A DNA stretch of 64,000 bases from Sphingomonas nostoxanthinifaciens (GTDB taxonomy: Bacteria > Pseudomonadota > Alphaproteobacteria > Sphingomonadales > Sphingomonadaceae): assembly GCF_019930585.1 (NCBI RefSeq), contig NZ_CP082839.1, positions 2,476,001-2,540,000 of the forward strand, in the 5' to 3' direction. Within the stretch, counting starts at the first letter, position 1; every line of letters begins with the position of its first letter. The notes below the pieces were generated by a model. The model was given only the letters and a program-made list of their open reading frames with translations, was not told the origin of the DNA and searched no databases. Of the stretch, positions 1-64,000 are shown one piece after another. Both the position numbers and the translations under genes were made by a program.

Positions 1-110
1 TCAGCCGAAAGGCTAGGTGCGGGAGCATCGTAGGCGGCTTGCCAGGCGTCGCGCAGCTGCGCTGGCGACATGGTCGCCAGCGCCGTCAGTTGGTCGGAAA
101 GCCGGGCCAT
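1..110 (-). CDS. DUF2924 family protein, N-terminal part (runs off left edge)
   Basis: Leftward gene starting with ATG at 110-108, two bases after the stop of the DUF3489 gene. The 36 visible codons read MARLSDQLTALATMSPAQLR and onward. This matches the start of the complete DUF2924 protein at 29192-29608 in pattern: a short polar lead, then a L-x-x-L-R-D-x-W helix. The rest lies outside the window. By analogy with the second cassette, a serine recombinase gene would be expected further left. The function of DUF2924 is unknown; it is repeatedly found beside recombinases. Confidence 0.7.
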   Translation of the reverse strand, partial: MARLSDQLTALATMSPAQLRDAWQAAYDAPAPSLSA

Positions 111-112
111 GA

Positions 113-586
113 TTAGGCAGCCTGTCCGATCGAGTAGCAGGTCACGTCATCACGCTTGCCGGTGACGATGGCATGCCCCTTCTTGCGCAGGCCACACAAA
201 GCGGCGCGCGTCGTATGCGGCAACCAGCCGGTTGCTGCCGTCAGCTCAGCGATGGTCGCGCCGGCATCGCGCGCCAGCAGGTCGACCACCTGCGCCGCCT
301 TGGTCGGCTTGCCGGCCGCCGCCACGGTAGGCTGGGACAGTGTTGAGAGCGTCGCTCGACCTTCAGCGGTAATCGTCGCGCCCAGCTTCTTGCGGCCGTC
401 AACACGGTAAGCGTCGGCCTTCGCGCGCACAGGAAAAGCAGCGGCAAGACCGAGTTCGATCAGGTGGTCGATCGCTGACGGTACGTCGCTTAGGTCGGTA
501 AGTCCCTGCATCGGCAGCAAGCTGCCGTTCGGCAAGGCTGCCGCATTGGTCAGCAGCGAAATCTCAAGGTCGGTAAGGCTGGTCAT
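113..586 (-). CDS. DUF3489 domain protein (cassette copy 1)
   Basis: A 157-residue protein. The C-terminal 65 residues form the DUF3489 winged-helix-like region, with the motif GWLPHTTRAALCGLRKKGHA. It is clearly homologous to the C-terminus of the protein at 28686-29195. The N-terminal half (MTSLTDLEISLLTNAAALP) also parallels that protein, and the region from about 35 to 85 is less conserved. It is followed at once by a DUF2924 start, so the two are probably co-transcribed. The fold suggests DNA binding, but no function is established. Seen: homology between the two cassettes. Inferred: a regulatory or accessory role for a neighbouring recombinase. Confidence 0.8.
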   Translation of the reverse strand: MTSLTDLEISLLTNAAALPNGSLLPMQGLTDLSDVPSAIDHLIELGLAAAFPVRAKADAYRVDGRKKLGATITAEGRATLSTLSQPTVAAAGKPTKAAQVVDLLARDAGATIAELTAATGWLPHTTRAALCGLRKKGHAIVTGKRDDVTCYSIGQAA

Positions 587-781
587 CGATCGTCTCCGGC
601 GGAAACGGCCCTATGCCGCCCCACTGACCGAAGCCCGGCGCACCGCCAGGTCGTGCTTGCCGCGTCCTTGCCGCCGCCGCTCACGAGTACATTACCGCTC
701 CAAACGAGAGGACAGTCCAGTCGATTTTTGAACAAGTTCGCGATTTGGTGGACACCGCATATCCTTTTGCGGCAGGTCAGG

Positions 782-978
782 CCCACTTCCGGCCGCTCAG
801 CGACTACGGGGCGCCCCCAGAAAACCGCCGCTCGTTCAGCATTACCGACGCCCGATCAACCACATTTCCGAACTGCTGGTTTACCGGGCCTACGTACTCT
901 CGATTAGCCGATCCGGCCCGATGGAGATGATCGATGGGTCACTCTTCGATGGACCCCGCCTTTCACGACCTTCGACCC
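782..978 (+). repeat. 197-bp direct repeat, copy 1
   Basis: Aligns without gaps to 31405-31601 with 17 mismatches counted by eye (about 91% identity). The repeat covers the region upstream of, and the first 15 codons of, a tyrosine integrase gene. Homology stops abruptly at 978, where copy 1 runs into a TAA stop. Both copies sit next to a DUF3489/DUF2924 cassette, but the cassette points away from the repeat here and towards it in copy 2. Confidence 0.9.
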
Positions 979-981
979 TAA
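934..981 (+). pseudogene. Tyrosine integrase, 5' remnant (15 codons)
   Basis: ATG at 934 opens MGHSSMDPAFHDLRP followed by TAA. The integrase at 31557-32189 begins MGHSSMDPAFHELRP, so all but one residue agree, and the upstream 150 bp also match. The gene is cut after codon 15. Nothing downstream resembles the rest of the integrase, so this is a rearrangement scar and not a small gene. Confidence 0.85.
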
Positions 982-1049
982 TCCTCTGATTGTCGCGGGC
1001 CCATCTCAAGCCCGGGATCGTTTTAAGCATTTCCCAGCAAGGAAATCCC

Positions 1050-1496
1050 ATGAACCGCGATCACGACATCTCCGTCCTCAACGGCCTGACGAAGACGACT
1101 CTCGACAGCATGAAGGGCTACGAGGATGCCGCAAAGGACGCGGAGAGCACCCGCTTCGCCACCATGTTCGCTGACTTCGCCCGAGATCGTGGCGAAGCCG
1201 CTCGTGCTTTGCAGGCTGAAGTCGCGCGTCTGGGCGGCACGTCAGAGACCGGCAGCAGTTTCCTGGCTGCCGCTCACCGCACCTTCCTCGACCTGAAGCA
1301 GGCCTTCACGTCGAACGATGACAAGGCGATCGTCATCGAAGTCGAGCGTGGCGAAGACCACATCAAGGCGAAGTTCGAGGATGCCCTCAACGATGCCGAG
1401 CTCGCGGCTGAGAGCAACGCGGTAATCCGCGAGGCCTTCACGACGGTCCGCCAAGGCCACGACCAGATGAGCGCGCTCAAGCACAGTCTGGCATAA
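1050..1496 (+). CDS. PA2169/DUF2383 family four-helix-bundle protein
   Basis: A 148-residue all-helical protein. The ATG at 1050 is chosen because AAGGAAA lies 6-12 bases upstream; longer reading to 990 lacks a site. The sequence MNRDHDISVLNGLTKTTLDS, the E-D-A-A-K-D segment, and the final R-Q-G-H-D-Q-M stretch match the DUF2383/PA2169 family. Members are ferritin-like helical bundles of unknown biochemical role, often linked to envelope or general stress responses. It is monocistronic here. No metal-binding set of ligands is obvious. Confidence 0.8.
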   Translation: MNRDHDISVLNGLTKTTLDSMKGYEDAAKDAESTRFATMFADFARDRGEAARALQAEVARLGGTSETGSSFLAAAHRTFLDLKQAFTSNDDKAIVIEVERGEDHIKAKFEDALNDAELAAESNAVIREAFTTVRQGHDQMSALKHSLA

Positions 1497-1569
1497 TGAT
1501 GGTTCGGGGCCGGCCCGCCGATCGAGCCGGCCCCGCTATGCGCACATTGCGCGCGTCGGTCGATGCGCA

Positions 1570-2292
1570 ATGCTGGATCGTCGATTGCGACTGACCATCC
1601 GTCACGAGACGCGCTACCGCTACAAGCGCCCGGTGACGCTCCAGCTGCATCGGCTGATTGTGACGCCGTACGACGGCGAGGATCTGACGACCTTGTCCAG
1701 ATCGCTGCGCTTCCAACCGGACGCCGACGTGACTTGGACCGTCGACGTCTTTGGGAATTTCATCGCCGCGGCCACATTCGATGAACCGGCCTCCGAACTG
1801 GTGATCGTCGCAGCTGCCGAGGTTGAACAACGCGCGCCGGAATGGCCGGTCTTCGCCATAGATCCGATGGCCCATGCCTATCCTTTTACCTACTCGCTTG
1901 ACGACATCATCGATCTTGGCGGCCTGGCGCAGCCGGACTGGCTGAAGCCGGGTGGCGAGCGCGTTGCCGACTGGGCACGCGGCTTCGTCATGGGGTCGCG
2001 GACGGACACATTGTCGCTGCTCAAGGATCTCAACATCGGCATGCTCGCCAACATCACGTACCGTTGGCGGGATGAGGAAGGCACGCAATCGCCGGCAGAC
2101 ACGCTCGACATCGGCAGCGGCTCCTGTCGCGACATAGCCGGTCTGTTCATCGAAGCGGCCCGCCACCTCGGCTTCGGTGCGCGTGCGGCTTCAGGTTACC
2201 TCATCGATCTCGATCAGGCTCCCGACAATCCCGGCTCGACGCACGCCTGGGCCGAGATCTACTTGCCCGGAGCCGGATGGATCGCCTTCGAT
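1570..2292 (+). pseudogene. Bacterial transglutaminase-like protein, 3' end removed by IS6
   Basis: The first 241 codons match transglutaminase-like cysteine proteases. They contain an N-terminal beta domain (residues 1-90) and a core with Cys in GSCRD, His in THAWAE and Asp in WIAFD. An IS6 element begins at 2293, directly after the codon of the catalytic Asp. The frame then runs about 25 codons into the IS before stopping at 2367. The usual DPTN segment and the rest of the C-terminus are missing, and no continuation is seen on the far side of the IS. All three catalytic residues remain encoded, but the fold is unlikely to be complete. Confidence 0.8.
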
Positions 2293-3129
2293 GGTGCTGT
2301 CAGTCTAATGCGAACTCGTCTCCAGACGATGCATTTGGGTCTTCGCGGCTGGCATCCTAGCTCATAAGGATCTGCCACTCGGCCAGGGCGGCCGAGCGGC
2401 GAAGCTTATAGGTCTGGCGATCGACGAGGTGGCGTTCGAGATTGAAGTGGTTGCTGACGTTGGCGTGGACCGAGGCGAACTTCTGAAGCGTCTTCATCCG
2501 CCGGAACCGCATCATCGCTCGCTCTCGTCGTCGGAATGGCAGGTGACTGTTCTCCACTCGGTTGTTGGCCCAGCGGCCGACCTCCTGCTTGTCCTCGTTG
2601 CCAAGCTCGGTCATCGCGGCGCGATAGGAGCGCAGCCCGTCGGTTGTGATGGCCTCCGGCGAGCCATGACGCTTCAGCGCCTTCTTCATGAAGCGAAGCG
2701 CTGCGCCCTTGTCGCGCCCTTTGGTGACGTAGCTTTCGAGGATCTCGCCCTCGTGATCGACGGCTCGCCAGAGGTAGACCATCTCACCGTTGAGCTTCAC
2801 GTACATCTCGTCGAGGTGCCAGCGCCAATGGCGGAAGCCCCGCATGCGAGACACCCGCTGCCGACGGATATCGCCGGCAAACATCGGACCAAAGCGGTTC
2901 CACCAATGCCGCACCGTCTCATGGCAGATGTCGATCCCGCGCTCGAATAGCAGGTCCTCCACGTTCCGCAGCGACAGCGGGAACCGCACATACATCATCA
3001 CCACGAGGCGGATCACCTCGGGTGACGAGTTGAAGTAGCGGAATGGGCTCTGTGGCTTGCGAGGTCGAGGCATCCAGCCCGCCTTACCCAGTCCTCCTTA
3101 CCGAGCGGTGCATTTGGTCTGACAGCACC
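2293..3129 (-). mobile_element. IS6-family insertion sequence, 837 bp
   Basis: Bounded by inverted repeats: GGTGCTGTCAGTCTAATGC at 2293-2311 and, read on the other strand, GGTGCTGTCAGACCAAATGC at 3129-3110. It contains one transposase gene. The flanking 8-mers (CCTTCGAT on the left, CTATCGCC on the right) do not match, so there is no target duplication. This suggests that a deletion or IS-IS recombination occurred after insertion and removed the transglutaminase 3' end. Confidence 0.9.
2357..3073 (-). CDS. IS6-family transposase
   Basis: A 238-residue DDE transposase, full length for the family. It opens MPRPRKPQSPFRYFNSSPEV, followed by a helix-turn-helix region (RNVEDLLFERGI). The catalytic triad is visible as D in DEMYVK, D in TTDGLRSY and E in RVENSH. 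The start codon lies 56 bp inside the right inverted repeat. The gene looks intact, so the element may be active. Confidence 0.93.
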   Translation of the reverse strand: MPRPRKPQSPFRYFNSSPEVIRLVVMMYVRFPLSLRNVEDLLFERGIDICHETVRHWWNRFGPMFAGDIRRQRVSRMRGFRHWRWHLDEMYVKLNGEMVYLWRAVDHEGEILESYVTKGRDKGAALRFMKKALKRHGSPEAITTDGLRSYRAAMTELGNEDKQEVGRWANNRVENSHLPFRRRERAMMRFRRMKTLQKFASVHANVSNHFNLERHLVDRQTYKLRRSAALAEWQILMS

Positions 3130-3527
3130 CTATCGCCGCTTCCTACGCGTTCGGCCGACGCTCCAGCGCTTCGCTCGCCCCGTCGCGGCGTCCGCACGAT
3201 TAAGGCGAGCCATCCTCCGACCTCTTATTTTCCGCCCGGCGATGAGTTCGCCTTTCACACCAGGGGAACTCTCCACTTTTCGGGGGCAAGTCCAAAATAA
3301 AGGAATGGGCTGTACGGCTTGGCTCTCGATCTACGGCGCATTCAAGCTTGCTGACCGCCACGATCATCCCATGCCACGTTGATTTGACAGCACCGTTCTA
3401 TGCGATGAGTTCGCGATATGCGAGCTCGTTCGTAGGGACCGCCGGTGCTGTGGTTTATACGTATGGAGCGTCTCAAAGAGCCGCGGCACATTCGCCCCCC
3501 CGCCATGCGGCTCAACGAGGACAGGCC
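3130..3527. other. Gap between IS6 and the GNAT gene
   Basis: Apart from the IS6 remnant at 3285-3394, no coding or regulatory structure was recognised. A possible ribosome site (GAGGACAGG, ending 3 bases before the ATG at 3528) closes the gap. Confidence 0.5.
3285..3394 (-). mobile_element. Remnant of a second IS6-family element (end plus transposase start)
   Basis: On the minus strand GGTGCTGTCA at 3394-3385 repeats the outer 10 bases of the intact IS6 ends. An ATG at 3341-3339, 53 bp inside (56 bp in the intact copy), opens MRRRSRAKPYSPFLYFGLAPE. This shares the K-P-x-S-P-F-x-Y-F-x-x-x-P-E pattern with the intact transposase N-terminus. Homology fades after the PE and a stop follows within about 10 codons. 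It is a diverged family member, not a copy of the neighbour. Confidence 0.65.
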
Positions 3528-4079
3528 ATGCAAGCTGCCGGAACAGGAACTCGCTCAGGCCAGACTAGAGGCACGGACTTTAACTGGTCGGCGGACCTTA
3601 CGACGCGGGGCGGAGCCACCGTGCATGTCCGACCGGCAACCGCGTCGGATAAGGCCTTAATGACGGAGTTGTTTCGTCATGTCAGCCCAGAGGATCGACG
3701 GTTTCGGTTTTTTGGAACCATTCAACAAATCGGCGATGAGCAGATCACGCCTATGCTGGCCGTCGACGACGGCACCATTACCTTTATTGCGTTCAGTAAA
3801 GAAGCGCCGATCGCGTGTTGCACCCTAATTGACGACCTCGATGGTAAGAGCGCCGATGTCGGCCTTTCAATACGTTCGGATTGGAAAGGCGTAGGGGTCA
3901 GTTGGACACTGCTCGAACATGTTCTTCAATATGCCGCTGCGCATGGCCTAACGACTGTGACCTCGCTCGAAAGCGGCAACGATCGGATCGCGATCGCTCT
4001 TGAGCGGGAGATGGGCTTTGTGGCGCGACTTAGCTCCGCCAGTCCTATCGAAATGGTTCTGAGCAAGCGCGTCGACTAA
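3528..4079 (+). CDS. GNAT family N-acetyltransferase
   Basis: A 183-residue protein. The ATG at 3528 is preferred because GAGGACAGG precedes it; an upstream in-frame start at 3348 would run through IS remnant sequence. The segment VHVRPATASDKALMTELFRH, followed by SPEDRRFRFFG, is the typical start of the acetyltransferase domain found in protein acetyltransferases of the Pat/AcuA type. The acetyl-CoA loop (SIRSDWKGVGVSWTLL) is a diverged form of R/Q-x-x-G-x-G/A. It lacks a second regulatory domain. The substrate is unknown; a protein-lysine target is possible but unproven. Confidence 0.75.
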   Translation: MQAAGTGTRSGQTRGTDFNWSADLTTRGGATVHVRPATASDKALMTELFRHVSPEDRRFRFFGTIQQIGDEQITPMLAVDDGTITFIAFSKEAPIACCTLIDDLDGKSADVGLSIRSDWKGVGVSWTLLEHVLQYAAAHGLTTVTSLESGNDRIAIALEREMGFVARLSSASPIEMVLSKRVD

Positions 4080-4145
4080 TCGTGTTGGAATGCGGCAGCG
4101 ATTTATCGATGAGTCGAGTGATCGAGCGCAAGTTGAGAGATTATC

Positions 4146-4355
4146 ATGATCGGCAATCCAAACCTTATCGAGCTGGCTGAACATGCTGAGCGAGCGCGGC
4201 TACTCCCATTCAAGATGCTTGCGGCTCTAACCAAGCTCGGCAAGCTCACCCCGCGCGAGGCATTGCAAGTCGCCGACGAAATGCTCGCTGATGCTCCAGA
4301 GCATGAGCAAACGATAGCGCAAGACCATCTCGTTTCGGTGCTCAAGCTGGATTAA
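4146..4355 (+). CDS. Small conserved-looking protein of unknown function
   Basis: A 69-residue, probably all-helical protein. It begins MIGNPNLIELAEHAERARLL and includes the segment LTPREALQVADEMLADAPEH. GAGAG lies about 7 bases before the ATG. It is soluble, acidic in the C-terminal half, and has no known motif. It stands alone between the GNAT enzyme and the metal transporter, both in the same direction. I do not recognise a family. Confidence 0.55.
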   Translation: MIGNPNLIELAEHAERARLLPFKMLAALTKLGKLTPREALQVADEMLADAPEHEQTIAQDHLVSVLKLD

Positions 4356-4441
4356 TCACCTGAATCGCGGCCGAGAGGTAGAAAAGGCGTCGGCACACCG
4401 AATCGTGTGGACGAACCGTGGCAGGAGTTCGATTGCGTCCT

Positions 4442-5746
4442 ATGGAGCCCGCCGCGTCCAACGCTCATGCCGACGTCAAGCAGCCCGAACGTCCGAAGCT
4501 CCTTAAGATGCTTGGACCCGGACTGATTACCGGCGCCTCGGACGACGACCCCAGCGGGATTGCTACTTATTCGCAGGTGGGAGCGCAATTTGGCTACGGC
4601 CTAAGCTGGGTCATGCTCTTCTCCTGGCCGCTGATGTGCGCGATCCAGGAGATCAGTGCAAGGATCGGTCGGGTCACGGGTCGGGGCATCGCGGGCAACC
4701 TCAAACATCATTACGCAGCTCCGATCGGCTATTCGGTCGTGTTGCTTGTTGTAATCGCCAATGTGATTAACCTCGGTGCCGACCTCGGCGCGATGGGTGC
4801 AGGCCTGAAGCTGCTGATCGGCGGCCCCTCACTGCTGTACGTAGCCGCATTCGGCGGAATTTCGGTGCTACTCGAAGTGTTTTCGCGCTACTCGCGCTAT
4901 GTGTCAGTGCTGAAGTGGCTGACGCTGTCGCTTTTTGCCTATGTCGCGGTCGCTTGCGTGGTCCACGTGCCTTGGGGCACGGTCGCACATAGCCTCGTCG
5001 TCCCGTCCATCACCTATTCGACGAGTTATGTGACCGCGGTTGTTGCCATTCTCGGCACGACCATCAGCCCTTATCTTTTTTTCTGGCAGGCGGAGGAAGA
5101 GGTTGAGGAAGTTCGGGAGCGCCCAGATGCAAAGCCCTTACAGCGCGCCCCCGAGCAGGCGGTGTCCGAATTAAAGCGCATCCGGATCGACACTTACGTG
5201 GGAATGGCGCTTTCCAATGGCGTCGCATTGTTCATCATCATTACAGCCGCCGCGACGCTAAACGCCAATGGCATCACGGACATTCAGACGTCGTCGCAAG
5301 CCGCTCAGGCCCTCCGCCCAATTGCTGGGAAATTCGCATTCTTTGTCTTCGCGACGGGAATTATTGGCACTGGCTTGATCGCGCTGCCGGTTCTCGCCGG
5401 CTCGTCTGCATACGCGTTGGGGGAGATGCTCGGCTGGCATGTGGGGCTGGCGCGGAAGCCTGATCGGGCAAAGGCGTTTTACGTTTGTATCGCTGTCGCA
5501 ACCGCGCTCGGCGTCCTTATGAATCTCACTCCAATCGACCCAATCAAAGCCCTGTTCTGGAGCGCCGTCATTAATGGCGTGGCTGCGGTACCCATCATGG
5601 CGTTGATGATGATCATGTCGACCAACAAGCGCGTGATGGGTAACTTTCAATTACCAATCGGATCGAAGCTGATCGGGTGGCTCGCGACGGCGGTGATGGC
5701 CGTTGCTGCAGCAGGCCTTCTCATCCCGTATGCAGCAGATCTCTGA
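4442..5746 (+). CDS. Nramp-family divalent metal transporter with atypical binding motifs
   Basis: About 434 residues with roughly 11 hydrophobic segments. The start is uncertain: AGGAG at 4423-4427 sits 5 bases before an in-frame TTG (4433) and 14 before ATG 4442; GTG 4418 is also in frame. TM1 has DDDPSGIATYSQ where canonical Nramp proteins have DPGN. TM6 has TTISPYLFF where canonical ones have a Met-Pro-His motif. The loop after TM6 is rich in Glu (EEEVEEV). These changes place it in a divergent Nramp clade whose ion may not be Mn2+/Fe2+; the actual substrate cannot be read from sequence. Confidence 0.85.
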   Translation: MEPAASNAHADVKQPERPKLLKMLGPGLITGASDDDPSGIATYSQVGAQFGYGLSWVMLFSWPLMCAIQEISARIGRVTGRGIAGNLKHHYAAPIGYSVVLLVVIANVINLGADLGAMGAGLKLLIGGPSLLYVAAFGGISVLLEVFSRYSRYVSVLKWLTLSLFAYVAVACVVHVPWGTVAHSLVVPSITYSTSYVTAVVAILGTTISPYLFFWQAEEEVEEVRERPDAKPLQRAPEQAVSELKRIRIDTYVGMALSNGVALFIIITAAATLNANGITDIQTSSQAAQALRPIAGKFAFFVFATGIIGTGLIALPVLAGSSAYALGEMLGWHVGLARKPDRAKAFYVCIAVATALGVLMNLTPIDPIKALFWSAVINGVAAVPIMALMMIMSTNKRVMGNFQLPIGSKLIGWLATAVMAVAAAGLLIPYAADL

Positions 5747-5850
5747 ACGTTTATGGAGGCTCCCCCGTACTCTCGCTTGGTCGGCGCGAACTCGTCTACG
5801 TATCATCCCTAAGGGCAGCGTCGAGACGACGCCCATAAGGATAGCGGCAG

Positions 5851-6083
5851 AAGTTGGCTGTGGCCGACATCAGGGCGAATATGGAACGTTGGCGATAGAT
5901 GCCTTCGACGCTTCCAGAACGTCGTATTCAGGTAAATATCGCCGCCGCTGTATTAACCCTTTTCGACGGCGATAAGCCCGTGCTGTCGATGCGCGCGGTC
6001 ACGGGGCGCCCCGGCGCTGAAACGCCGATGCTCAATCGACCGTCCGGAGCATACTCGTCAACCCGCCCTGGAATGTGCCCCAA
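5851..6083 (+). pseudogene. L,D-transpeptidase (YkuD/LdtD-like) fragment
   Basis: The reading frame encodes DIRANMERWR, then TAG at 5896-5898 where family members have Trp, then MPSTLPERRIQVNIAAAVLT through GRPGAETPML. A one-base loss near 6031 moves the frame, after which STVRSILVNPPWNVP follows. Together these are the characteristic central region of LdtD/YcbB-type transpeptidases. The catalytic His/Cys region is absent. The gene is therefore dead: nonsense codon, frameshift and truncation, joined directly to a universal-stress-protein fragment. Confidence 0.75.
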
Positions 6084-6097
6084 TGCTCCGCCGGGGT

Positions 6098-6484
6098 CGC
6101 CACGGTCACGTTGGACCGGGCGCTGGTAGGCGGGAAGGAGACGCGGGAAGCGCGCCGCGCCGTGCTGGAAGCATTGCCGCTGCTGCAGGCCCCGCGCCAT
6201 GTCGTCGTCGTCGAATTCGCGCATGCCGATCGCATCGCCGAAGCACGCGAACATCTCGTGGATATCGCCCATTGCTCGGCCGCCATGGCGTAGTGGTTGA
6301 AACCGAAGCATCTGAGGCTCAGGGCTCAAACGTGCACAGTCTGGCCAAGAAAGTAAACGAGCAGGGTGCGGATCTAATTGTAGCCGGCACTTATAGCCAT
6401 AATCGGCTGCGGGAATGGGTATTGGATGGGGTCACGTGTGATCTTCTGTTGAGTACGCGGGGCCTAGCGCTGCTGTCTCATGAC
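6098..6484 (+). pseudogene. Universal stress protein (UspA-like) fragment
   Basis: One frame gives GGKETREARRAVLEALPLLQ and then APRHVVVVEFAHADRIAEAR. A frameshift near 6270-6284 leads to GRHGVVVETEASEAQGSN and then QGADLIVAGTYSHNRLREWV through to ALLSHD. This is the second half of a Usp domain, including the G-x-x-x-x-R-L-R-E-W-V region near the nucleotide-binding end. The N-terminal half is missing and replaced by L,D-transpeptidase sequence. Usp genes commonly sit beside FixLJ-type low-oxygen clusters, so this is probably the decayed edge of that island. Confidence 0.75.
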
Positions 6485-6698
6485 AGTCCCTCGACCGCAT
6501 TTTGTGGATCGTATATCTGCGGCCGAGGTGGGCATTTGTCAGCAACAAAGTCACCCGCTTGGCGCGCCATTTCGATCTGGTTGTCAACAAGGCAGGCCTT
6601 CGCGAGTCGCGCGTGCCCGTCATTTCGGGCATTAGATTATGGCGATCTCTGCCAGTACCATACTGTTGCACGCCGTCGATTGAAGCTTGTCGAGCGCC

Positions 6699-7097
6699 TC
6701 AGCTATGCATCAGGGCGCGATCGACAACATCGACCAGCCGGTAGCCCTCGATAGGTTTCTGGATCACTGCTGCGAAGCCCGCGGCTATCGCTTCGGACTT
6801 CGCCTCTTCGCCATCGATGCTGGTCATCAGGATAGCAACACCCAACCATCCTAATGCCCTGAACGATCGCATCAAAGATATACCGTCGATACTCGCCATC
6901 TCATTATCCGTAATGAGGCAAATTGCAGTCTGCGCAATCGGATCCGCTAAAGCATTGCGGCCATCCCCATAAGCTCGAACAATGTAGCCGCATCCGCGAA
7001 GGCGAAGCTGGAGCGATCTTCGCGTAGGCGGATCGTCGTCTACTAGGAGAAGTGTTTCTGAAGCCGTAGGAGTAGGTCGCTCGATTAGCCCTCTCAT
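6699..7097 (-). CDS. Stand-alone response regulator receiver protein
   Basis: A 132-residue single receiver domain without an output domain. It shows LLLVDDDPPTRRS (acidic pocket), the phospho-acceptor Asp in CLITDNEM (about residue 64), Thr/Ser in LMTS and the conserved Lys in VIQKPI. It lies 91 bp downstream of fixJ in the same direction, so it probably belongs to the same transcription unit. FixL-related pathways often include single-domain receivers that act as phosphate sinks or FixL modulators (FixT-like in role, not in sequence). Confidence 0.85.
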   Translation of the reverse strand: MRGLIERPTPTASETLLLVDDDPPTRRSLQLRLRGCGYIVRAYGDGRNALADPIAQTAICLITDNEMASIDGISLMRSFRALGWLGVAILMTSIDGEEAKSEAIAAGFAAVIQKPIEGYRLVDVVDRALMHS

Positions 7098-7188
7098 GTC
7101 CGTACCCTTCCGTGTGCAGTCACGGGACTAGACCGCGTCAAACTGCTACACTGGCAGGGTAAAGGCGGGGACTCGCTACGTAGAGCTA

Positions 7189-7812
7189 CTAGTGCTCCTC
7201 ATTCGGCATGCCGGCAGCAAACGCGATACGTAACGCCTCGGAAAGGCTCTGCGCGCGAAGCTTGCTCATCAGGTTGGCACGGTGGACTTCCACCGTTCGC
7301 GCACTGATGTCGAGGTCGTAGGCGATGGTCTTGTTCGGATGCCCGTTCGCCAAACCTTCAAGGACATCGCGCTCCCGCGCAGTGAGAGCGCCGATACAAA
7401 GCTGTGCTTCCGCGCGATCCTCAATTCGCCGACCAGTGTCGTTGAGCCGCTCCACGGCTCGCGCGATCGCCGCTACCAAGACGGCCTTCTCGAACGGCTT
7501 TTCGAGGAAGTCGACCGCGCCCGCCTTCATCGCGCGCACCGCCAGCGGAACATCACCATGTCCTGTCAGAACCACGACCGGCATAGCGATGCCGCGCGCG
7601 CGAAGCTGTTCTTGAACCTCAAGGCCGTCCATGTCCGGCATACGAATGTCGAGTAGCACGCACCCTGGCATTACCGATTGGGCGACTTTCAGAAACTCGA
7701 TTCCCGAAACATATGTCTTCACCTCATACCCCGAAACCCGCAGATTGAAGGACGTGGAGCGCCGGACCGATTCCTCGTCGTCTATGAGGTGGACAAGAGG
7801 CTTATCGCTCAA
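7189..7812 (-). CDS. fixJ: FixJ-type two-component response regulator
   Basis: A 207-residue protein. The receiver domain (1-125) has D11/D12, phospho-acceptor D55 in LLDIRMPDMDG and K in FLEKPF. The C-terminal LuxR/FixJ helix-turn-helix (about 140-200) begins LTARERDVLEGLANGHPNK. Its start overlaps the end of fixL by 11 bp, indicating translational coupling. In rhizobia phospho-FixJ activates fixK and other low-oxygen genes. No fixK gene is present in this window, so targets could be the adjacent metabolic genes directly or a regulator elsewhere. Confidence 0.92.
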   Translation of the reverse strand: MSDKPLVHLIDDEESVRRSTSFNLRVSGYEVKTYVSGIEFLKVAQSVMPGCVLLDIRMPDMDGLEVQEQLRARGIAMPVVVLTGHGDVPLAVRAMKAGAVDFLEKPFEKAVLVAAIARAVERLNDTGRRIEDRAEAQLCIGALTARERDVLEGLANGHPNKTIAYDLDISARTVEVHRANLMSKLRAQSLSEALRIAFAAGMPNEEH

Positions 7813-9409
7813 CGCTTGTCTCCTCGGCTGCCAGCATCAATGTAAAATGGAAGCGCGTGCCGCCGTCCTGGCAAGCGTCCGCTCCGATGCGCCCGCCATG
7901 CGCTTCGACGATTGTGCGGCAAATCGACAATCCCAAGCCCATACCCTCCTGTTTCGTACTCAGAAAGGCGCGAAACAGCTCCGCAGCCACCTCCGGTGCG
8001 AGGCCGGGGCCGGTGTCTTGCACCGAAACCTCTGCCCAGTTGGGCAACCGGAAGGCCGTCTCAATCGTAATCCGGCGCACCGGCTGGTCCATCATCGCCT
8101 CTACCGCATTCCGCACGAGATTGACGATCACTTGCTGGATCTGAACGCGGTCTACCAGAACCGGGCTGGCGCGCGGGTCGAGGGTCATGACCACCTCGAC
8201 GCCGTCGCACCGCGTGCCGACCAGGCCGAGCCTGCACGCTTCTTCCACCAGCTTCGGCAGATCCTCGATCGCCTTCTCTACTTCGCCGCGGGCAACGAAA
8301 GCCCGCAGGCGGCGCACGATCTGCCCTGCACGAATTGCCTCCGCAATGGCATCTGAAAGTGCGTCGCGCACAGTGGCGACATTGTCCTCGTTAGGCTCGG
8401 TAAGCAGCTCGCGGGCGCCCTCCGCGTAGGAGATCACAGCGGTTATTGGTTGATTGAGTTCATGAGCGAGGGTCGAAGCCATTGCCCCCATCGCGCTGAC
8501 CCTGGCAACATGGATGAGCTCGGCTTGGAGCGCGTTGAGCCGCGCTTGCGTCGCTTCCCGTTCCGTCAGATCCCGAATGAACCCGGTAAATAGCCGGCGT
8601 CCCCCACCGGTCGCTTCCCCGATGGCCAGCTCGTGCGGAAACGTCGAACCGTCCTTACGCTGACCGATAACCCGACGGGTCGTACCGATGATGCGGGCTT
8701 CTCCAGTTGCCAAGTATCGCGAGATATACCCCGAATGTCGCTCGCGATCGGGCGAGGGCATGAGAATGCCTATATCCTTGCCGAGCATCTCCGGCTCTGA
8801 ATAGCCAAACAGGCGCTCGGCAGCGGTACTGAACGACTGGACCGTTCCCTGATCATCAATGATGATCATCGCATCGGGAACGGTGCCGAGGATGGAGGCA
8901 AGTTGCGATTCCCTAGCCTCCAGCGCGCGCTCGGCTGCGCGCTGGTCGGTGATGTCGCGCAAGACTTTACCGTATCCGATCAGATCGCCCGCATCATCGG
9001 TTAGGGCAGTTATCGTGACATGAGCCAGAAACTCCGACCCATCCTTCTTGACCCTCCACGCTTCCTCTTCGATGCGACCAAGTGTGCGTGCGCGCAAAAG
9101 ATCGCTTTCGCACCTTCCAGATGCTATTTCGTCCTGTGGATAGAAGATCGAGCAATGCTGGCCGAGAACTTCTTCTTCAGACCAGCCCTTGATTCGCTCG
9201 GCACCGTCGTTCCAAACCGCGACATTGCCGGCGGCGTCGAGCATGTAGATAGCGTAGTTCGTCGCACTGTCGATGAGCAGCCCAAGCTCGACCGCGATCA
9301 CTTCGGCACGCGCCGCCAAACTGTCGATGCGCCCGCCGTGGCGGTAAATTTGTGCCCGCTTTGGCCTGATGGATACGTCCGGTCGCATAGGTGGAGTGTC
9401 ATCGGCCAT
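7802..9409 (-). CDS. fixL: FixL-type haem PAS oxygen-sensor histidine kinase
   Basis: A 535-residue soluble kinase without membrane segments. PAS1 spans about 45-155 and PAS2 about 165-285, followed by the dimerisation/phosphorylation helix with His316 in AHELNQPITAV and an ATPase domain with G-x-G in DTGPGL and GMGLGLS. PAS2 carries the FixL haem signature: RHSGYISRY supplies the proximal His (225) and Arg (231), and IIGTTRRV supplies Arg245. Their spacing equals that of His200/Arg206/Arg220 in Bradyrhizobium FixL. Oxygen bound to the haem is expected to switch the kinase off. It is the first gene of the fixL-fixJ-receiver unit. Confidence 0.93.
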   Translation of the reverse strand: MADDTPPMRPDVSIRPKRAQIYRHGGRIDSLAARAEVIAVELGLLIDSATNYAIYMLDAAGNVAVWNDGAERIKGWSEEEVLGQHCSIFYPQDEIASGRCESDLLRARTLGRIEEEAWRVKKDGSEFLAHVTITALTDDAGDLIGYGKVLRDITDQRAAERALEARESQLASILGTVPDAMIIIDDQGTVQSFSTAAERLFGYSEPEMLGKDIGILMPSPDRERHSGYISRYLATGEARIIGTTRRVIGQRKDGSTFPHELAIGEATGGGRRLFTGFIRDLTEREATQARLNALQAELIHVARVSAMGAMASTLAHELNQPITAVISYAEGARELLTEPNEDNVATVRDALSDAIAEAIRAGQIVRRLRAFVARGEVEKAIEDLPKLVEEACRLGLVGTRCDGVEVVMTLDPRASPVLVDRVQIQQVIVNLVRNAVEAMMDQPVRRITIETAFRLPNWAEVSVQDTGPGLAPEVAAELFRAFLSTKQEGMGLGLSICRTIVEAHGGRIGADACQDGGTRFHFTLMLAAEETSVER

Positions 9410-9766
9410 GACGACATTTTAGGCTGATCAGCCATCGATTTATAGCGCGTTGAGATGTTTCGAGCGATGCGCTTTCCGCTCGCTTGGCGGCCCAGCTTTG
9501 CCTTTCGTGAAACTATCGCGAGCGGGCTCATCAAGGGAATTTACGGAGTGTGCGATGGCTGCGGGACGGGCAATCGCGCAAGTAAGCCTGCACGGAGTTT
9601 CGCAGTATGAACGGGGGCAATCGACCGCGCTGGAACCTGGCCCGATAGGCCCGATAACGCAAATATTGGTTCGTGCGATCACCATATCGCCACGCGAGAC
9701 AGGGGTCGTTTCGCCCAGGCGACCATTCTCATTGTTCGATAACGCCGGATCTGCAAACGGGTAATA
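9410..9766. other. Intergenic region between divergent fixL and ackA units
   Basis: The promoters of both directions must lie here. A frame open on the plus strand to 9764 resembles no family I know. No clear FNR/FixK palindrome (TTGAT-N4-ATCAA) was found in this stretch. Confidence 0.4.
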
Positions 9767-9903
9767 TGATTTCTGAACAACGCACCTTTCTTATCGACGC
9801 CGACGGCATCGTGCGCGGGCTGACCAACCGGGCAGACCGCATGCGGATGCCACATGTGCCTTGCAGTTCAGCGCGTGCTGCTAGCGTGGCGCGGAGCACC
9901 TGA
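9767..9903 (+). CDS. Possible 45-residue leader protein coupled to ackA
   Basis: ATG at 9767 reads MISEQRTFLIDADGIVRGLT and continues for 45 codons. Its TGA (9901-9903) shares its last base with the acetate kinase ATG (9903), the TGATG arrangement typical of translational coupling. GGG is the only weak ribosome site. No homologue is recognised. It could be a true small protein, the C-terminal relic of a lost gene, or a chance frame. Confidence 0.35.
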
Positions 9904-11093
9904 TGGGCGAGATTCTCTGCCTCAATGCCGGGTCGTCGAGCCTGAAGTTCGCGGTTTTCGCTTCTGTCCCGGTGGCTCGGCGGATTGTCGCAGGCCAGAT
10001 CGAGGATATCGGCCTCGAACCGCATCTGATCCTGCGCGACGCAGAAGGCGCGACAATCGCAGAACAACGCTGGCCCGAGGCCAACAAAGCCACGCATGAG
10101 ACCCTCCTTGTAACTCTGCTGGATCAAATCGAAGAACAGTTCGCCAGGGAGCTGGTCGCCGTGGGCCACCGAGTCGTGCATGGCGGCTCGGACTTTACCG
10201 CACCGGTGCGGATCGACTCCGATGTGCTTTCACGCCTTGATGCGCTTTGTCCACTAGCGCCGCTACACCAATCCCACAATCTATCTGCGGTCCGAACGAT
10301 CATGGCCGCGCGCCCCGGCTTGCCTCAGATCGCCTGCTTCGACACGGCCTTCCATCATGGGCAACCCGCAGTTGCCACGCGCCTCGCGTTGCCTCGCGTC
10401 CTCACGGCGGCAGGCATGCGGCGCTATGGTTTTCATGGTATCTCGTATGAGTATATTGCCCGTCGACTGGGCGAGTTAGATCCGCGCTTCGGCGGACGCG
10501 TCATCGTCGCGCATCTTGGTAATGGCGCGAGCCTTTGCGCTATGCAAAACGGACGAAGCGTCGATACCACAATGGGTTTTACCGCGCTGGACGGCCTTGT
10601 GATGGGCACCCGTTGCGGCGCGCTCGATCCCGGCGCCGTGCTTTTTCTCCTTCAAGAGAAAAACATGATCCCCGATGCTGTCGAACATCTGCTCTATAAC
10701 GAATCCGGTTTGCTCGGTGTCTCAGGCCTGTCCAGTGACATGCGCGTGTTGCTCGATAGCGATGCCCCGTTCGCACGCGAGGCGATTGAGCTGTTCGTTT
10801 GGCAAATTGCGCGCCAAGCTAGCGCACTCATCGCCTCGCTCGGCGGACTGGACGGGCTCGTGTTCACGGCCGGTATCGGGGAGAACGCGCCGGCAATCCG
10901 TTCGCTCGTCGGCCAGCGCCTTGGATGGCTGGGTCTGGAGATCGACGAGAAGGCAAATGATAGAGGGGATCCCGTTATCAGCGCACCTTCCAGCCGCGTT
11001 ACAGTTCGCGTCATCCCGACAGATGAGGAACGGATGATTGCGTTCCATACCGCCGAGCGGATTGGTTGCGCGCGGACCATGGCCAAGAATTGA
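9903..11093 (+). CDS. ackA: Acetate kinase
   Basis: A full-length 396-residue acetate kinase: acetyl phosphate + ADP gives acetate + ATP. Family motifs are in order: LCLNAGSSSLKF at the N-terminus, GHRVVHGG, the ACFDTAFHH segment, RRYGFHGISYEYI, AHLGNGASLCA, DTTMGFTALDGLVMGTRCG, and FTAGIGENA. It is divergent from fixL, and phosphoketolase lies in the same direction 2.3 kb further on. Together the two produce acetate and ATP from xylulose-5-P or fructose-6-P. No phosphotransacetylase gene is seen nearby. Confidence 0.95.
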   Translation: MGEILCLNAGSSSLKFAVFASVPVARRIVAGQIEDIGLEPHLILRDAEGATIAEQRWPEANKATHETLLVTLLDQIEEQFARELVAVGHRVVHGGSDFTAPVRIDSDVLSRLDALCPLAPLHQSHNLSAVRTIMAARPGLPQIACFDTAFHHGQPAVATRLALPRVLTAAGMRRYGFHGISYEYIARRLGELDPRFGGRVIVAHLGNGASLCAMQNGRSVDTTMGFTALDGLVMGTRCGALDPGAVLFLLQEKNMIPDAVEHLLYNESGLLGVSGLSSDMRVLLDSDAPFAREAIELFVWQIARQASALIASLGGLDGLVFTAGIGENAPAIRSLVGQRLGWLGLEIDEKANDRGDPVISAPSSRVTVRVIPTDEERMIAFHTAERIGCARTMAKN

Positions 11094-11185
11094 AACAACC
11101 TCAGGTCCGTGGTCGAGCCACGGCCGACCTAAACGGATCAAGCGGGTAATCGAGAATGCCGGGTCGCGTCGATGGAATGGTCATT

Positions 11186-11199
11186 TTGCCCTAGATCAA
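11186..11199 (+). promoter_or_regulatory. Putative FixK/FNR-type binding site
   Basis: TTGCCCTAGATCAA has the spacing of the FixK/FNR palindrome TTGAT-N4-ATCAA, with one perfect half (ATCAA) and one half differing at two positions. Its centre is about 41-42 bases before a predicted start at roughly 11234, the class II activator position. It lies in a low-oxygen gene island. Confidence 0.55.
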
Positions 11200-11233
11200 A
11201 GGCGTTGGCGAAAGACTCGAGCAGGATTGCAAC

Positions 11234-11303
11234 AGGACGCGAGCATCCCCTCCCTGCTCGCGGGAACGGACCTTTCCCGCCCGGCACGTCCGGGCGGGTT
11301 TTT
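11234..11303 (+). ncRNA. Candidate low-oxygen small RNA with anti-Shine-Dalgarno loop
   Basis: No protein is encoded here. A perfect 8-bp stem (CGCGAGCA at 11238-11245 with TGCTCGCG at 11255-11262) presents the 9-base loop UCCCCUCCC, which contains CCUCC, the complement of the Shine-Dalgarno core. A second GC-rich hairpin with a T-run follows at 11276-11303. A FixK-like box lies at the right distance upstream. Small RNAs with CU-rich anti-SD loops are known in other alphaproteobacteria (for example the alpha-r14 and CcsR groups). This one is a prediction from structure and position only. Confidence 0.5.
11276..11303 (+). terminator. Rho-independent terminator
   Basis: CCCGCCCGG at 11276-11284 pairs with CCGGGCGGG at 11290-11298, with the loop CACGT, followed immediately by five T residues. 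It lies 183 bp after ackA and could end the ackA message or the candidate small RNA. Confidence 0.9.
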
Positions 11304-11950
11304 GTTCACGCACTAAGCTTGGACAAGCGCTTCCGCAGCATCGCAATATAAAAGGATTTCACACGTCGGGCATTCGGCATCGGGAGGCGTACGTGCGCGA
11401 ACAAAACAGCGACCGACTATTCCCAAGTGAAGAAGCGCTTGTGGGCGGCGGACTGAATTTAGCAGCGCAAATCTGAGTTGCTGATTCCGCGAGCACTGCT
11501 GCCACTATGTCGTCGACGGTACTAACGTCCGCATGACAGTCGAGCGCGCCGGGTCGAATTGTCGCGGCCAACCGAGCATAGGACGCCCAGTGGGTGTTAA
11601 ATCCAATATCGCCGATCGGCGCAAAGTAATCCCTGCTCCGCCAGGAGCGCCAGATTTGCCTCGACGCTGTCACCATCGGGAAAGATACAACCATATCGCC
11701 TATGCCATGACGTGGTTCGGGCTGGGCGACCTTTCCTTGATCAGAGCGACGGTGGTGCTTCAGATGCAATCGTCGGACGAAACGCGGTTGCGGCCCAATG
11801 ATGCGGATAAGATGTGTGCCGCCCAGGATACCTGCTTGTGGGGCAAGGAGGCGGAAGAGGCCGCCGACGTGCCGCACGTCATGACCTTAGTAGATTCCCG
11901 GAAGGCGCGCCCGTGCTCAGCAGCTTACGGCCTGCAGGAAGGAGCCACCT
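11304..11950. other. Region without a recognised gene before the quinone reductases
   Basis: Long frames exist on both strands (minus 11359-11877, plus 11533-11976) but neither resembles a known family, has a ribosome site, or shows domain structure. It may be a decayed gene or untranslated spacer. AGGAAGGAG near 11936-11945 belongs to the downstream gene. Confidence 0.4.
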
Positions 11951-12637
11951 ATGCCACATCCGCCTGCTTTCTATAGCCCACGGCACGTCATTGTGCTCGC
12001 ACACCCGAGCCGTAACAGCTTCAACGGTCTGATTGCCGACGCATATTGCGACGCCGTGCGCTCTTGCGGTCAGGAAGCCATTGTGCGGGATCTTTACGGT
12101 ATCGGTTTCGACCCCGTGCTCAAGGAACACGAGCGACCCGGTCGACAAAGCTTCGTGCCCTCGAAAGACGTCGAAGCCGAGCATGACGCGATCAGGGGCA
12201 GTGACGTCTTCGTGATGGTATACCCGATTTGGTTCGGCATGCCGCCAGCTATGATGAAGGGCTATGTCGACCGCGTTCTCGGCGCGGGGGTTACGCCACA
12301 GGGCGTCCGAGATCGGACCGCCATGACGCTGATGAAAGGGCAACGGCTCGTCAACATCACATCGTCGGGAGCGAGCAAGAAATGGCTTAACGCGCAGGAC
12401 CAAATAGAGTCCTTGCGGAGCGTGCTCGGCCGCTATCTGCTACACGCCTTCCAGATAAGTGACTATCAGGATATTCATTTCGGAGAGACTGTGGAAGGAC
12501 TGGATCAGGAGTATGTTGACCAGAACTTACGGGTCGTCGACGACCGCGCGCGCAGGATTTGCGCGACCATCACCGCCGAGCGAGCAGCGCAAGCATCGCG
12601 AGGCAATGATCTTCCTGCCCATAGAGCGGGCAAATAA
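11951..12637 (+). CDS. NAD(P)H:quinone reductase-like flavodoxin-fold protein 1
   Basis: A 228-residue cytosolic flavoprotein of the NQO1/YwrO/KefF group. It has the N-terminal HVIVLAHPSRNSFN loop that binds FMN/FAD phosphate and the YPIWFGMPPAMMKGYVDRV motif of the isoalloxazine site. It begins 10 or so bases after a strong AGGAAGGAG site. The paralogue follows 32 bp downstream, so the pair is an operon. Two-electron reduction of quinones or a related acceptor is expected; in a low-oxygen island it could help reoxidise NAD(P)H. Confidence 0.85.
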   Translation: MPHPPAFYSPRHVIVLAHPSRNSFNGLIADAYCDAVRSCGQEAIVRDLYGIGFDPVLKEHERPGRQSFVPSKDVEAEHDAIRGSDVFVMVYPIWFGMPPAMMKGYVDRVLGAGVTPQGVRDRTAMTLMKGQRLVNITSSGASKKWLNAQDQIESLRSVLGRYLLHAFQISDYQDIHFGETVEGLDQEYVDQNLRVVDDRARRICATITAERAAQASRGNDLPAHRAGK

Positions 12638-12669
12638 CCGGCCGAGACGGCTCCGGTCAGGAGAAACTA

Positions 12670-13341
12670 ATGTCTCAGCAAGCCTTCGCCTCGCCCCGTC
12701 ACGTTGTCGTGCTCGCGCACCCGAACGCCGACAGCTTTAATGCCAGCGTGGTCCGTACCTATTGCGAGACTGCCTGCTCATGTGGGCAAGAGACGATCGT
12801 TCGCGATCTCTACGCGATGGATTTCAACCCGGTTCTAACGGACGACGAACGGCCTCAGAAGCAAGGCGTTCGGCTGTCGCCAGACGTCGAGGCCGAACTG
12901 GCAGTTATTCGCGGCGCGGACATCTATACTTTTGTGTATCCCATCTGGTTCGCCATGCCCCCCGCAATGATGATCGGCTACATTGACCGTGTGATTGGAG
13001 CGGGCGTCACAGCGCGTGCGATCCAAGATCGTGCAGGGGAAAGCGTGCTGAGTGGACAGCATATGCTTAACATCACGAGCTCGGCCACGCGCGACGTCTG
13101 GCTCGATGAGCAAGGTCAGGTCCAATCGCTTCGAACCTTGGTTGGCGACTATCTTCGCAACGCCCTCGCCGCGCGTTCGTGCGAACATCTCCATCTCGGC
13201 GGAGTCGTCGAAGGAAATTCAAAGCGCTTCGTCGATCAGGCTCTTTATGAAGTGTTCGAACGCGCGAGGAAGGTTTGTGCCATGCTCGCGGCGGAGCGGC
13301 ACGCGGGATCGAACAGGCAATTCTCAGCGGATCGCAGCTGA
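12670..13341 (+). CDS. NAD(P)H:quinone reductase-like flavodoxin-fold protein 2
   Basis: A 223-residue tandem paralogue of the preceding gene, roughly half identical by eye: [17 protein letters not shown] at the N-terminus, then [20 protein letters not shown] and LNITSSA. AGGAGA lies 6 bases before the ATG. The C-terminal extension differs from its neighbour. The duplication followed by divergence suggests different acceptors or that they form a heterodimer. Phosphoketolase starts 84 bp after its stop. Confidence 0.85.
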
Positions 13342-13424
13342 CAGCGGCGAACCACTTCCGGTTGCAGCGTTGCCATATAGAACACGCAGACTTGGGCTGC
13401 CTAAAACAGGTTGATGGAACACTT

Positions 13425-15875
13425 ATGACCGAGGTCGCAAATCCAGGTTTTACCCACTCCGACGCCGTAGGCCCGCTCGATCGAGATGAACTACGCTGGA
13501 CGGACGCGTGGTGGCGGGCCGCCAATTACCTGAACGTTGGACAAATCTATCTCTCGGCCAATCCGCTGCTGCGTGAACCGCTGACGGTCGACCATATCAA
13601 GCCGAGGTTGCTTGGCCATTGGGGCACCTCACCGGGTCTCAATCTTGTTTATGTCCACCTCAACCGGCTGATCCGCAAATATGCGCTTGATGCGATCTAT
13701 ATGGCTGGGCCGGGCCATGGCGGCCCCGCCCTCATCGCCAACGTCTGGCTGGAAGGAAGCTATACCGACTTCTACCCGACAATCACGCGGGACGAACCTG
13801 GAATGCTTCGCCTGTTCCGCCAATTTTCGACACCGGGCGGAGTGCCGAGCCACGTCAGCGTCCCGACACCTGGATCGATCCATGAGGGCGGCGAACTCGG
13901 ATATGTGCTCCTCCACGCCTTTGGGGCGGTCATGGACAATCCCGACCTGTTAGTGGCGGCGGTGGTTGGAGACGGCGAATCTGAGACTGGCCCCTTGGCC
14001 GGAAGCTGGAAGGGCGTCGATTTCCTCAATCCGATCCGCGACGGTGCGGTGCTGCCGATCCTCCATCTCAACGGCCATAAGATATCCGGCCCGACCGTTT
14101 GGGCGCGTCATAGTGACGCCGATCTTGCCAAGTTTTTCGAAGGCCAGGGTTATGCGCCGGTTTTTGTTGAGGGCGAAGATCCGGTCCTCGTTCATCAACA
14201 GTTTGCCGGGGCATTGGAGACGGCAGTTCTGCAGATCCGAGATATCCAGAGCCACGCTCGCGCGGACGGCTTGAAGGACCGTCCGGTCTGGCCGCTGATC
14301 GTGCTGAGGACGCCGAAAGGGTGGACGGGTCCCAAAGTCGTTGATGGCGTGAAAATCGAAGGCACGTTTCGCGCGCATCAGGTTCCGGTCTCCGAAGTGC
14401 GGTCAAATCCTGAACATCTTCGTATCCTGGAAGACTGGATGCGAAGTTATCGTCCCGACGAGTTGTTCGATGCTCGGGGGCGGCTCCAGCCTGAGATCGC
14501 TGCGCTGGCGCCGGAGGGCGACCGGCGCATGGGCTCCAATCCGCAGGCCAACGGCGGCCTTTTGACCAAAGCTCTCAAGCTTCCGACTTATAGCGACTAT
14601 CAAATCCGGTTCGTCCGACGCGCCGCGGAGCGGCTCGGATCCACCGCCGTTCTTGGCCAGTATCTGCGCGATATCTATCGCGATAATCCCCACAATTTTC
14701 GTCTTTTTTGCCCAGACGAAACCAATTCGAACCGGCTGGGCGCGGTCTTCGACGTTACCGATCGCTGCCTTGTGAGCGAGATCGAAACCGGTGACGACCA
14801 CATATCCCATGATGGCCGCGTGATGGAGGTATTGAGCGAGCATTGCTGCCATGGTTGGCTTGAAGGCTACACCCTGACCGGCCGGCACGGCTTGTTTGCG
14901 ACCTACGAAGCTTTTGCGATGATCATCGATTCCATGGCGATGCAGCATGCCAAGTGGATTGAACATGCCCGCCGTGTGTCTTGGCGGGCTGATGTTCCCT
15001 CACTCAACTATTTGCTCACGTCAACCTGCTGGCGCAACGACCATAATGGCTTCAGTCATCAGGGGCCTGGTTTCATTGATACAATCATTCACCGCAAACC
15101 AGTGGTTGCGCGTGTATATCTTCCGCCGGACGCCAATTGCCTGCTATCGGTCGCCGATCACTGCTTCCAGAGCCGCAACTATTTGAACCTTATAGTCATC
15201 GACAAGCAGCCGCAGCTGCAATGGCTGACGATGGAGGAGGCCGACGCGCATTGCGCGCGAGGAGTGAGCATCTGGGACATGTACAGCAACCAGGCCGACA
15301 CGCCAGACATCGTCCTTGCTTGCGCCGGAGACGTTCCAACACAGGAGACCATCGCAGCGGCCTGGATGTTGAGGCGCTTCGCCCCCGATCTCAAGGTGCG
15401 GGTTGTCAATGTCGTCGATCTCATGCGGCTCTGCCCGGCCGATCGACATCCGCATGGGATGAGCGATGCAGACTTCATTGAAATTTTCACAGGCAATGTC
15501 CCCGTGGTGTTGGCTTTTCACGGCTATCCCGGTGTCATCCACGATCTCCTGCATGGGCGATCCGCGCATGACCGTTTCCACGTTCGCGGCTATTTGGAAG
15601 AAGGCACCACCACCACGCCTTTTGACATGGTAGTTCTCAATGAGATGAGCCGGCTTCACCTTTGCCTCGATGTCCTCCGCTACGTGCCAGGTGCGCTTGC
15701 GGCCAATGGTGCGCTGGTGCGCCACTGCAATGACCTGCTCGAACGGCACGAAACCTATATCCGAGAGCATTTCGACGACCTTCCCGAAATCAGGGACTGG
15801 ATCTGGTCCGACCGAGACGACGAGGGCGACAACTGTATCGCATATCCGCAGTCCGGTTTACGAACCGATTTCTGA
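13425..15875 (+). CDS. xfp: Phosphoketolase (xylulose-5-P/fructose-6-P)
   Basis: An 816-residue thiamine-diphosphate enzyme, the normal length of the family. The ATG at 13425 ([10 protein letters not shown]) gives a typical start; upstream frame overlaps the quinone reductase. Family hallmarks include [28 protein letters not shown], the ThDP-binding [16 protein letters not shown] and [11 protein letters not shown], then [11 protein letters not shown] and [13 protein letters not shown]. It splits sugar phosphates to acetyl phosphate plus an aldose phosphate, and acetate kinase encoded nearby would convert the former to ATP. It is the last gene of the FixLJ-linked block. Confidence 0.95.
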
Positions 15876-16213
15876 TCCAAAAAGGGTAGCGCAACAGGAG
15901 GATCGATCGGCACCTTAACCGTGTTTGCGTCCGTAACCTGCGGCATTCTACAGCGTGTCATTGGGTTGTTTCTTTTGCTCCACTATGAACGGATATGTTG
16001 CTTTCGCGCTCGCTTTTCCAGCGAATGCCGACCCACGCAAGGCATTCCACTAGGATCCCTCGGGATCCAACGCTCCAACAGCAAGGGAAAGCGCCGCTTT
16101 TTCTTGAATCTCGGCGCTGAGGACATTTCTTGATTCCAGTCGATGGCAGATTAGGGCTTGCCGATCGGGCCTCGGGATAGCGCCCCAGCTCGCTGAGCGG
16201 CCCGATTTGTTGG
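15876..16213. other. Spacer after xfp
   Basis: No gene recognised. GGATCC-CTCG-GGATCC at 16053-16068 forms a short hairpin without a T-run. Nothing else stands out. Confidence 0.4.
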
Positions 16214-16414
16214 CTAATGTGTTGCGATATATACGGCGACACCGCTCATGAGCGCCATAACCGCCGCCTCATCCCAATATGTCAGATGGAAATGCCCAAT
16301 CGGGCTCCTAGCATAGATGGCCATAGCAATATCGATAACGCTGGCTATGCCGAACAGAATACTTAGAGTTAGTGCAATGCCGTGGCGCCACTGCGGTAGC
16401 GCAAAGGCAATCAA
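16214..16414 (-). CDS. Possible small membrane protein (two helices)
   Basis: 66 residues, opening MIAFALPQWRHGIALTLSIL if TTG at 16414 is used. Two hydrophobic stretches (about 11-33 and 47-64) are separated by RSPIGHFHLTYWDEA. There is no good ribosome site and no ATG, so the start is doubtful and it could be the 3' part of a lost gene. No family is recognised. It is convergent with xfp and divergent from the metal ATPase. Confidence 0.4.
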   Translation of the reverse strand: MIAFALPQWRHGIALTLSILFGIASVIDIAMAIYARSPIGHFHLTYWDEAAVMALMSGVAVYIATH

Positions 16415-16892
16415 GATGGCCGTTTAAGCGCAAAACGTCGGATGGCAGATCGATTGGCGGGGGTCATCCTGCCGCGGTATGACCGCGCTTAGGCGTCGGG
16501 CAATCGGGAAATTACCTATATCGCCGCGATGAGATATCGAAGACTCAGCCATCATCCGCAACCTTACGTCACTCAGGTTCTCAAGAAAGCGAGTGGGTCG
16601 TTGCCAACCTCAACTAATGTCGACTTGATGCTTGTTGCAGGTAGCGGCCCGCCGTTTTGGATGTCACGCCCAGGCATCCGAAAAGCTTGTAAGCCGTTCT
16701 CACTTGCACGGGCATGATGCGGCATGTCCCACCGTTTCCTAGTAGAGCCGCCAAGTTGCCGGTTGCAGCCCCGCTCAGAGACAGGAGCTTTACCCTCACA
16801 ATCCGCGGCCAATCTGTGATCGCCTGCAGCAATTCGGGATGCACGGTTATCCTGCTCATGGCAGCTGTTGGAAAGCGCCCCGGGCCGAGCTT
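16415..16892. other. Spacer before the metal ATPase
   Basis: No supported gene. Frames on the minus strand overlapping the ATPase start are shadows. No clear metalloregulator palindrome was recognised. Confidence 0.4.
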
Positions 16893-19190
16893 ATGTCGAT
16901 GGTGAGGGATCCGGTCTGCGGGATGACCATCGACGCGGCGGCGACGCCGCACCGCGCCGATTACAACGGTCAAACCTACCAATTCTGCAGTGCGGGCTGT
17001 CGCTCGAAGTTCGCAGCCTTGCCGGCGAAATATGTCAATGCCAAGCTCGCTCAAGTACCTTCACCTGCGCCGGCCTCGGTTTGGACGTGTCCGATGCATG
17101 CCGAGATCCGACGTCCGGGACCCGGATCATGCCCGATCTGCGGGATGGCGCTCGAGCCCGCGGAGCCTAGCGCCGACGAAGGCCCCAGCGCCGAACTGGC
17201 CGATTTCACCCGCCGATTATGGGTGAGCGCCGTGCTTGCGGTACCAATCCTGCTGCTGTCGATGGGCGCTGAGATGACGGGGCTGCATCTCGTCCCGAAG
17301 CTCTGGTCGTCATGGATGCAGCTCGCGCTGACCGCGCCAATCGTGCTGTGGGCAGGCTTGCCCTTTTTCCAGCGCGGTTGGGCATCGCTTGAGAGCCGCC
17401 GCTTCAACATGTTCACGCTGATCGCGGTCGGGGTCGGCGCGGCGTTCCTGTACAGCTTAGTCGCAACCGTCGTGCCCGGCGCATTCCCTGCAAGCATTCG
17501 CGTGCATGGTGGAACGGTTCCCGTCTATTATGAGGCGGCCGGCGTCGTGGTTGCGCTCGTGCTGCTCGGTCAGGTGCTAGAATTGCGCGCCCGTGCGGCA
17601 ACTGGCCGGGCAATACGCGCACTGCTCAATCTGGCCCCCAAGACTGCGCGGCGCATCGCCGCGGACGGGGCCGAAAGCGACGTATTGCTGGGTGCGGTCG
17701 CAACGGGAGATCACCTGCGCGTGCGACCGGGCGAAGCAATCCCGGTCGATGGCGTGGTCCTTGCTGGCCGGTCTTCGGTCGATGAATCGATGCTCACCGG
17801 CGAGCCCGCTCCAGTGCCAAAAGCGCCCGGCGCGGCACTGACCGGAGGCGCGGTTAACGGCACCGGCAGCCTAATCATGGAGGCAAAGGCGATCGGCTCC
17901 GAGACTATGCTCGCCCGCATTGTCTCGATGGTGGCTGAGGCACAGCGCAGCCGAGCACCCATCCAGGCCGTGGCTGACCGGATCTCCGCGTGGTTCGTGC
18001 CGTTGGTGCTATTCGTTGCGGTCCTGACGTTCGTCGTCTGGAATTTGATCGGCCCGGAACCGCGCTTTGGCCACGCTCTGTTAAACGCCATCGCCGTCCT
18101 CATAATCGCCTGTCCCTGCGCACTTGGTCTCGCCACGCCAATGTCGATCATGGTGGGCACCGGACGCGGCGCTAAAGCGGGTGTGCTTGTCAAGAATGCC
18201 GAAGCACTGCAAGCTCTCGACTCCGTAGACACGCTGGTGATGGACAAGACCGGCACGCTGACCGAGGGCAAACCGAAACTGGTCGCGGTAGAGCCGGTAC
18301 AAGGGTTCGCGAGTGCCGAACTCTTGGTACTGGCGGCGGCCGTCGAAGCTCGATCGGAGCATCCGCTTGCTGCGGCGATTCTCGCCGGTGCGCGTGAGCG
18401 CGGGCTTGCCTTTGAATCGGTCGAGAACTTCGATTCCCAAACGGGGACAGGCATCAGCGGCACAGTTGGCGGCCGCTTGGTTGTCGTTGGTAATGTTGCG
18501 CAGATGCGCCATGTCGGGGCATCGGTCGATACCCTGGCATTGCGGGCCGAACAGCACCGCAGCGACGGTGCGGGCGTGATACTAATTGCAGTCGACGGGC
18601 GCGCTGCAGGACTGATCGTCGTCGCCGACCCGATCAAGCCTTCAGCCCGCGAGGCCATCGCCGCGCTGCGCGCGGAGGGGCTGCGCATCGTGATGCTGAC
18701 CGGCGACGGACGCGGTACTGCGCAAGCGGTGGCGAACGCCATCGGCGGGATCGATGAGGTCCATGCTGATCTCCGCCCCGCCGATAAGGCCGGGATAGTA
18801 AGCGAACTTAAGGCGAAGGGCGCACGGGTGGCGATGGCGGGCGACGGCATCAACGACGCGCCCGCACTCGCCGCCGCCGACGTTGGCGTGGCGATGGGCA
18901 CTGGGACCGACGTCGCGATTGAGAGCGCTGGACTAACGCTGACCAAAGGCGACCTGTCAGCGATGGTCCGCGCACGGCGCCTTGCCCGCGCGACGATGGC
19001 AAACATTCGCCAGAACCTGTTCTTCTCCTTTTTGTTTAATGGCGTCGGCATACCGATTGCGGCAGGTGTACTTTATCCAATAGCCGGGATTCTTCTGTCT
19101 CCGATGTTAGCAGGGGCTGCGATGGCGCTATCGTCGTTTATCGTGGTCGCAAACGCGCTTCGATTGAATAATGTACGCCTCGAGAAGTGA
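16893..19190 (+). CDS. Copper-type P1B heavy-metal translocating ATPase
   Basis: A 765-residue membrane ATPase. The start [11 protein letters not shown] at 16893 is preferred over an upstream frame start. In order: a YHS domain (DPVCGMTID through QFCSAGC), a [20 protein letters not shown] metal-binding segment, transmembrane helices, the actuator TGE (LTGEPAP), the CPC ion site in [12 protein letters not shown], the phosphorylation DKTGTLTEG, and the hinge [11 protein letters not shown] classical HMA domain is absent. The CPC motif and YHS/CPMH front suggest Cu+ or Ag+ export. No regulator or chaperone gene adjoins it. Confidence 0.92.
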
Positions 19191-21059
<1,869 letters not shown>

Positions 21060-21070
21060 TCGAGAACAAC

Positions 21071-21085
21071 ATACCGTTCCGGTAT
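21071..21085. promoter_or_regulatory. LysR-type operator, site 2
   Basis: ATACCGTTCCGGTAT sits inside the perfect 19-bp inverted repeat ACATACCGTTCCGGTATGT (21069-21087). It is 107 nt upstream of the secreted protein gene at 21178 and just after the CoA-transferase stop. Confidence 0.75.
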
Positions 21086-21177
21086 GTTTCGAAACGAAGA
21101 CAATGTTGGCGCAAAAGGGGTCAAGCGCGCATCTGCGCGGTGCCGGCTAACGGTCAGGCACCACCAGGACGCAAGCC

Positions 21178-21561
21178 ATGTTCACGCTGAAGATCGCCTC
21201 TCTTTCCCTCATCGTCACTGCGGGCCTGCTGGCCGTGCCGGCTTTCGCCGAAACGGCCGCTATCCCGAGCTTCCGGTCGATCGAGTTGAGTGCCTACCCC
21301 GCCGCGATGGTGGATGACGTGCGCGCCGGCCTGGCCGCCCGTCTTCCGGCGGGTAGCTCGATTGACGATGCACGTGCACTTCTTCGCGGCTCCGGTGCGC
21401 ATTGCCGGGTGCCGAAGGCGGACGGCGGAATGCGCTGCCGCTACAACGACATCCATATGCAGGACGACATCATGCAGGACGTCAGCTGGACGGTGGATTT
21501 CCGGACGGCGGACGACAAGGTCGCCTCCTTCACCGTCGCGCGCGACCCGGCTTCCGACTGA
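21178..21561 (+). CDS. Secreted small protein of unknown function
   Basis: 127 residues with a clear signal peptide (MFTLKIASLSLIVTAGLL, cleavage likely after AFA near residue 24). The mature part has two Cys (in AHCRVP and MRCRYN) that may form a disulfide, and a helix SSIDDARALLRGSG. No family is recognised; the arrangement is vaguely like small periplasmic beta-lactamase-inhibitor-type folds, but this is weak. It stops 63 bp before the FUSC exporter and shares its operator, suggesting a periplasmic accessory of that exporter. Confidence 0.7.
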   Translation: MFTLKIASLSLIVTAGLLAVPAFAETAAIPSFRSIELSAYPAAMVDDVRAGLAARLPAGSSIDDARALLRGSGAHCRVPKADGGMRCRYNDIHMQDDIMQDVSWTVDFRTADDKVASFTVARDPASD

Positions 21562-21624
21562 TTGCGCGATCAACCTCCCCTGGGTCCCGCGAAACCCCGC
21601 TCTTTAATTTCGTGGCTCCTGCCC

Positions 21625-23661
21625 ATGGCGAGCGGCCGGCCGTCCTCTGAAAAGAGGGCGGTCGGCCGTAACCGTCTTGTCGACGCCTTCTTCTCGCTGA
21701 AGACGCTCGCGGCCGCCTTTCTGGCTTATTACATCTCGCTCCGGATCGGGCTGGAGCGGCCCTACTGGTCGGTAATTACGTGCTACATCGTCGCCCAGCC
21801 GCTGGCCGGTGCGCTGCTTTCCAAGGGCCTGTTCCGCCTAATCGGCACCGTCATCGGTGCCGGCATGGCGGTCGTACTGGTGCCCAACCTGGTCAATACG
21901 CCCGAACTGCTGAGCATGGCGCTCGCGGTTTGGCTCGGCACCTGCACCTACGTCGCGGCGCTGGATCGGACGCCGCGCTCCTACATTTCGCTGCTGGCCG
22001 GCTACAGCGCGGTGATTGTGGGCTTTCCGTCCGTCGACACGCCCGGCGAGATTTTCATCGTCGCCCTATCGCGCGTGCAGGAGATCGGTATCGGGATCGT
22101 CTGCGTGTCCCTGGTGCATGCGCTGCTGTTTCCCCGTCCTGTCTGGCGGCAGGTGCGCGATCGCCTGGACCTGATCCTCGCTGACGCCGAAGCCTGGTCA
22201 CTCGACGCGCTCGCTACGCCGGCCGCACCCGATGCGGTTCTTTGGCGGGACCGGCGGCGATTGGCGAACGATCTTCACGATCTGCACCTGCTGTCGGTCC
22301 ATCTTCCCTACGACATGGCCAGCACCGTTATAGAGCCCGCCAGCTTGCGCAGCGTCGAGATGCAGCTCGGCAGGCTCTTGCCGCTCGCTAGCGCCGTCGA
22401 GGATCGTATCGAGGCCTTGCGGCAAGAGGATGCCTATACCTCACCGCTCACCGATCTGATCGAGGATGTTCGTGACTGGGTTGCGCGCGAGGCTCCGGGA
22501 GACGGCCTGCCGCTGATCGAGCGGGCCTGTGCACTGGAACCTACTCTGGATGCGCCGGAGGGCTGGGCGCAGCTGGTCCGCCTGAGTTTGTTAGACCGGC
22601 TAGCCGATCTGATCGAGACCCATGCCACCGTTCGCCAGTTGCGCAACCGGCTTGTCCGTGGCGCTTCTTCGGGGAGCCCTACCGCATCGATCCGCCCGCG
22701 CGACGCAGCGCGGCGGGTGCTTCACCGTGATCATTGGATGGCCTTGCGCGCCGCGGCGACGACGTCACTGACCGTCATCGCCGGCTGCACCTTCTGGATC
22801 GTCACCGCTTGGCCCGATGGTGCCACTGCGGTCGTGAGTGCCGCGATCATCTGCGCGCTCTTCAGCCATCTGGACGCACCGCTGCGTGCCGCGCGACGCG
22901 TGTTCCACGGAACCATTGGTGCGGCCATCGTCGCGGGTTTGTGCGCCTTCGTCCTGATGCCACGCGCCACCGATTTCGTGATACTCTGCCTGGTTCTGTC
23001 GCCTTTCCTCTTCCTGCTCGGCTGGTTGCTCGCTCGACCCAACAGGGCGCCATACGGGATCGGCGCAGTGCTGGCCTTTCCGGGATTAGCAGGCCTGAAT
23101 GCGACCTATGGCAGTATGTTCGCAACGTTCGCGAACCAGGCAATCGCGCAGGTTCTCGGCTCGCTCGTGGCCTGTTTGATGCTGGGTGCGGTGCGCGCCA
23201 CCGGTGCGGAAGGCACCGCGCGAAGGCTGGCCCGCGCGGGCTGGCGCGAACTCGCTCGCAAAACGGAGACAAGATCGGAGCCTGATACGCCGGCCTGGAT
23301 CAGCCGCACACTCGATCGCATGGTGCTGCTCAGCCCGCACCTTGCCAATCTGGCGGAAGCCACATCGGAGGAACGGGACCGACTGCGCGACCTGCGGATC
23401 GGGATGGCGCTTGACGAACTTCAACGCGTTGGGATGAGCGTCGGCGAGCGGCAGGTGCGGCGCAACGATCTATTGAAGAACAGGCTGCGCGACCGATTCG
23501 TGTCCGCGCAGCGCATCGGTGTCCTGGAGACCGATCCTGCTTTGCAGCGTCTGCTCGACCGAACCCTTGCTAGCGCGAATGCTCTGCCGCCCTCGGCAGG
23601 CAAACGCAGTCTGTTGCTGGCGCTCGTCGGTCTTTCGCGCAACCTGTCGCCTTTGGCCTGA
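21625..23661 (+). CDS. FUSC family (aromatic acid exporter-like) membrane protein
   Basis: About 678 residues from ATG 21625; a TTG directly after the previous stop (21562) is an alternative. There are two membrane blocks of about six helices each, with repeated signatures YYISLRIGLERPYWSVITCY and ATTSLTVIAGCTFWIVTAWP, each followed by a cytoplasmic domain. This is the layout of the FUSC/AaeB group, which exports aromatic carboxylic acids. It lies between the secreted protein and the LysR regulator in one direction. The substrate is unknown. Confidence 0.85.
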   Translation: MASGRPSSEKRAVGRNRLVDAFFSLKTLAAAFLAYYISLRIGLERPYWSVITCYIVAQPLAGALLSKGLFRLIGTVIGAGMAVVLVPNLVNTPELLSMALAVWLGTCTYVAALDRTPRSYISLLAGYSAVIVGFPSVDTPGEIFIVALSRVQEIGIGIVCVSLVHALLFPRPVWRQVRDRLDLILADAEAWSLDALATPAAPDAVLWRDRRRLANDLHDLHLLSVHLPYDMASTVIEPASLRSVEMQLGRLLPLASAVEDRIEALRQEDAYTSPLTDLIEDVRDWVAREAPGDGLPLIERACALEPTLDAPEGWAQLVRLSLLDRLADLIETHATVRQLRNRLVRGASSGSPTASIRPRDAARRVLHRDHWMALRAAATTSLTVIAGCTFWIVTAWPDGATAVVSAAIICALFSHLDAPLRAARRVFHGTIGAAIVAGLCAFVLMPRATDFVILCLVLSPFLFLLGWLLARPNRAPYGIGAVLAFPGLAGLNATYGSMFATFANQAIAQVLGSLVACLMLGAVRATGAEGTARRLARAGWRELARKTETRSEPDTPAWISRTLDRMVLLSPHLANLAEATSEERDRLRDLRIGMALDELQRVGMSVGERQVRRNDLLKNRLRDRFVSAQRIGVLETDPALQRLLDRTLASANALPPSAGKRSLLLALVGLSRNLSPLA

Positions 23662-23667
23662 ACTGTT

Positions 23668-23682
23668 ATACCAATGGGGTCT
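23668..23682. promoter_or_regulatory. Possible weak LysR-type operator over the regulator start
   Basis: ATACCAATGGGGTCT keeps the left half and GGT of the operator found at sites 1-3. It overlaps the ribosome site of the LysR gene. If real it would allow negative autoregulation. Confidence 0.3.
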
Positions 23683-24558
23683 ATGGCGATCGATATACGG
23701 CAGCTACGATACTTTCTGGCAGTTGCGGCGGAGCGCAGCTTCACGCAGGGCGCTCGGCGGCTGAACATGGCGCAGGCACCGCTCAGTAAGCGCATCCAGG
23801 AGCTTGAGGAGGAATTGTCTGTCCAGCTCTTCGATCGAGAGAGCCGGCCCATCGCGCTGACGGCCGCCGGCAGGCTGTTGCAGGAGGAAGCGCTCCGCGT
23901 CGTGCGAGGGCTGGACCAGCTTCAGGCGACGATGCGGCGTTTCATCGCGGCTGAGCGACCGCGCTTCGTCATCGGGCTCGTGCCCTCCACCCTCTATGGG
24001 CGGCTGCCCGAAATCATTGCGCGGCTTCGCAAGGAGACCAGCGGGGTCGACATCGTCCTCGCCGAGATGGACAGCCTCGATCAGGTGGCGGCCTTGAAGG
24101 ACGGGCGCATCGACGTCGGTTTCGATCGCATCATCGTGGATGATCCATGGGTCGTCCACATGGTTCTTCGAGAGGAGCCAATCGTTGCCGCGCTCCCTTA
24201 CGGGCATGAATTTCTCGTGCGAGGCGGTGGCGTAAGTCTGGGTGAAATCGCAACTCTGCCGCTGATCGTGTACCCCGGCACACCCCGACCCAGCTATGCC
24301 GACCTGACCCTATCCTTCTTTCAGAACCGCGATTTAATGCCGGCGGGGATCATCGAGGTCAGAGAGCTGCAGACGGCGCTGGTGATGGTCGCGTCGGGCG
24401 CCGGGGCCTGCCTGATCCCGGAATCGGTCCAGCGCCTTGCGCGATCCGACATTGGTTATGCAGTGATGGAGGAAACCGTGACGGCTCCCTTCCTCCTCCG
24501 CCGCCGAATAGGGGAAATCCCGGATACCCTCCAGAAACTGATGCGCCTCTACGACTGA
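23683..24558 (+). CDS. LysR-type transcriptional regulator
   Basis: 291 residues from ATG 23683 (GGGG just upstream); ATG 23674 is three codons earlier. The winged helix-turn-helix is in the first 60 residues (IRQLRYFLAVAAERSFTQGA, then LNMAQAPLSKRIQELEEEL). It is followed by a periplasmic-binding-type effector domain. It lies in the middle of the genes that carry ATAC-N7-GTAT sites, the element bound by CatR/ClcR-like members, so it is the prime candidate regulator. The inducer is unknown; a small carboxylate or aldehyde-derived acid fits the neighbours. Confidence 0.9.
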   Translation: MAIDIRQLRYFLAVAAERSFTQGARRLNMAQAPLSKRIQELEEELSVQLFDRESRPIALTAAGRLLQEEALRVVRGLDQLQATMRRFIAAERPRFVIGLVPSTLYGRLPEIIARLRKETSGVDIVLAEMDSLDQVAALKDGRIDVGFDRIIVDDPWVVHMVLREEPIVAALPYGHEFLVRGGGVSLGEIATLPLIVYPGTPRPSYADLTLSFFQNRDLMPAGIIEVRELQTALVMVASGAGACLIPESVQRLARSDIGYAVMEETVTAPFLLRRRIGEIPDTLQKLMRLYD

Positions 24559-24596
24559 AGTGACCGTCGGGCAGATCGACCTATTCCTGGCATGAC

Positions 24597-24611
24597 ATAC
24601 CTCTCCGGTAT
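24597..24611. promoter_or_regulatory. LysR-type operator, site 3
   Basis: ATACCTCTCCGGTAT within ACATACC-N5-GGTATGA, 124 nt upstream of the aldehyde dehydrogenase start. It shares both half-sites with site 2. Confidence 0.7.
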
Positions 24612-24720
24612 GATGTCAGAGGAAGACGATGTTGGTCTGCTCGCCAGGGGCGGCGCATGGCGGCCGTCGAACCGGCAGATGTGGATCGGGCCAAGCCCGG
24701 TCCAGGAGGAGGATGACATT

Positions 24721-26112
24721 ATGATCTTCGCGAGTACCAACCCCTACACCGGCGAGGTCGTGAAGACATTCCCGGCAGCTACCGACGAAGACATCAAATC
24801 GGCGATCAACAGGGCCGATGCGACTTTTCAGGCCTGGCGCGGAACCAGCTTCGCCGAGCGCGCCAGGGTAATGCAGGCAGCCGCCGAAATTCTGCGCCGC
24901 GACATCGAGAGCTATGCACCCATCCTGACCCTTGAGATGGGCAAGCTGATCTCGGAGGCGAAGGCCGAGGTCGAACTGTCGGCCGCGATCTTCGAATATT
25001 ATGCGAAGAATGCCGAGACCCTGCTTAGACCGGAGAAGCTTCCGGTCGCGACGCCGGCGGAGGGCGAGGCGATCCTCGTTTGTGAACCGCTTGGCGTGCT
25101 TCTCGCGATCGAGCCATGGAATTTCCCCTATTACCAGATCGCCCGCATCATCGCTCCGCAGCTGTCGGCAGGCAACACGATGCTGCTCAAGCACGCTGCG
25201 AACGTGCCCCAGAGCGCGCAGGCGTTCGAGAAGCTGATGGCGGAGGCGGGGTTGCCGGACGGAGCCTTCATCAATCTGTTTGCGGAGCATGAGAAGGTCG
25301 AGTTGATCCTGAGCGATCGTCGTGTCCACGGTGTTGCCCTCACGGGGTCCGAAGCCGCCGGCGCCGCTGTGGCCGCGACAGCGGGCAAGACGCTCAAGAA
25401 ATCGACCATGGAACTGGGCGGATCGGATGCGTTCGTCGTGCTGAAGGACGCCGACCTCGAAAAGACTGTCAAATGGGCGGTGTTCGGCCGGCACTGGAAT
25501 GGCGGTCAGGTCTGCGTTTCGTCGAAGCGGATGATCGTCGCCGATGAAATCTATGACGATTTCCTCACGCTGTATACGGAGGGTGTCGCCGGGCTGCGGA
25601 TGGGTAATCCGTTCGATCCGGACACGACGCTTGCGCCGCTTTCATCGCAGAAAGCGGCGGACGATATCAAGGCCATGGTGCGCAAGGCTGTTGAGCATGG
25701 CGCGACCGCGACCGAGGTCGGGCCGCAGGCACCAAACCAGGGCGCTTTCGTCCGCCCGACGATCCTCACCAACGTTGGTGAGCAGAATCCTGCCCGTTAC
25801 TGGGAGTTCTTCGGCCCAGTTTCGATGATCTTCCGTGCCAGCGATGAAAGTGACGCCGTGCGCATCGCGAATGACTCGCCTTATGGACTCGGCGGCTCCG
25901 TGTTCACGTCCGACACGGCGCACGGCGTGGAGGTCGCAAGGAAGATCTCCACCGGCATGGTGTTCGTAAACCACCCGACGATGGTCAAGGCGGACCTGCC
26001 GTTCGGCGGGATCCGGAATTCAGGCTACGGCCGCGAACTGCTCGGGCTCGGGATCAAGGAGTTCGTCAACCACAAGCTGATTGATGTCGTCGACATTGAT
26101 GCCGCTTTCTGA
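24721..26112 (+). CDS. NAD(P)-dependent aldehyde dehydrogenase (succinate-semialdehyde type)
   Basis: 463 residues from ATG 24721, preceded by a strong AGGAGGAGG. It contains the PWNFPYYQ segment, the catalytic Glu in ELGGSDAF, the catalytic Cys in [10 protein letters not shown] and the cofactor-binding LTGSEAAG. Similarity is to the short GabD/YneI-like class that oxidises succinate semialdehyde and various aldehydes to acids. It forms an operon with the alcohol dehydrogenase 25 bp downstream. The pair would take an alcohol via its aldehyde to the acid. Confidence 0.9.
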
Positions 26113-26137
26113 CGCACTGACAGGAGGATTTCATATC

Positions 26138-27214
26138 ATGCAGAAGACCATGAAGGCCGCTGTGGTCCGTGAGTTTGGCAAGCCGCTCGTCATCGAGGAG
26201 GTCGCGGTGCGGATGCCCGGACCCGGACAGATTCTCGTCAAGATCGCCGCGACCGGCGTATGTCATACCGATCTCCATGCGGTCGACGGCGACTGGCCCG
26301 TCAAGCCCAATCCGCCTTTCATTCCGGGGCATGAGGGTGTCGGCCACGTCGTCGCGGTCGGCTCCGGTGTCACTCACGTCAAGGAGGGCGATCGCGTCGG
26401 GGTGCCTTGGCTTTACACCGCGTGCGGGCATTGCGTGCACTGCCTCGGCGGCTGGGAGACACTCTGCGAAAGCCAGGAGAATACCGGCTATTCGGTTAAC
26501 GGTAGCTTCGCCGAATATGTGATCGCCGACCCGAACTATGTCGGCCATCTTCCCGATGGTGTCGACTTCGTTGAGATCGCGCCAATCCTGTGCGCCGGCG
26601 TCACCGTCTACAAAGGGTTGAAGGTCACGGACACCAAGCCCGGGGACTGGGTCGCGATCTCCGGCATCGGCGGCCTGGGTCATATGGCCGTCCAGTATGC
26701 CAAGGCGATGGGGCGTAACGTCGTGGCTGTCGACATCGACGACGCTAAGCTGGCTTTGGCGAAGGAACTGGGCGCGACCATGACTGTCAACGCGCTGCAT
26801 GCCGATCCGGCCGCGTTCATCAAGAAGGAGATCGGCGGCGCGCAAGGCGTGCTGGTCACCGCGGTATCGCCCAAGGCATTTCAGCAGGCGCTCGGCATGG
26901 TCCGGCGCGGTGGGACCGTCTCACTCAACGGGCTGCCACCTGGCGACTTCCCACTATCGATCTTCGATACCGTGCTGAAAGGCATCACGGTGCGTGGCTC
27001 GATCGTCGGCACACGGCTCGACCTTCAGGAATCGCTCGACTTCGCTGCTCAAGGGAAAGTCCGCGCGACCGTGTCGACGGATACGCTGGAAAACATCAAC
27101 GACGTTTTTTCGCGAATGCATCACGGCGAGATCGAAGGGCGGATCGTGCTCGACTTAGAGCAGAACGCAGCCCCGGCCGGGACGCCGGCGGAGCCACTTG
27201 CGTCAATCACATAA
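26138..27214 (+). CDS. adhP: Zinc-dependent alcohol dehydrogenase (AdhP-like)
   Basis: 358 residues from ATG 26138 behind AGGAGG. The catalytic zinc ligands are visible (Cys in GVCHTDLH, His-Glu in GHEGVGH), four structural-zinc Cys lie in [18 protein letters not shown], and the NAD-binding [17 protein letters not shown] is followed by VDIDDAK with the Asp that selects NAD. The family oxidises ethanol or propanol to the aldehyde, or runs in reverse under low oxygen. It is the second gene of the dehydrogenase operon. The short Ala/Pro-rich tail is unusual but harmless. Confidence 0.92.
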
Positions 27215-27489
27215 CGGGCGAATGCCGCGCTGCCGCTATTGTCGAATAGCTATTTTCCACGCTGTTGTGAGCCTTCGCTGGCGACGCTGGATTGGGAATG
27301 AAGCAAGTCTACGCCGAGCACATCGGCTTCAACTGCTCTTTCACCGGCGGAACGTCGTCGGCGGGCGGCCGCCTGACCCGGGTTCAGCGACATTGTCCAT
27401 GCCGTAGTTTTTCGCGCGGAACACCGCTACGTCCCCTCGGCGAACGATTCGCTGGCGCCCCGATTGAGAGATTGCCGCTTCAGCTGCTC
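27215..27489. other. Spacer after adhP
   Basis: No gene or terminator with a T-run recognised. The sequence leads into the decayed methylase fragment on the minus strand. Confidence 0.4.
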
Positions 27490-27900
27490 AGGCGAAGTCT
27501 GCCGGTAGCGAACGTCACGGTCGAGCATATCGGACAGATGGCGGCCATTTCGTTGCAAGAGAGGTATTCGGCCCGAGAACCGGCACTTCCTTCCGGCCAG
27601 TCCAATCTTGGTCGACGAGGAACCGCGGCGAGTTCGGCCGGATCACACGTCGCGGTCGTCGGCAATTTGCGATCGGGGTCGACAGGGCAAAAAAACATTT
27701 CGCCCGCGCCCAATACGAAGTCGTCATGCTCGCCGGTCGGGCTGACGAACCCGAGATCAGGATGTTGTACGGCGGGTCGGCGAAGATGTAGGCGGCGCGT
27801 TTGTAGCTTGACGTAGGTCTCAGCGTCGGTCGCGTCGCCGCGCAACAGGCGATGAGCCCAAGCTGCCACAGTCGCCGGGCCGAGTGACGGCCGTGCCGCC
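27490..27900 (-). pseudogene. ParB-type DNA methylase fragment, frameshifted
   Basis: On the minus strand one frame gives AHRLLRGDATDAETYVKL. A second frame gives RAAYIFADPPYNILISG, with the DPPY catalytic motif of adenine/cytosine-N4 methylases encoded by 27778-27764. The first frame resumes with FVSPTGEHDDFVLGAGEM. These are consecutive pieces of the ParB-N/N6-N4 methylase family common in alphaproteobacterial prophages. At least two compensating indels and loss of both ends make it inactive. Confidence 0.65.
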
Positions 27901-27919
27901 GCCCGGCGCCAGATTGGCA

Positions 27920-28260
27920 TCGTTCGGCTGTGCTCACAAAATCAGGTCCATTCGCAGCGCGGACGCTCGAAATCGGCCGCTTTGTCTGTGCATGGCGCGA
28001 CGGCCGGCTTGTTTCGATGGCAGGCGAATGGATGAAGGCCAGACCGTTCACAGGGGTGAGCGGCGTGTGTACCCATCCCCACCATCGCGGACGCGGCTAT
28101 GCCGCTGGACTTATGCGAGAAGTTGCTCGCGGAATATTGGAACAGGGCGAAAGGCCCTTTTTGCGCGCCTTCGCGACAATGTCGGCGCGATAGCGCTCTA
28201 CGAGAAGTTCGGCTTTGTTACCCGATGGCAACCGATTCTGATGGTCTTTGAGCGCGCATG
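27920..28260 (+). pseudogene. GNAT acetyltransferase remnant, frameshifted
   Basis: From about 27930 a frame reads TLEIGRFVCAWRDGRLVSMA and then GVCTHPHHRGRGYAAGLMRE, which includes the acetyl-CoA-binding H-x-x-R-G-x-G-x-A loop. Near 28170 the frame shifts, and DNVGAIALYEKFGFVTRWQP, the usual C-terminal strand-helix, continues in another frame. The N-terminal domain is missing. It is related to the FR47-like GNAT group. Confidence 0.65.
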
Positions 28261-28685
28261 GAGACTACGACATTCTTTCACCAGATCTTGCTTCAAGAAG
28301 GGGCCTTCTTCATGAAAGCAAAGACTGCCCGCTTTTCCCTCAATCTCGTCACGTAGCTCAAGGGCGCTGTTGTCAGAGCAATTTTATTAGGACTTTTGGA
28401 AGCGAGCTCCTTCGATGTTTTGTTCCGCATCGAAGGCAAAGGAAGAGTTTATTCGGAAATCAGCCAGACGAGTTCGCAGGCACTGACAGCGGCTTGACAC
28501 TAGCGGGGGGGGTAAGTTGGTCCGACAATACCCGCTCGACTTCGCTCCACATCAGAGCGACAGCACAAGTCGACCCGCTGCTGAGCGTGTTGGGCTCCGC
28601 GAGGGTGATCGCCGGGGCTGTGGCTGGTGGGAGCGCCCTTCGACTAAGCTCAGGACAAGGCGCCGCGCCCGCCGGAGACCATGTC
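28261..28685. other. Spacer before cassette copy 2
   Basis: No gene is supported. CCCTTCGACTAAGCTCAGGA near 28637 is a fragment of the short CTTCGAC...CTCAGGACAAGG element scattered through sphingomonad genomes. GGAG at 28674-28677 serves the next gene. Confidence 0.45.
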
Positions 28686-29195
28686 ATGCCACGCCTCAGC
28701 GACACCCAGACCATCCTGCTCTCCACCGCAGCGCAGCGGGAGGATCGGAGCCTCTATCCCCTGCCCGGCACGCTGAAGCCGAGCGGCGGGTTGTCGAAGG
28801 CGCTCGCGGCGCTCACTGCCGCCGGCCTGATCGGAGAGCGCGAGACCAACGTATCGGCGGCGGTCAGCCGCACCGATGGCGACCTCCGCTTCGGCCTGTT
28901 TGCGACCGATGCGGGGCTCGCGGCGATCGGCATCGAGCCTGACGAAGTGGACCCGCCTGCGCCAGCCCAGCCGCCTGCCTTTGCCCCCTCGCCTGCCCGT
29001 TCCAACAAGACCGCCGCGGTGCTCGACCTGCTGCGCCGTGAGGCAGGTGCCACCTTGACCGAGCTCATCACCGCGACCGCCTGGCTACCGCACAGCACCC
29101 GGGCAGCGCTGACCGGCTTGCGTAAGAAGGGGCATGCGATCGAACGGTTCAAGCGGGACGGCCAGACCTGCTACCGCATCGGCGCGGCCGCATGA
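28686..29195 (+). CDS. DUF3489 domain protein (cassette copy 2)
   Basis: 169 residues. ATG 28686 is chosen because GGAG is 8 bases upstream and the N-terminus (MPRLSDTQTILLSTAAQRED) parallels the copy at 113-586. A Pro/Ala-rich linker (about residues 92-108) separates an N-terminal domain from the C-terminal DUF3489 region (TAWLPHSTRAALTGLRKKGH). Its stop overlaps the DUF2924 start (ATGA). It is the first gene of a three-gene operon ending in a serine recombinase. A DNA-binding role is plausible but not known. Confidence 0.85.
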   Translation: MPRLSDTQTILLSTAAQREDRSLYPLPGTLKPSGGLSKALAALTAAGLIGERETNVSAAVSRTDGDLRFGLFATDAGLAAIGIEPDEVDPPAPAQPPAFAPSPARSNKTAAVLDLLRREAGATLTELITATAWLPHSTRAALTGLRKKGHAIERFKRDGQTCYRIGAAA

Positions 29196-29608
29196 GCGCT
29201 GCGGTCGATCGCCAGCTTGGCGCCTTGCCTGAGCTCAGCAGTACGGAGCTGCGCGACCTCTGGCGCCGGCTGGTCGGCGAGGTCGTGCCGCGGGTGAGCC
29301 CGAGCCTGCTACGGCTGGCACTGGCCTGGGAAATCCAGGCGCGCGCCTATGGCGGCGTGTCGAGAACGACGCGCGCCCGCCTCGACCAGCTCGCTCGCGG
29401 CGCCACCCGCACCACCACGCCCGCCGCCGGCATGCGGCTGGTGCGTGAATATGGCGGTAAGGTCCATGTGGTGATCGTCGGCGAGGATCAGGCGATCCAC
29501 TGGGACGATCGCCAGTGGAACAGCTTGAGCGAGGTCGCGCGCGCGATCACCGGCACGCGCTGGTCGGGACCGGCCTTCTTCGGGCTCAAACGCAAGGTGG
29601 CGGCATGA
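29192..29608 (+). CDS. DUF2924 family protein
   Basis: 138 residues, beginning MSAAVDRQLGALPELSSTEL with the motif LRDLWRRLVG. The central part is helical and Arg-rich. The C-terminal part (VREYGGKVHVVIVGEDQAIH, then RQWNSLSEVARAITGTRWSG) looks like a small beta domain that could bind DNA. ATGA overlaps join it to the genes on both sides, implying fixed stoichiometric translation. DUF2924 proteins are repeatedly found beside large serine recombinases; a directionality or accessory function is inference only. Confidence 0.85.
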   Translation: MSAAVDRQLGALPELSSTELRDLWRRLVGEVVPRVSPSLLRLALAWEIQARAYGGVSRTTRARLDQLARGATRTTTPAAGMRLVREYGGKVHVVIVGEDQAIHWDDRQWNSLSEVARAITGTRWSGPAFFGLKRKVAA

Positions 29609-31263
29609 GCGCGGGGACTGCTCAGCGGGTTCGCTGCGCGATCTACACGCGCAAAAGCTCGGACGAAGGGCTCGAACAGGGCTTCAACAGCCTCGATGCG
29701 CAGCGCGAGGCATGTGCCGCTTATGTGCTCAGCCAGGCAAGCGAAGGCTGGGCGGCGCTGCCCGACCGTTATGACGATGGCGGCATCTCAGGCGGCACGC
29801 TCGAGCGGCCCGCACTCAAGCGGCTGATGGCCGATGTCGAGGCGGGCAAGATCGACGTGATCGTCGTCTACAAGGTCGATCGGCTCAGCCGCTCGCTGTT
29901 CGACTTCGCAAAGCTCGTCGAGGCGTTCGAGAAGGCCGGCACCTCGTTCGTGTCGATCACCCAGTCGTTCAATACCACCAGCAGCATGGGGCGGCTCACC
30001 CTCAACATGCTGTTGTCGTTCGCCCAGTTCGAGCGCGAGGTCACCGCCGAGCGGATCCGCGACAAGATTGCTGCCTCCAAGGCAAAGGGTATGTGGATGG
30101 GCGGCGTGCCGCCGCTCGGCTATGCACCCGATGGGCGGAGCCTTGCCATCATCGAGGAGCAAGCCACGCTCGTGCGGCTGTTGTTCGCCAAGGCGCTGGA
30201 GCTGGGAACGGTGGGCGCGCTGCAGGAGTGGCTGGACGACAAGCGGATGCGGCTGCCGCGGCGTACGCTCGCCATGGGCCGGGTGATCGGCGGCGGACGG
30301 TACGAGCGAGGTCCCCTCTATGCGATGCTGAGAAACCGCATCTACGTGGGCGAGATCGTCCACCGCGGCGCAACGTTCGCCGGGCAGCACCTGCCGATCG
30401 TCGATCGCGAGACGTTCGACAGGGTGCAACTCCTGCTCACTGAAAACCGGCAGGGTCGCACTTATCGACGCGCTGCAAGCCCGGCGCTGCTTGCCGGGCG
30501 GATCGTGGACAGGCAAGGCGTGCCGCTCCTCTGCTCGCATGCATCCAAGGGAATGCTGCGCTACCATTATTATGTCAGCCGCGACCGGCAATGCGGCGTG
30601 AGCCAATACGGGCTGAGGCTGCCGACCAGCGCGATCGAGCGGCCGGTGGTCGACCGCATCCTCGCACTGTTCGCCGATCCGCTCGCTCTCATGACCGACC
30701 TTGGTCTGAAGGTCGACCATCTCGAACTGCTCGGCGACAAATGCGCGCACCTTCGGGCGCTCCCGCGCGCCAGCCAAGCCCAGACGCTGCTCTCCCTGGT
30801 TGAGAAGGTGCAGGTCGGCGACGAGCAACTTGTCGTGCAGCTCGACCGTGCCAGGCTCGCCGAGCTGCTCGAGGTGCGGGCGGGTTGTGCTGCGGCGCCG
30901 ATCACCCTTGCGATCGACGGCCAGTTCCGCAGGGGGAGGACCACCCGGCTCGTCACGCGCGACGGGCATCCGATCGCACCATTGACCGACCCCTCGCTCA
31001 CCCGGCTGATCGCCAGGGCGCACGGCTGGTGGGCCGAGCTCAGGAGGGGCGAGATGACGCTCACCGACCTGGCCGGGCGCGAGAAGGTGACCGCCTCCTA
31101 CGTGACCCGCGTGCTGCGGCTCGCATTCCTCTCGCCCCTGATCATCGAGGCTGCGCTTGCCGGCAGGCTCCGCGATGGGATCGATGGCACCAGCCTCACG
31201 CTCAAGCTTACCATATCACCCGACTGGCGCGAGCAGGACGCCATGATCAGGGGCCCGGCCTAA
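29605..31263 (+). CDS. Large serine recombinase
   Basis: 552 residues. ATG 29605 overlaps the DUF2924 stop, so the longer upstream frame is not used. The N-terminal resolvase domain has the nucleophile Ser18 in YTRKSSDEG, then VDRLSRSLFDFAKLVEAFEK and FAQFEREVTAERIRDK. The recombinase domain follows (GVPPLGY through RNRIYVGEIVHRG). The usual CxxC zinc ribbon is reduced to LLCSHASKG and RDRQCGV. Large serine recombinases catalyse unidirectional attP x attB integration, so this cassette is a credible mobile-element integration module. Confidence 0.9.
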   Translation: MSAGTAQRVRCAIYTRKSSDEGLEQGFNSLDAQREACAAYVLSQASEGWAALPDRYDDGGISGGTLERPALKRLMADVEAGKIDVIVVYKVDRLSRSLFDFAKLVEAFEKAGTSFVSITQSFNTTSSMGRLTLNMLLSFAQFEREVTAERIRDKIAASKAKGMWMGGVPPLGYAPDGRSLAIIEEQATLVRLLFAKALELGTVGALQEWLDDKRMRLPRRTLAMGRVIGGGRYERGPLYAMLRNRIYVGEIVHRGATFAGQHLPIVDRETFDRVQLLLTENRQGRTYRRAASPALLAGRIVDRQGVPLLCSHASKGMLRYHYYVSRDRQCGVSQYGLRLPTSAIERPVVDRILALFADPLALMTDLGLKVDHLELLGDKCAHLRALPRASQAQTLLSLVEKVQVGDEQLVVQLDRARLAELLEVRAGCAAAPITLAIDGQFRRGRTTRLVTRDGHPIAPLTDPSLTRLIARAHGWWAELRRGEMTLTDLAGREKVTASYVTRVLRLAFLSPLIIEAALAGRLRDGIDGTSLTLKLTISPDWREQDAMIRGPA

Positions 31264-31404
31264 TGAGCTGGATGGGGGGTGCGCGAACGCTGTCGTATCA
31301 AACTGTCTGGCATCGCACCGGTCGCCACCTTGTCGGCTCAGGCTCGGGAGCAGCTCAAAACGCACTCGCAGAGGTGTGAGACCGGCTACTCACGGTGGAA
31401 CTGA

Positions 31405-31601
31405 CCCACTTCCGGCCGCTCAGCGACTACGAGGCACCGCCAGAACTCCGCCGCTCGTTCAGCATCACCGACGGCCGTTCAACCACATTTCCGAACCGCC
31501 GGTTTACCGGGCCTACATACGCTCGATTGGCTGATCCGGCCCGATGGAGATGATCGATGGGTCATTCGTCGATGGACCCCGCCTTTCACGAACTTCGACC
31601 C
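31405..31601 (+). repeat. 197-bp direct repeat, copy 2
   Basis: Gap-free match to 782-978 with 17 mismatches by eye. This copy is continuous with a full integrase gene starting at 31557, so it is the more complete version. It begins 141 bp after the serine recombinase stop. Confidence 0.9.
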
Positions 31602-32189
31602 TGGAACGAGGGCCGGCTTATCGGTGCGAAGCGGGCGCTGAAACAGCAACAGGTCTGGGCCATTCGCTTCTGGCTCGACCAGCATAGACGACTGCGCGAC
31701 CGAGCGCTGTTCGACTTCGCTATCGACAGCAAGCTGCGCGGCTGTGATGTGGTCAAGGTGCGGATCGGCGATGTAGTTTCCGGCGGGCGCGTCCGTGACC
31801 GCGCCGTTGTGGTTCAGCAGAAGACCAAACGTCCGGTTCAGTTCGAGCTGATGGATACGGCACGAAAGACGATGCGGGCATGGTTGGAGCGACGCCGCGG
31901 GACGCTGAACGACTTCGTCTTCCCGAGCCGAAACGACTACATGGCCCACATGAGCACGCGGCAATATGCCCGCCTCGTGCAAGAGTGGGTGGTCGGCATC
32001 GGCCTTCCGGCTCAGGATTACGGGACGCACTCGCTTCGGCGCACGAAAGCATCGATCATCTACAAGGCGACTGGCAATCTCCGCGCCGTCCAGATCCTGC
32101 TCGGCCATGCCAAGATCGACAGCACGGTGCGCTATCTGGGCGTTGACGTGGAAGACGCTTTGGAACTGGCAGAACGCACTGAGGTCTGA
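31557..32189 (+). CDS. Tyrosine recombinase/phage-type integrase
   Basis: 210 residues, essentially only the catalytic domain. The conserved set is present: Arg in SKLRGCDVV, Lys in QQKTKRP, His-x-x-Arg in THSLRRTKAS, His in LLGHAKID and the nucleophile Tyr in TVRYLG. The N-terminal core-binding domain of typical integrases is replaced by about 40 residues (MGHSSMDPAFHELRPWNEGR). The start is conserved in the truncated copy at 934. Members of this short class are frequent in Proteobacteria and their substrates are mostly unknown. Confidence 0.9.
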   Translation: MGHSSMDPAFHELRPWNEGRLIGAKRALKQQQVWAIRFWLDQHRRLRDRALFDFAIDSKLRGCDVVKVRIGDVVSGGRVRDRAVVVQQKTKRPVQFELMDTARKTMRAWLERRRGTLNDFVFPSRNDYMAHMSTRQYARLVQEWVVGIGLPAQDYGTHSLRRTKASIIYKATGNLRAVQILLGHAKIDSTVRYLGVDVEDALELAERTEV

Positions 32190-32308
32190 GCGGACCAGTG
32201 CCGGTCACTCGGGCCCGCTTCGGCGTTTCCGGGAGCAGCCGATTGTTCATCGAGCTTCCACCTCCGATTTCTTGCGGTTCGATGTGCTGCCGCGTAGCCG
32301 CACTTTGA

Positions 32309-32570
32309 ATGGCAACCTACGTCGCCCTCCTCCGCGCCGTGAACGTCGGCGGCATGGGGGAGCGACCTATGGATCGCCTCGTGCGATGTGCGTCGAAGCC
32401 GGTTTCACCACTCCTCGGATCTGCATCGCCAGCGGCAACGTCGTGGTCACGACCGATCGAGCGAGCAGGAGATCCGGACCGCGTTGGAGGAACGGCTCTG
32501 CGAGTATGCCGGTAAATTCGTCGCGTGGTAGTGCGCTCGGAAGCGAAATCGCGGACGCGCTCTGGCGGAA
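32309..32570 (+). pseudogene. DUF1697 protein fragment, frameshifted
   Basis: Begins MATYVALLRAVNVGG, the hallmark start of DUF1697. The frame shifts around 32355, and RAMCVEAGFTTPRICIASGN continues in another frame. The sequence then degrades near 32500, with the typical C-terminal domain missing. The start region just follows the integrase, so it may have been brought in or cut by recombination. Confidence 0.65.
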
Positions 32571-32629
32571 CCTTTTCTGGGCTATCGCAGAACGCGTTTT
32601 TGAACGTACGTTAAGGCAGGGCGGCTAAT

Positions 32630-32855
32630 TCGTGGTCCGCAGCGGCCTGAACTGCTCGCGGGGCTTTTCGATATCGCTCCACAGATAATCGCCGGTGTGC
32701 CGCAGCGTCTCGTCCCCGTCCTCCTCGATGGCGCAGAGGTTGACCGGCCCACCGACGAGGTTCACTCCGAACAGGAGCAGGGCCGTCGCCAGCGAGGAGC
32801 TGCGCTCGGCATCGGCGGACGTAGCAACGGCAGGTCGACAGCCACAGCGTTGGCG
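32630..32855 (-). pseudogene. C-terminal fragment of an unidentified membrane-associated protein
   Basis: Directly after the OprM stop, the same minus-strand frame stays open to 32630. It contains SLATALLLFGVNLVGGPVNL, then GDETLRHTGDYLWSDIEKPR and EQFRPLRTTN. The first part looks like a membrane helix and the sequence is protein-like, but there is no start codon. I do not recognise the family. It is probably the tail of a gene whose front was replaced. Confidence 0.35.
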
Positions 32856-34307
32856 CTACCGGGCGGCTGCCGCGGATGGGTCTGACCAACCCAGCCCCAG
32901 TGCCTTCTGGACGGCGATGTAGCTGTTGGTCAGTTGCGCCGTCGCCTGTGCGACCGAGATCGTGGCGGCGTAGCGCTGCCGCTCGATGTCGAGCTGGTCG
33001 GTCACCGTACTGGTGCCCGCCTGGACCCGCAACGCGTTGAGTTGCGCCGACCGTTGGGCGGAGCGTTCCGCCTCCACCAGCTGCGCGAGCTGCTGCCGCC
33101 GGTTGCCGAACTGCGACAGGCTGTTCTCGGCGTCCTGCAACGCGCTCAGTACCGTTTGGCGGTACTGCGCCTCGGCCTCGTCGCGCTGCGCCTGCGCTTG
33201 CCGGACCATCGCGCGGTTGCGTCCGAAATCGAGGAACGACCAGCTGAGCTGTGGCGCGAGCAGAGCGGTAAACTTGTTCGGGTTCACCACGTCGCCGATC
33301 GCGGTGCCACCCAGCCCGAGGATCCCGGTAAAGCTGATTCTAGGATACATCTTCGCCGTCTGGACCCCGATCTGCGCGGTGCCGGCGGCGAGCGCGCGTT
33401 CCGCCGAGCGCACGTCGGGCCGATGAGCGATTAGGGTCCCGGGATCGCTGATCGGCACGCTGGCGGGTGGTAGCGGCACCGGCACGACAACAACCAACGT
33501 CGCGTCGAGGGCGCCCGGCGCGCGGCCTGTCAACACCGCAAGCTGATTGCGGTACTCGTCGATCTGAGCGCCGAGCGGCAGGTTCTGCGCATCGGTCTGA
33601 TTCAGCTGGTTCTGAAGCCGCTCGACGTCGAGCGCGGTCGCGGTGCCTGCTGCATAGCGTTGCCGGGTCAGTGCCAATGCCTGTGTCTGGAGCTTGGTGG
33701 ACTGGGCGTTCAGGGCGGCGCGGTGCTGGACATCCCGCAAATTGACATAGGCTTGGGCGACCTCCGCCGACAGGCTGACCTGCGCGTCCGCCAGATCGGC
33801 GAACCGCTCCGCCACCGTGGCGCGGGCACTTTCGGCGCCGCGACGTCCGCCCCCGAACAGGTCGGGTTCCCACGAGGCGGTGCCGCCGAGATTATAGAAG
33901 TCGAACGAGGTGTTGGTGCTGGTCCCACCCTGCGCCGAACCCGACGTACCGGCGATGTTTACGTCGGGTATCTTGGCGTGGAGGTAGCTGGCGGACGCGC
34001 TGACCGAGGGAAGCTGGTTCACCTGCTGGGTGCGCAGTTGTGCGCGGGCCTCGCGGATCGTCGCCTGCGCCCTGTCGATCTGCGGGCTGTGCGCCAGCGC
34101 GTCGTCGACCAGCGCGGTCAGCGTCGGATCCCCCAGCGCCTCCCACCACCGCGTCAGGCCGGGGGCGGCATTGAAGGCCGGGTCCTGTGCGCGGACGAAC
34201 GTGCCGCGCGTGACCGCATCGGAGGCGACCCGGGGCGCTCCGCCGTAATTGGGACCGACGGTGCAGCCGGCCAGCAGCCCAAGGCAAAGGAGGGGAAGCT
34301 TTTTCAT
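32856..34307 (-). CDS. Outer-membrane efflux lipoprotein (OprM/NodT family)
   Basis: 483 residues from the ATG at 34307, which overlaps the MFS stop (TGATG). The signal peptide carries a lipobox (MKKLPLLCLGLLAGC), so it is a lipoprotein. Two repeated TolC-type domains follow, with PNYGGAPRV, then RAQATIREARAQLRTQQ, and SWSFLDFGRNRAMVRQAQAQ. It forms the outer channel of a tripartite pump with the EmrA and EmrB proteins encoded just upstream. Confidence 0.92.
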   Translation of the reverse strand: MKKLPLLCLGLLAGCTVGPNYGGAPRVASDAVTRGTFVRAQDPAFNAAPGLTRWWEALGDPTLTALVDDALAHSPQIDRAQATIREARAQLRTQQVNQLPSVSASASYLHAKIPDVNIAGTSGSAQGGTSTNTSFDFYNLGGTASWEPDLFGGGRRGAESARATVAERFADLADAQVSLSAEVAQAYVNLRDVQHRAALNAQSTKLQTQALALTRQRYAAGTATALDVERLQNQLNQTDAQNLPLGAQIDEYRNQLAVLTGRAPGALDATLVVVVPVPLPPASVPISDPGTLIAHRPDVRSAERALAAGTAQIGVQTAKMYPRISFTGILGLGGTAIGDVVNPNKFTALLAPQLSWSFLDFGRNRAMVRQAQAQRDEAEAQYRQTVLSALQDAENSLSQFGNRRQQLAQLVEAERSAQRSAQLNALRVQAGTSTVTDQLDIERQRYAATISVAQATAQLTNSYIAVQKALGLGWSDPSAAAAR

Positions 34308-35866
34308 CAGTGCACCGCTGCCGGCTTGGCGTTCTTGGAAAGGGGACGGAGGAACAGGACGAGCGGCAATGTCGCCAGCGTCGCCACGCCCATCAGCCAG
34401 AAGATGTCGTTGTACGTCATCACATAGGCTTGACCCATGATCTGCTGGCCAAGCTGGGGCGCGGCCATTGTGATGCCGCCGTTGCTGCTGACATAATGCT
34501 GCACAGCATAGGAGTTGGCGTTGAGGGACTCCTCGATGCGCCGCTCGTGGAGCCACAGCCGCTTGTCCTGAAGGATGGAAATCGCGGCCAGAGCTAGGCT
34601 GCCTCCCATGTTGCGCATCGCGTTGAACAGCCCCGACGCATCGCCCGCATCCTCGCGCGGCACCGATTGCACCACCGCTTGGCTGAGGAACATGAAGGAA
34701 AGGATCTGGCCGAACCCGCGCATCAGCTGACCGTCGGTGAAATCATGACCCACCGAAAGGCTGTTGAGGTGGGAGTTGATGATCGCCGACAGGCCAAGCA
34801 GCGTGATGCCCATCGCCACAGCGATGCGGATATCGACGTGCTTCAGCAGGATGGGGACCATGGCCATCACGAACAGGCTCGGAATGCCCGAGATCATGAC
34901 CACCAGGCCGGACTGAAGCGCGTTGTAGCCCGACACGTTGGAAAGGAACTGCGGGATGACATAGGACGTGCCGTACAGCGCGATGCCAACGAACACGCCC
35001 ATCACCGCCACCGACCCGAACTGCCGGTCGAGGAGCAGCGACAGCTTGATGACCGGCCGCTTGGCGAAACGCTGCCCCACAAACAGGCAGATGAACCCCA
35101 ACACGCTGACCGCCGTCGTGATCTGGATGAGCGAACTGTCGAACCACTGTTCGCGCTGTCCCTCCTCCAGCACCACCGTCATGCCGCCGAGCCCGAAGGC
35201 GAGCCCGGCGATGCCGAGCCAGTCGGCCTCGGCGAGCTGGCCCAGCTTGGCCTTTTCGTGCGGCAGGCCGACCAGCAGCAGGATCACCAGCGCCGCGCAG
35301 AGCGGGACGTTGAGGAAGAAAGCGTAGTGCCAGCTGATGTTTTCGGCCAGCCAGCCGCCGATCACAGGCCCGATCACCGGGCCCATGATCGCGGTGACGC
35401 CGAACAGCGCGGTGCCGATAGGCTGCTGTCTGCGCGGCAGGCGCTGGGCGATGATGGTCTGCGCGGTCGGGATCAGCGCCCCGCCGGTGATGCCCTGGCC
35501 GGCGCGGCCGAAGATCATCATGCCCAGGTTGGTCGAGGTACCGCAGACGATCGAGAACAAGGTGAACAGCACGGTGGTGCCGAGCAGCAGCGTGCGCAGC
35601 CCAAGCACCCGCTCCAGCCAGCCCGAAAGTGGGATGATGATGATCTCGGCGATCAGATAGGCGGTCGAGATCCACGTGCCCTCGGTGCCGCTGGCCCCGA
35701 TTTCGCCCTGGATGGTCGGCAGCGCCGAGTTGACGATCGAGATGTCGAGGGTTGCCATCAAGGCGCCCAGCGTTCCCGCAGCCACTGCCATCCATGCCGC
35801 GGCGTCGGCTTTTTCCGCGCTTCCCGACGCTCTCGATTTGGATCCGGCTCCCGCCGCCGCCGCCAT
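34307..35866 (-). CDS. emrB: DHA2-family MFS multidrug transporter (EmrB type)
   Basis: 519 residues with about 14 membrane helices. ATG 35866 lies one base after the EmrA stop. DHA2 signatures include LDISIVNSALPTIQGEIG in TM1, GWLERVLGLRTLL, GRAGQGITGGALIPTAQTII and the antiporter motif GPVIGPVIGGWL in TM5. It drives proton-coupled drug export through the EmrA-OprM conduit. The N-terminal 30 residues are Ala/Ser-rich and cytosolic. Confidence 0.93.
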   Translation of the reverse strand: MAAAAGAGSKSRASGSAEKADAAAWMAVAAGTLGALMATLDISIVNSALPTIQGEIGASGTEGTWISTAYLIAEIIIIPLSGWLERVLGLRTLLLGTTVLFTLFSIVCGTSTNLGMMIFGRAGQGITGGALIPTAQTIIAQRLPRRQQPIGTALFGVTAIMGPVIGPVIGGWLAENISWHYAFFLNVPLCAALVILLLVGLPHEKAKLGQLAEADWLGIAGLAFGLGGMTVVLEEGQREQWFDSSLIQITTAVSVLGFICLFVGQRFAKRPVIKLSLLLDRQFGSVAVMGVFVGIALYGTSYVIPQFLSNVSGYNALQSGLVVMISGIPSLFVMAMVPILLKHVDIRIAVAMGITLLGLSAIINSHLNSLSVGHDFTDGQLMRGFGQILSFMFLSQAVVQSVPREDAGDASGLFNAMRNMGGSLALAAISILQDKRLWLHERRIEESLNANSYAVQHYVSSNGGITMAAPQLGQQIMGQAYVMTYNDIFWLMGVATLATLPLVLFLRPLSKNAKPAAVH

Positions 35867-35867
35867 G

Positions 35868-37124
35868 TCAGTTCCGCTTGTCGAGGCGCTTCTGCTCGTC
35901 CTCGATATGATCAAGATCGCCCTTGGCGCCGATGGTGTCTACCGCCACCTTCACCGACAGGCCCGGCACGAGCAGCTTGCGTGCATCCGGGGTCGCCTCG
36001 ATGCTGATCCGCACGGGCACGCGCTGGACGATCTTGGTGAAGTTGCCGGTGGCGTTGCTGGGTGGGATCAGGGAGAATTGCGCGCCGGTGCCGGGCGACA
36101 CGCTTTCCACCCGCCCGCGCAGTTCGATGCCGCCAAGCGCATCGACCTCGATCGTCGCCGGTTGCCCGACCCGCATCAGGCCGAGCTGCGTTTCCTTGAA
36201 GTTGGCGGTGACGTAGAGCTTGGTGACCGGCACCAGCGACATGAGCCGGGTGCCGGCCTGGGCATATTGGCCGATAGTCACGGTCTTGTCGCCGATGCGG
36301 CCGTCCATCGCGGCACGGATCAGGGTTGCCCCAACATCGACATTGGCGGCGGCCAGCTGCGCGCGCGCGCCCTGCGCCTGCGCCTGCGCCTCCCGGATCT
36401 GCGCCTGGTAGGTGCCGATCCGGCGCTGCTGCATCACGACCTGCGCCGCGGTGGCGCGTGCATTCTCGCGCGACTGCCCGGCAGTCGAACTCAACTGGGC
36501 CAGCTGCGAGCGCGTCTCAGCGCCGCTGACCGCAAGTGGTGCGTAGCGCCTGACTTCGGCTGCATCATAGCCTGCCTTTACCTCGTTGGAGGCAAGCTGT
36601 GCCCGGGTCTGCGTGATCGTCGCATATTGTTCGCGTATCGACGCGCGCGCGCTGTCGGCGCTCGCCTGCGCCTGGGCGATCTGCGCGCGCGCCTGATCGG
36701 CCTGTGCCTGGTAATCGCGCGCGTCGATGCGGATCAACGGCTGCCCGGCCTTTACGTCCTGGTTGTCCGCGACCAGCACCTCGGCAACGTAGCCGTTGAC
36801 CTTGGGCGCGACGGTGACCGCATCCGCTTTAATATACGCGTCGTCGGTGCTCTGCACATACTTGCCGCGTGTTTCGTAGTGGGTAAACCAGATGGCGATC
36901 GCGACGACCACCACGATCGCGATCACCAGCAGGATGATCTTGGCACGGCCGCTCAGCTTCTTCTTCGGCTTGTCGTCGGCGTCGCCATTGTCACCGGGGT
37001 CTTTGCCGTCGCCATCCGGCTGCGACGCCCTGGCGTTGCGACCATCATTGTCGCTCTTGTCGTCATGCGAGGCCGGGTCGTTCCCGTCCTTGGGGGCGCC
37101 AGCGCTGTTAGGGTCGTCGGTCAT
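35868..37124 (-). CDS. emrA: EmrA-type membrane fusion protein
   Basis: 418 residues from ATG 37124. An unusually long acidic cytosolic tail (first about 55 residues, many Asp/Gly) precedes one membrane helix (AKIILLVIAIVVVVAIAIWF). Then come the lipoyl half (TDDAYIKADAVTVAPKVNGY), a long Gln/Ala-rich coiled coil, the second lipoyl half and a beta barrel (YVTANFKETQLGLMRVGQPA). It links the inner-membrane pump to OprM. It is preceded at 97 bp by the sigma factor gene. Confidence 0.92.
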   Translation of the reverse strand: MTDDPNSAGAPKDGNDPASHDDKSDNDGRNARASQPDGDGKDPGDNGDADDKPKKKLSGRAKIILLVIAIVVVVAIAIWFTHYETRGKYVQSTDDAYIKADAVTVAPKVNGYVAEVLVADNQDVKAGQPLIRIDARDYQAQADQARAQIAQAQASADSARASIREQYATITQTRAQLASNEVKAGYDAAEVRRYAPLAVSGAETRSQLAQLSSTAGQSRENARATAAQVVMQQRRIGTYQAQIREAQAQAQGARAQLAAANVDVGATLIRAAMDGRIGDKTVTIGQYAQAGTRLMSLVPVTKLYVTANFKETQLGLMRVGQPATIEVDALGGIELRGRVESVSPGTGAQFSLIPPSNATGNFTKIVQRVPVRISIEATPDARKLLVPGLSVKVAVDTIGAKGDLDHIEDEQKRLDKRN

Positions 37125-37220
37125 AGCAATCCAGTTCGGGAAGAAGCATCTACGCGGCCGGCGATCACCGGCCGTCATGCCGAAAATTGGAAAGTGCTTC
37201 GGCTACATATCAGGCAGCTG

Positions 37221-37856
37221 TTAACCGATCATGCGCGATCCTGAGGCTTTCCAGGCGGCATAGATGCGGCGCTTGGCGCTGTCGGACGAAAAGGCATCGG
37301 CATCGTTCGCGGGTTCGGGCTCGATGGTTTTCCAGGCCGCGGAATCGTCCATCAACTCGGCGAGCATCTGCCTTCCCCGATACACCCGGCTTCGCAACGT
37401 CCCGGCCGGGATGCCCATACCGGCGGCGATGTCTTCATACTGGCTCGTCCCACCGTCGACGGCCGCGAGCGCTTCGGCCTGCGCCACCGGCAGCTTCGCG
37501 ATGGCAGCCTTCAGGTCCGCGAAATGCAACCCCGTTTCCTGGCTGGCCGGCGCCGTCAGCAGGCGGCCGAGATCGTCGTCCGACATGTCGACCTGACGCT
37601 TGTGACGGCGAATACCCGACAGGAAGATATTGCGGGCGATGCGAAACAGCCACGCCTTGTAATTGGTCCCCGCCGCGAACCGGTCCCGTGCGGTCCAGGC
37701 ACGCAGCAAGGTGTCCTGGACCAGGTCGTCGCGCGCGGCCTCGCTGCCGGTCAGCCGGTACGCATAGCGGAGCAGCGCGTCACGCGCGCCCTGAACCTCG
37801 GTAGTGAAGTCATACGCCAGGCCGGCGCTGCTACGCTTAATCGCTTCTGCGTTCAT
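37221..37856 (-). CDS. ECF-type RNA polymerase sigma factor
   Basis: 211 residues from ATG 37856. Region 2 shows ALLRYAYRLTGSEAARDDLV and RAWTARDRFAAGTNYKAWLF. Region 4 shows AIAKLPVAQAEALAAVDGGT and GIPAGTLRSRVYRGRQML. A 30-residue tail follows region 4 (SDSAKRRIYAAWKASGSR). No anti-sigma gene adjoins it. It lies in line with emrA-emrB-oprM, suggesting a shared unit, with the sigma factor possibly coupling the pump to a stress signal. Confidence 0.88.
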   Translation of the reverse strand: MNAEAIKRSSAGLAYDFTTEVQGARDALLRYAYRLTGSEAARDDLVQDTLLRAWTARDRFAAGTNYKAWLFRIARNIFLSGIRRHKRQVDMSDDDLGRLLTAPASQETGLHFADLKAAIAKLPVAQAEALAAVDGGTSQYEDIAAGMGIPAGTLRSRVYRGRQMLAELMDDSAAWKTIEPEPANDADAFSSDSAKRRIYAAWKASGSRMIG

Positions 37857-37893
37857 GCCCAATCCCGCCGCGCACCGCGCAGGATGCGACAAA

Positions 37894-37909
37894 TACACGG
37901 AACAGTGTA
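37894..37909. promoter_or_regulatory. TetR-type operator candidate 1
   Basis: TACACGGAACAGTGTA: 5-bp arms around GGAACA, the layout of AcrR/TetR-family operators. It is 38 bp upstream of the sigma factor start, so a repressor bound here would block the sigma-efflux operon. Confidence 0.6.
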
Positions 37910-38313
37910 CTTACAACGACAGAGGTGTCAAGCCATACCGACGCACAAACCGGCATGGTTCGCACAACCTTGCATCGCGCCGCCGGCCGGTCCGATCAAG
38001 GCGGAGCTGTGCTGCATGACCACGGGGATAGCCGTTGTCGCGATTTGCTCCAGCGCCGGGTCGGTGCCGTTCGCCGCATGGGCTTGCTGGAGCGCAAGCA
38101 TTCATGAACGCGCCTGCAAGGCCGCGAGCCGTTGCCGCCCGTCTTGCGTCAAGCCCTAAATACCCCGAGAAGGGTATTTCTCCATGCGAACGGCCGCCCA
38201 GCGATTTTTGAGGCCGAACGCTGTTCAAGGCAAGTTTGGCAGTTGACCGGTTGTCGCTGCTTCCCGAAGCGGGTCAAACTGGGGGCCAGCCGCCGGTCTG
38301 CAGGAAAGGTTCT
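37910..38313. other. Divergent control region between the efflux operon and tetR
   Basis: No gene is supported. It holds operator candidate 2 and the tetR ribosome site AGGAAAGG. Confidence 0.5.
38158..38179. promoter_or_regulatory. Inverted repeat, operator candidate 2
   Basis: AAATACCC and GGGTATTT form perfect 8-bp arms around CGAGAA. It lies between the efflux operon and the TetR gene, 135 bp before the TetR start. There is no T-run, so an operator is likelier than a terminator. Confidence 0.45.
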
Positions 38314-38970
38314 ATGGCTGAGATCAAACCTGGGCGGCGGCTTGGTCGCCCCACGCTCGACGAGGCTGCAGCCTTGCGCGAAACATTCCTGGATCGAGCT
38401 TTCGATATGTTGTGCGAGCGCGGCGTACACGGCTTTTCCATAGATGCGCTGGCCAAGGTAAGTGGCGTGACGAAGCGCACCATTTACCGTCATTACAAAA
38501 GCAAGAACGCCCTGATCGAAGCCGTCGTGGAACGGCGAGCCCTTCGTCTCACGCAGATCGACGATTTACGCGATCGGGCAGACCTGTTGCCCGTCGAACG
38601 ATTGCGGTTGTGGGGATTGAGAATTTTCCGACAGCTCTCGGGAGATGACGCGAAACGGCTAAGTCTGTTGTTGCGCTTTGCCGGTCTGACCGAACCTTGG
38701 GCCGCCGACATGCTCGACGTCTGGGCGAGGCGGCTCATCGCATCGGCGAGCACTCTTGTCGTGGCCGCTCAGGAAAGCGGGAACCTTCGGCGCTGCGATC
38801 CCGAAATTCTTGTGTTCCTGCTGCTGGACCTGATCGATGGCCTGTTCAATCGAATGAGTTATAGTGGGCAAACCAGAAACCCGCTCGATGACGCGAGCCT
38901 TGACCACTATTTTCAACAGCGCTGGCTCTCATTTTTGCAGCTGGCGCGGCCGGATTGGTCCAACCCATGA
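38314..38970 (+). CDS. TetR/AcrR-family transcriptional regulator
   Basis: 218 residues from ATG 38314, behind AGGAAAGG. A basic lead (KPGRRLGRPT) precedes the helix-turn-helix (FDMLCERGVHGFSIDALAKV, then SGVTKRTIYRHYKSKNALIE). The C-terminal part is a TetR_C-type ligand domain ending with YFQQRWLSFLQLARPDW. It is divergent from the sigma/Emr operon and most likely its repressor. The ligand is probably a pump substrate. Confidence 0.9.
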   Translation: MAEIKPGRRLGRPTLDEAAALRETFLDRAFDMLCERGVHGFSIDALAKVSGVTKRTIYRHYKSKNALIEAVVERRALRLTQIDDLRDRADLLPVERLRLWGLRIFRQLSGDDAKRLSLLLRFAGLTEPWAADMLDVWARRLIASASTLVVAAQESGNLRRCDPEILVFLLLDLIDGLFNRMSYSGQTRNPLDDASLDHYFQQRWLSFLQLARPDWSNP

Positions 38971-39316
38971 TTATCGACTTTCACGATCTGCAGCTTCGGA
39001 CTTGATCGATCGCGCAACAAAGCCGGGAGCAGGCCATTACCTGCCGAGAGGTTGGACCCGGCAAGCGAGCAAGTCTCAGCGTATCGCCCTTTCTCCGATC
39101 GGCCCGGCAACCGCGTGATGGCGCTGTTCTCGGCCGCGCCGCTGCCGGGCGACCCGTTGCAGGGAGCAAGCGGCGTCGCGGCCGAGAAGGTACGCCTCGG
39201 AAGCCGGGAGCTCTTCATCTTCTATCTCGATGGTGACGTGATGGCATGGACGGCCCCTGCACCAGCGTAGCTGTGCAATGATGCGGCCGTAGAGCCACGT
39301 CTAGAGGAGCCGTCCC
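38971..39316. other. Spacer before the IS110 remnant
   Basis: No gene is supported. A short frame 39052-39270 contains LGSRELFIFYLDGDVMAW, which looks protein-like but matches no family known to me. The IS110 left end must lie near 39270-39300. Confidence 0.4.
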
Positions 39317-39970
39317 ATGCCGCAGGATGTTGTTACCGTCGGAGTCGATCTGGCGAAGAACGTGTTCCAGGTTCATGCGATCGGCGCGGATGGCAAGGTG
39401 CTGGTGCGCCGGCAGCCGGCGTGCCGACGTGCTGAAGTTCTTCTCGGCGCTGCCACCGTGCCTCGTCGGCATGGAAGCATGCGCATCGGCACATCACTGG
39501 GACGCGAGTTGATCGCGCTTGGGCACGACGTGCGCCTCATGCCCCCGGCTTATGTGAAGCCGTACGTGAAGCGAGGCAAGACCGATGCAGCGGACGCGGA
39601 GGCGATCTGCGAGGCGGGGACCCGGCCGACCATGCGGTTCGTGGCGGTGAAGACGACGGAACAGCAGGCCGTGCTGATGCTCCATAAGACTCGCGACCTG
39701 CTTGTCCGGCAGCGGACCGGGCTTATCAACGCGTTGCGCGCCCATCTTGCCGAGTACGGCATCATCAGCAGCAAGGGCCCGGGCGGTGTCACCGTGCTGA
39801 TGAAGGTGCTGCATGAGGCGCAGGAGCGGCTACCGGCGCACGCGCGATCGGCTCTCCACACGATCGGCTTGCAGCTCCGCGCGATCGCGAGCGCGGTCGA
39901 CAGGCTCGAGGCTCAGATCCTGGCCTGGCACCGTTCTGATGCTGCGAGCGAACGGCTCGCCACCAATCTG
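39317..39970 (+). pseudogene. IS110-family transposase, damaged
   Basis: Opens MPQDVVTVGVDLAKNVFQVH with the first catalytic Asp, and later has PPAYVKPYVKRGKTDAADAE with the final Asp pair. Between them, two compensating single-base indels (near 39415 and 39510) throw the stretch that should read RADVLKFFSALPPCLVGMEA out of frame, deleting the catalytic Glu of the DEDD set. The C-terminal transposase-20 domain is cut at about 39970, although the frame stays open to 40285. Confidence 0.85.
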
Positions 39971-40326
39971 AGCCGCGCGGCGAGCGTCAATGGCGCGATC
40001 CCGACGCAGCTTCCGCAGGCAACCTTCAGACCGTCTGCATCGCCGCCTCGTGCTCCATTACCTGAGGGCGTTGGACCGGTACCGCAACGCGACACCAGCC
40101 AACATTTCGACGCGGCTGCACTCGATTGTATTTATTACCGACCATGCCAACGCTATGAACGAAAGTCTATTTACACCAAATGTTACTCGAAAGCGGCCTT
40201 GCTGCTTTCCACCCCTTCCGGCCGTAGGGGGACGCGCGGCAATCGCCCATTTGAGGGCGTTCCGCGATGTTTGCAGAGCCGTTAGAACCCGCGACAAAAT
40301 GTGATGACAATGCCGGAGCTATCGCG
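39971..40326. other. Spacer after IS110
   Basis: No gene is supported. A frame on the plus strand (39990-40300, LHRRLVLHYLRALDRYRN) is protein-like for a short stretch but unidentified. GGAG near 40315 belongs to the next gene. Confidence 0.35.
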
Positions 40327-40869
40327 GTGAGCAAGCAGGCCTTGATAATCGTGGACATGCAGGTGGGGCTTTTCGCTGGTCCGCGTCATGATGCCGAAGG
40401 ATTATTATCTCGGCTCGATGCCCTGGCAGTTAGGCTGCGCGCAAAGGGCGTTCCGATCATCTTCATCAAGCATTGCGGGCCGGAAGGAACGGCGCTTCAC
40501 CCCTCCCAGCCGGGGAACGCCATCCACCAAAGCCTCACGGTAGATCCCGCCGATACGACTATCGCCAAAGCGTCGTGCGACGCATTTCTCGATACCTCGC
40601 TCGCTGAGACACTTACGCGCCTGAATGTCGATGAGCTTATCGTCACCGGCTGTGCCACGGATTTCTGCGTCGATACGACAATCCGGACGGCGCTAGCGCG
40701 TGGATATAAGACGATCGTCCCTGCGGACGGCCATACAACCGGAGATCGTACCTACCTATCAGCACAGAAGGTGATCGAGCATCATAATGCCATCTGGGCA
40801 GAGTTCATTTCGCCCGTTGGGCCGGCCCTCCTCTCTCGCTGCGACCAGCTGGGCACGGAAACATCCTGA
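40327..40869 (+). CDS. Isochorismatase-family cysteine hydrolase
   Basis: 180 residues from GTG 40327 (GGAG 8 bases upstream); ATG 40267 lacks a site. The catalytic triad is visible: Asp in LIIVDMQVGL, Lys in IAKASCDAF and Cys in GCATDFCVDTT. Members hydrolyse isochorismate, nicotinamide, carbamoylated or related small amides; sequence alone does not say which. It stands alone, followed by a GNAT enzyme. Confidence 0.88.
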   Translation: MSKQALIIVDMQVGLFAGPRHDAEGLLSRLDALAVRLRAKGVPIIFIKHCGPEGTALHPSQPGNAIHQSLTVDPADTTIAKASCDAFLDTSLAETLTRLNVDELIVTGCATDFCVDTTIRTALARGYKTIVPADGHTTGDRTYLSAQKVIEHHNAIWAEFISPVGPALLSRCDQLGTETS

Positions 40870-40955
40870 CGCCTATCGCCGCAGTAGCGGCCGCTTAGGC
40901 TCGATAGCCATCTCCCGGAAGCGAACTTTCGCACGTCATGTGGTATAAGGCACGC

Positions 40956-41498
40956 ATGGCCCTTCATACGCCCTCCCATCCTTTGCCGACGAAACTGGCG
41001 AAGGCCGATGCTATTGAAGTGGCGGCCCTATACGACCGTTGCGCCGACTATTTCCTTTTGCAGGATGGCTTGGCGCCCACACTCGCCGACGCTGATGAGC
41101 TTTTCATCGGCTTGCCGTCAGAAAAGGAGGCCCGTGATCAAACCGTTTTGGGCTGGAGAGGTGACGACGGACTTCATGCTGTTGCGGCGATTCTTCGCGA
41201 TTATCCACGGGATGGCACATGGTATCTCGGCCTTATGATCGTGGAGCCCGCACACCGCGGCCTCGGTCTCGGTAGGGCGATCTATGGTGAGATCGAGGAT
41301 TGGGCCGCCAAAAGGGGGGCGACGGAAATCCGATTGGCTGTCTTAGAAGCAAATGAGGCAGGGGAACGCTTTTGGCGCTCCCTTGGATTTGGCGAAGTGC
41401 GCCGGGTCGGCCCGGACGCGTTCAAGATCAAGAGCCATCGCCGGATCGAACTTAGCCGACATCTCGCTGGCAGTTTCGGTGCGAATGGAAGCCAATAG
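40956..41498 (+). CDS. GNAT family N-acetyltransferase
   Basis: 180 residues from ATG 40956. The acetyl-CoA site is clear: LGLMIVEPAHRGLGLGRAIY (core R-G-L-G-L-G), followed by WAAKRGATEIRLAVLEANEA and FWRSLGFGEVRRVG. The N-terminal half (YDRCADYFLLQDGLAPTLAD) resembles GNAT proteins whose substrates are unknown. Single gene. Confidence 0.88.
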   Translation: MALHTPSHPLPTKLAKADAIEVAALYDRCADYFLLQDGLAPTLADADELFIGLPSEKEARDQTVLGWRGDDGLHAVAAILRDYPRDGTWYLGLMIVEPAHRGLGLGRAIYGEIEDWAAKRGATEIRLAVLEANEAGERFWRSLGFGEVRRVGPDAFKIKSHRRIELSRHLAGSFGANGSQ

Positions 41499-41745
41499 CT
41501 GTCCGTCGGCGGTCTATCCAAAGCGGAAGCCAGAAACGGTTGGGCAACGTTCGTCTCTGGAGCGAAATTCAACTGTCTTTTTTGATTGACGGCACAGCGT
41601 CGCTCGCGATCAAAGTCTTGCCCAAGGGAGGGCGACCGAAAATTTGGCTGGCTTTGGCGGACGCAGCTCGCGGACCCACCATTGGCCTTGCGCCCTTCGC
41701 TCATGCCACAGATGATCGCGGCGCCACGACTCAGGAGAGCAAACC

Positions 41746-41937
41746 GTGAAGCTGATCCTCGCGCTGACCGCCGCGGTCATGATGACCACGCCGGTGCTCG
41801 CCGCGCCATGTCGCGATGCGAAGGGCCATTTCGCCAAGTGCCCGCCGGCCGGAAGCGCATCGGCCGCTGCAGTGACGAAGGACAGCAAGGGACGCTGCCA
41901 CGGCACGGGCGGCAAGTTTGTTGCCTGCCCAAAATAG
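41746..41937 (+). CDS. Small secreted protein with two Cys-pair repeats
   Basis: 63 residues starting at GTG 41746 with GGAG in place. A signal peptide (MKLILALTAAVMMTTPVLAA) is followed by two similar motifs, PCRDAKGHFAKCP and RCHGTGGKFVACP, giving two probable disulfide loops separated by an Ala/Ser-rich linker. No catalytic features. The function is unknown; the C-x8-9-C loops with G-x-F suggest a structural or ligand-binding role in the periplasm. Confidence 0.7.
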   Translation: MKLILALTAAVMMTTPVLAAPCRDAKGHFAKCPPAGSASAAAVTKDSKGRCHGTGGKFVACPK

Positions 41938-42265
41938 CTGCTGATCGAGCTTGAAGCCCAGGCGTTAGGACGGCGGCTGCGTTAGGCTCCCCCTGAGCGT
42001 CGCTTTGGGCGCATACGGGCTGCCCATCGGGATCTGTGGCGTCTCGCAGACCCTTACTGAGGCCGTAGCCTCGCTGGCCTAGGATCGCTGACGCACGAAG
42101 TTCGTCCGGAGCGCGCCATTAACGGTTGCGAGAAGGACTACGGCCAACGGTAGGACCGCCGTGTATTGTCGTGGTCAAGCCGATCCAGCTTGCGAAGCGT
42201 TCCTTTTATGTTCTAGCTGGGTTTGCGCCCCGCTAGGCGGTCGAAACACCGCTGGAGCATGAGAC
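41938..42265. other. Spacer
   Basis: No gene or distinctive structure recognised, except GGAG near 42252 for the next small gene. Confidence 0.4.
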
Positions 42266-42460
42266 ATGCAGCACGACGTGCGGCTGAGGGCCGCGGCGCG
42301 AGCGATCTCTGACGCTTGCTATCCGTCCGAGGAATGGTCGCAGACCGGCTTCGAGGAAGCAGACCGGTTCCGGATCGTGCATTATCGCCAAGCGGTCGAG
42401 GCGGCGCTGCACGCGCGATCCATGCTCGTTGCATCGCCTGCACAGCTTGAGCTGATCTGA
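42266..42460 (+). CDS. Small protein of unknown function
   Basis: 64 residues: MQHDVRLRAAARAISDACYP, then RFRIVHYRQAVEAALHARSM. GGAG lies 10 bases before the ATG. Helical and amphipathic, with no motif recognised. Its stop shares one base with the ATG of the next small gene (TGATG), so they are likely translated together. Confidence 0.55.
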   Translation: MQHDVRLRAAARAISDACYPSEEWSQTGFEEADRFRIVHYRQAVEAALHARSMLVASPAQLELI

Positions 42461-42594
42461 TGCGGCCGACCGATCGGGATGAGCCGGGCGAACCCAGCCC
42501 GTTCGAGCGGTGGATGGGTATCACGCCCGATGAATGGGAGGCGCTCGGCGAGACAGATCCCGCGCTCCTGCCATCGATACCGATCTGGCATTAA
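42460..42594 (+). CDS. Tiny coupled protein (44 residues)
   Basis: ATG at 42460 overlaps the previous stop. It reads MRPTDRDEPGEPSPFERWMG and then ITPDEWEALGETDPALLPSI, ending PIWH. Acidic, with a W-M-G-I-T-P-D-E-W-E core. Too short for most gene finders, but the coupling and protein-like composition support it. Unknown function. Confidence 0.45.
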   Translation: MRPTDRDEPGEPSPFERWMGITPDEWEALGETDPALLPSIPIWH

Positions 42595-42736
42595 CGCGTC
42601 CGTGGGGATCGGTCCAGGCCGCCTGCAGCAGCTTTGGCTCGACGTCAGCTGCCCCATCCTAAGTCGTCCGCGCGAGCTCAGGCCCGGCGACCAGCGTGCC
42701 GACCGTCGCCCGACCCTCAAACAATTGGAATTGAAC

Positions 42737-43090
42737 ATGGCGCCAGCGCCGAAGAGATCGAAGAAGGCCGTGAGAGTCGAGCCCTTGGCCCAAGAACCCG
42801 TTCTTGTAACGATGGCGCCTGGGTCTTTGCCAGCAGAACCCGTAAAGACCGTAGGCGATGAAGCGCATGAAGTTGGCCCCGGACCTACGCAGGCTTTCGG
42901 TAGTTGGCTGTTTGATCAAGCGAAGCGTCCAGGACTGTTGGGCGAGTTGGCGAAGGCAGCCAAGCTGGATCGCCTGTTCCCAAGGCACGGCTCGATAGAC
43001 GACGTCCGAGCCCGGTTTGCCGTCGCGGGAGCGGATGGCGACGCGCTGATGGCACTGGAGGACGCCGAACGCGAATATGATCGGCGATGA
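42737..43090 (+). CDS. YozE SAM-like domain protein
   Basis: 117 residues from ATG 42737. The first 50 residues are Lys/Pro/Val-rich and probably disordered. The rest (FGSWLFDQAKRPGLLGELAK, AAKLDRLFPRHGSIDDVRAR, ALMALEDAEREYDRR) matches the YozE_SAM_like fold: the S-W-L-x-x-Q start, G-D/E-L-A-x-x-x-x-x-D-x-x-F-P, and the final E-A/D-x-x-E-Y helix. In sphingomonads such proteins occur on mobile DNA. The next gene overlaps it by ATGA. Confidence 0.7.
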   Translation: MAPAPKRSKKAVRVEPLAQEPVLVTMAPGSLPAEPVKTVGDEAHEVGPGPTQAFGSWLFDQAKRPGLLGELAKAAKLDRLFPRHGSIDDVRARFAVAGADGDALMALEDAEREYDRR

Positions 43091-43410
43091 GGCAAGTCGA
43101 CCAGGCCGAGCTGGAAATGTGCATCTATATCCAGCTTCGCGTTCTGCGGGGCGCGACGCGAACACATCTTCAGCGCCTGGGCTCGGATCGGGCCTGCCAA
43201 ACGGCCGCCCGACTCATTATCGAGCGATGCCTGTCAGGCTGTGCAATCTTCAAGCCCAGCCCGTTTTACGAGTTTCAGGCTGCTGCCATGGCGTGCGGCG
43301 ACGGCTACCCGGGCAAGCCTTTATGCCTTCCGCCTAGTACAGAGCCGGCAGTCGGCGGTCGTGGATGGGCCGATCGCCAGCATGCAAAGGCGCCTCCCCC
43401 GCCCCAGTGA
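43087..43410 (+). CDS. Unknown protein, C-terminus interrupted by IS3
   Basis: 107 residues as encoded now. The ATG overlaps the previous stop. MRQVDQAELEMCIYIQLRVL opens a Cys-containing protein (SGCAIFKPSP, AMACGDGYPG). The stop TGA at 43408-43410 is the first three bases of the IS3 element. Without the IS and one copy of CCAG, the frame would continue RHALVTRIMWKTGSRMGCNR for about 56 more codons to about 44793. Family unknown. Confidence 0.5.
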   Translation: MRQVDQAELEMCIYIQLRVLRGATRTHLQRLGSDRACQTAARLIIERCLSGCAIFKPSPFYEFQAAAMACGDGYPGKPLCLPPSTEPAVGGRGWADRQHAKAPPPPQ

Positions 43411-43433
43411 CGTGCTCCCCATTTCTCCTCCAG

Positions 43434-44303
43434 TCATAACTGGAGTCCGGGGTCATCATCGTGCCCATGTGGGCGGGGTTGCACAACCCGCTTGGCAGCA
43501 TCGGCGGGCGTCAGCCCGCCTATCCCGCTATGCGGTCGCACATGGTTGTAGTCGTCGCGCCAGCTGCTCAACACCGAGCGGGCGTGGCTCAACGACGCGA
43601 ACAGCGTCTCGTTCAGACATTCGTCGCGCAAGCGACCATTAAAGCTCTCGACGTAGCCGTTTTGCTGCGGCTTGCCCGGCGCGATGTAATGCCACTCGAT
43701 CTGCCGGTCCTGCGCCCAGCGCAGGATCGCCAGGCTCGTCAGTTCGGTCCCGTTATCGCTGACGATCATTAGCGGCCTGCCGCGCACCGCGATGATCGCG
43801 TCCAGCTCCCGTGCGACCCGAGCGCCCGACAGCGACGTGTCAACCGCCAGCGCGAGGCTCTCGCGCGTGAAGTCGTCGACGACGGCGAGGATGCGGATAC
43901 GCCGGCTGCACACCAGCGTGTCGCTCACAAAGTCCAGGCTCCATCGCTGGTTCGGGCCTTGCGGTAGCGTCACCGGTGCCCGCGTGCCCATCGCTCGCTT
44001 GCGACCACGCCGTCTGCGCACCCGTAGATTCTCCTCGCGATACAGCCGCAGCAGCTTCTTGTGGTTCATGACCAGACCCTCGCGCGCCAGCATGATCCCC
44101 AGCCGCCGGTAGCCGAAGCGCCGACGTTCGAGCGCGATCTCGCGAAGACGCGACCGCAGGTCGCCATCATCACCACGCCGATGCGCATAGCGCATCGACG
44201 ACCGATCCACGCTGAGGATGGCGCAGGCCCGACGCTCGCTGATACCGAAGGCCTGCCGAACATCTTCGACAGCCCTCCGGCGAGCGGCAGGCCTCACCAG
44301 TTT
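43434..44303 (-). CDS. IS3-family transposase OrfB (integrase core)
   Basis: Made by frameshift from OrfA at AAAAAAC. The functional part starts near [20 protein letters not shown]. The DDE core is intact: Asp in [11 protein letters not shown], Asp in [13 protein letters not shown] and Glu in [18 protein letters not shown]. Both open frames and the ends are intact, so the element may still be mobile. Confidence 0.92.
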
Positions 44304-44575
44304 TTTGAGGCAACCTCCTTCAGCACCGCATTGTCGAGCATCGCATCGGCCAACAGCCGCTTCAGCCGCGCGTTCTCGTCCTCCAGCACCTTCAGCTTGC
44401 GCGCCTGCGACACGTCCATGCCGCCATAGGTCGCCTTCCATTTGTAGAAGGTCGCGCTGCTCACGCCGTGTTTGCGGCACACGTCCGCGGTCGACGATCC
44501 AGCTTCCTGCTCACGCAGGAGCCCTATGATCTGCTCCTCGCTAAACCTGCTGCGCTTCATCTCCGTCCTCCTCAA
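44294..44575 (-). CDS. IS3-family transposase OrfA
   Basis: 93 residues (or 88 from the internal Met at 44560, [20 protein letters not shown]). It has a helix-turn-helix ([20 protein letters not shown]) and a leucine-zipper-like helix ([20 protein letters not shown]). The end KEVASKNW is encoded over the slippery A6-C run at 44306-44300, where ribosomes can shift by -1 to make OrfAB. Confidence 0.92.
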
Positions 44576-44746
44576 TGAAGGACTCTAGCTCAAAATGGAG
44601 GAGTTTCAGGGGAGCACGTCACCAGCGCCATGCGCTAGTGACCCGAATCATGTGGAAAACGGGGAGCAGGATGGGCTGCAATCGGAACATGCACCGACAT
44701 AATAGGCCGTGTGCCGCCGGCGATGGTAGCCGCCGTATCGGATTAG

Positions 44747-45859
44747 CTACGGGGCGACTTCAGCCGCGCGGGCAGGCACGGTATCAGCTGTGATCCGGCG
44801 CGAAAAAGCAATACAAGGCCGCTCGATGTAGCGGTAACTGAGCACGGCCAAAGGCAGGGTGAATGCAACGGTTCCGATCAGGAAGCGGAGTTCCGATACA
44901 AGATCGACGCCGGGCGGAATTAGGGATCCCAGCGTAAAAATGACTAGCCCATGCCCAAGATAGACCGAATAACTTATAAGACCAAGGCGATTGAGCGCGG
45001 TGCAGCGCGGTCGTTGTAGCCAGATCGCTACCACAAAGGTGAGGAGCGCAAGCGGATAGGCAGTCGTCAACGCCAGCGGCGTTAAGAAGGGGTTGCCGTT
45101 CGACGAGACAGGGAAGATCGCGCCACCAAGGATCGGCGCGGCGGCGAGCAGCAGAAGCACGAGCAAACCTGCCCACCGCGGAGCTGCGACATCTCCATCA
45201 ACCGCCATGCGTAACACCGAACCGGTTAGCATGTAGGCGATGAAGATGGGATCGTCTGGCGACGGTATTGGCCAGCCGAGAACGTACCGCAGGCAAGCCG
45301 GGATGACTGCGAGCAGTATGCACCCAAACGCCAGCGTGCCGAGTATCGCCACGCGCCGCAGCTGCCCCAGCGTGTATAGCAGCATGACGAGACAGTAGAA
45401 GATCACCTCAATGAACAATGTCCAGAAAGCTACGCGGATGTTTGCGACACCGAACAGGCGCTGCAACATCGTCAGGTTGGCGAGCACCTGCCTCAGCGGA
45501 AATGCGTGGCCAGCAGCACAAGCGACGACCACCGATCCGAGGATCGCCAGCCAATAAGCAGGATAGAGCCGGAACATGCGGCTTACAACGAAGCTGCGCA
45601 CCGGGTGTGCGCCACGAAAAGCGAACGGCACGACGAAACCACTGATAAGAAAGAAGACAATGACACCGTAGCGACCGAGATTGGTCCCCTGTAGCAGCAG
45701 GCCGTGCAGTGAAGCCGTGACCCACGGCGCCGCCGGCTTAGACTGAAGAATCTGCTCGGCGACGTGCTGGGCGAAGACAGCTGCAACCGCAATGCCGCGA
45801 AGAGCGTCGATATGATCCAGCCGCTCCCGCTTCCGGCTGTGCGTTTGCCACTCCGTCAT
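44747..45859 (-). CDS. Acyltransferase 3 family membrane protein (OafA/YrhL type)
   Basis: 370 residues from ATG 45859; the longer upstream frame lacks support. About 10 membrane helices. The catalytic start RLDHIDALRGIAVAAVFAQH contains the R/D and active-site His of the family, and VFFLISGFVVPFAFRG is the usual second motif. No SGNH domain. It O-acylates sugars on envelope polysaccharides or lipids. Its 3' end faces the IS3-disrupted gene, with possible overlap before the insertion. Confidence 0.9.
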   Translation of the reverse strand: MTEWQTHSRKRERLDHIDALRGIAVAAVFAQHVAEQILQSKPAAPWVTASLHGLLLQGTNLGRYGVIVFFLISGFVVPFAFRGAHPVRSFVVSRMFRLYPAYWLAILGSVVVACAAGHAFPLRQVLANLTMLQRLFGVANIRVAFWTLFIEVIFYCLVMLLYTLGQLRRVAILGTLAFGCILLAVIPACLRYVLGWPIPSPDDPIFIAYMLTGSVLRMAVDGDVAAPRWAGLLVLLLLAAAPILGGAIFPVSSNGNPFLTPLALTTAYPLALLTFVVAIWLQRPRCTALNRLGLISYSVYLGHGLVIFTLGSLIPPGVDLVSELRFLIGTVAFTLPLAVLSYRYIERPCIAFSRRITADTVPARAAEVAP

Positions 45860-46120
45860 ACTGACTCGCTCGTTTCGAGGCGGCGCGGCTAGGTAGAAAC
45901 GCCGTAGAGGTGCTACGGCCGACCCGCCGCCGTCGTCGAACAAAGTTCCTGATCGTGGGTTCCGCAAGCCGTGGACCGCTTGCCCAAGCCGATCGATCGC
46001 CCGGTGGGGAAAGCCCCCATCGATGTCATGGCTGGCTATGGCCATGTCCGACCGTTACGGCACTAGTCTGACGCCCGCCCCCCCATCGAAATCTCGCTTA
46101 TGGTTTCCCATATTTAACCG

Positions 46121-46567
46121 ATGCAAATCTTCTCGATCGGGTATGAAGGCGCGACCCAGCCCGAACTCATTGCGGCGCTAGAAACTGCGGGGGTGCGCCT
46201 GCTGGCGGACGTACGGGCTGTCCCGCTCTCGCGGCGCCCCGGCTTCTCAAAGAACATCTTGGCAAACGGCCTTCGTGAAGCCGGGATCGATTACATCGGG
46301 CTCAAGGCCCTCGGTACGCCACCGCTGGGGCGAGAGGCGGCGCGGCGTGGCGATCACGCCACGATGGCGCGTGTATATGCGGGTCAGCTCGAATTGCCGG
46401 AAGCACTGGCGCAAGGCGCCCAGCTTCGCGCGTTGGCCGAGGAACGACCAACCGCCCTTCTCTGCTTCGAGCGACAACCGCATCACTGTCATCGATCGCT
46501 GCTTATCGATGCCATCCTCCCAGAGGCCAAGGTGACCCACCTCTTTGCCAATTCTTTGGCGGGGTGA
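46121..46567 (+). CDS. DUF488 family protein
   Basis: 148 residues. The start MQIFSIGYEGATQPELIAAL, the RLLADVRAVPLSRRPGFSKN segment and the C-terminal ALLCFERQPHHCHRSLLIDA with its Cys and His cluster are the hallmarks of DUF488. The H-C-H-R motif looks like a metal or nucleophile site, but the family has no firm function. It stands alone. Confidence 0.9.
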   Translation: MQIFSIGYEGATQPELIAALETAGVRLLADVRAVPLSRRPGFSKNILANGLREAGIDYIGLKALGTPPLGREAARRGDHATMARVYAGQLELPEALAQGAQLRALAEERPTALLCFERQPHHCHRSLLIDAILPEAKVTHLFANSLAG

Positions 46568-46855
46568 CGGCGGTTGATCTAGGACGCAAAAAAAGTCTTC
46601 ACTTCAATTCGCCCCTGCCAAAAGCGACCGACCCAATTTACTTCGGCATCGAAAGCCATTGCGTAGATAAACGTCGGTTTTTGGGATCAACGAACGGCCC
46701 AAGTAGGGTGCACGTCGCGTAATTTTAAATCGTGCCGAGCCGTTATGCGTGGCGGGGCCGTCCGTGCCCGTGGTGTAGGGATGCGCGAGCATATGATACG
46801 CCAGGCGACCTAATCTCGCTGCCGCTCGTGGGCGGACCGTCCGCTGCGTTCGCTG
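46568..46855. other. Spacer
   Basis: No gene is supported. Convergent gene ends on both sides; no T-run hairpin recognised. Confidence 0.4.
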
Positions 46856-48163
46856 CTACGAAATCCGGCGTGGCTGTCCGAAGATGTCGGGGCCGCGCGC
46901 AATTTTCCCGAGCATGTACGCGCTCGGTTTTGGCTGACGGATCTGGGTCGCACGATCGACGGCGATCAATCCGAATTTCGGTGCATAGCCGAACAGCCAT
47001 TCGAAATTGTCCATCGCCGACCAGTGCATATAGCCGCGCACGTCGCAGCCATCCGCCATCGCGCGGCGAAGCCCGGCCAGCGCCGCCTCGATATAGGCGA
47101 TGCGGATCTTGTCGTCCTCGATGCCGATCCCGTTCTCGGTGACGATGACGGGAACCCGCGCACGGCCTGCCGCGTAGCGAACGGTGCCCTCCAGCGCCTG
47201 CGGGTAATATTCCTGGCCGATCTGCGTGCGTACGGTACCGGCGGCAGGCTCGACCCGGCCCTGTGCGCCATAAAGCTCACGCGTGTAGGTCTGCACTCCG
47301 ACGAAATCGTCCGCGCGCGCCTCGTCGAGCCAGACGTCGTACATCTCCGCCCGCTTGCTCGCCCCATAGGGACCGTCCGGCGGGACGCTCTGGATATCGG
47401 CCATAGCCAGCGTAAGGCCGACCGGCAGATCCGGCCAGATCCCCTTTGCCGCACGCCTCGCCGCGCGATGGCAGGCGCGAACGATCGGCTTGGAGATGGC
47501 CACATCGTCGAACAGGAAGCTGGAGAAATGCGGCGCGTTGGTCGCGGCGGCAGCGGCCTGCATCAGCGGCTGCGCCGGCACGAAGCCGGAGAATGACAGA
47601 TTGGCTTCGTTGAAAGTGCAGAGATGGTCGATCAGGTCGCCGCAGTGGCGGATCGTCCGTTCGGCATAGCGGGCGAACAGTACGATCGCCGCTTCGCTCT
47701 GGAAGCCGCCCTGGCAGGCGAACCATAGCGGCGAAGTGAAGTGGTGCAGCGTCACCACGGTCTTCAGCCCGTGCTTGCGGCACGCCAGCAGGACCGCCCG
47801 ATAATGATCGAGCTCGGCGGTGGAGAACAGCCCTGGCAGCGGCTCGACCCGCGCCCACTCGATCGAGAAGCGATAGCTGTTGAAGCCGAGCTGCGCGAAC
47901 AGCGCGATATCCTGCTCGAAGCGGTGATAATGATCGCACGCATCGCCCGATTTCTCGCGGAACGGCGTGCCCGGCAGCGTCTCCAGCAGCCAATTGTCGC
48001 TGTTGAGGTTGTTGCCCTCGACCTGATAGGCGGCCGTCGCGCACCCCCACAGAAAGCCCTTGGGGGCAGTCGGTGCGGCATCGGCGCCCTTCGACGCCGC
48101 GCTCCCGATCGCAGCAGCACCGGCCGCGAGCATCGTTCGCCGGGACAGGTCGAACGCGCTCAC
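46856..48163 (-). CDS. GH1 family beta-glycosidase, exported by Tat
   Basis: 435 residues. A twin-arginine signal (SRRTMLAAGAAAIGSAAS) is followed by the GH1 barrel: FLWGCATAAYQVEGNN near the N-terminus, the acid/base Glu in CTFNEANLSFSG, the nucleophile Glu in PVIVTENGIG, and HWSAMDNFEWLFGYAPKFGL near the end. It acts in the periplasm on beta-linked glucosides or galactosides. Its ATG overlaps the GH3 stop by 4 bp. Confidence 0.92.
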   Translation of the reverse strand: MSAFDLSRRTMLAAGAAAIGSAASKGADAAPTAPKGFLWGCATAAYQVEGNNLNSDNWLLETLPGTPFREKSGDACDHYHRFEQDIALFAQLGFNSYRFSIEWARVEPLPGLFSTAELDHYRAVLLACRKHGLKTVVTLHHFTSPLWFACQGGFQSEAAIVLFARYAERTIRHCGDLIDHLCTFNEANLSFSGFVPAQPLMQAAAAATNAPHFSSFLFDDVAISKPIVRACHRAARRAAKGIWPDLPVGLTLAMADIQSVPPDGPYGASKRAEMYDVWLDEARADDFVGVQTYTRELYGAQGRVEPAAGTVRTQIGQEYYPQALEGTVRYAAGRARVPVIVTENGIGIEDDKIRIAYIEAALAGLRRAMADGCDVRGYMHWSAMDNFEWLFGYAPKFGLIAVDRATQIRQPKPSAYMLGKIARGPDIFGQPRRIS

Positions 48164-50400
48164 TCCTGCACGACCAGCCGGGACGAGAGGATCGATGACG
48201 CAGCATCATGCCCCAGCCTGATCGGGAACGATCCCGCAGTCCGAACCCACTTGCCGTCGCGATAATCGGACAGGAGCCGCGGATCGATCGACACTGTCAC
48301 GGTCTTGCTCTCGCCCGGCTGCAGCATGACGCGCTGGAACCCGATCAACCGCGGCAGCGCGGCCCCGCCGTCGAGGGCCACATCGGCATAGACCTGCGGC
48401 ACGTCGGCGCCGGCGACCCTGCCAATATTAGTCACGGTGAAGCTCACCTTGCCTGCCGTCGCGCTCAGGCCACGATAGGCGAACCGCGTGTAGGACAGGC
48501 CGAAGCCGAACGGGAAAAGCGGCTTCGCACCGTTGCGCGCATACCAGCGATAGCCGACGTCGGCGCCTTCCGGATAATGCACCTCAAACGGCGGCACGCC
48601 GCCGGTGATGTCGACCGTCGTCAGATCGCCGATCGGCTTGCCGGCATTGGCCGCATTCGCCTGATGCACCAGATCGAGGCCCGGAATCTGCGGACGCGGC
48701 GCCTGCGCCATGCTGGCGGGGAAGGTCAGCGGCAGGCGACCGCCCGGATTGACGTCTCCGAACAGGACGCGCGCGATTGCGGGGCCGCCACGCTGGCCGG
48801 GATACCACGCCTCCAGCACGGCGCCGACCTTCGACAGCCACGGCATCGCGACGGCGCCGCCGGTCTCGAGCACGACGACCGTCTTGGGATTGGCGGCGGC
48901 GAGCGCGTCGATCAGCTTGTCCTGCCCGTCGGGCAGCGACAGCGTCTCGATGTCGAACGCTTCGCTGCGCCACTGCTGGGCGAAGACGATGACGACATCC
49001 GCCGTGCGCGCCGCGGCGGCCGTGGCGGCCACGTCGCTGCCGTCGAGATAGCGCACCGTGGCACCCGGCGCACGCGCGCGGATCGCGTCGAGCGGCGACG
49101 ATGCGTGATAGCTGATGCGGATGAAGGCGCTGAGCGGTCCGCCGCCGGGCAGCGGCTCCTCGACCGGCAGGCCGCCGACCGAGCGCACCTGCGACGAGCC
49201 GCCGCCCGACAGCACGCCCTTGTCGGCATGCGCGCCGACGACGAGGATCGTCCTGGCGGTCGCGGCCAGCGGCAGAAGCTGTCGCTCGTTGCGGAGCAGC
49301 ACGATCCCGGCCTCCGCCGCGCGCTGCGCCACGTCGGCGTGGGCGGTGTAGTCGATCGGCTGGGGCGTCGCAGGCGTCGGGTGATCGACCAGCCCCTCCG
49401 CGATCATCGTGCGCACGATGCGGCGCACCATGTCGTCCAGCCGGGCCTGCGGCACGCTGCCACCTGCGACCGCCGCCTTGAGCGGGGCGCCGAAGAAGGG
49501 CTGCTTGTCGAGTTCCTGACCCGATTCCTGGTCGAGACCATTGATCGCGGCCTTCGCGGTCGAATGAACCGCGCCCCAATCGGACATGACCCAGCCGTCA
49601 TAGCCCCAGTCGCGCTTCAGCACGTCGTTGAGGAGGAACGCATTCTCGCAATCATGGTCGCCGTTGACGCGGTTATAGCCGCACATGACCGACCCCGGAT
49701 GGCCGGTCTCGATCGCGATCTGGAAGGCCAGCAGGTCGCTCTCGCGCATCGGCGCTTCGGCCAGCCGGGCATCGAGGACGTTGCGGCCGCTCTCCTGCGC
49801 GTTGAGCGCATAATGCTTGATCGTCGAGACGATCTGGTTCGACTGGATGCCGCGGATGGCGGCGCCGGCGAGCATGCCCGTCACCAGCACATCCTCGCTC
49901 AGATATTCGAAATTGCGGCCGTTCAGCGGATCGCGGGTCAGGTTCGCGCCGCCCGCGAGCAGGACGTTGAAGCCCTTGGCGCGTGCTTCGGCGCCGATCA
50001 TCGCACCGCCGGCATAGGCGATGTCCGGATCGAAACTCGCCGCTGTCGCAAGGCCGGACGGGAGTGCCGTCGCGACGTCGCCCTTGCGCATCTCGCCGCC
50101 ATTGGCGACGCCGAGGCTGGCGTCGCTCTCGAACAGATCGGGGATGCCGAGGCGCGATACGCCCGCGACGTGGCCGGCGGCGTTGCGCGCGTCGCCGGGA
50201 TGCGTCTTGAGGAAAGCGCTGCCGAAGGTGCCGTTGACCATGCCGATCTTCTCGTCGAGCGTCATCCGCGCGAGCAATTGATCGGCCCGCGCATCCACCG
50301 CCCGATCGGCGCGGGCAGGTGCGGCGATGGCGGCGAGCGACAGCAACAGGGCCAGCGCGGAGCCGGTGTCGCGCGCGAGGGAGCGCAGGTTGGTCTTCAC
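48160..50400 (-). CDS. GH3 family beta-glucosidase
   Basis: 746 residues with a Sec-type signal (ALALLLSLAAIAAPARA). The N-terminal TIM barrel has the nucleophile Asp in WVMSDWGAVHSTAKAAINGL, then the C-terminal alpha/beta sandwich (TILVVGAHADKGVLSGGGSS) and a fibronectin-III-like domain (YPEGADVGYRWYARNGAKPL through SIDPRLLSDYRDGKW). It removes terminal beta-glucosyl or xylosyl groups. It is transcribed after the TonB receptor, across a terminator-like hairpin. Confidence 0.92.
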   Translation of the reverse strand: MKTNLRSLARDTGSALALLLSLAAIAAPARADRAVDARADQLLARMTLDEKIGMVNGTFGSAFLKTHPGDARNAAGHVAGVSRLGIPDLFESDASLGVANGGEMRKGDVATALPSGLATAASFDPDIAYAGGAMIGAEARAKGFNVLLAGGANLTRDPLNGRNFEYLSEDVLVTGMLAGAAIRGIQSNQIVSTIKHYALNAQESGRNVLDARLAEAPMRESDLLAFQIAIETGHPGSVMCGYNRVNGDHDCENAFLLNDVLKRDWGYDGWVMSDWGAVHSTAKAAINGLDQESGQELDKQPFFGAPLKAAVAGGSVPQARLDDMVRRIVRTMIAEGLVDHPTPATPQPIDYTAHADVAQRAAEAGIVLLRNERQLLPLAATARTILVVGAHADKGVLSGGGSSQVRSVGGLPVEEPLPGGGPLSAFIRISYHASSPLDAIRARAPGATVRYLDGSDVAATAAAARTADVVIVFAQQWRSEAFDIETLSLPDGQDKLIDALAAANPKTVVVLETGGAVAMPWLSKVGAVLEAWYPGQRGGPAIARVLFGDVNPGGRLPLTFPASMAQAPRPQIPGLDLVHQANAANAGKPIGDLTTVDITGGVPPFEVHYPEGADVGYRWYARNGAKPLFPFGFGLSYTRFAYRGLSATAGKVSFTVTNIGRVAGADVPQVYADVALDGGAALPRLIGFQRVMLQPGESKTVTVSIDPRLLSDYRDGKWVRTAGSFPIRLGHDAASSILSSRLVVQE

Positions 50401-50462
50401 GGTCTTGCCTTTCAGCTCTTGTTCTTGCGTGGCGTGATGAACCGGGAAGCCATCAGGTCAAA

Positions 50463-50492
50463 CAAAAAGGGGCGGCGGTCGAAACCGCCGCC
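50463..50492 (-). terminator. Intrinsic terminator/attenuator between TonB receptor and GH3
   Basis: On the minus strand GGCGGCGGT and ACCGCCGCC pair around a TTCG loop, followed by CC and five T residues. It is 13 bp after the TonB receptor stop. Partial read-through would let the receptor be made in excess over the hydrolases. Confidence 0.8.
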
Positions 50493-50504
50493 ACAGGGTG
50501 GGGC

Positions 50505-53237
50505 TCAGAATTTCTTGCGGATGCCGATCGAGACGACCCGCCCGAGCGCCGACGCGGTGGTCGGATCGAACCCGTAATAATTGTTGCCCGCATCGTAATA
50601 ATAAGGTGGCTTCTTATCGAACAGATTGGTGACATCCACCGTCAGCTGGGTGTTGTCGCCGATACCCGACAGCGGAAGCCGCCAACCGCCGTGGAAATCA
50701 ACCGTGGTGTTCGACGACGTCTGGCTGCCGTCGATCAGGTTGCGATAATGATTGGTGTAGTTGACGAACACCGTCGCATCGTACCGGTCCTTCGCCCAGC
50801 CGAAATGCGCACGCGCCTTGAAGTTGACGGCATAGTTGGTGTTGAGGCGGCTGGTGACGACGGTGTCACCGTTGATCTTCTGATCGAACTTCCACAGCCA
50901 CGTGCCGGCAGCACCGATGTTGAACGATCCGAAGTCGCGGGTGAAGGCATAGGACGCGTCGAAATCGATGCCGTCAATCTTCTGCTCGGCAAAGTTCTGG
51001 CGGCGCAGGTCGTAGATCGCCGTCGGCAGCTGGGTCACGTCGGGATAGGAAATACCGTCGTGACGCAGGCCGGCGGTTGCGGCGAGCACCTCGGCTGCGG
51101 TCGGTGCATAGGTGCGATAGCGATCGTAGATCGGGTTGTTCGGCTGCGTCACCACGTCGAAGCCGGGGAAGGTGATGACGTTCTTGTAGTCGATGTTGAA
51201 GTAGGACGCGCTCAGCTTCACGCCGGGCGCGAAGATCGGCTTGAAGTCACCCCCCAGCGACCAGGTGGTCGCCTTCTCCGGCTGCAGCTTGTTGCCGCCC
51301 GCCAGGATGATCGAATAAGCGCTCGATCCCGCGCCGGTGAAGTCGCTGAACCGGATGACGCGGGTGTCGATCGCCGTGCCGGCGTCGGCGAGGCTGGGCG
51401 CGTGGAACGACTTGCCGAAGCTGCCGTGGAACGTGAGGCTCTCGACCGGGGTCCAGTTCACGCCGACCTTCGGATTGGTGGTGCCGCCGACGTCGTTATA
51501 ATGATCGTAGCGACCCGACAGCGACAGATCGAGCTTCTGGAAGCCCGGCATCGCATTGTCTGCGCCGAACACCGGGATGAAGAGCTCGCCGTAGAAAGAG
51601 TAGCTCTTGCGGGTGCCGACCGTGGAGGTCTGCGGTTGCGTGCCCGACGGGCCGACATCGACCGTGGCGGCGAAGCGCTCGCGCCGGACGTCGGTGCCGA
51701 GCGCGGCCTTCACCGCGCCGCCGGGCAGGTTGAACACCGTGCCATCGACCTTCGCGAGGCCCTCCAGCACCGTCTGCTGCCCGTAATAATGCGTGCGATA
51801 GTCGCCGATCTGGCTGACCAAAGTCGACGAATTGGCCGGGCCGACGCCGTAGGGGTTGAACTGACCGCTCGCCACCAGCGAGGTCAGCAGCGTCTGGTTG
51901 ATACCGGGCTGATAGATATTGTCGCGCTCGCGCCCGTAATTGGCGTCGATCGAGCCCTTCCAGTCCGCGAACAGGTTGGCATCGATGCCGACGTTCGACG
52001 ACCACGTCTCGGTGCGGATGCGGTTGGTGACCGTCGGTCCGAAATCCCCCGTGGGATTATAGGTGACGGACTGCGCGCCGGCGGGAACGCCCAGACCGAG
52101 AACGTAATTGTAGAATTGCCCGCTGGTGACAGGCACGCTGAGGCCGCCGCTCGCGACATAGCCGCCGGAAATCGCCTGGAGCGAATCCACGTCGCGACGC
52201 GAGTAGATGGTGCGCGCATGCAGCGTGATACCGTCGGTCAGTTCCTGACGGAGCGAGATCATGCCCTGATGACGATGCTGCGCCGGGAACAGGTCGTTCG
52301 CCTTGTTGACGTCGCAGGTATTGGTCGCGCCGCGTGTCGCGCTGTTGCCCGATAGCGCATAATTGACGCCGCCGACCGTAACGTTGGCCGGATTGCACAA
52401 TGTCGAAGGCGTGTTCATGTGATAATAGTCGCGTTCGCGACCATTGACGTTCGAATTCTTCGAGAATTCATAATCGAACAGGATCGATCCGCTGCTCCAC
52501 GTCTTGCCGGCCAGAATGCTGGCATTGTACGTCCGGTAGCCTTCACCGAAGCCGATCTTGCCGTTGGTCTCGATGCCGTTGACGTTCTTGCGCAGGATGA
52601 AATTGACCACGCCGGCGACGGCGTCCGAGCCGTAGATCGACGACGCACCATCGGCAACGACCTCGACGCGCTCGATCGCCGAAGGAGGGATCGCGCTGGG
52701 GTCGGGGGCGGTCTGGTTGATGCCGGCGCCCGGCAGGCGCATGCCGTCGACCAACACCAGCGTCAGGCCACCGCCGCCATTGCCGACGCCGATGCCGTGG
52801 ATTGCCGGCTGGTCGACGAAATTGGCCTGATCGTGGCCGGTATTGCCGCCGGTCGCGCCGAAGCTGCCGAGCTGCGGCACCGAGCGCAGCAGCTCGGTGG
52901 TGGTGGAGGCGCCCGTCGCGACGATATCAGCGCGCGAAACCGTCGTCAGCGCGGAACCGGTCGGAGCGACACCGCGGATGCTGCTGCCCGTGACCACGAT
53001 TTCCTGCGTTGCTTCGGGAGCCGCGGGCGGCGTGGCGCCGCCGATCGACTGGGCATCGGCGGCCGAAGCGGCCGGCGTTGCGGATGTCTGCGGGCCCTGC
53101 GCGCCAGCGCCGGTATCGGACGAGCTGGGATTGGTCTGGGCCTGCGCGGGTGCAGCCTGTTGTGCTTGAACGGGCATCGCTGCGCACAAGGCCGTTCCGC
53201 CCATCAGCGTTGCCACCAAAAGATGCCGGTTGCTCAT
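50505..53237 (-). CDS. TonB-dependent outer-membrane receptor
   Basis: 910 residues with a signal peptide (ATLMGGTALCAAMPVQAQ) and a 60-residue Ala/Gln/Thr-rich linker. The TonB box region (EIVVTGSSIRGVAPTG), the plug with NxxIRG-like AIHGIGVGNGGGG and VVADGASSIYGSDAVAGVVN follow, then a beta barrel ending IGIRKKF. Such receptors import oligosaccharides in sphingomonads. It is the first gene of the GH3-GH1 operon and divergent from the GH106 gene. Confidence 0.93.
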   Translation of the reverse strand: MSNRHLLVATLMGGTALCAAMPVQAQQAAPAQAQTNPSSSDTGAGAQGPQTSATPAASAADAQSIGGATPPAAPEATQEIVVTGSSIRGVAPTGSALTTVSRADIVATGASTTTELLRSVPQLGSFGATGGNTGHDQANFVDQPAIHGIGVGNGGGGLTLVLVDGMRLPGAGINQTAPDPSAIPPSAIERVEVVADGASSIYGSDAVAGVVNFILRKNVNGIETNGKIGFGEGYRTYNASILAGKTWSSGSILFDYEFSKNSNVNGRERDYYHMNTPSTLCNPANVTVGGVNYALSGNSATRGATNTCDVNKANDLFPAQHRHQGMISLRQELTDGITLHARTIYSRRDVDSLQAISGGYVASGGLSVPVTSGQFYNYVLGLGVPAGAQSVTYNPTGDFGPTVTNRIRTETWSSNVGIDANLFADWKGSIDANYGRERDNIYQPGINQTLLTSLVASGQFNPYGVGPANSSTLVSQIGDYRTHYYGQQTVLEGLAKVDGTVFNLPGGAVKAALGTDVRRERFAATVDVGPSGTQPQTSTVGTRKSYSFYGELFIPVFGADNAMPGFQKLDLSLSGRYDHYNDVGGTTNPKVGVNWTPVESLTFHGSFGKSFHAPSLADAGTAIDTRVIRFSDFTGAGSSAYSIILAGGNKLQPEKATTWSLGGDFKPIFAPGVKLSASYFNIDYKNVITFPGFDVVTQPNNPIYDRYRTYAPTAAEVLAATAGLRHDGISYPDVTQLPTAIYDLRRQNFAEQKIDGIDFDASYAFTRDFGSFNIGAAGTWLWKFDQKINGDTVVTSRLNTNYAVNFKARAHFGWAKDRYDATVFVNYTNHYRNLIDGSQTSSNTTVDFHGGWRLPLSGIGDNTQLTVDVTNLFDKKPPYYYDAGNNYYGFDPTTASALGRVVSIGIRKKF

Positions 53238-53902
53238 AATCGTTCCCTGTCAGTTATTGTCTATGTTTTTGCGTGCATAATTTGACCCCGCGCCCATTGG
53301 AGCGCAGGTCATCATACGGCCGGTCTTTGACCGGCTCAGTTCAATAGCGTCGATACGCTTTGTTCAACTGAAACCCCTTGGTCATCTACTCTCCAAATCG
53401 GCAGTGGAACCGAGTCCCTGCCCGCGCAGCAGGTTATCCCTGCTTTGATGAGCCATTCTTAAAGCCGTTATAGCCCATTGCAAGAGAATTCCAATAGGCG
53501 ATAGTTATGCCCATATAGTGGGACTATTGCAGTCACTCGCTTGAGCCGAAACGTAAATTCGGCGCCATCGTCAGGCGGCTCGCGGCCGCCCGCAACCGAA
53601 TCGTTTCATTTAATGACTTCCTTGCCCACAAAATGGGAATATAGGAACAGAATGCTGGTGGCCTTTGGGCCGCTGCATGCTCGACAGGTCGGAAGGCGAT
53701 CCGACGGCGATGGAGCGAGGATGCCTTGGTGACGACCGCCGCAAATGTGCGACGCGAGGGCTCAGTGCCTTGTCGCGCGCTCGCGTACGACGCCAGGCCG
53801 ATTCTGCCCAGCTAACAGACTTACCAACTTGGCGACACCATCGTCGCCTGAACCAACGGCACATGCCCGGCGACGGGCGAAACCTTCTGCGGGACTGACG
53901 CA
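53238..53902. other. Divergent regulatory region of the glycan locus
   Basis: 665 bp without a supported gene. It must hold the promoters of the TonB receptor (minus) and GH106 (plus). AT content is higher than in the flanks around 53460-53530. The palindrome at 53319-53335 is the only clear element. Confidence 0.5.
53319..53335. promoter_or_regulatory. Palindrome upstream of the TonB receptor
   Basis: GCCGGTC-TTT-GACCGGC, perfect 7-bp arms, 82 bp upstream of the receptor start. It could be a repressor operator or a 5' leader hairpin. Confidence 0.4.
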
Positions 53903-56900
53903 ATGGCACGATCGACGCACATCATCCGCGCACTGAATCGCATGCTGCTCGCTTCAACGATGGCCGCGGGGACCGCTGCCTTCGCTCAGTCGCCGTCGCC
54001 GGATCCGTTGCGCGCCGGGTTCGAGACCCCGCCCGACAGCGCCCGACCGCGCGTATGGTGGCATTGGCTGAGCGGCAACATCGCCAAGCAGGGCATCACG
54101 CTCGATCTCGAATGGATGAAGCGCGTCGGATTGGGTGGCGTGCAGATGTTCGATGGCGACATGGGCGCACCGCAGATCGTCGACCATCGTGTGAAGGCGC
54201 TCACCCCCGAATGGCGCGACGACCTGCGCTTCGCCGCGGCTGAAGCCGATCGACTGGGCCTCGAATTCGGCATGGCAGCCGCGCCCGGCTGGAGCGAGAC
54301 CGGGGGGCCTTGGGTGCCGCCGGAATCGGGCATGAAAAAGGTCGTCTGGTCCGAGACGCAGGTCACGGGTGGGCGCCCGTTCACCGGCAGGCTCGCCCCG
54401 CCGCCGTCCGTCCCCGGCCCCTTCCAGGCGATCCCGATGCACGATCCGCTGGGCCGGGTCGAGAATACCATGCCGGGCTATGTTCACGACGTCGCGGTGA
54501 TCGCCTATCGCGCACCCACGGGCGAAACGCCGTTGGCCGCGCTGCGACCGACCATGACGTCGAGCGCGCCGGGCGTCGATCTTCCCGCGCTGGTCGATGG
54601 CGATTTGAACAAGAGCGTGACGCTGCCGACACCGACGCCCTCGGCGCCGGTGTGGATCGCCTATGCCTTTGCCAAGCCCGCGACGATGCGCGCGCTGTCG
54701 ATGGTCGGCCCGCTCGGCGGCCGCTTCGCCACCGGGCCTCAGGGACGGATCGAAGCGAGCGACGATGGCGTCCACTGGCGCGCGATCCGTACGATCACCG
54801 GGCCCGCGCACAATCCGGCGCCGCAGCGCACCTTCGCCTTCCCTGCCACCACCGCGCGCTGGTTCCGCGTGATCTTCGATCGGCCCGAAATCTCGCAGGA
54901 GCCCTATCCGCACCCACCTGGCATCGCGCTCAACGAACTGATGCTGGTGCCGGGCGCGCGCGTCGACCTGTTCGAGGACAAAGCCGGCTTCGGCGTGATG
55001 CCCGATCTGGATGCCGACCACAGCCCGCAGATCGCGGCCGACGCGGCGATCGCGCGCGACGGCATCGTCGACCTCACTGCCAAGCTCCGCCCCGACGGCA
55101 GCCTTGATTGGACGCCGCCCAAGGGCGAGTGGGTGGTGCTGCGCATGGGCTATTCGCCGACCGGCGAGGTGAACCACCCCGCAACCCCCGAGGCGACCGG
55201 GCCCGAGGCGGACAAGCTCAACGCCGCGCACGTCCGGGCGCACCTCGACGCCTATATGGCCCCGGTCATCAAGGAGCTCGGGCCGCTGATCGGCGATCGC
55301 GGCCTCAAATATCTCATCACCGACAGCTGGGAAGCCGGCGACGAGAATTGGACCGAGGCGATGGCCGCCGAGTTCAAGCGCCGCCGCGGCTACGATTTGA
55401 CGCCGTGGCTGCCGGTGCTGGCCGGTCGCGTGGTGGGAAGTGCTGCGCAGAGCGACGCCTTCCTCTGGGATTTCCGGCGGACCCTCGCCGATCTGCTCGC
55501 CGAAAATCACTATGGCACGATCACCCGCTTCGCCAAGGAGCATAAGCTTGGCTATTATGGCGAGGCCGAGGGTGCGGCGTGGCCGACGGTTGCCGACGGC
55601 ATGCTCGCCAAGAGCTATACGGACATCCCGATGGGCGAATTCTGGGCGATGCCGTTCGGCGGCAAGCCGGCCGCCTATCAGGGCGTGCGCGCCGACGAAT
55701 TCCCCGCCGACGTGATCGAGACGGCGTCGACCGCGCACGTCTACGGCAAGCCGCTGGTGGCCGCCGAATCCTTCACCTCGTCGCAGCCACTGTGGACGAC
55801 GACCCCATGGAAGCTGAAATGGGTCGCCGACAAATATATGGCGATGGGCGTCAACCGACTGGTGATCCACACCTCACCGCACCAGCCCGACGATGCGCAC
55901 AAGCCGGGGCTGACGCTCGGGCCGTTCGGGCAGACCTTCACCCGCAACGAGACTTGGGCGGAGATGGCGCAGCCGTGGGTCGAGTATCTCGCGCGTGGCT
56001 CATACCTGCTGCAGCAGGGCACGGCCGTTGCCGACATCCTGTATTTTTACGGCGAGGGCGCGCCGTCGGGCGTCCCATATCGCGCGGTCGGCCAGCCGGC
56101 TGATCCGAAGGGCTACGGCTTCGATTATGTGAATGCCGACGCGCTGCTGCGGCTCGCCACGGTCAAGGACGGGCGGATCGTCTTCCCCGGCGGCGCCTCC
56201 TATGCGGTGCTGGCGCTTCCCGACACGCTCGACGCCATGACGCTACCGATGATCGAGAAGATCCGTGACCTCGTCGCGGCCGGCGCGCGCGTCACCGGGC
56301 CGAAGCCGGTCGCGTCGCCCAGCCTTGCCTCGGATGCTGATACCGTCAGGACGATCGCGGACGAGCTGTGGGGCGACATGGATGGTCGGATCCTCACCCG
56401 TCACGCATATGGTCGCGGGGAGGTCTTCTGGGGCCCCAAGCCGATATCGGTGCTGGGCGACGCCGGGGTCCCGCGCGACTTCGACTTTGCCGCGGCCGAT
56501 CCGGGCTTCGATCTCCGCTTCGCGCATCGTCGCCTGGGCGATGGCGACATCTATTTCGTCACTAACCAGAGCGATCGGGCCGGGCCGGTCACCACCGATT
56601 TCCGGGTGACAGGCTACGTTCCCGAACTGTGGCACGCCGACAGCGGCAAGATCGAGCCCGTGGGCTACGAAATTCGCGACGGCATCACGCGCGTGTCGTT
56701 GACGCTCGAGCCCTACGAGGCCGTGTTCGTGGTGTTTCGCGCGAAGGCGTCGGGCTCGGCCGGCACCGCCGCTGCCGCCACGACGCGCACGATCGCGGAC
56801 GTGACCGGCCCTTGGACGCTGCACTTCCCTGCCGGTTGGGGCGCTCCCCCTTCGCTGACCATGGACCGCCTGGCGTCGTGGACCAACAATACCGATCCGG

Positions 56901-57313
56901 CGGTGCGCTATTTCTCCGGGGTCGGCACGTACGAGAAGGTGATCGACGTATCGCGGGCGCAGCTGGCCGGCGCAGGCCGGCTGGTGCTCGATCTGGGAGC
57001 GGTCGGCGAGGTCGCGGAGGTTCGGATCGACGGCAAATCCGCCGGAACCGCGTGGAAGCCGCCCTATCGCGTCGACGTGACCGACAGCCTGCATGCCGGT
57101 CGCAACCGCGTGGAGATCCGCGTCGCGAACGTTTGGCGTAACCGTCTGGTCGGCGACAAGCAGCCCGGAACGAAGCCGCTCGCATTCACGAATGCGGCGG
57201 CAGGCGGCGGCTTCGCGGCGCTCGGCGGCATCATCGACAAGGATACCGCGCTGAGCCCGTCAGGCCTGCTCGGTCCGGTCAAATTGGAACGGATAGACTC
57301 TACCGGCCGATGA
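53903..57313 (+). CDS. GH106-type alpha-L-rhamnosidase
   Basis: 1136 residues with a signal peptide (NRMLLASTMAAGTAAFAQ). The mature start has PPDSARPRVWWHWLSGNIAK, QGITLDLEWMKRVGLGGVQM and FDGDMGAPQ, the typical GH106 opening. A central barrel segment carries ITDSWEAGDENWTEAMAAEF and GYYGEAEGAAWPTVADGMLA with conserved acidic residues. The C-terminal part is a GH2-like carbohydrate-binding sandwich (HAGRNRVEIRVANVWRNRLV). It releases terminal alpha-L-rhamnose. With the divergent GH3/GH1 genes it suggests use of a rhamnose- and glucose-bearing glycan or glycoside. Confidence 0.85.
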   Translation: MARSTHIIRALNRMLLASTMAAGTAAFAQSPSPDPLRAGFETPPDSARPRVWWHWLSGNIAKQGITLDLEWMKRVGLGGVQMFDGDMGAPQIVDHRVKALTPEWRDDLRFAAAEADRLGLEFGMAAAPGWSETGGPWVPPESGMKKVVWSETQVTGGRPFTGRLAPPPSVPGPFQAIPMHDPLGRVENTMPGYVHDVAVIAYRAPTGETPLAALRPTMTSSAPGVDLPALVDGDLNKSVTLPTPTPSAPVWIAYAFAKPATMRALSMVGPLGGRFATGPQGRIEASDDGVHWRAIRTITGPAHNPAPQRTFAFPATTARWFRVIFDRPEISQEPYPHPPGIALNELMLVPGARVDLFEDKAGFGVMPDLDADHSPQIAADAAIARDGIVDLTAKLRPDGSLDWTPPKGEWVVLRMGYSPTGEVNHPATPEATGPEADKLNAAHVRAHLDAYMAPVIKELGPLIGDRGLKYLITDSWEAGDENWTEAMAAEFKRRRGYDLTPWLPVLAGRVVGSAAQSDAFLWDFRRTLADLLAENHYGTITRFAKEHKLGYYGEAEGAAWPTVADGMLAKSYTDIPMGEFWAMPFGGKPAAYQGVRADEFPADVIETASTAHVYGKPLVAAESFTSSQPLWTTTPWKLKWVADKYMAMGVNRLVIHTSPHQPDDAHKPGLTLGPFGQTFTRNETWAEMAQPWVEYLARGSYLLQQGTAVADILYFYGEGAPSGVPYRAVGQPADPKGYGFDYVNADALLRLATVKDGRIVFPGGASYAVLALPDTLDAMTLPMIEKIRDLVAAGARVTGPKPVASPSLASDADTVRTIADELWGDMDGRILTRHAYGRGEVFWGPKPISVLGDAGVPRDFDFAAADPGFDLRFAHRRLGDGDIYFVTNQSDRAGPVTTDFRVTGYVPELWHADSGKIEPVGYEIRDGITRVSLTLEPYEAVFVVFRAKASGSAGTAAAATTRTIADVTGPWTLHFPAGWGAPPSLTMDRLASWTNNTDPAVRYFSGVGTYEKVIDVSRAQLAGAGRLVLDLGAVGEVAEVRIDGKSAGTAWKPPYRVDVTDSLHAGRNRVEIRVANVWRNRLVGDKQPGTKPLAFTNAAAGGGFAALGGIIDKDTALSPSGLLGPVKLERIDSTGR

Positions 57314-57529
57314 TCAAGCGGGAGGCGAGGAGATCGCACGAATTTTGGCTGCAGTCGCTGGGCCGGCGGCAGCGGAGGGAATGGACGTTTAGCGAATTGC
57401 TCAAATCATCTTCACCCCAGTCCGTCGGAATATGTCGCCATGAGCGATGCGGTTGCCCTCGGATTGTTTAGATGATGATGGCGCTTCTACGCCTCTGAGA
57501 CGTCAATGCCTGGTGTGAATTGATCTAAT

Positions 57530-58142
57530 CCTTCGGTCGCCTCGACGCCCGTTCGACCATCGCGATCCATCGCGTGCTGCTGCTGATCGTGCCGCTGCTG
57601 CTCGTAATCCCGCTCGCCATCGCCTGCATCCGGATCTGCGTGCGGCGCGGATTGGCACCGCTGACGCGGATTTCCGCCGATCGGCAGGCGCGGGACTGGC
57701 ATACGCTGGAGCCGCTCGCAGGCGGCAATGATGCCGAGGAAATCATGCCGGTCGCCAATGCGCTCGACATGCTTCTCGCGCGCCTCCGCCGGGCTGCCGC
57801 CGTCCAGCAGGCATTCGTGGCGGATGCGTCGCACGAGCTGCGCACGCCGCTCGCTGCGCTGCAGATCCTCGTGCAGCTACTGGAGGAAGCCCAATCCTCT
57901 CCAGACCGAGAGGCGGCGATTCGATCGCTCAAGGAAGGGATCGCGCGCGCCAACCGCCTGTCGCATTAGCTGTTGGTGACGTCGAGGCTCGATGCCGAGA
58001 CGGTGGATGAGCAACGGTCGCGTTGCTCATCCACCGGCCTCGCCGAGCAGGCGATCATCGATCTCTCAACCCTTGCCGCATTGCGCGATATCGACCTCTC
58101 CATGCCGTACCGCGACGACGTGCAAGTGTTCGGTAATGCCGA
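57530..58142 (+). pseudogene. Sensor histidine kinase, internal fragment with nonsense codon
   Basis: It encodes one membrane helix (VLLLIVPLLLVIPLAIACIR), a HAMP-like linker and the phosphorylation site AFVADASHELRTPLAALQ. TAG at 57967-57969 interrupts ANRLSH*LLVTSRLDAE, where a CAG Gln would fit. Homology to QseC-like kinases continues (SMPYRDDVQVFGNAD) and stops near 58142, before the ATPase domain. The N-terminal sensor is also missing. Confidence 0.75.
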
Positions 58143-58299
58143 TCACCATGGGACCAGCACCGTGCTTGCGACGGGCACTCTCAGCGTGACCGATGCGTCC
58201 GCCGTACCCGAACCTGCGTCATGGGCACTGATGCTCGGCGGCTTCGGCATGGCGGGCGGCGCGATGCGCCGCCGCCGCGTGACTGTCCGTTTCGCCTGA
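58143..58299 (+). pseudogene. PEPxxWA-CTERM protein, C-terminal fragment
   Basis: Joined in frame to the kinase fragment: SVTDASAVPEPASWALMLGG, then FGMAGGAMRRRR. This is the complete PEPxxWA-CTERM sorting signal (PEPASWA, hydrophobic helix, Arg cluster) of an exported surface protein, but the body of the protein is lost. Confidence 0.75.
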
Positions 58300-58322
58300 A
58301 GCAGAGGGGGTAACCGGGCGAT

Positions 58323-58352
58323 CACCCCGCCGGCCCGTTCGCCGGCGGGGTG
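58323..58352. terminator. Strong GC hairpin after the PEP-CTERM tail
   Basis: CACCCCGCCGG pairs with CCGGCGGGGTG (11 bp). There is no T-run, so it may be a weak or factor-dependent terminator, or an mRNA-stabilising stem left from the lost gene. Confidence 0.5.
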
Positions 58353-58530
58353 AACACAGCGCGCAAACGACGCCAAAGCCACGGGTGATGCAAACGGAAC
58401 AATGATCGACTGGCAATCGGCCTGCAGCCGCTTGAATCAATGGCGCTTCAGCCACCAAGGCATGTCGCCGACAAGAGTTGCGCGATCAGGGCTCGCCCGG
58501 ATCGGCAAAGTCGGCCTCTACTGCTTAAGT
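58353..58530. other. Spacer
   Basis: No gene or signal recognised. Confidence 0.4.
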
Positions 58531-58962
58531 TCAGCCCGCCCAGTGCTCGATCGCGGCGAGTGCCGCAACGTCGCCGAATAGATCGTCGACCGCCATTTTT
58601 TCTGTAATGATCTTTTGATCGAAGGCCCAGTCGGTCACCAGCTGAATTCCCTTTCGGTTCGCCTCCACGCCGATCGGCGGATAGATTGCAGGCACACCGC
58701 CGTCGGCAAGCGCCCGGCTTTCGACCAGCATGCGGAAGATGTCGCGCACGATGTCGGGCCGTTCACGCGCGAGGCTTTCGTGGACCACGAACATGTGGTT
58801 GATCGGCACCACGCCCTCGCGCGCATACCAGTCTTTCGCCGCTTCGAACGGCTCGGGCACGAAATGGGCGACGCGCGGATCCTTGAGCAGGTCGACGCCC
58901 TGCAGCGTCGCGACCAGTTCACCGTCCAGCATCATCTGTCCGATGTCCGAGCCCTTCGATCT
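58531..58962 (-). pseudogene. C-terminal part of a 4,5-dihydroxyphthalate decarboxylase-like/substrate-binding protein
   Basis: The sequence KGSDIGQMMLDGELVATLQG, then FEAAKDWYAREGVVPINHMF, VVHESLARERPDIVRDIFRM and AVDDLFGDVAAL corresponds to the last 140 or so residues of the family related to 4,5-dihydroxyphthalate decarboxylase and periplasmic solute-binding proteins. The N-terminal domain is absent. Upstream sequence is from a different gene (MMPL transporter). Confidence 0.7.
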
Positions 58963-59185
58963 TGGCATTGGAATCGTAGCCGACCCGACCTGGTGTCGCG
59001 TAGGTATAGTCGAGCGCCGGCTCAAGCTTGTCGAACGTCAGCATCGCAGCCATCGCAATGGCCGCCCAGGCCAGAAGCACGAAGATTTTGTGCTCTAAGA
59101 CAAAACGAGCCAACGCAGCCCTCCGGGGATCGATTGAGAGAATGGCGCCTCCCCTCACAGCCGCGTTGCCCGGACCGTGGATCAC
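58960..59185 (-). pseudogene. N-terminal part of an MMPL/RND-type transporter
   Basis: RAALARFVLEHKIFVLLAWA, then AIAMAAMLTFDKLEPALDYT and ATPGRVGYDSNAKI is the typical first cytosolic tail, first membrane helix and start of the first periplasmic loop of MMPL-type lipid/hydrophobe exporters. It breaks at about 58960 and runs out of frame into the decarboxylase-like fragment. About 70 residues of some 800 remain. Confidence 0.7.
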
Positions 59186-59188
59186 GGA

Positions 59189-59414
59189 TTACGGAATCGT
59201 ATAGACGACCGCAGACAAGGGGGGTGAGGCTCGGCCGACATTCCCGGGCCCGCCGACGCGGCCCAGCGCAGTCTGTGCAGCGGTGGCCTTGTAAACGCCC
59301 GGAGTGTCGCGGGTCACGCCGCCGCTAAAGCCGGCAGCGAAGGCGCCCGCGCCGCGACGTTTACGGCGATGCCCGTCGGCACGAAATTTCCGCCGCCGGA
59401 GGGCCCGACATATA
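59189..59414 (-). other. Unidentified protein tail next to IS5
   Basis: A minus-strand frame ends GVTRDTPGVYKATAAQTALG and RVGGPGNVGRASPPLSAVVY before a stop at 59189. The composition is protein-like, but there is no start of its own and the family is not recognised. It is probably a gene cut by the IS5-type element. Confidence 0.3.
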
Positions 59415-59862
59415 TTAGGCCGTAGACTCATAAGCGCGTAGCCACAGTCGCATTGAAGCGAGCTGAACCATAGCGAGGAAGTTTGCGGCGAGCTTGTCGT
59501 AACGAGTGGCGATGCGCCGGAAGTGCTTCAGTTTGCTGAAGAAGCGCTCGACCAGATTGCGCTCGCGATAGAGCTGCTTGCTGAAGCATGGTTTCCATTT
59601 GCGATTGGATTTGGCCGGGATGTTGGGCACTGCGCCTTGGGCCTCGATAAGGCCGCGGATGCCATCGGCATCATAAGCTTTGTCCGCGAGTACGATGGTT
59701 CGCGGACCGAGACGGTCGAGCAGGTGATACGCGGCGGGGCTGTCATGCGCCTGCCCGGCGGTCAGGCCGAGCCGGATTGGGAGCCCTTGCGCGTCGACGA
59801 CTGCGTGGATTTTGGTCGTGAGGCCGCCCCGTGAGCGACCGAGACAATGATCTGGATCCCCC
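59415..59862 (-). CDS. IS5-family transposase, second frame
   Basis: Continues the transposase after the frameshift: GGLTTKIHAVVDAQGLPI, then DRLGPRTIVLADKAYDADGI (second Asp), NIPAKSNRKWKPCFSKQLYR and ERNLVERFFSKLKHFRRIAT (catalytic Glu), ending WLRAYESTA. Complete to the family C-terminus. Confidence 0.85.
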
Positions 59863-60181
59863 TTTTTGCCGTCGCGGCCTGCTGGTGGGCGCGAACGGAG
59901 GTGCTGTCGATCATCTGGATGTTGCCGTCATGTGCGGCGGTGATGGCGTCCATCATTCGATCCCACACGCCCGCCTTCCGCCATCGCACGAAGCGGTTGT
60001 AGCAAGTCGTGCGAGGGCCGTAGCGCTCGGGCAGGTCACGCCACGGCGCACCGGATCGCAGCACCCAGAAGATGCCATTTAGCACGCGCCGGTCATCTAC
60101 GCGCGGCACGCCTCGCGGTTTGTTGGGCAGCAGCGGCTCGATCACTCGCCACTCGAAGTCTGTCAGATCATATCGGCTCAT
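59762..60181 (-). CDS. IS5-family transposase, first frame
   Basis: 139 residues opening MSRYDLTDFEWRVIEPLLPN, with RSGAPWRDLPERYGPRTTCY and the first catalytic Asp in IQMIDSTSVRAHQQAA. At 59867-59858 the minus strand reads AAAAAGGGGG, a site at which IS427-type elements shift frame to make the full transposase. In this frame the tail after AKRG is out-of-frame sequence. Confidence 0.88.
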   Translation of the reverse strand: MSRYDLTDFEWRVIEPLLPNKPRGVPRVDDRRVLNGIFWVLRSGAPWRDLPERYGPRTTCYNRFVRWRKAGVWDRMMDAITAAHDGNIQMIDSTSVRAHQQAATAKRGIQIIVSVAHGAASRPKSTQSSTRKGSQSGSA

Positions 60182-60279
60182 GCCGAAGCTGAATCACAAT
60201 CTGGCTCGGCGTGAAAGCGGGTCGGCGGCTCCGCCGGCACTAGCTTTTTCCGGTGTAGCTCATGAGGTAAGATCTGCGG

Positions 60280-60507
60280 ATGGACACCCGATCGCGCACG
60301 CTGCCTGCTCATATCAGCGACAAAGTTCGTGAAATGCCAGAGACCTCTTATGGCAGCACCCGCGTGATCGTGACGCTCGATGACGGCAGTCGCGTCCGTG
60401 ATGTCCATGTCGCTTGGGCAACGGAAGTGGTCAGGGTCGGCCAGCAGGATGATATTACGTTTGATGCCTCACGGGTCGTAAACATCGAACTTCAAAGCCC
60501 CGCGTAG
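60280..60507 (+). CDS. Small protein of unknown function
   Basis: 75 residues: MDTRSRTLPAHISDKVREMP, then VIVTLDDGSRVRDVHVAWAT and DITFDASRVVNIELQSPA. GAGG is about 12 bases upstream. It looks like a small beta-rich domain; no family recognised. It is convergent with the WYL regulator. Confidence 0.55.
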   Translation: MDTRSRTLPAHISDKVREMPETSYGSTRVIVTLDDGSRVRDVHVAWATEVVRVGQQDDITFDASRVVNIELQSPA

Positions 60508-60531
60508 ATCACCCTTTTATGGGTTCACGAC

Positions 60532-61275
60532 CTAATTGGGCGCGACAGCCCTTTCGTCGGGTGTTTGTCGAGCCGCCACTGCGCCTTCCCCGCGTTGCTT
60601 TTGCAGCTGCGCCAGATAGTCACGCAAGAGCGGCACACGGCGTGGGCGAAAGCTTGTGCCGTTTGAGCGGATCTCCGACATGCGATCCGTCCGGAACATC
60701 CGAAAGTCTTCGCGCAAGCAACACCAGCTGAGAACGGTTACGCACGTCTCCGTGTAAAACAACGCGAGCGGCAATATCGTCCGGTCGCTTGTCGCCCCAT
60801 CTCCGTCCACGTAACGGATATCGAGCGCCCGCTCCTGCCAGCACGCAGCGCGCAAGGGTGCAAGATCAAGGGTCTGCGTGTAGCGCGGCGCCGGATGGAA
60901 TACCTGCGCGATCGCGTGGAGCAGCTGTCGTTCCCGTTCGTCGGGCAGCGTCGCGGCGATTTTGGCGAGCACGGAATCCGCAGCACGCGCCAGCGCCGGA
61001 TCGCCCCAGGCCCGCACTTCCGCCAACCCTAGCGCAAGTACCTCGATCTCGTCCTGATCGAGCATCTGCGGCGGCAGCGCCGGGTCTTCCAGCAGGCGAT
61101 AGCCATAGCCGCGCTCGCCCTCGATCCGAGCACCTGCAGAGCGCAACGCATCGATGTCACGGTAGAGGGATCGCGGCGAGACGCCCGTGTCCTGCGCCAG
61201 GCGCGCTGCGGTAATTGGCCCGGACAGGGTCCGCATCGCATGAAGCAGTCGAAGCAGACGAGCGGAACGCGACAT
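60532..61275 (-). CDS. YafY-type HTH-WYL transcriptional regulator
   Basis: 247 residues from ATG 61275. The N-terminal winged helix (SARLLRLLHAMRTLSGPITA, then ARLAQDTGVSPRSLYRDIDA) is followed by the WYL domain (LDIRYVDGDGATSDRTILPL, ALFYTETCVTVLSWCCLRED, FRMFRTDRMSEI). It is divergent from a VOC-family gene with about 90 bp between starts, so it probably controls that gene. The ligand is unknown. Confidence 0.9.
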   Translation of the reverse strand: MSRSARLLRLLHAMRTLSGPITAARLAQDTGVSPRSLYRDIDALRSAGARIEGERGYGYRLLEDPALPPQMLDQDEIEVLALGLAEVRAWGDPALARAADSVLAKIAATLPDERERQLLHAIAQVFHPAPRYTQTLDLAPLRAACWQERALDIRYVDGDGATSDRTILPLALFYTETCVTVLSWCCLREDFRMFRTDRMSEIRSNGTSFRPRRVPLLRDYLAQLQKQRGEGAVAARQTPDERAVAPN

Positions 61276-61364
61276 GGGCCTACTGACGGAAAATGGCAGT
61301 TGGGCGCCGCTATGGAGGAGTCGGATGGCGAACGCCAATTCGCCCAACCTGCAGGAGCTGAAGC

Positions 61365-61781
61365 ATGACCTTGGCCGTTACGACCCATCTGAATTTCCAC
61401 GGCCATGCCCGCGCGGCCCTCGACTTTTACAAACAGGTTTTCGGCGGCGAACAGACGTTGATGACCTATGGTGCCATGGGCCAGCCGGAGGCGGCCGGAT
61501 CACCGGACCATATCATCTGGGGCCAGGTCGTCGCAGATGACGGCTTCCGGATCATGGCGTTCGACGTGCGGGCGGGGCAAGACCATGATCCAGGTGTCAA
61601 CGCATTCTACGTCTCGCTGCGCGGATCGTCGGTCGACGAGGTTCGGCAGCGGTGGACGGCGTTGGCCGAGGAGGCCACGATCCTCCAGCCGATCGGTCCG
61701 TCGGCCTGGTCACCGCTCTACGGCATGCTGGCCGATCGGTTCGGCGTCATCTGGATCGTCGACGTCGATCCGCAGGCCTGA
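61365..61781 (+). CDS. VOC family protein (PhnB-like)
   Basis: 138 residues, AGGAG 7 bases before the ATG. The PhnB/glyoxalase-like fold is seen in THLNFHGHARAALDFYKQVF, GGEQTLMTYGAMG and IGPSAWSPLYGMLADRFGVI with the closing WIVDV. The usual His/Glu metal ligands are only partly kept, as is common in PhnB-like members with no proven activity. Confidence 0.88.
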   Translation: MTLAVTTHLNFHGHARAALDFYKQVFGGEQTLMTYGAMGQPEAAGSPDHIIWGQVVADDGFRIMAFDVRAGQDHDPGVNAFYVSLRGSSVDEVRQRWTALAEEATILQPIGPSAWSPLYGMLADRFGVIWIVDVDPQA

Positions 61782-61968
61782 AACCGGAGATCGAGAGGCC
61801 GGCGTCGTCGTCCAGCTCCGCGTTCATGGCGCGGGCGGCGACGTCTGGCTCGATTATCGGCTACCCCCCTGCAATTGCGTGAAACATGAAGGATGGCGTT
61901 GAATCGCGCTAGGCTCGTGCGCGCCGGCCGATTCGGCGGTCGCCGTCACGACACGGAGGAGCACAGCG

Positions 61969-62391
61969 ATGCCCAAAATGATCTTCGTCAACCTGCCGGT
62001 CGCTGATGTTGCGGCATCGACGGCCTTCTATGAGGCGATCGGCTTCGAAAGGAACGCTCGGTTCAGCAACGATCAGTCGTCGTCGATGGTCTGGTCGGAT
62101 GCGATCTACGTCATGCTGCTCGCCAAGCCCTTCTTTGCGACATTTACCGACAAGACGATTGTCGATGCGACGACGAGTTCCACCGGACATTATGCGCTGT
62201 CGTTCGATAGTCGCGACGAGGTCGATGCGATCACGCGGGCGGCAGTCGAGGCGGGCGGACGCGAATTGCATGAGCCCCAAGACATGGGCTTCATGTACAG
62301 CCGCGCGTTCGAGGATCTCGACGGTCATGGTTTCGGGCCGTTCTGGATGGATCCCGCCGCCGTCGAGGGAGGCCCTCCGGAGCACGCTTAG
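61969..62391 (+). CDS. VOC family protein (glyoxalase/bleomycin-resistance-like)
   Basis: 140 residues: MPKMIFVNLPVADVAASTAF, YEAIGFERNARFSNDQSSSM, then EVDAITRAAVEAGGRELHEP, and the C-terminal YSRAFEDLDGHGFGPFWMDP. GGAGGAG lies about 10 bases upstream. Typical of the lactoylglutathione lyase-like group without a known substrate. It follows the other VOC gene by 187 bp. Confidence 0.88.
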   Translation: MPKMIFVNLPVADVAASTAFYEAIGFERNARFSNDQSSSMVWSDAIYVMLLAKPFFATFTDKTIVDATTSSTGHYALSFDSRDEVDAITRAAVEAGGRELHEPQDMGFMYSRAFEDLDGHGFGPFWMDPAAVEGGPPEHA

Positions 62392-62613
62392 ACAGCGGCC
62401 CGCGGGCTGCGACGACGAGACTAGCCCCACCCCTCTCATCACAGTCGGCCGGACTGACCCGGTCGCGAACGTCCGGTGCTTCAGGGCGAATACCCGAAGC
62501 CGGCCGTTCGTTGATGGGAGATGGACGATCTTCGGTTGTCACACCGGGCGCTCAAAACAGGTTAGATGGCGCGTTCAAACACGTTCGGGCACGAAGCGAA
62601 GGAACCGGCTCCT

Positions 62614-63609
62614 TCATTCAAAGCCCGTCACGGCATGCGGGATATACGCCGCTTCGAGCGTCCCGATCTCGTCAGCCGTCAGCGTCACCTCGAGCGCGCT
62701 GACGGCATCATCGATATGGTGCGGTTTCGACGCGCCCACGATCGGCGCCGATACCCCCGGCTTGGCGAGCACCCACGCCAGCGCCACCTGTGCCATCGGC
62801 ACATTACGTGCGTTGGCGATCGCTCCCACGGCACTGACGACCGCATTGTCGGCCTCTTCGGTCGCTGCGAACAGGGTCTTGCCGAACGCGTCGGTCTCGC
62901 TCCGCTTCGTCTGCTCGCCGACGGGCCGGGCGAGGCGGCCGCGCGCCATCGGGCTCCACGGCATCAGCCCCACGCCCTGGTCGCGACACAGCGGGATCAT
63001 CTCGCGCTCTTCCTCGCGATAGAGGAGGTTCACGTAATTCTGCATCGTCACGAACCGCGTCCAACCGTTGGCGCGGGCGACCTCCTGTGCCTTGGCGAAC
63101 TGCCAGGCGAACATCGAGGATGCGCCGATATAGCGTGCCTTGCCGGCCTTCACGACGTCGTGAAGCGCCTCCATCGTCTCCTCGATCGGCGTGGCATAAT
63201 CCCAGCGATGGATCTGATAGAGGTCGACGTAATCGGTGCCGAGCCGCTTCAGGCTCGCGTCGATCTCGGTCATGATCGCCTTGCGCGACAGGCCCTTGCG
63301 ATTGGGCGCGGCGCCGCCTTCCAGCATGCGTTCCGGAAAGAAAACCTTGGTGGCGATCACCACTTCCTCGCGGCGCGCGAACTCCTTCAGCAGCTTGCCG
63401 ACGATGATCTCCGAAGTACCCGCCGAATAGCTGTTGGCGGTGTCGAAGAAGGTGATGCCCTGTTCGATGGCGTGGCGGATGATCGGCCGGCTGTCCGCCT
63501 CTCCCAGCGTCCATTCGTGCACGCCCGCATCCGGTTCGCCGAACGTCATGCAGCCCAGGCACAGGCGCGAGATATCGAGGCCGGTCGAGCCGAGCTTCAC
63601 ATAATCCAT
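62614..63609 (-). CDS. Aldo/keto reductase
   Basis: 331 residues from ATG 63609 (GAGGAACG upstream). The catalytic tetrad is complete: Asp in TFFDTANSYSAG, Tyr in the same motif, Lys in VIATKVFFPE and His in LYQIHRWDYA. NADP-binding GASKPHHIDDAVSALEVTLT lies near the end. It is an NADPH-dependent carbonyl reductase of the AKR11-13-like group, and is 39 bp after the ArsR gene, probably controlled by it. Confidence 0.92.
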   Translation of the reverse strand: MDYVKLGSTGLDISRLCLGCMTFGEPDAGVHEWTLGEADSRPIIRHAIEQGITFFDTANSYSAGTSEIIVGKLLKEFARREEVVIATKVFFPERMLEGGAAPNRKGLSRKAIMTEIDASLKRLGTDYVDLYQIHRWDYATPIEETMEALHDVVKAGKARYIGASSMFAWQFAKAQEVARANGWTRFVTMQNYVNLLYREEEREMIPLCRDQGVGLMPWSPMARGRLARPVGEQTKRSETDAFGKTLFAATEEADNAVVSAVGAIANARNVPMAQVALAWVLAKPGVSAPIVGASKPHHIDDAVSALEVTLTADEIGTLEAAYIPHAVTGFE

Positions 63610-63648
63610 GGTTCGTTCCTCGTTGCGTGCCGGCAGCGGCACTGAAAA

Positions 63649-64000
63649 TCAGATGGGACAGGCGACGTCGGTCACGGCGCCGACGCCCATCGAAAGACCG
63701 CCTCCGGCGACTTCGGACCTGAGCAGGTCGAGCAGTCCCGGGAAACGGCCGTCGATGTCGTCGTGACGGAGGCGGGAGGCCCGGCGGTTGCCGTAATCCA
63801 CCTGATGGATCAGCCCGGCTTCGCGCAGCACGCGAAAATGGTGGGTCAGCGAGGCCTTGGCGACCGGAAAGCCGAATGCCGAGCAACCTCGTTCAGCACC
63901 GTCGGGGAGCAACGCCAGCTTCGCCACCGCCTCTCGGCGCAGGGGATCGGCCAGCGCGGCCAGGACGGCGCCGAGGTCGATCTGATCAACGGAGGGAGCG
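63649..64000 (-). CDS. ArsR-family regulator, start beyond the right edge
   Basis: The frame remains open to the last base of the window (VDQIDLGAVLAALADPLRRE, then AVAKLALLPDGAERG), so the start lies outside. The winged helix is visible as FPVAKASLTHHFRVLREAGL and IHQVDYGNRRASRLRHDDID. A single Cys (in GCSAFG) and a near-terminal Cys do not form the classical arsenic site. It probably represses the following aldo/keto reductase. Confidence 0.88.
   Translation of the reverse strand, partial: APSVDQIDLGAVLAALADPLRREAVAKLALLPDGAERGCSAFGFPVAKASLTHHFRVLREAGLIHQVDYGNRRASRLRHDDIDGRFPGLLDLLRSEVAGGGLSMGVGAVTDVACPI

Follow-up and report, generated by a model that had tools for sequence, protein, structure and literature searches.

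A candidate FNR-controlled small RNA gene with a CCUCCC loop among the low-oxygen genes of sphingomonads

The acetate/propionate kinase gene (ackA) of Sphingomonas nostoxanthinifaciens is followed by a stretch of DNA in which a FixK-like box, a hairpin with a C-rich loop and a terminator had been predicted to form a small RNA gene under FNR/FixK control. The questions raised by this locus are whether these elements belong together as a gene in its own right, and what the RNA might do.

The locus downstream of ackA

The DNA analyzed, here called the window, is a stretch of 64,000 nucleotides (G000:C1:2476001-2540000) in the single-contig, 4.3-Mb genome of S. nostoxanthinifaciens. ackA (9903-11093, plus strand; TIGR00016, 359.4 bits against a cut-off of 293.4) is the upstream same-strand neighbour of the element and lies outside the RNA gene. 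Among the best 80 of 564 relatives of its product the closest are those of sphingomonads. Downstream, on the plus strand (11951-15875), are two genes for flavodoxin-fold NAD(P)H oxidoreductases, beginning at 11951 and 12670, followed by a phosphoketolase gene; the same kinds of genes (NAD(P)H oxidoreductase, phosphoketolase) come after the RNA in an island of Sphingomonas panacis described below. The stretch from ackA to the oxidoreductases contains no evident protein gene, in agreement with the original prediction: the longest open frame spanning the box, a mechanical one, has 92 codons and begins within ackA.

The RNA elements all lie on the plus strand. The first is an FNR/FixK box, TTGCCCTAGATCAA(AG), that is TTGCCCTAGATCAAAG (11186-11201; the 14-nt TTGCCCTAGATCAA occupies 11186-11199), a predicted class II activator site. 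Hairpin 1 (11238-11262) consists of a perfect 8-bp stem, CGCGAGCA/TGCTCGCG (11238-11245 / 11255-11262), enclosing the anti-Shine-Dalgarno-like loop TCCCCTCCC, which is UCCCCUCCC in the description of the RNA gene. A linker of 13 nt (11263-11275), with an ACGGA conserved in the three-copy alignment given below, leads to hairpin 2 and a U-run, an intrinsic terminator (11276-11303) with the 9-bp stem CCCGCCCGG/CCGGGCGGG (11276-11284 / 11290-11298) and a subsequent TTTTT. Box, 8-bp stem and terminator were found where they had been predicted (11186-11199, 11238-11262 and 11276-11298), and the count of 38 bases between box and first stem was correct. The box centre had been placed 41–42 bases ahead of the stem, which needs amending: the distance from 11192.5 to 11238 is 45.5 nt, and 41.5 nt from the centre leads to a predicted transcription start at about 11234 (AGGA, 11234-11237), after which comes the conserved GACGCG. 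In the expected -10 region (11222-11233) the best match to TATAAT is 3/6 and begins just 6 nt before the predicted start.

Several other features of the window were recorded. Segments 11218-11225 and 11253-11260 permit a perfect 8-nt alternative pairing, which would rival hairpin 1 solely in a read-through transcript of ackA. On the minus strand a FixJ-like regulator gene (7189-7812; best NCBIfam match FixJ, 253.2 bits, below the cut-off of 255) and a FixL-like kinase gene (7802-9409; best NCBIfam match FixL, 530.3 bits, below the cut-off of 850) form a FixLJ-like pair (7189-9409) that may contribute to low-oxygen signalling. A universal stress protein gene at 6083-6481 appears to be frame-broken, S. 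panacis Usp2 matching two frames (6093-6302 and 6275-6481). An IS240-type transposase gene (2357-3073) is located close to the low-oxygen genes, in line with a mobile island.

Two further copies of the element

Relatives were searched with covariance models and with blastn. Model R1, built from the window RNA alone with the box excluded, matched 16 places in 15 of 397 family genomes at E <= 0.01. Inspection of the 15 places outside the window left only one, in genome G057 (12th in rank, 26.8 bits, E 0.006), with both a box and a CCUCC hairpin, and the other 14 were dropped. This copy has the box TTGACCACGATCAAAG at a nearly equal distance from the hairpin ACGCGGGC-TATCTCCTCCCC-GCCCGCG, followed by a second hairpin. 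As it was chosen by eye, on account of the box and the CCUCC loop, its box is by itself no independent evidence.

With the G057 sequence as blastn query, a single one of 72,556 plasmid records matched, the conjugative plasmid of S. panacis DCY99 (NZ_CP014169.1). Here the box TTGATCCCGGTCAAAG stands at 2001 and the hairpin ACGCGGGC-AACATCCTCCCC-GCTCGCGT at 2050, followed by ACGGAACT and a 13-bp terminator. The blastn match spanned the hairpins alone and the box upstream was not selected for; this unselected box is the strongest single point in favour of the putative RNA gene. Model R2, built from the window and G057 copies only, recovered the S. panacis copy from 84 sources (860 kb) with 57.8 bits and E 4e-12, and besides G057 nothing else at E <= 1. 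When 1-kb stretches of G057 and S. panacis were compared by blastn, the RNA was the sole significant match (E 6e-22), the flanks giving none, and the box appeared in register as a weak 20-nt piece (E 0.26). The window stretch matched that of S. panacis in the hairpins, with an E-value of 0.019 only, and matched that of G057 significantly in neither RNA nor flanks. As a query, the window copy found no match in the 72,556 plasmid records and nothing useful in 298 family genomes, hairpin scanning of the 25–26-nt matches in three genomes other than its own included.

Wider searches added no convincing member. R2 matched six of the 397 family genomes, of which S. nostoxanthinifaciens and G057 were convincing, the other four matches being dropped on inspection. 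Model R3 matched 13 places in 12 of 296 genomes of the order, a listing without G057, which was presumably not drawn into the set; only the window copy was convincing, and the 12 remaining places were inspected and dropped, two having an FNR-like box without such a hairpin. R2 gave two further weak matches on 19 sources (E 0.37 and 0.83), and in seven further phosphoketolase regions (of 242 matching plasmid records) together with two S. panacis plasmid stretches the known copy alone was convincing. The pattern TTGNNCNNGATCAA-N34-60-CTCC occurs in 184/397 genomes, its reversed control being nearly always 0, and none of 30 loci taken from the matches listed passes a scan for CCTCC hairpins. Since that scan also misses the G057 copy, members may hide among the pattern loci; and since the filters of Infernal are stricter in many-genome searches, weak members may be missed and the counts are lower bounds.

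The search of relatives, by covariance model as proposed with the original prediction and by blastn, brought two further copies with the loop kept and an element that is rare: it was found in 2/397 family genomes, 1/7 genomes of the own genus and, with the G057 query, 1/72,556 plasmid records. Poor conservation among relatives keeping ackA at this place had been named as counting against the prediction, and in part it does. Conservation linked to ackA is indeed to be rejected, as 0/80 ackA loci (the best 80 of 564 relatives) held the element by hairpin scan or by R2, and G254, of the same genus, keeps ackA and has no RNA copy by R2; the other two copies adjoin other low-oxygen genes. In 13 of the 16 ackA loci that were read a FabI-like frame directly follows ackA, and fabI is annotated there in S. 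panacis. The distribution fits an element travelling with islands and plasmids.

Alignment of the three copies showed conservation of TTTG, TCAAAG, GACGCG, ACGGA and CCUCCC, the core of the loop. Box and hairpin are separated by a spacer that varies in sequence, with a length constant to within 2 nt. CCUCCC is invariant (3/3) and the flanks of the loop vary; counted with a 7-bp stem the loops are AUCCCCUCCCU, UAUCUCCUCCCC and AACAUCCUCCCC, with one motif hairpin per copy. Pair 5 of the hairpin 1 stem is A-U, G-C and G-U in the three copies. The remaining six pairs are invariant, and covariation (one compensated pair, no excess over shuffles) is therefore too thin to serve as proof of structure. 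A second hairpin is present in all copies, that of G057 being an imperfect terminator with a weak U-run. Because box, spacing, loop, linker and second hairpin are kept in three copies beside different genes, an FNR-controlled small RNA gene is well supported, and on this comparison we consider it highly probable that the conserved, FNR-boxed gene is real.

The FNR box, the gene setting and alternative explanations

The alphaproteobacterial FnrN/FixK consensus, TTGANCNNGATCAANG in the form reported in PMC4999443, is matched at 11/12 positions by the window box, at 12/12 by that of G057 and at 11/12 by that of S. panacis. A motif scan, the other computational check proposed at the outset, found no site of this quality in the 64 kb other than the window box (0.2 expected). 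The G057 box is likewise the sole consensus-grade one in its 20 kb, and the S. panacis plasmid has one other in its first 40 kb, TTGACCGGGGTCAAGG (L173 13728-13743; 11/12), between the divergent cydA and cydD genes, which is a natural positive control. Under looser definitions the box stands out less: its 10-base core is unremarkable (21 sites of at least 8/10 in the window, 13.3 expected), and TTGATCTAGATCAA with up to three mismatches has four matches in the window (1.3 expected), of which the box at 11186 is the best. The pattern TTGNNCNNGATCAANG occurs four times in the whole genome; three of these sites are within open frames of 404–616 codons and that of the RNA gene is in none longer than 92.

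From box centre to hairpin 1 the distance is 45.5 nt in the window and 44.5 and 43.5 nt in the other copies, compatible with a predicted start 2–4 nt ahead of the stem. Class II Fnr boxes at -41.5 have been reported for ccoN, uspA and other genes of Sphingopyxis granuli TFA (PMC7713065). Each of the three copies has a weak -10 element (3/6, 3/6 and 4/6), which may be expectable for an activator-dependent promoter, yet is also a ground for doubt. A homolog of FNR is encoded in the S. nostoxanthinifaciens chromosome 0.9 Mb from the window (G000:C1:1594035-1594715; cysteines CADCAVRDRALC). It shares 61% identity with the FNR-type protein of G057, which is 80% identical to that of the S. panacis island, and Cx2Cx7C is present in all; the name FNR is based on this motif and on FnrL being the best NCBIfam match of the G057 protein, under the cut-off (194 vs 300 bits).

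From the elements and their conservation, which were computed, we infer transcription, activation by FNR and anti-Shine-Dalgarno pairing as follows. When oxygen falls, an FNR-type activator, the Cx2Cx7C homolog encoded elsewhere on the chromosome, would bind the box at about -41.5 in the class II manner. Transcription would start just ahead of hairpin 1, at about 11234, and yield an RNA of roughly 70 nt ending at the intrinsic terminator. Its CCUCCC loop would then pair with Shine-Dalgarno sites of the GGGAGG type and block the translation of selected mRNAs in trans. We hold this explanation as a whole, an FNR-switched small RNA gene with anti-Shine-Dalgarno action, to be likely. As for the original prediction of an FNR/FixK-controlled small RNA, the three-copy comparison argues for an independent gene with a class-II-like box spacing and a CCUCCC loop; its production, induction at low oxygen and repression of mRNAs at GGAGG belong to the part that we infer.

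All three copies lie amid low-oxygen genes, with different immediate neighbours. In the window the box starts 93 nt past the last base of ackA. The G057 copy has a universal stress protein gene (usp) upstream, 123 nt before the box, and ompW downstream. In S. panacis atpG precedes the box (stop at 1999, box at 2001) and a kinase gene on the opposite strand follows the RNA. The surrounding S. panacis stretch also has cydABDC-type genes, an FNR-type regulator, phosphoketolase, ackA, fabI, a heavy-metal ATPase and usp. The window phosphoketolase, heavy-metal ATPase and acetyl-CoA hydrolase are 80–86% identical to their S. panacis counterparts, OmpW of G057 is 87% identical to that of S. panacis, and a related NAD(P)H oxidoreductase gene is found near all three RNAs. 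The F-type ATP synthase operon of the S. panacis plasmid (L173 1142-2122, L172 44721-48232) has its last gene ending at the small RNA box.

This setting bears on a different origin of the RNA, in which the hairpins are the end of the upstream mRNA (that of ackA in the window), the small RNA is a processing product and the box is incidental. A same-strand gene does precede the element in each case, with the box 93, 123 and 2 nt after ackA, usp and atpG, respectively; a hairpin with a CCCTCC loop and a terminator in genome G141 also come soon after an apparent gene end; and the pairing of 11218-11225 with 11253-11260 is possible only in a read-through transcript. The three upstream genes are unrelated, however, and the box and its spacing to the hairpin are nevertheless kept, which makes a 3'-UTR element an unlikely explanation and leaves an independent small RNA gene as the preferred one.

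Such a gene, genuinely under FNR control, might still act otherwise, as an RNA sponge, by binding a protein or through its ACGGA linker, in which case the C-rich loop would be no anti-Shine-Dalgarno seed. ACGGA is conserved to the same degree as the loop core, and the targets discussed below are candidates; against this, CCUCCC is invariant while the loop flanks and one stem pair vary, and CCUCCUCCC loops in alpha-rhizobia reportedly target translation start regions (PMC10746234). Another mode of action is accordingly rated improbable here, and pairing of the loop with Shine-Dalgarno sites is preferred.

It is very improbable that the box drives a downstream protein gene with the hairpins as attenuator or leader: ompW is about 390 nt downstream in G057, and in the window some 650 nt separate the element from the NAD(P)H oxidoreductase gene that follows, but a terminator lies in between, and the next gene of S. 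panacis is on the other strand, so that the box cannot serve it there.

The architecture was also compared with random and natural DNA, using a scan for a hairpin with a stem of at least 7 bp and CCTCC in its loop plus a terminator stem of at least 7 bp. Markov-1 sequence of window composition (9.6 Mb) gave 0 matches of hairpin plus terminator. Fetched natural DNA (1.62 Mb in 210 records, 10 overlapping copies having been excluded beforehand) gave three, namely the window, S. panacis and L102, the last of which had entered the set via model R1; the G057 copy (imperfect terminator stem, weak U-run) escapes this strict scan. The predicted fold of the window RNA is not unusually stable (z -1.63, 15/200 shuffles equally good), and that of G057 has z -3.74. 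A chance arrangement of common elements can be dismissed as exceedingly improbable: box core and fold are each ordinary taken singly, but the simulated sequence held no match and the third copy was recovered at E 4e-12 by a model untrained on it. L102 (G141:C57, minus strand, 1567-1508) has the hairpin loop ATCCCTCCA and a 14-bp terminator soon after an apparent gene end, without an FNR box, and might be a further anti-Shine-Dalgarno RNA, one of 3'-UTR type.

Candidate targets and comparison with known small RNAs

With its CCUCCC the loop is similar to the 16S rRNA end and would mask strong Shine-Dalgarno sites. GGGAGGG-N3-9-ATG occurs 35 times in the S. nostoxanthinifaciens genome versus 5 times for the reversed control, and pairable start sites therefore exist; 16 of the 30 sites read (of 35) stand before frames of at least 100 codons. 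These 16 include sites before the genes for a TonB-dependent receptor (L205), with a 10-nt match to the loop, a CoA-transferase III (L210), with one of 9 nt, and, with 8 nt each, the complex I subunit NuoF (L204) and a TolC-like protein (L216). Further 8-nt matches are at L211, L198, L195 and L201, and the longest, 11 nt, is before a doubtful 55-codon frame (L212). From the several 8-nt matches NuoF was chosen for its fit to low-oxygen physiology. The energies of cofolding were -8.7 for NuoF and -7.8 for the TonB receptor, overlapping with those of 13 control starts (median -5.3, best -10.0); cofolding cannot form loop contacts and separates candidates from controls poorly. We would guess at nuoF and the TonB receptor as candidate targets, and repression of complex I and of receptors when oxygen is scarce would, on the model of FnrS, be sensible. 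None of the 32 annotated genes of the S. panacis island pairs with the loop beyond 5–6 nt, which are ordinary Shine-Dalgarno matches.

A more speculative proposal, to which we attach little probability, is that of a mobile low-oxygen island bringing its own FNR-switched anti-Shine-Dalgarno RNA as a global translation brake. In any recipient sphingomonad this RNA would repress chromosomal genes of aerobic life with very strong GGGAGGG starts (nuoF of complex I, TonB receptors), and the genes of the island, with weaker matches of 5–6 nt, would escape.

No Rfam family reached its gathering score in the window, and all three copies fall below every Rfam threshold. FnrS, the FNR-activated small RNA of E. 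coli, reportedly represses numerous mRNAs that the cell can spare when oxygen is absent (PMC8139620). The present RNA would resemble it as a small trans-acting RNA under FNR control, both properties being predicted here, and would differ in that its presumed seed is an anti-Shine-Dalgarno loop; Rfam FnrS was not among the matches listed, with E limits of 5 for the window copy and 1 for those of G057 and S. panacis. The alpha-r14 RNA NfeR1, which is reported to obstruct the start region of ntrB (PMC10746234), and the cuckoo RNAs are alike in carrying a CU-rich anti-Shine-Dalgarno motif in a hairpin loop on variable stems, as described in PMC10746234 and PMC3927594. They are described as having three CCUCCUCCC hairpins, whereas here there is one motif hairpin, with CCUCCC, plus an FNR box. 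RF02344 (ar14) scored 21.1 bits on the S. panacis copy (cut-off 58.8) and was unlisted for the window and G057. Anti-hemB (RF02837) of Burkholderia similarly has two hairpins, the first loop with CUCCUCCC and the second a terminator. Of the Rfam families it scores highest on the window copy (28.3 bits, cut-off 49.5), and it is unlisted for G057 and S. panacis; at E <= 10 the control for this match was positive in 13/14 genomes and says little.

Alphaproteobacterial small RNAs tied to FNR-type control have been described before. RSs0019 and RSs2461 of Rhodobacter sphaeroides have FnrL ChIP sites and are functionally uncharacterized as reported in PMC4263372; with PcrZ (PMC8139620) they are comparable to the present RNA by description. 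With FnrL-bound small RNAs reported in Rhodobacter, FNR control of a small RNA in the Alphaproteobacteria is not in itself new. SuhB of S. granuli TFA, a small RNA from a sphingomonad as here, is reported to lower mRNA translation via the 5' UTR with Hfq, and differs in its reported growth-rate control (PMC6563040). Rfam suhB (RF00519), the same family as TFA SuhB by name only, gave the window copy a score of 13 bits against a cut-off of 41. Among the best-ranked open-access papers there was no report of FNR control combined with anti-Shine-Dalgarno action, nor of an FNR-controlled small RNA in sphingomonads.

By these analogies the putative RNA is a new small RNA family of known kinds, FnrS-like in its predicted control and similar to the anti-Shine-Dalgarno small RNAs in its presumed action. 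One copy is on a conjugative plasmid. If the proposed mechanism is true, the RNA would give the low-oxygen response of a group of mostly aerobic bacteria a post-transcriptional component.
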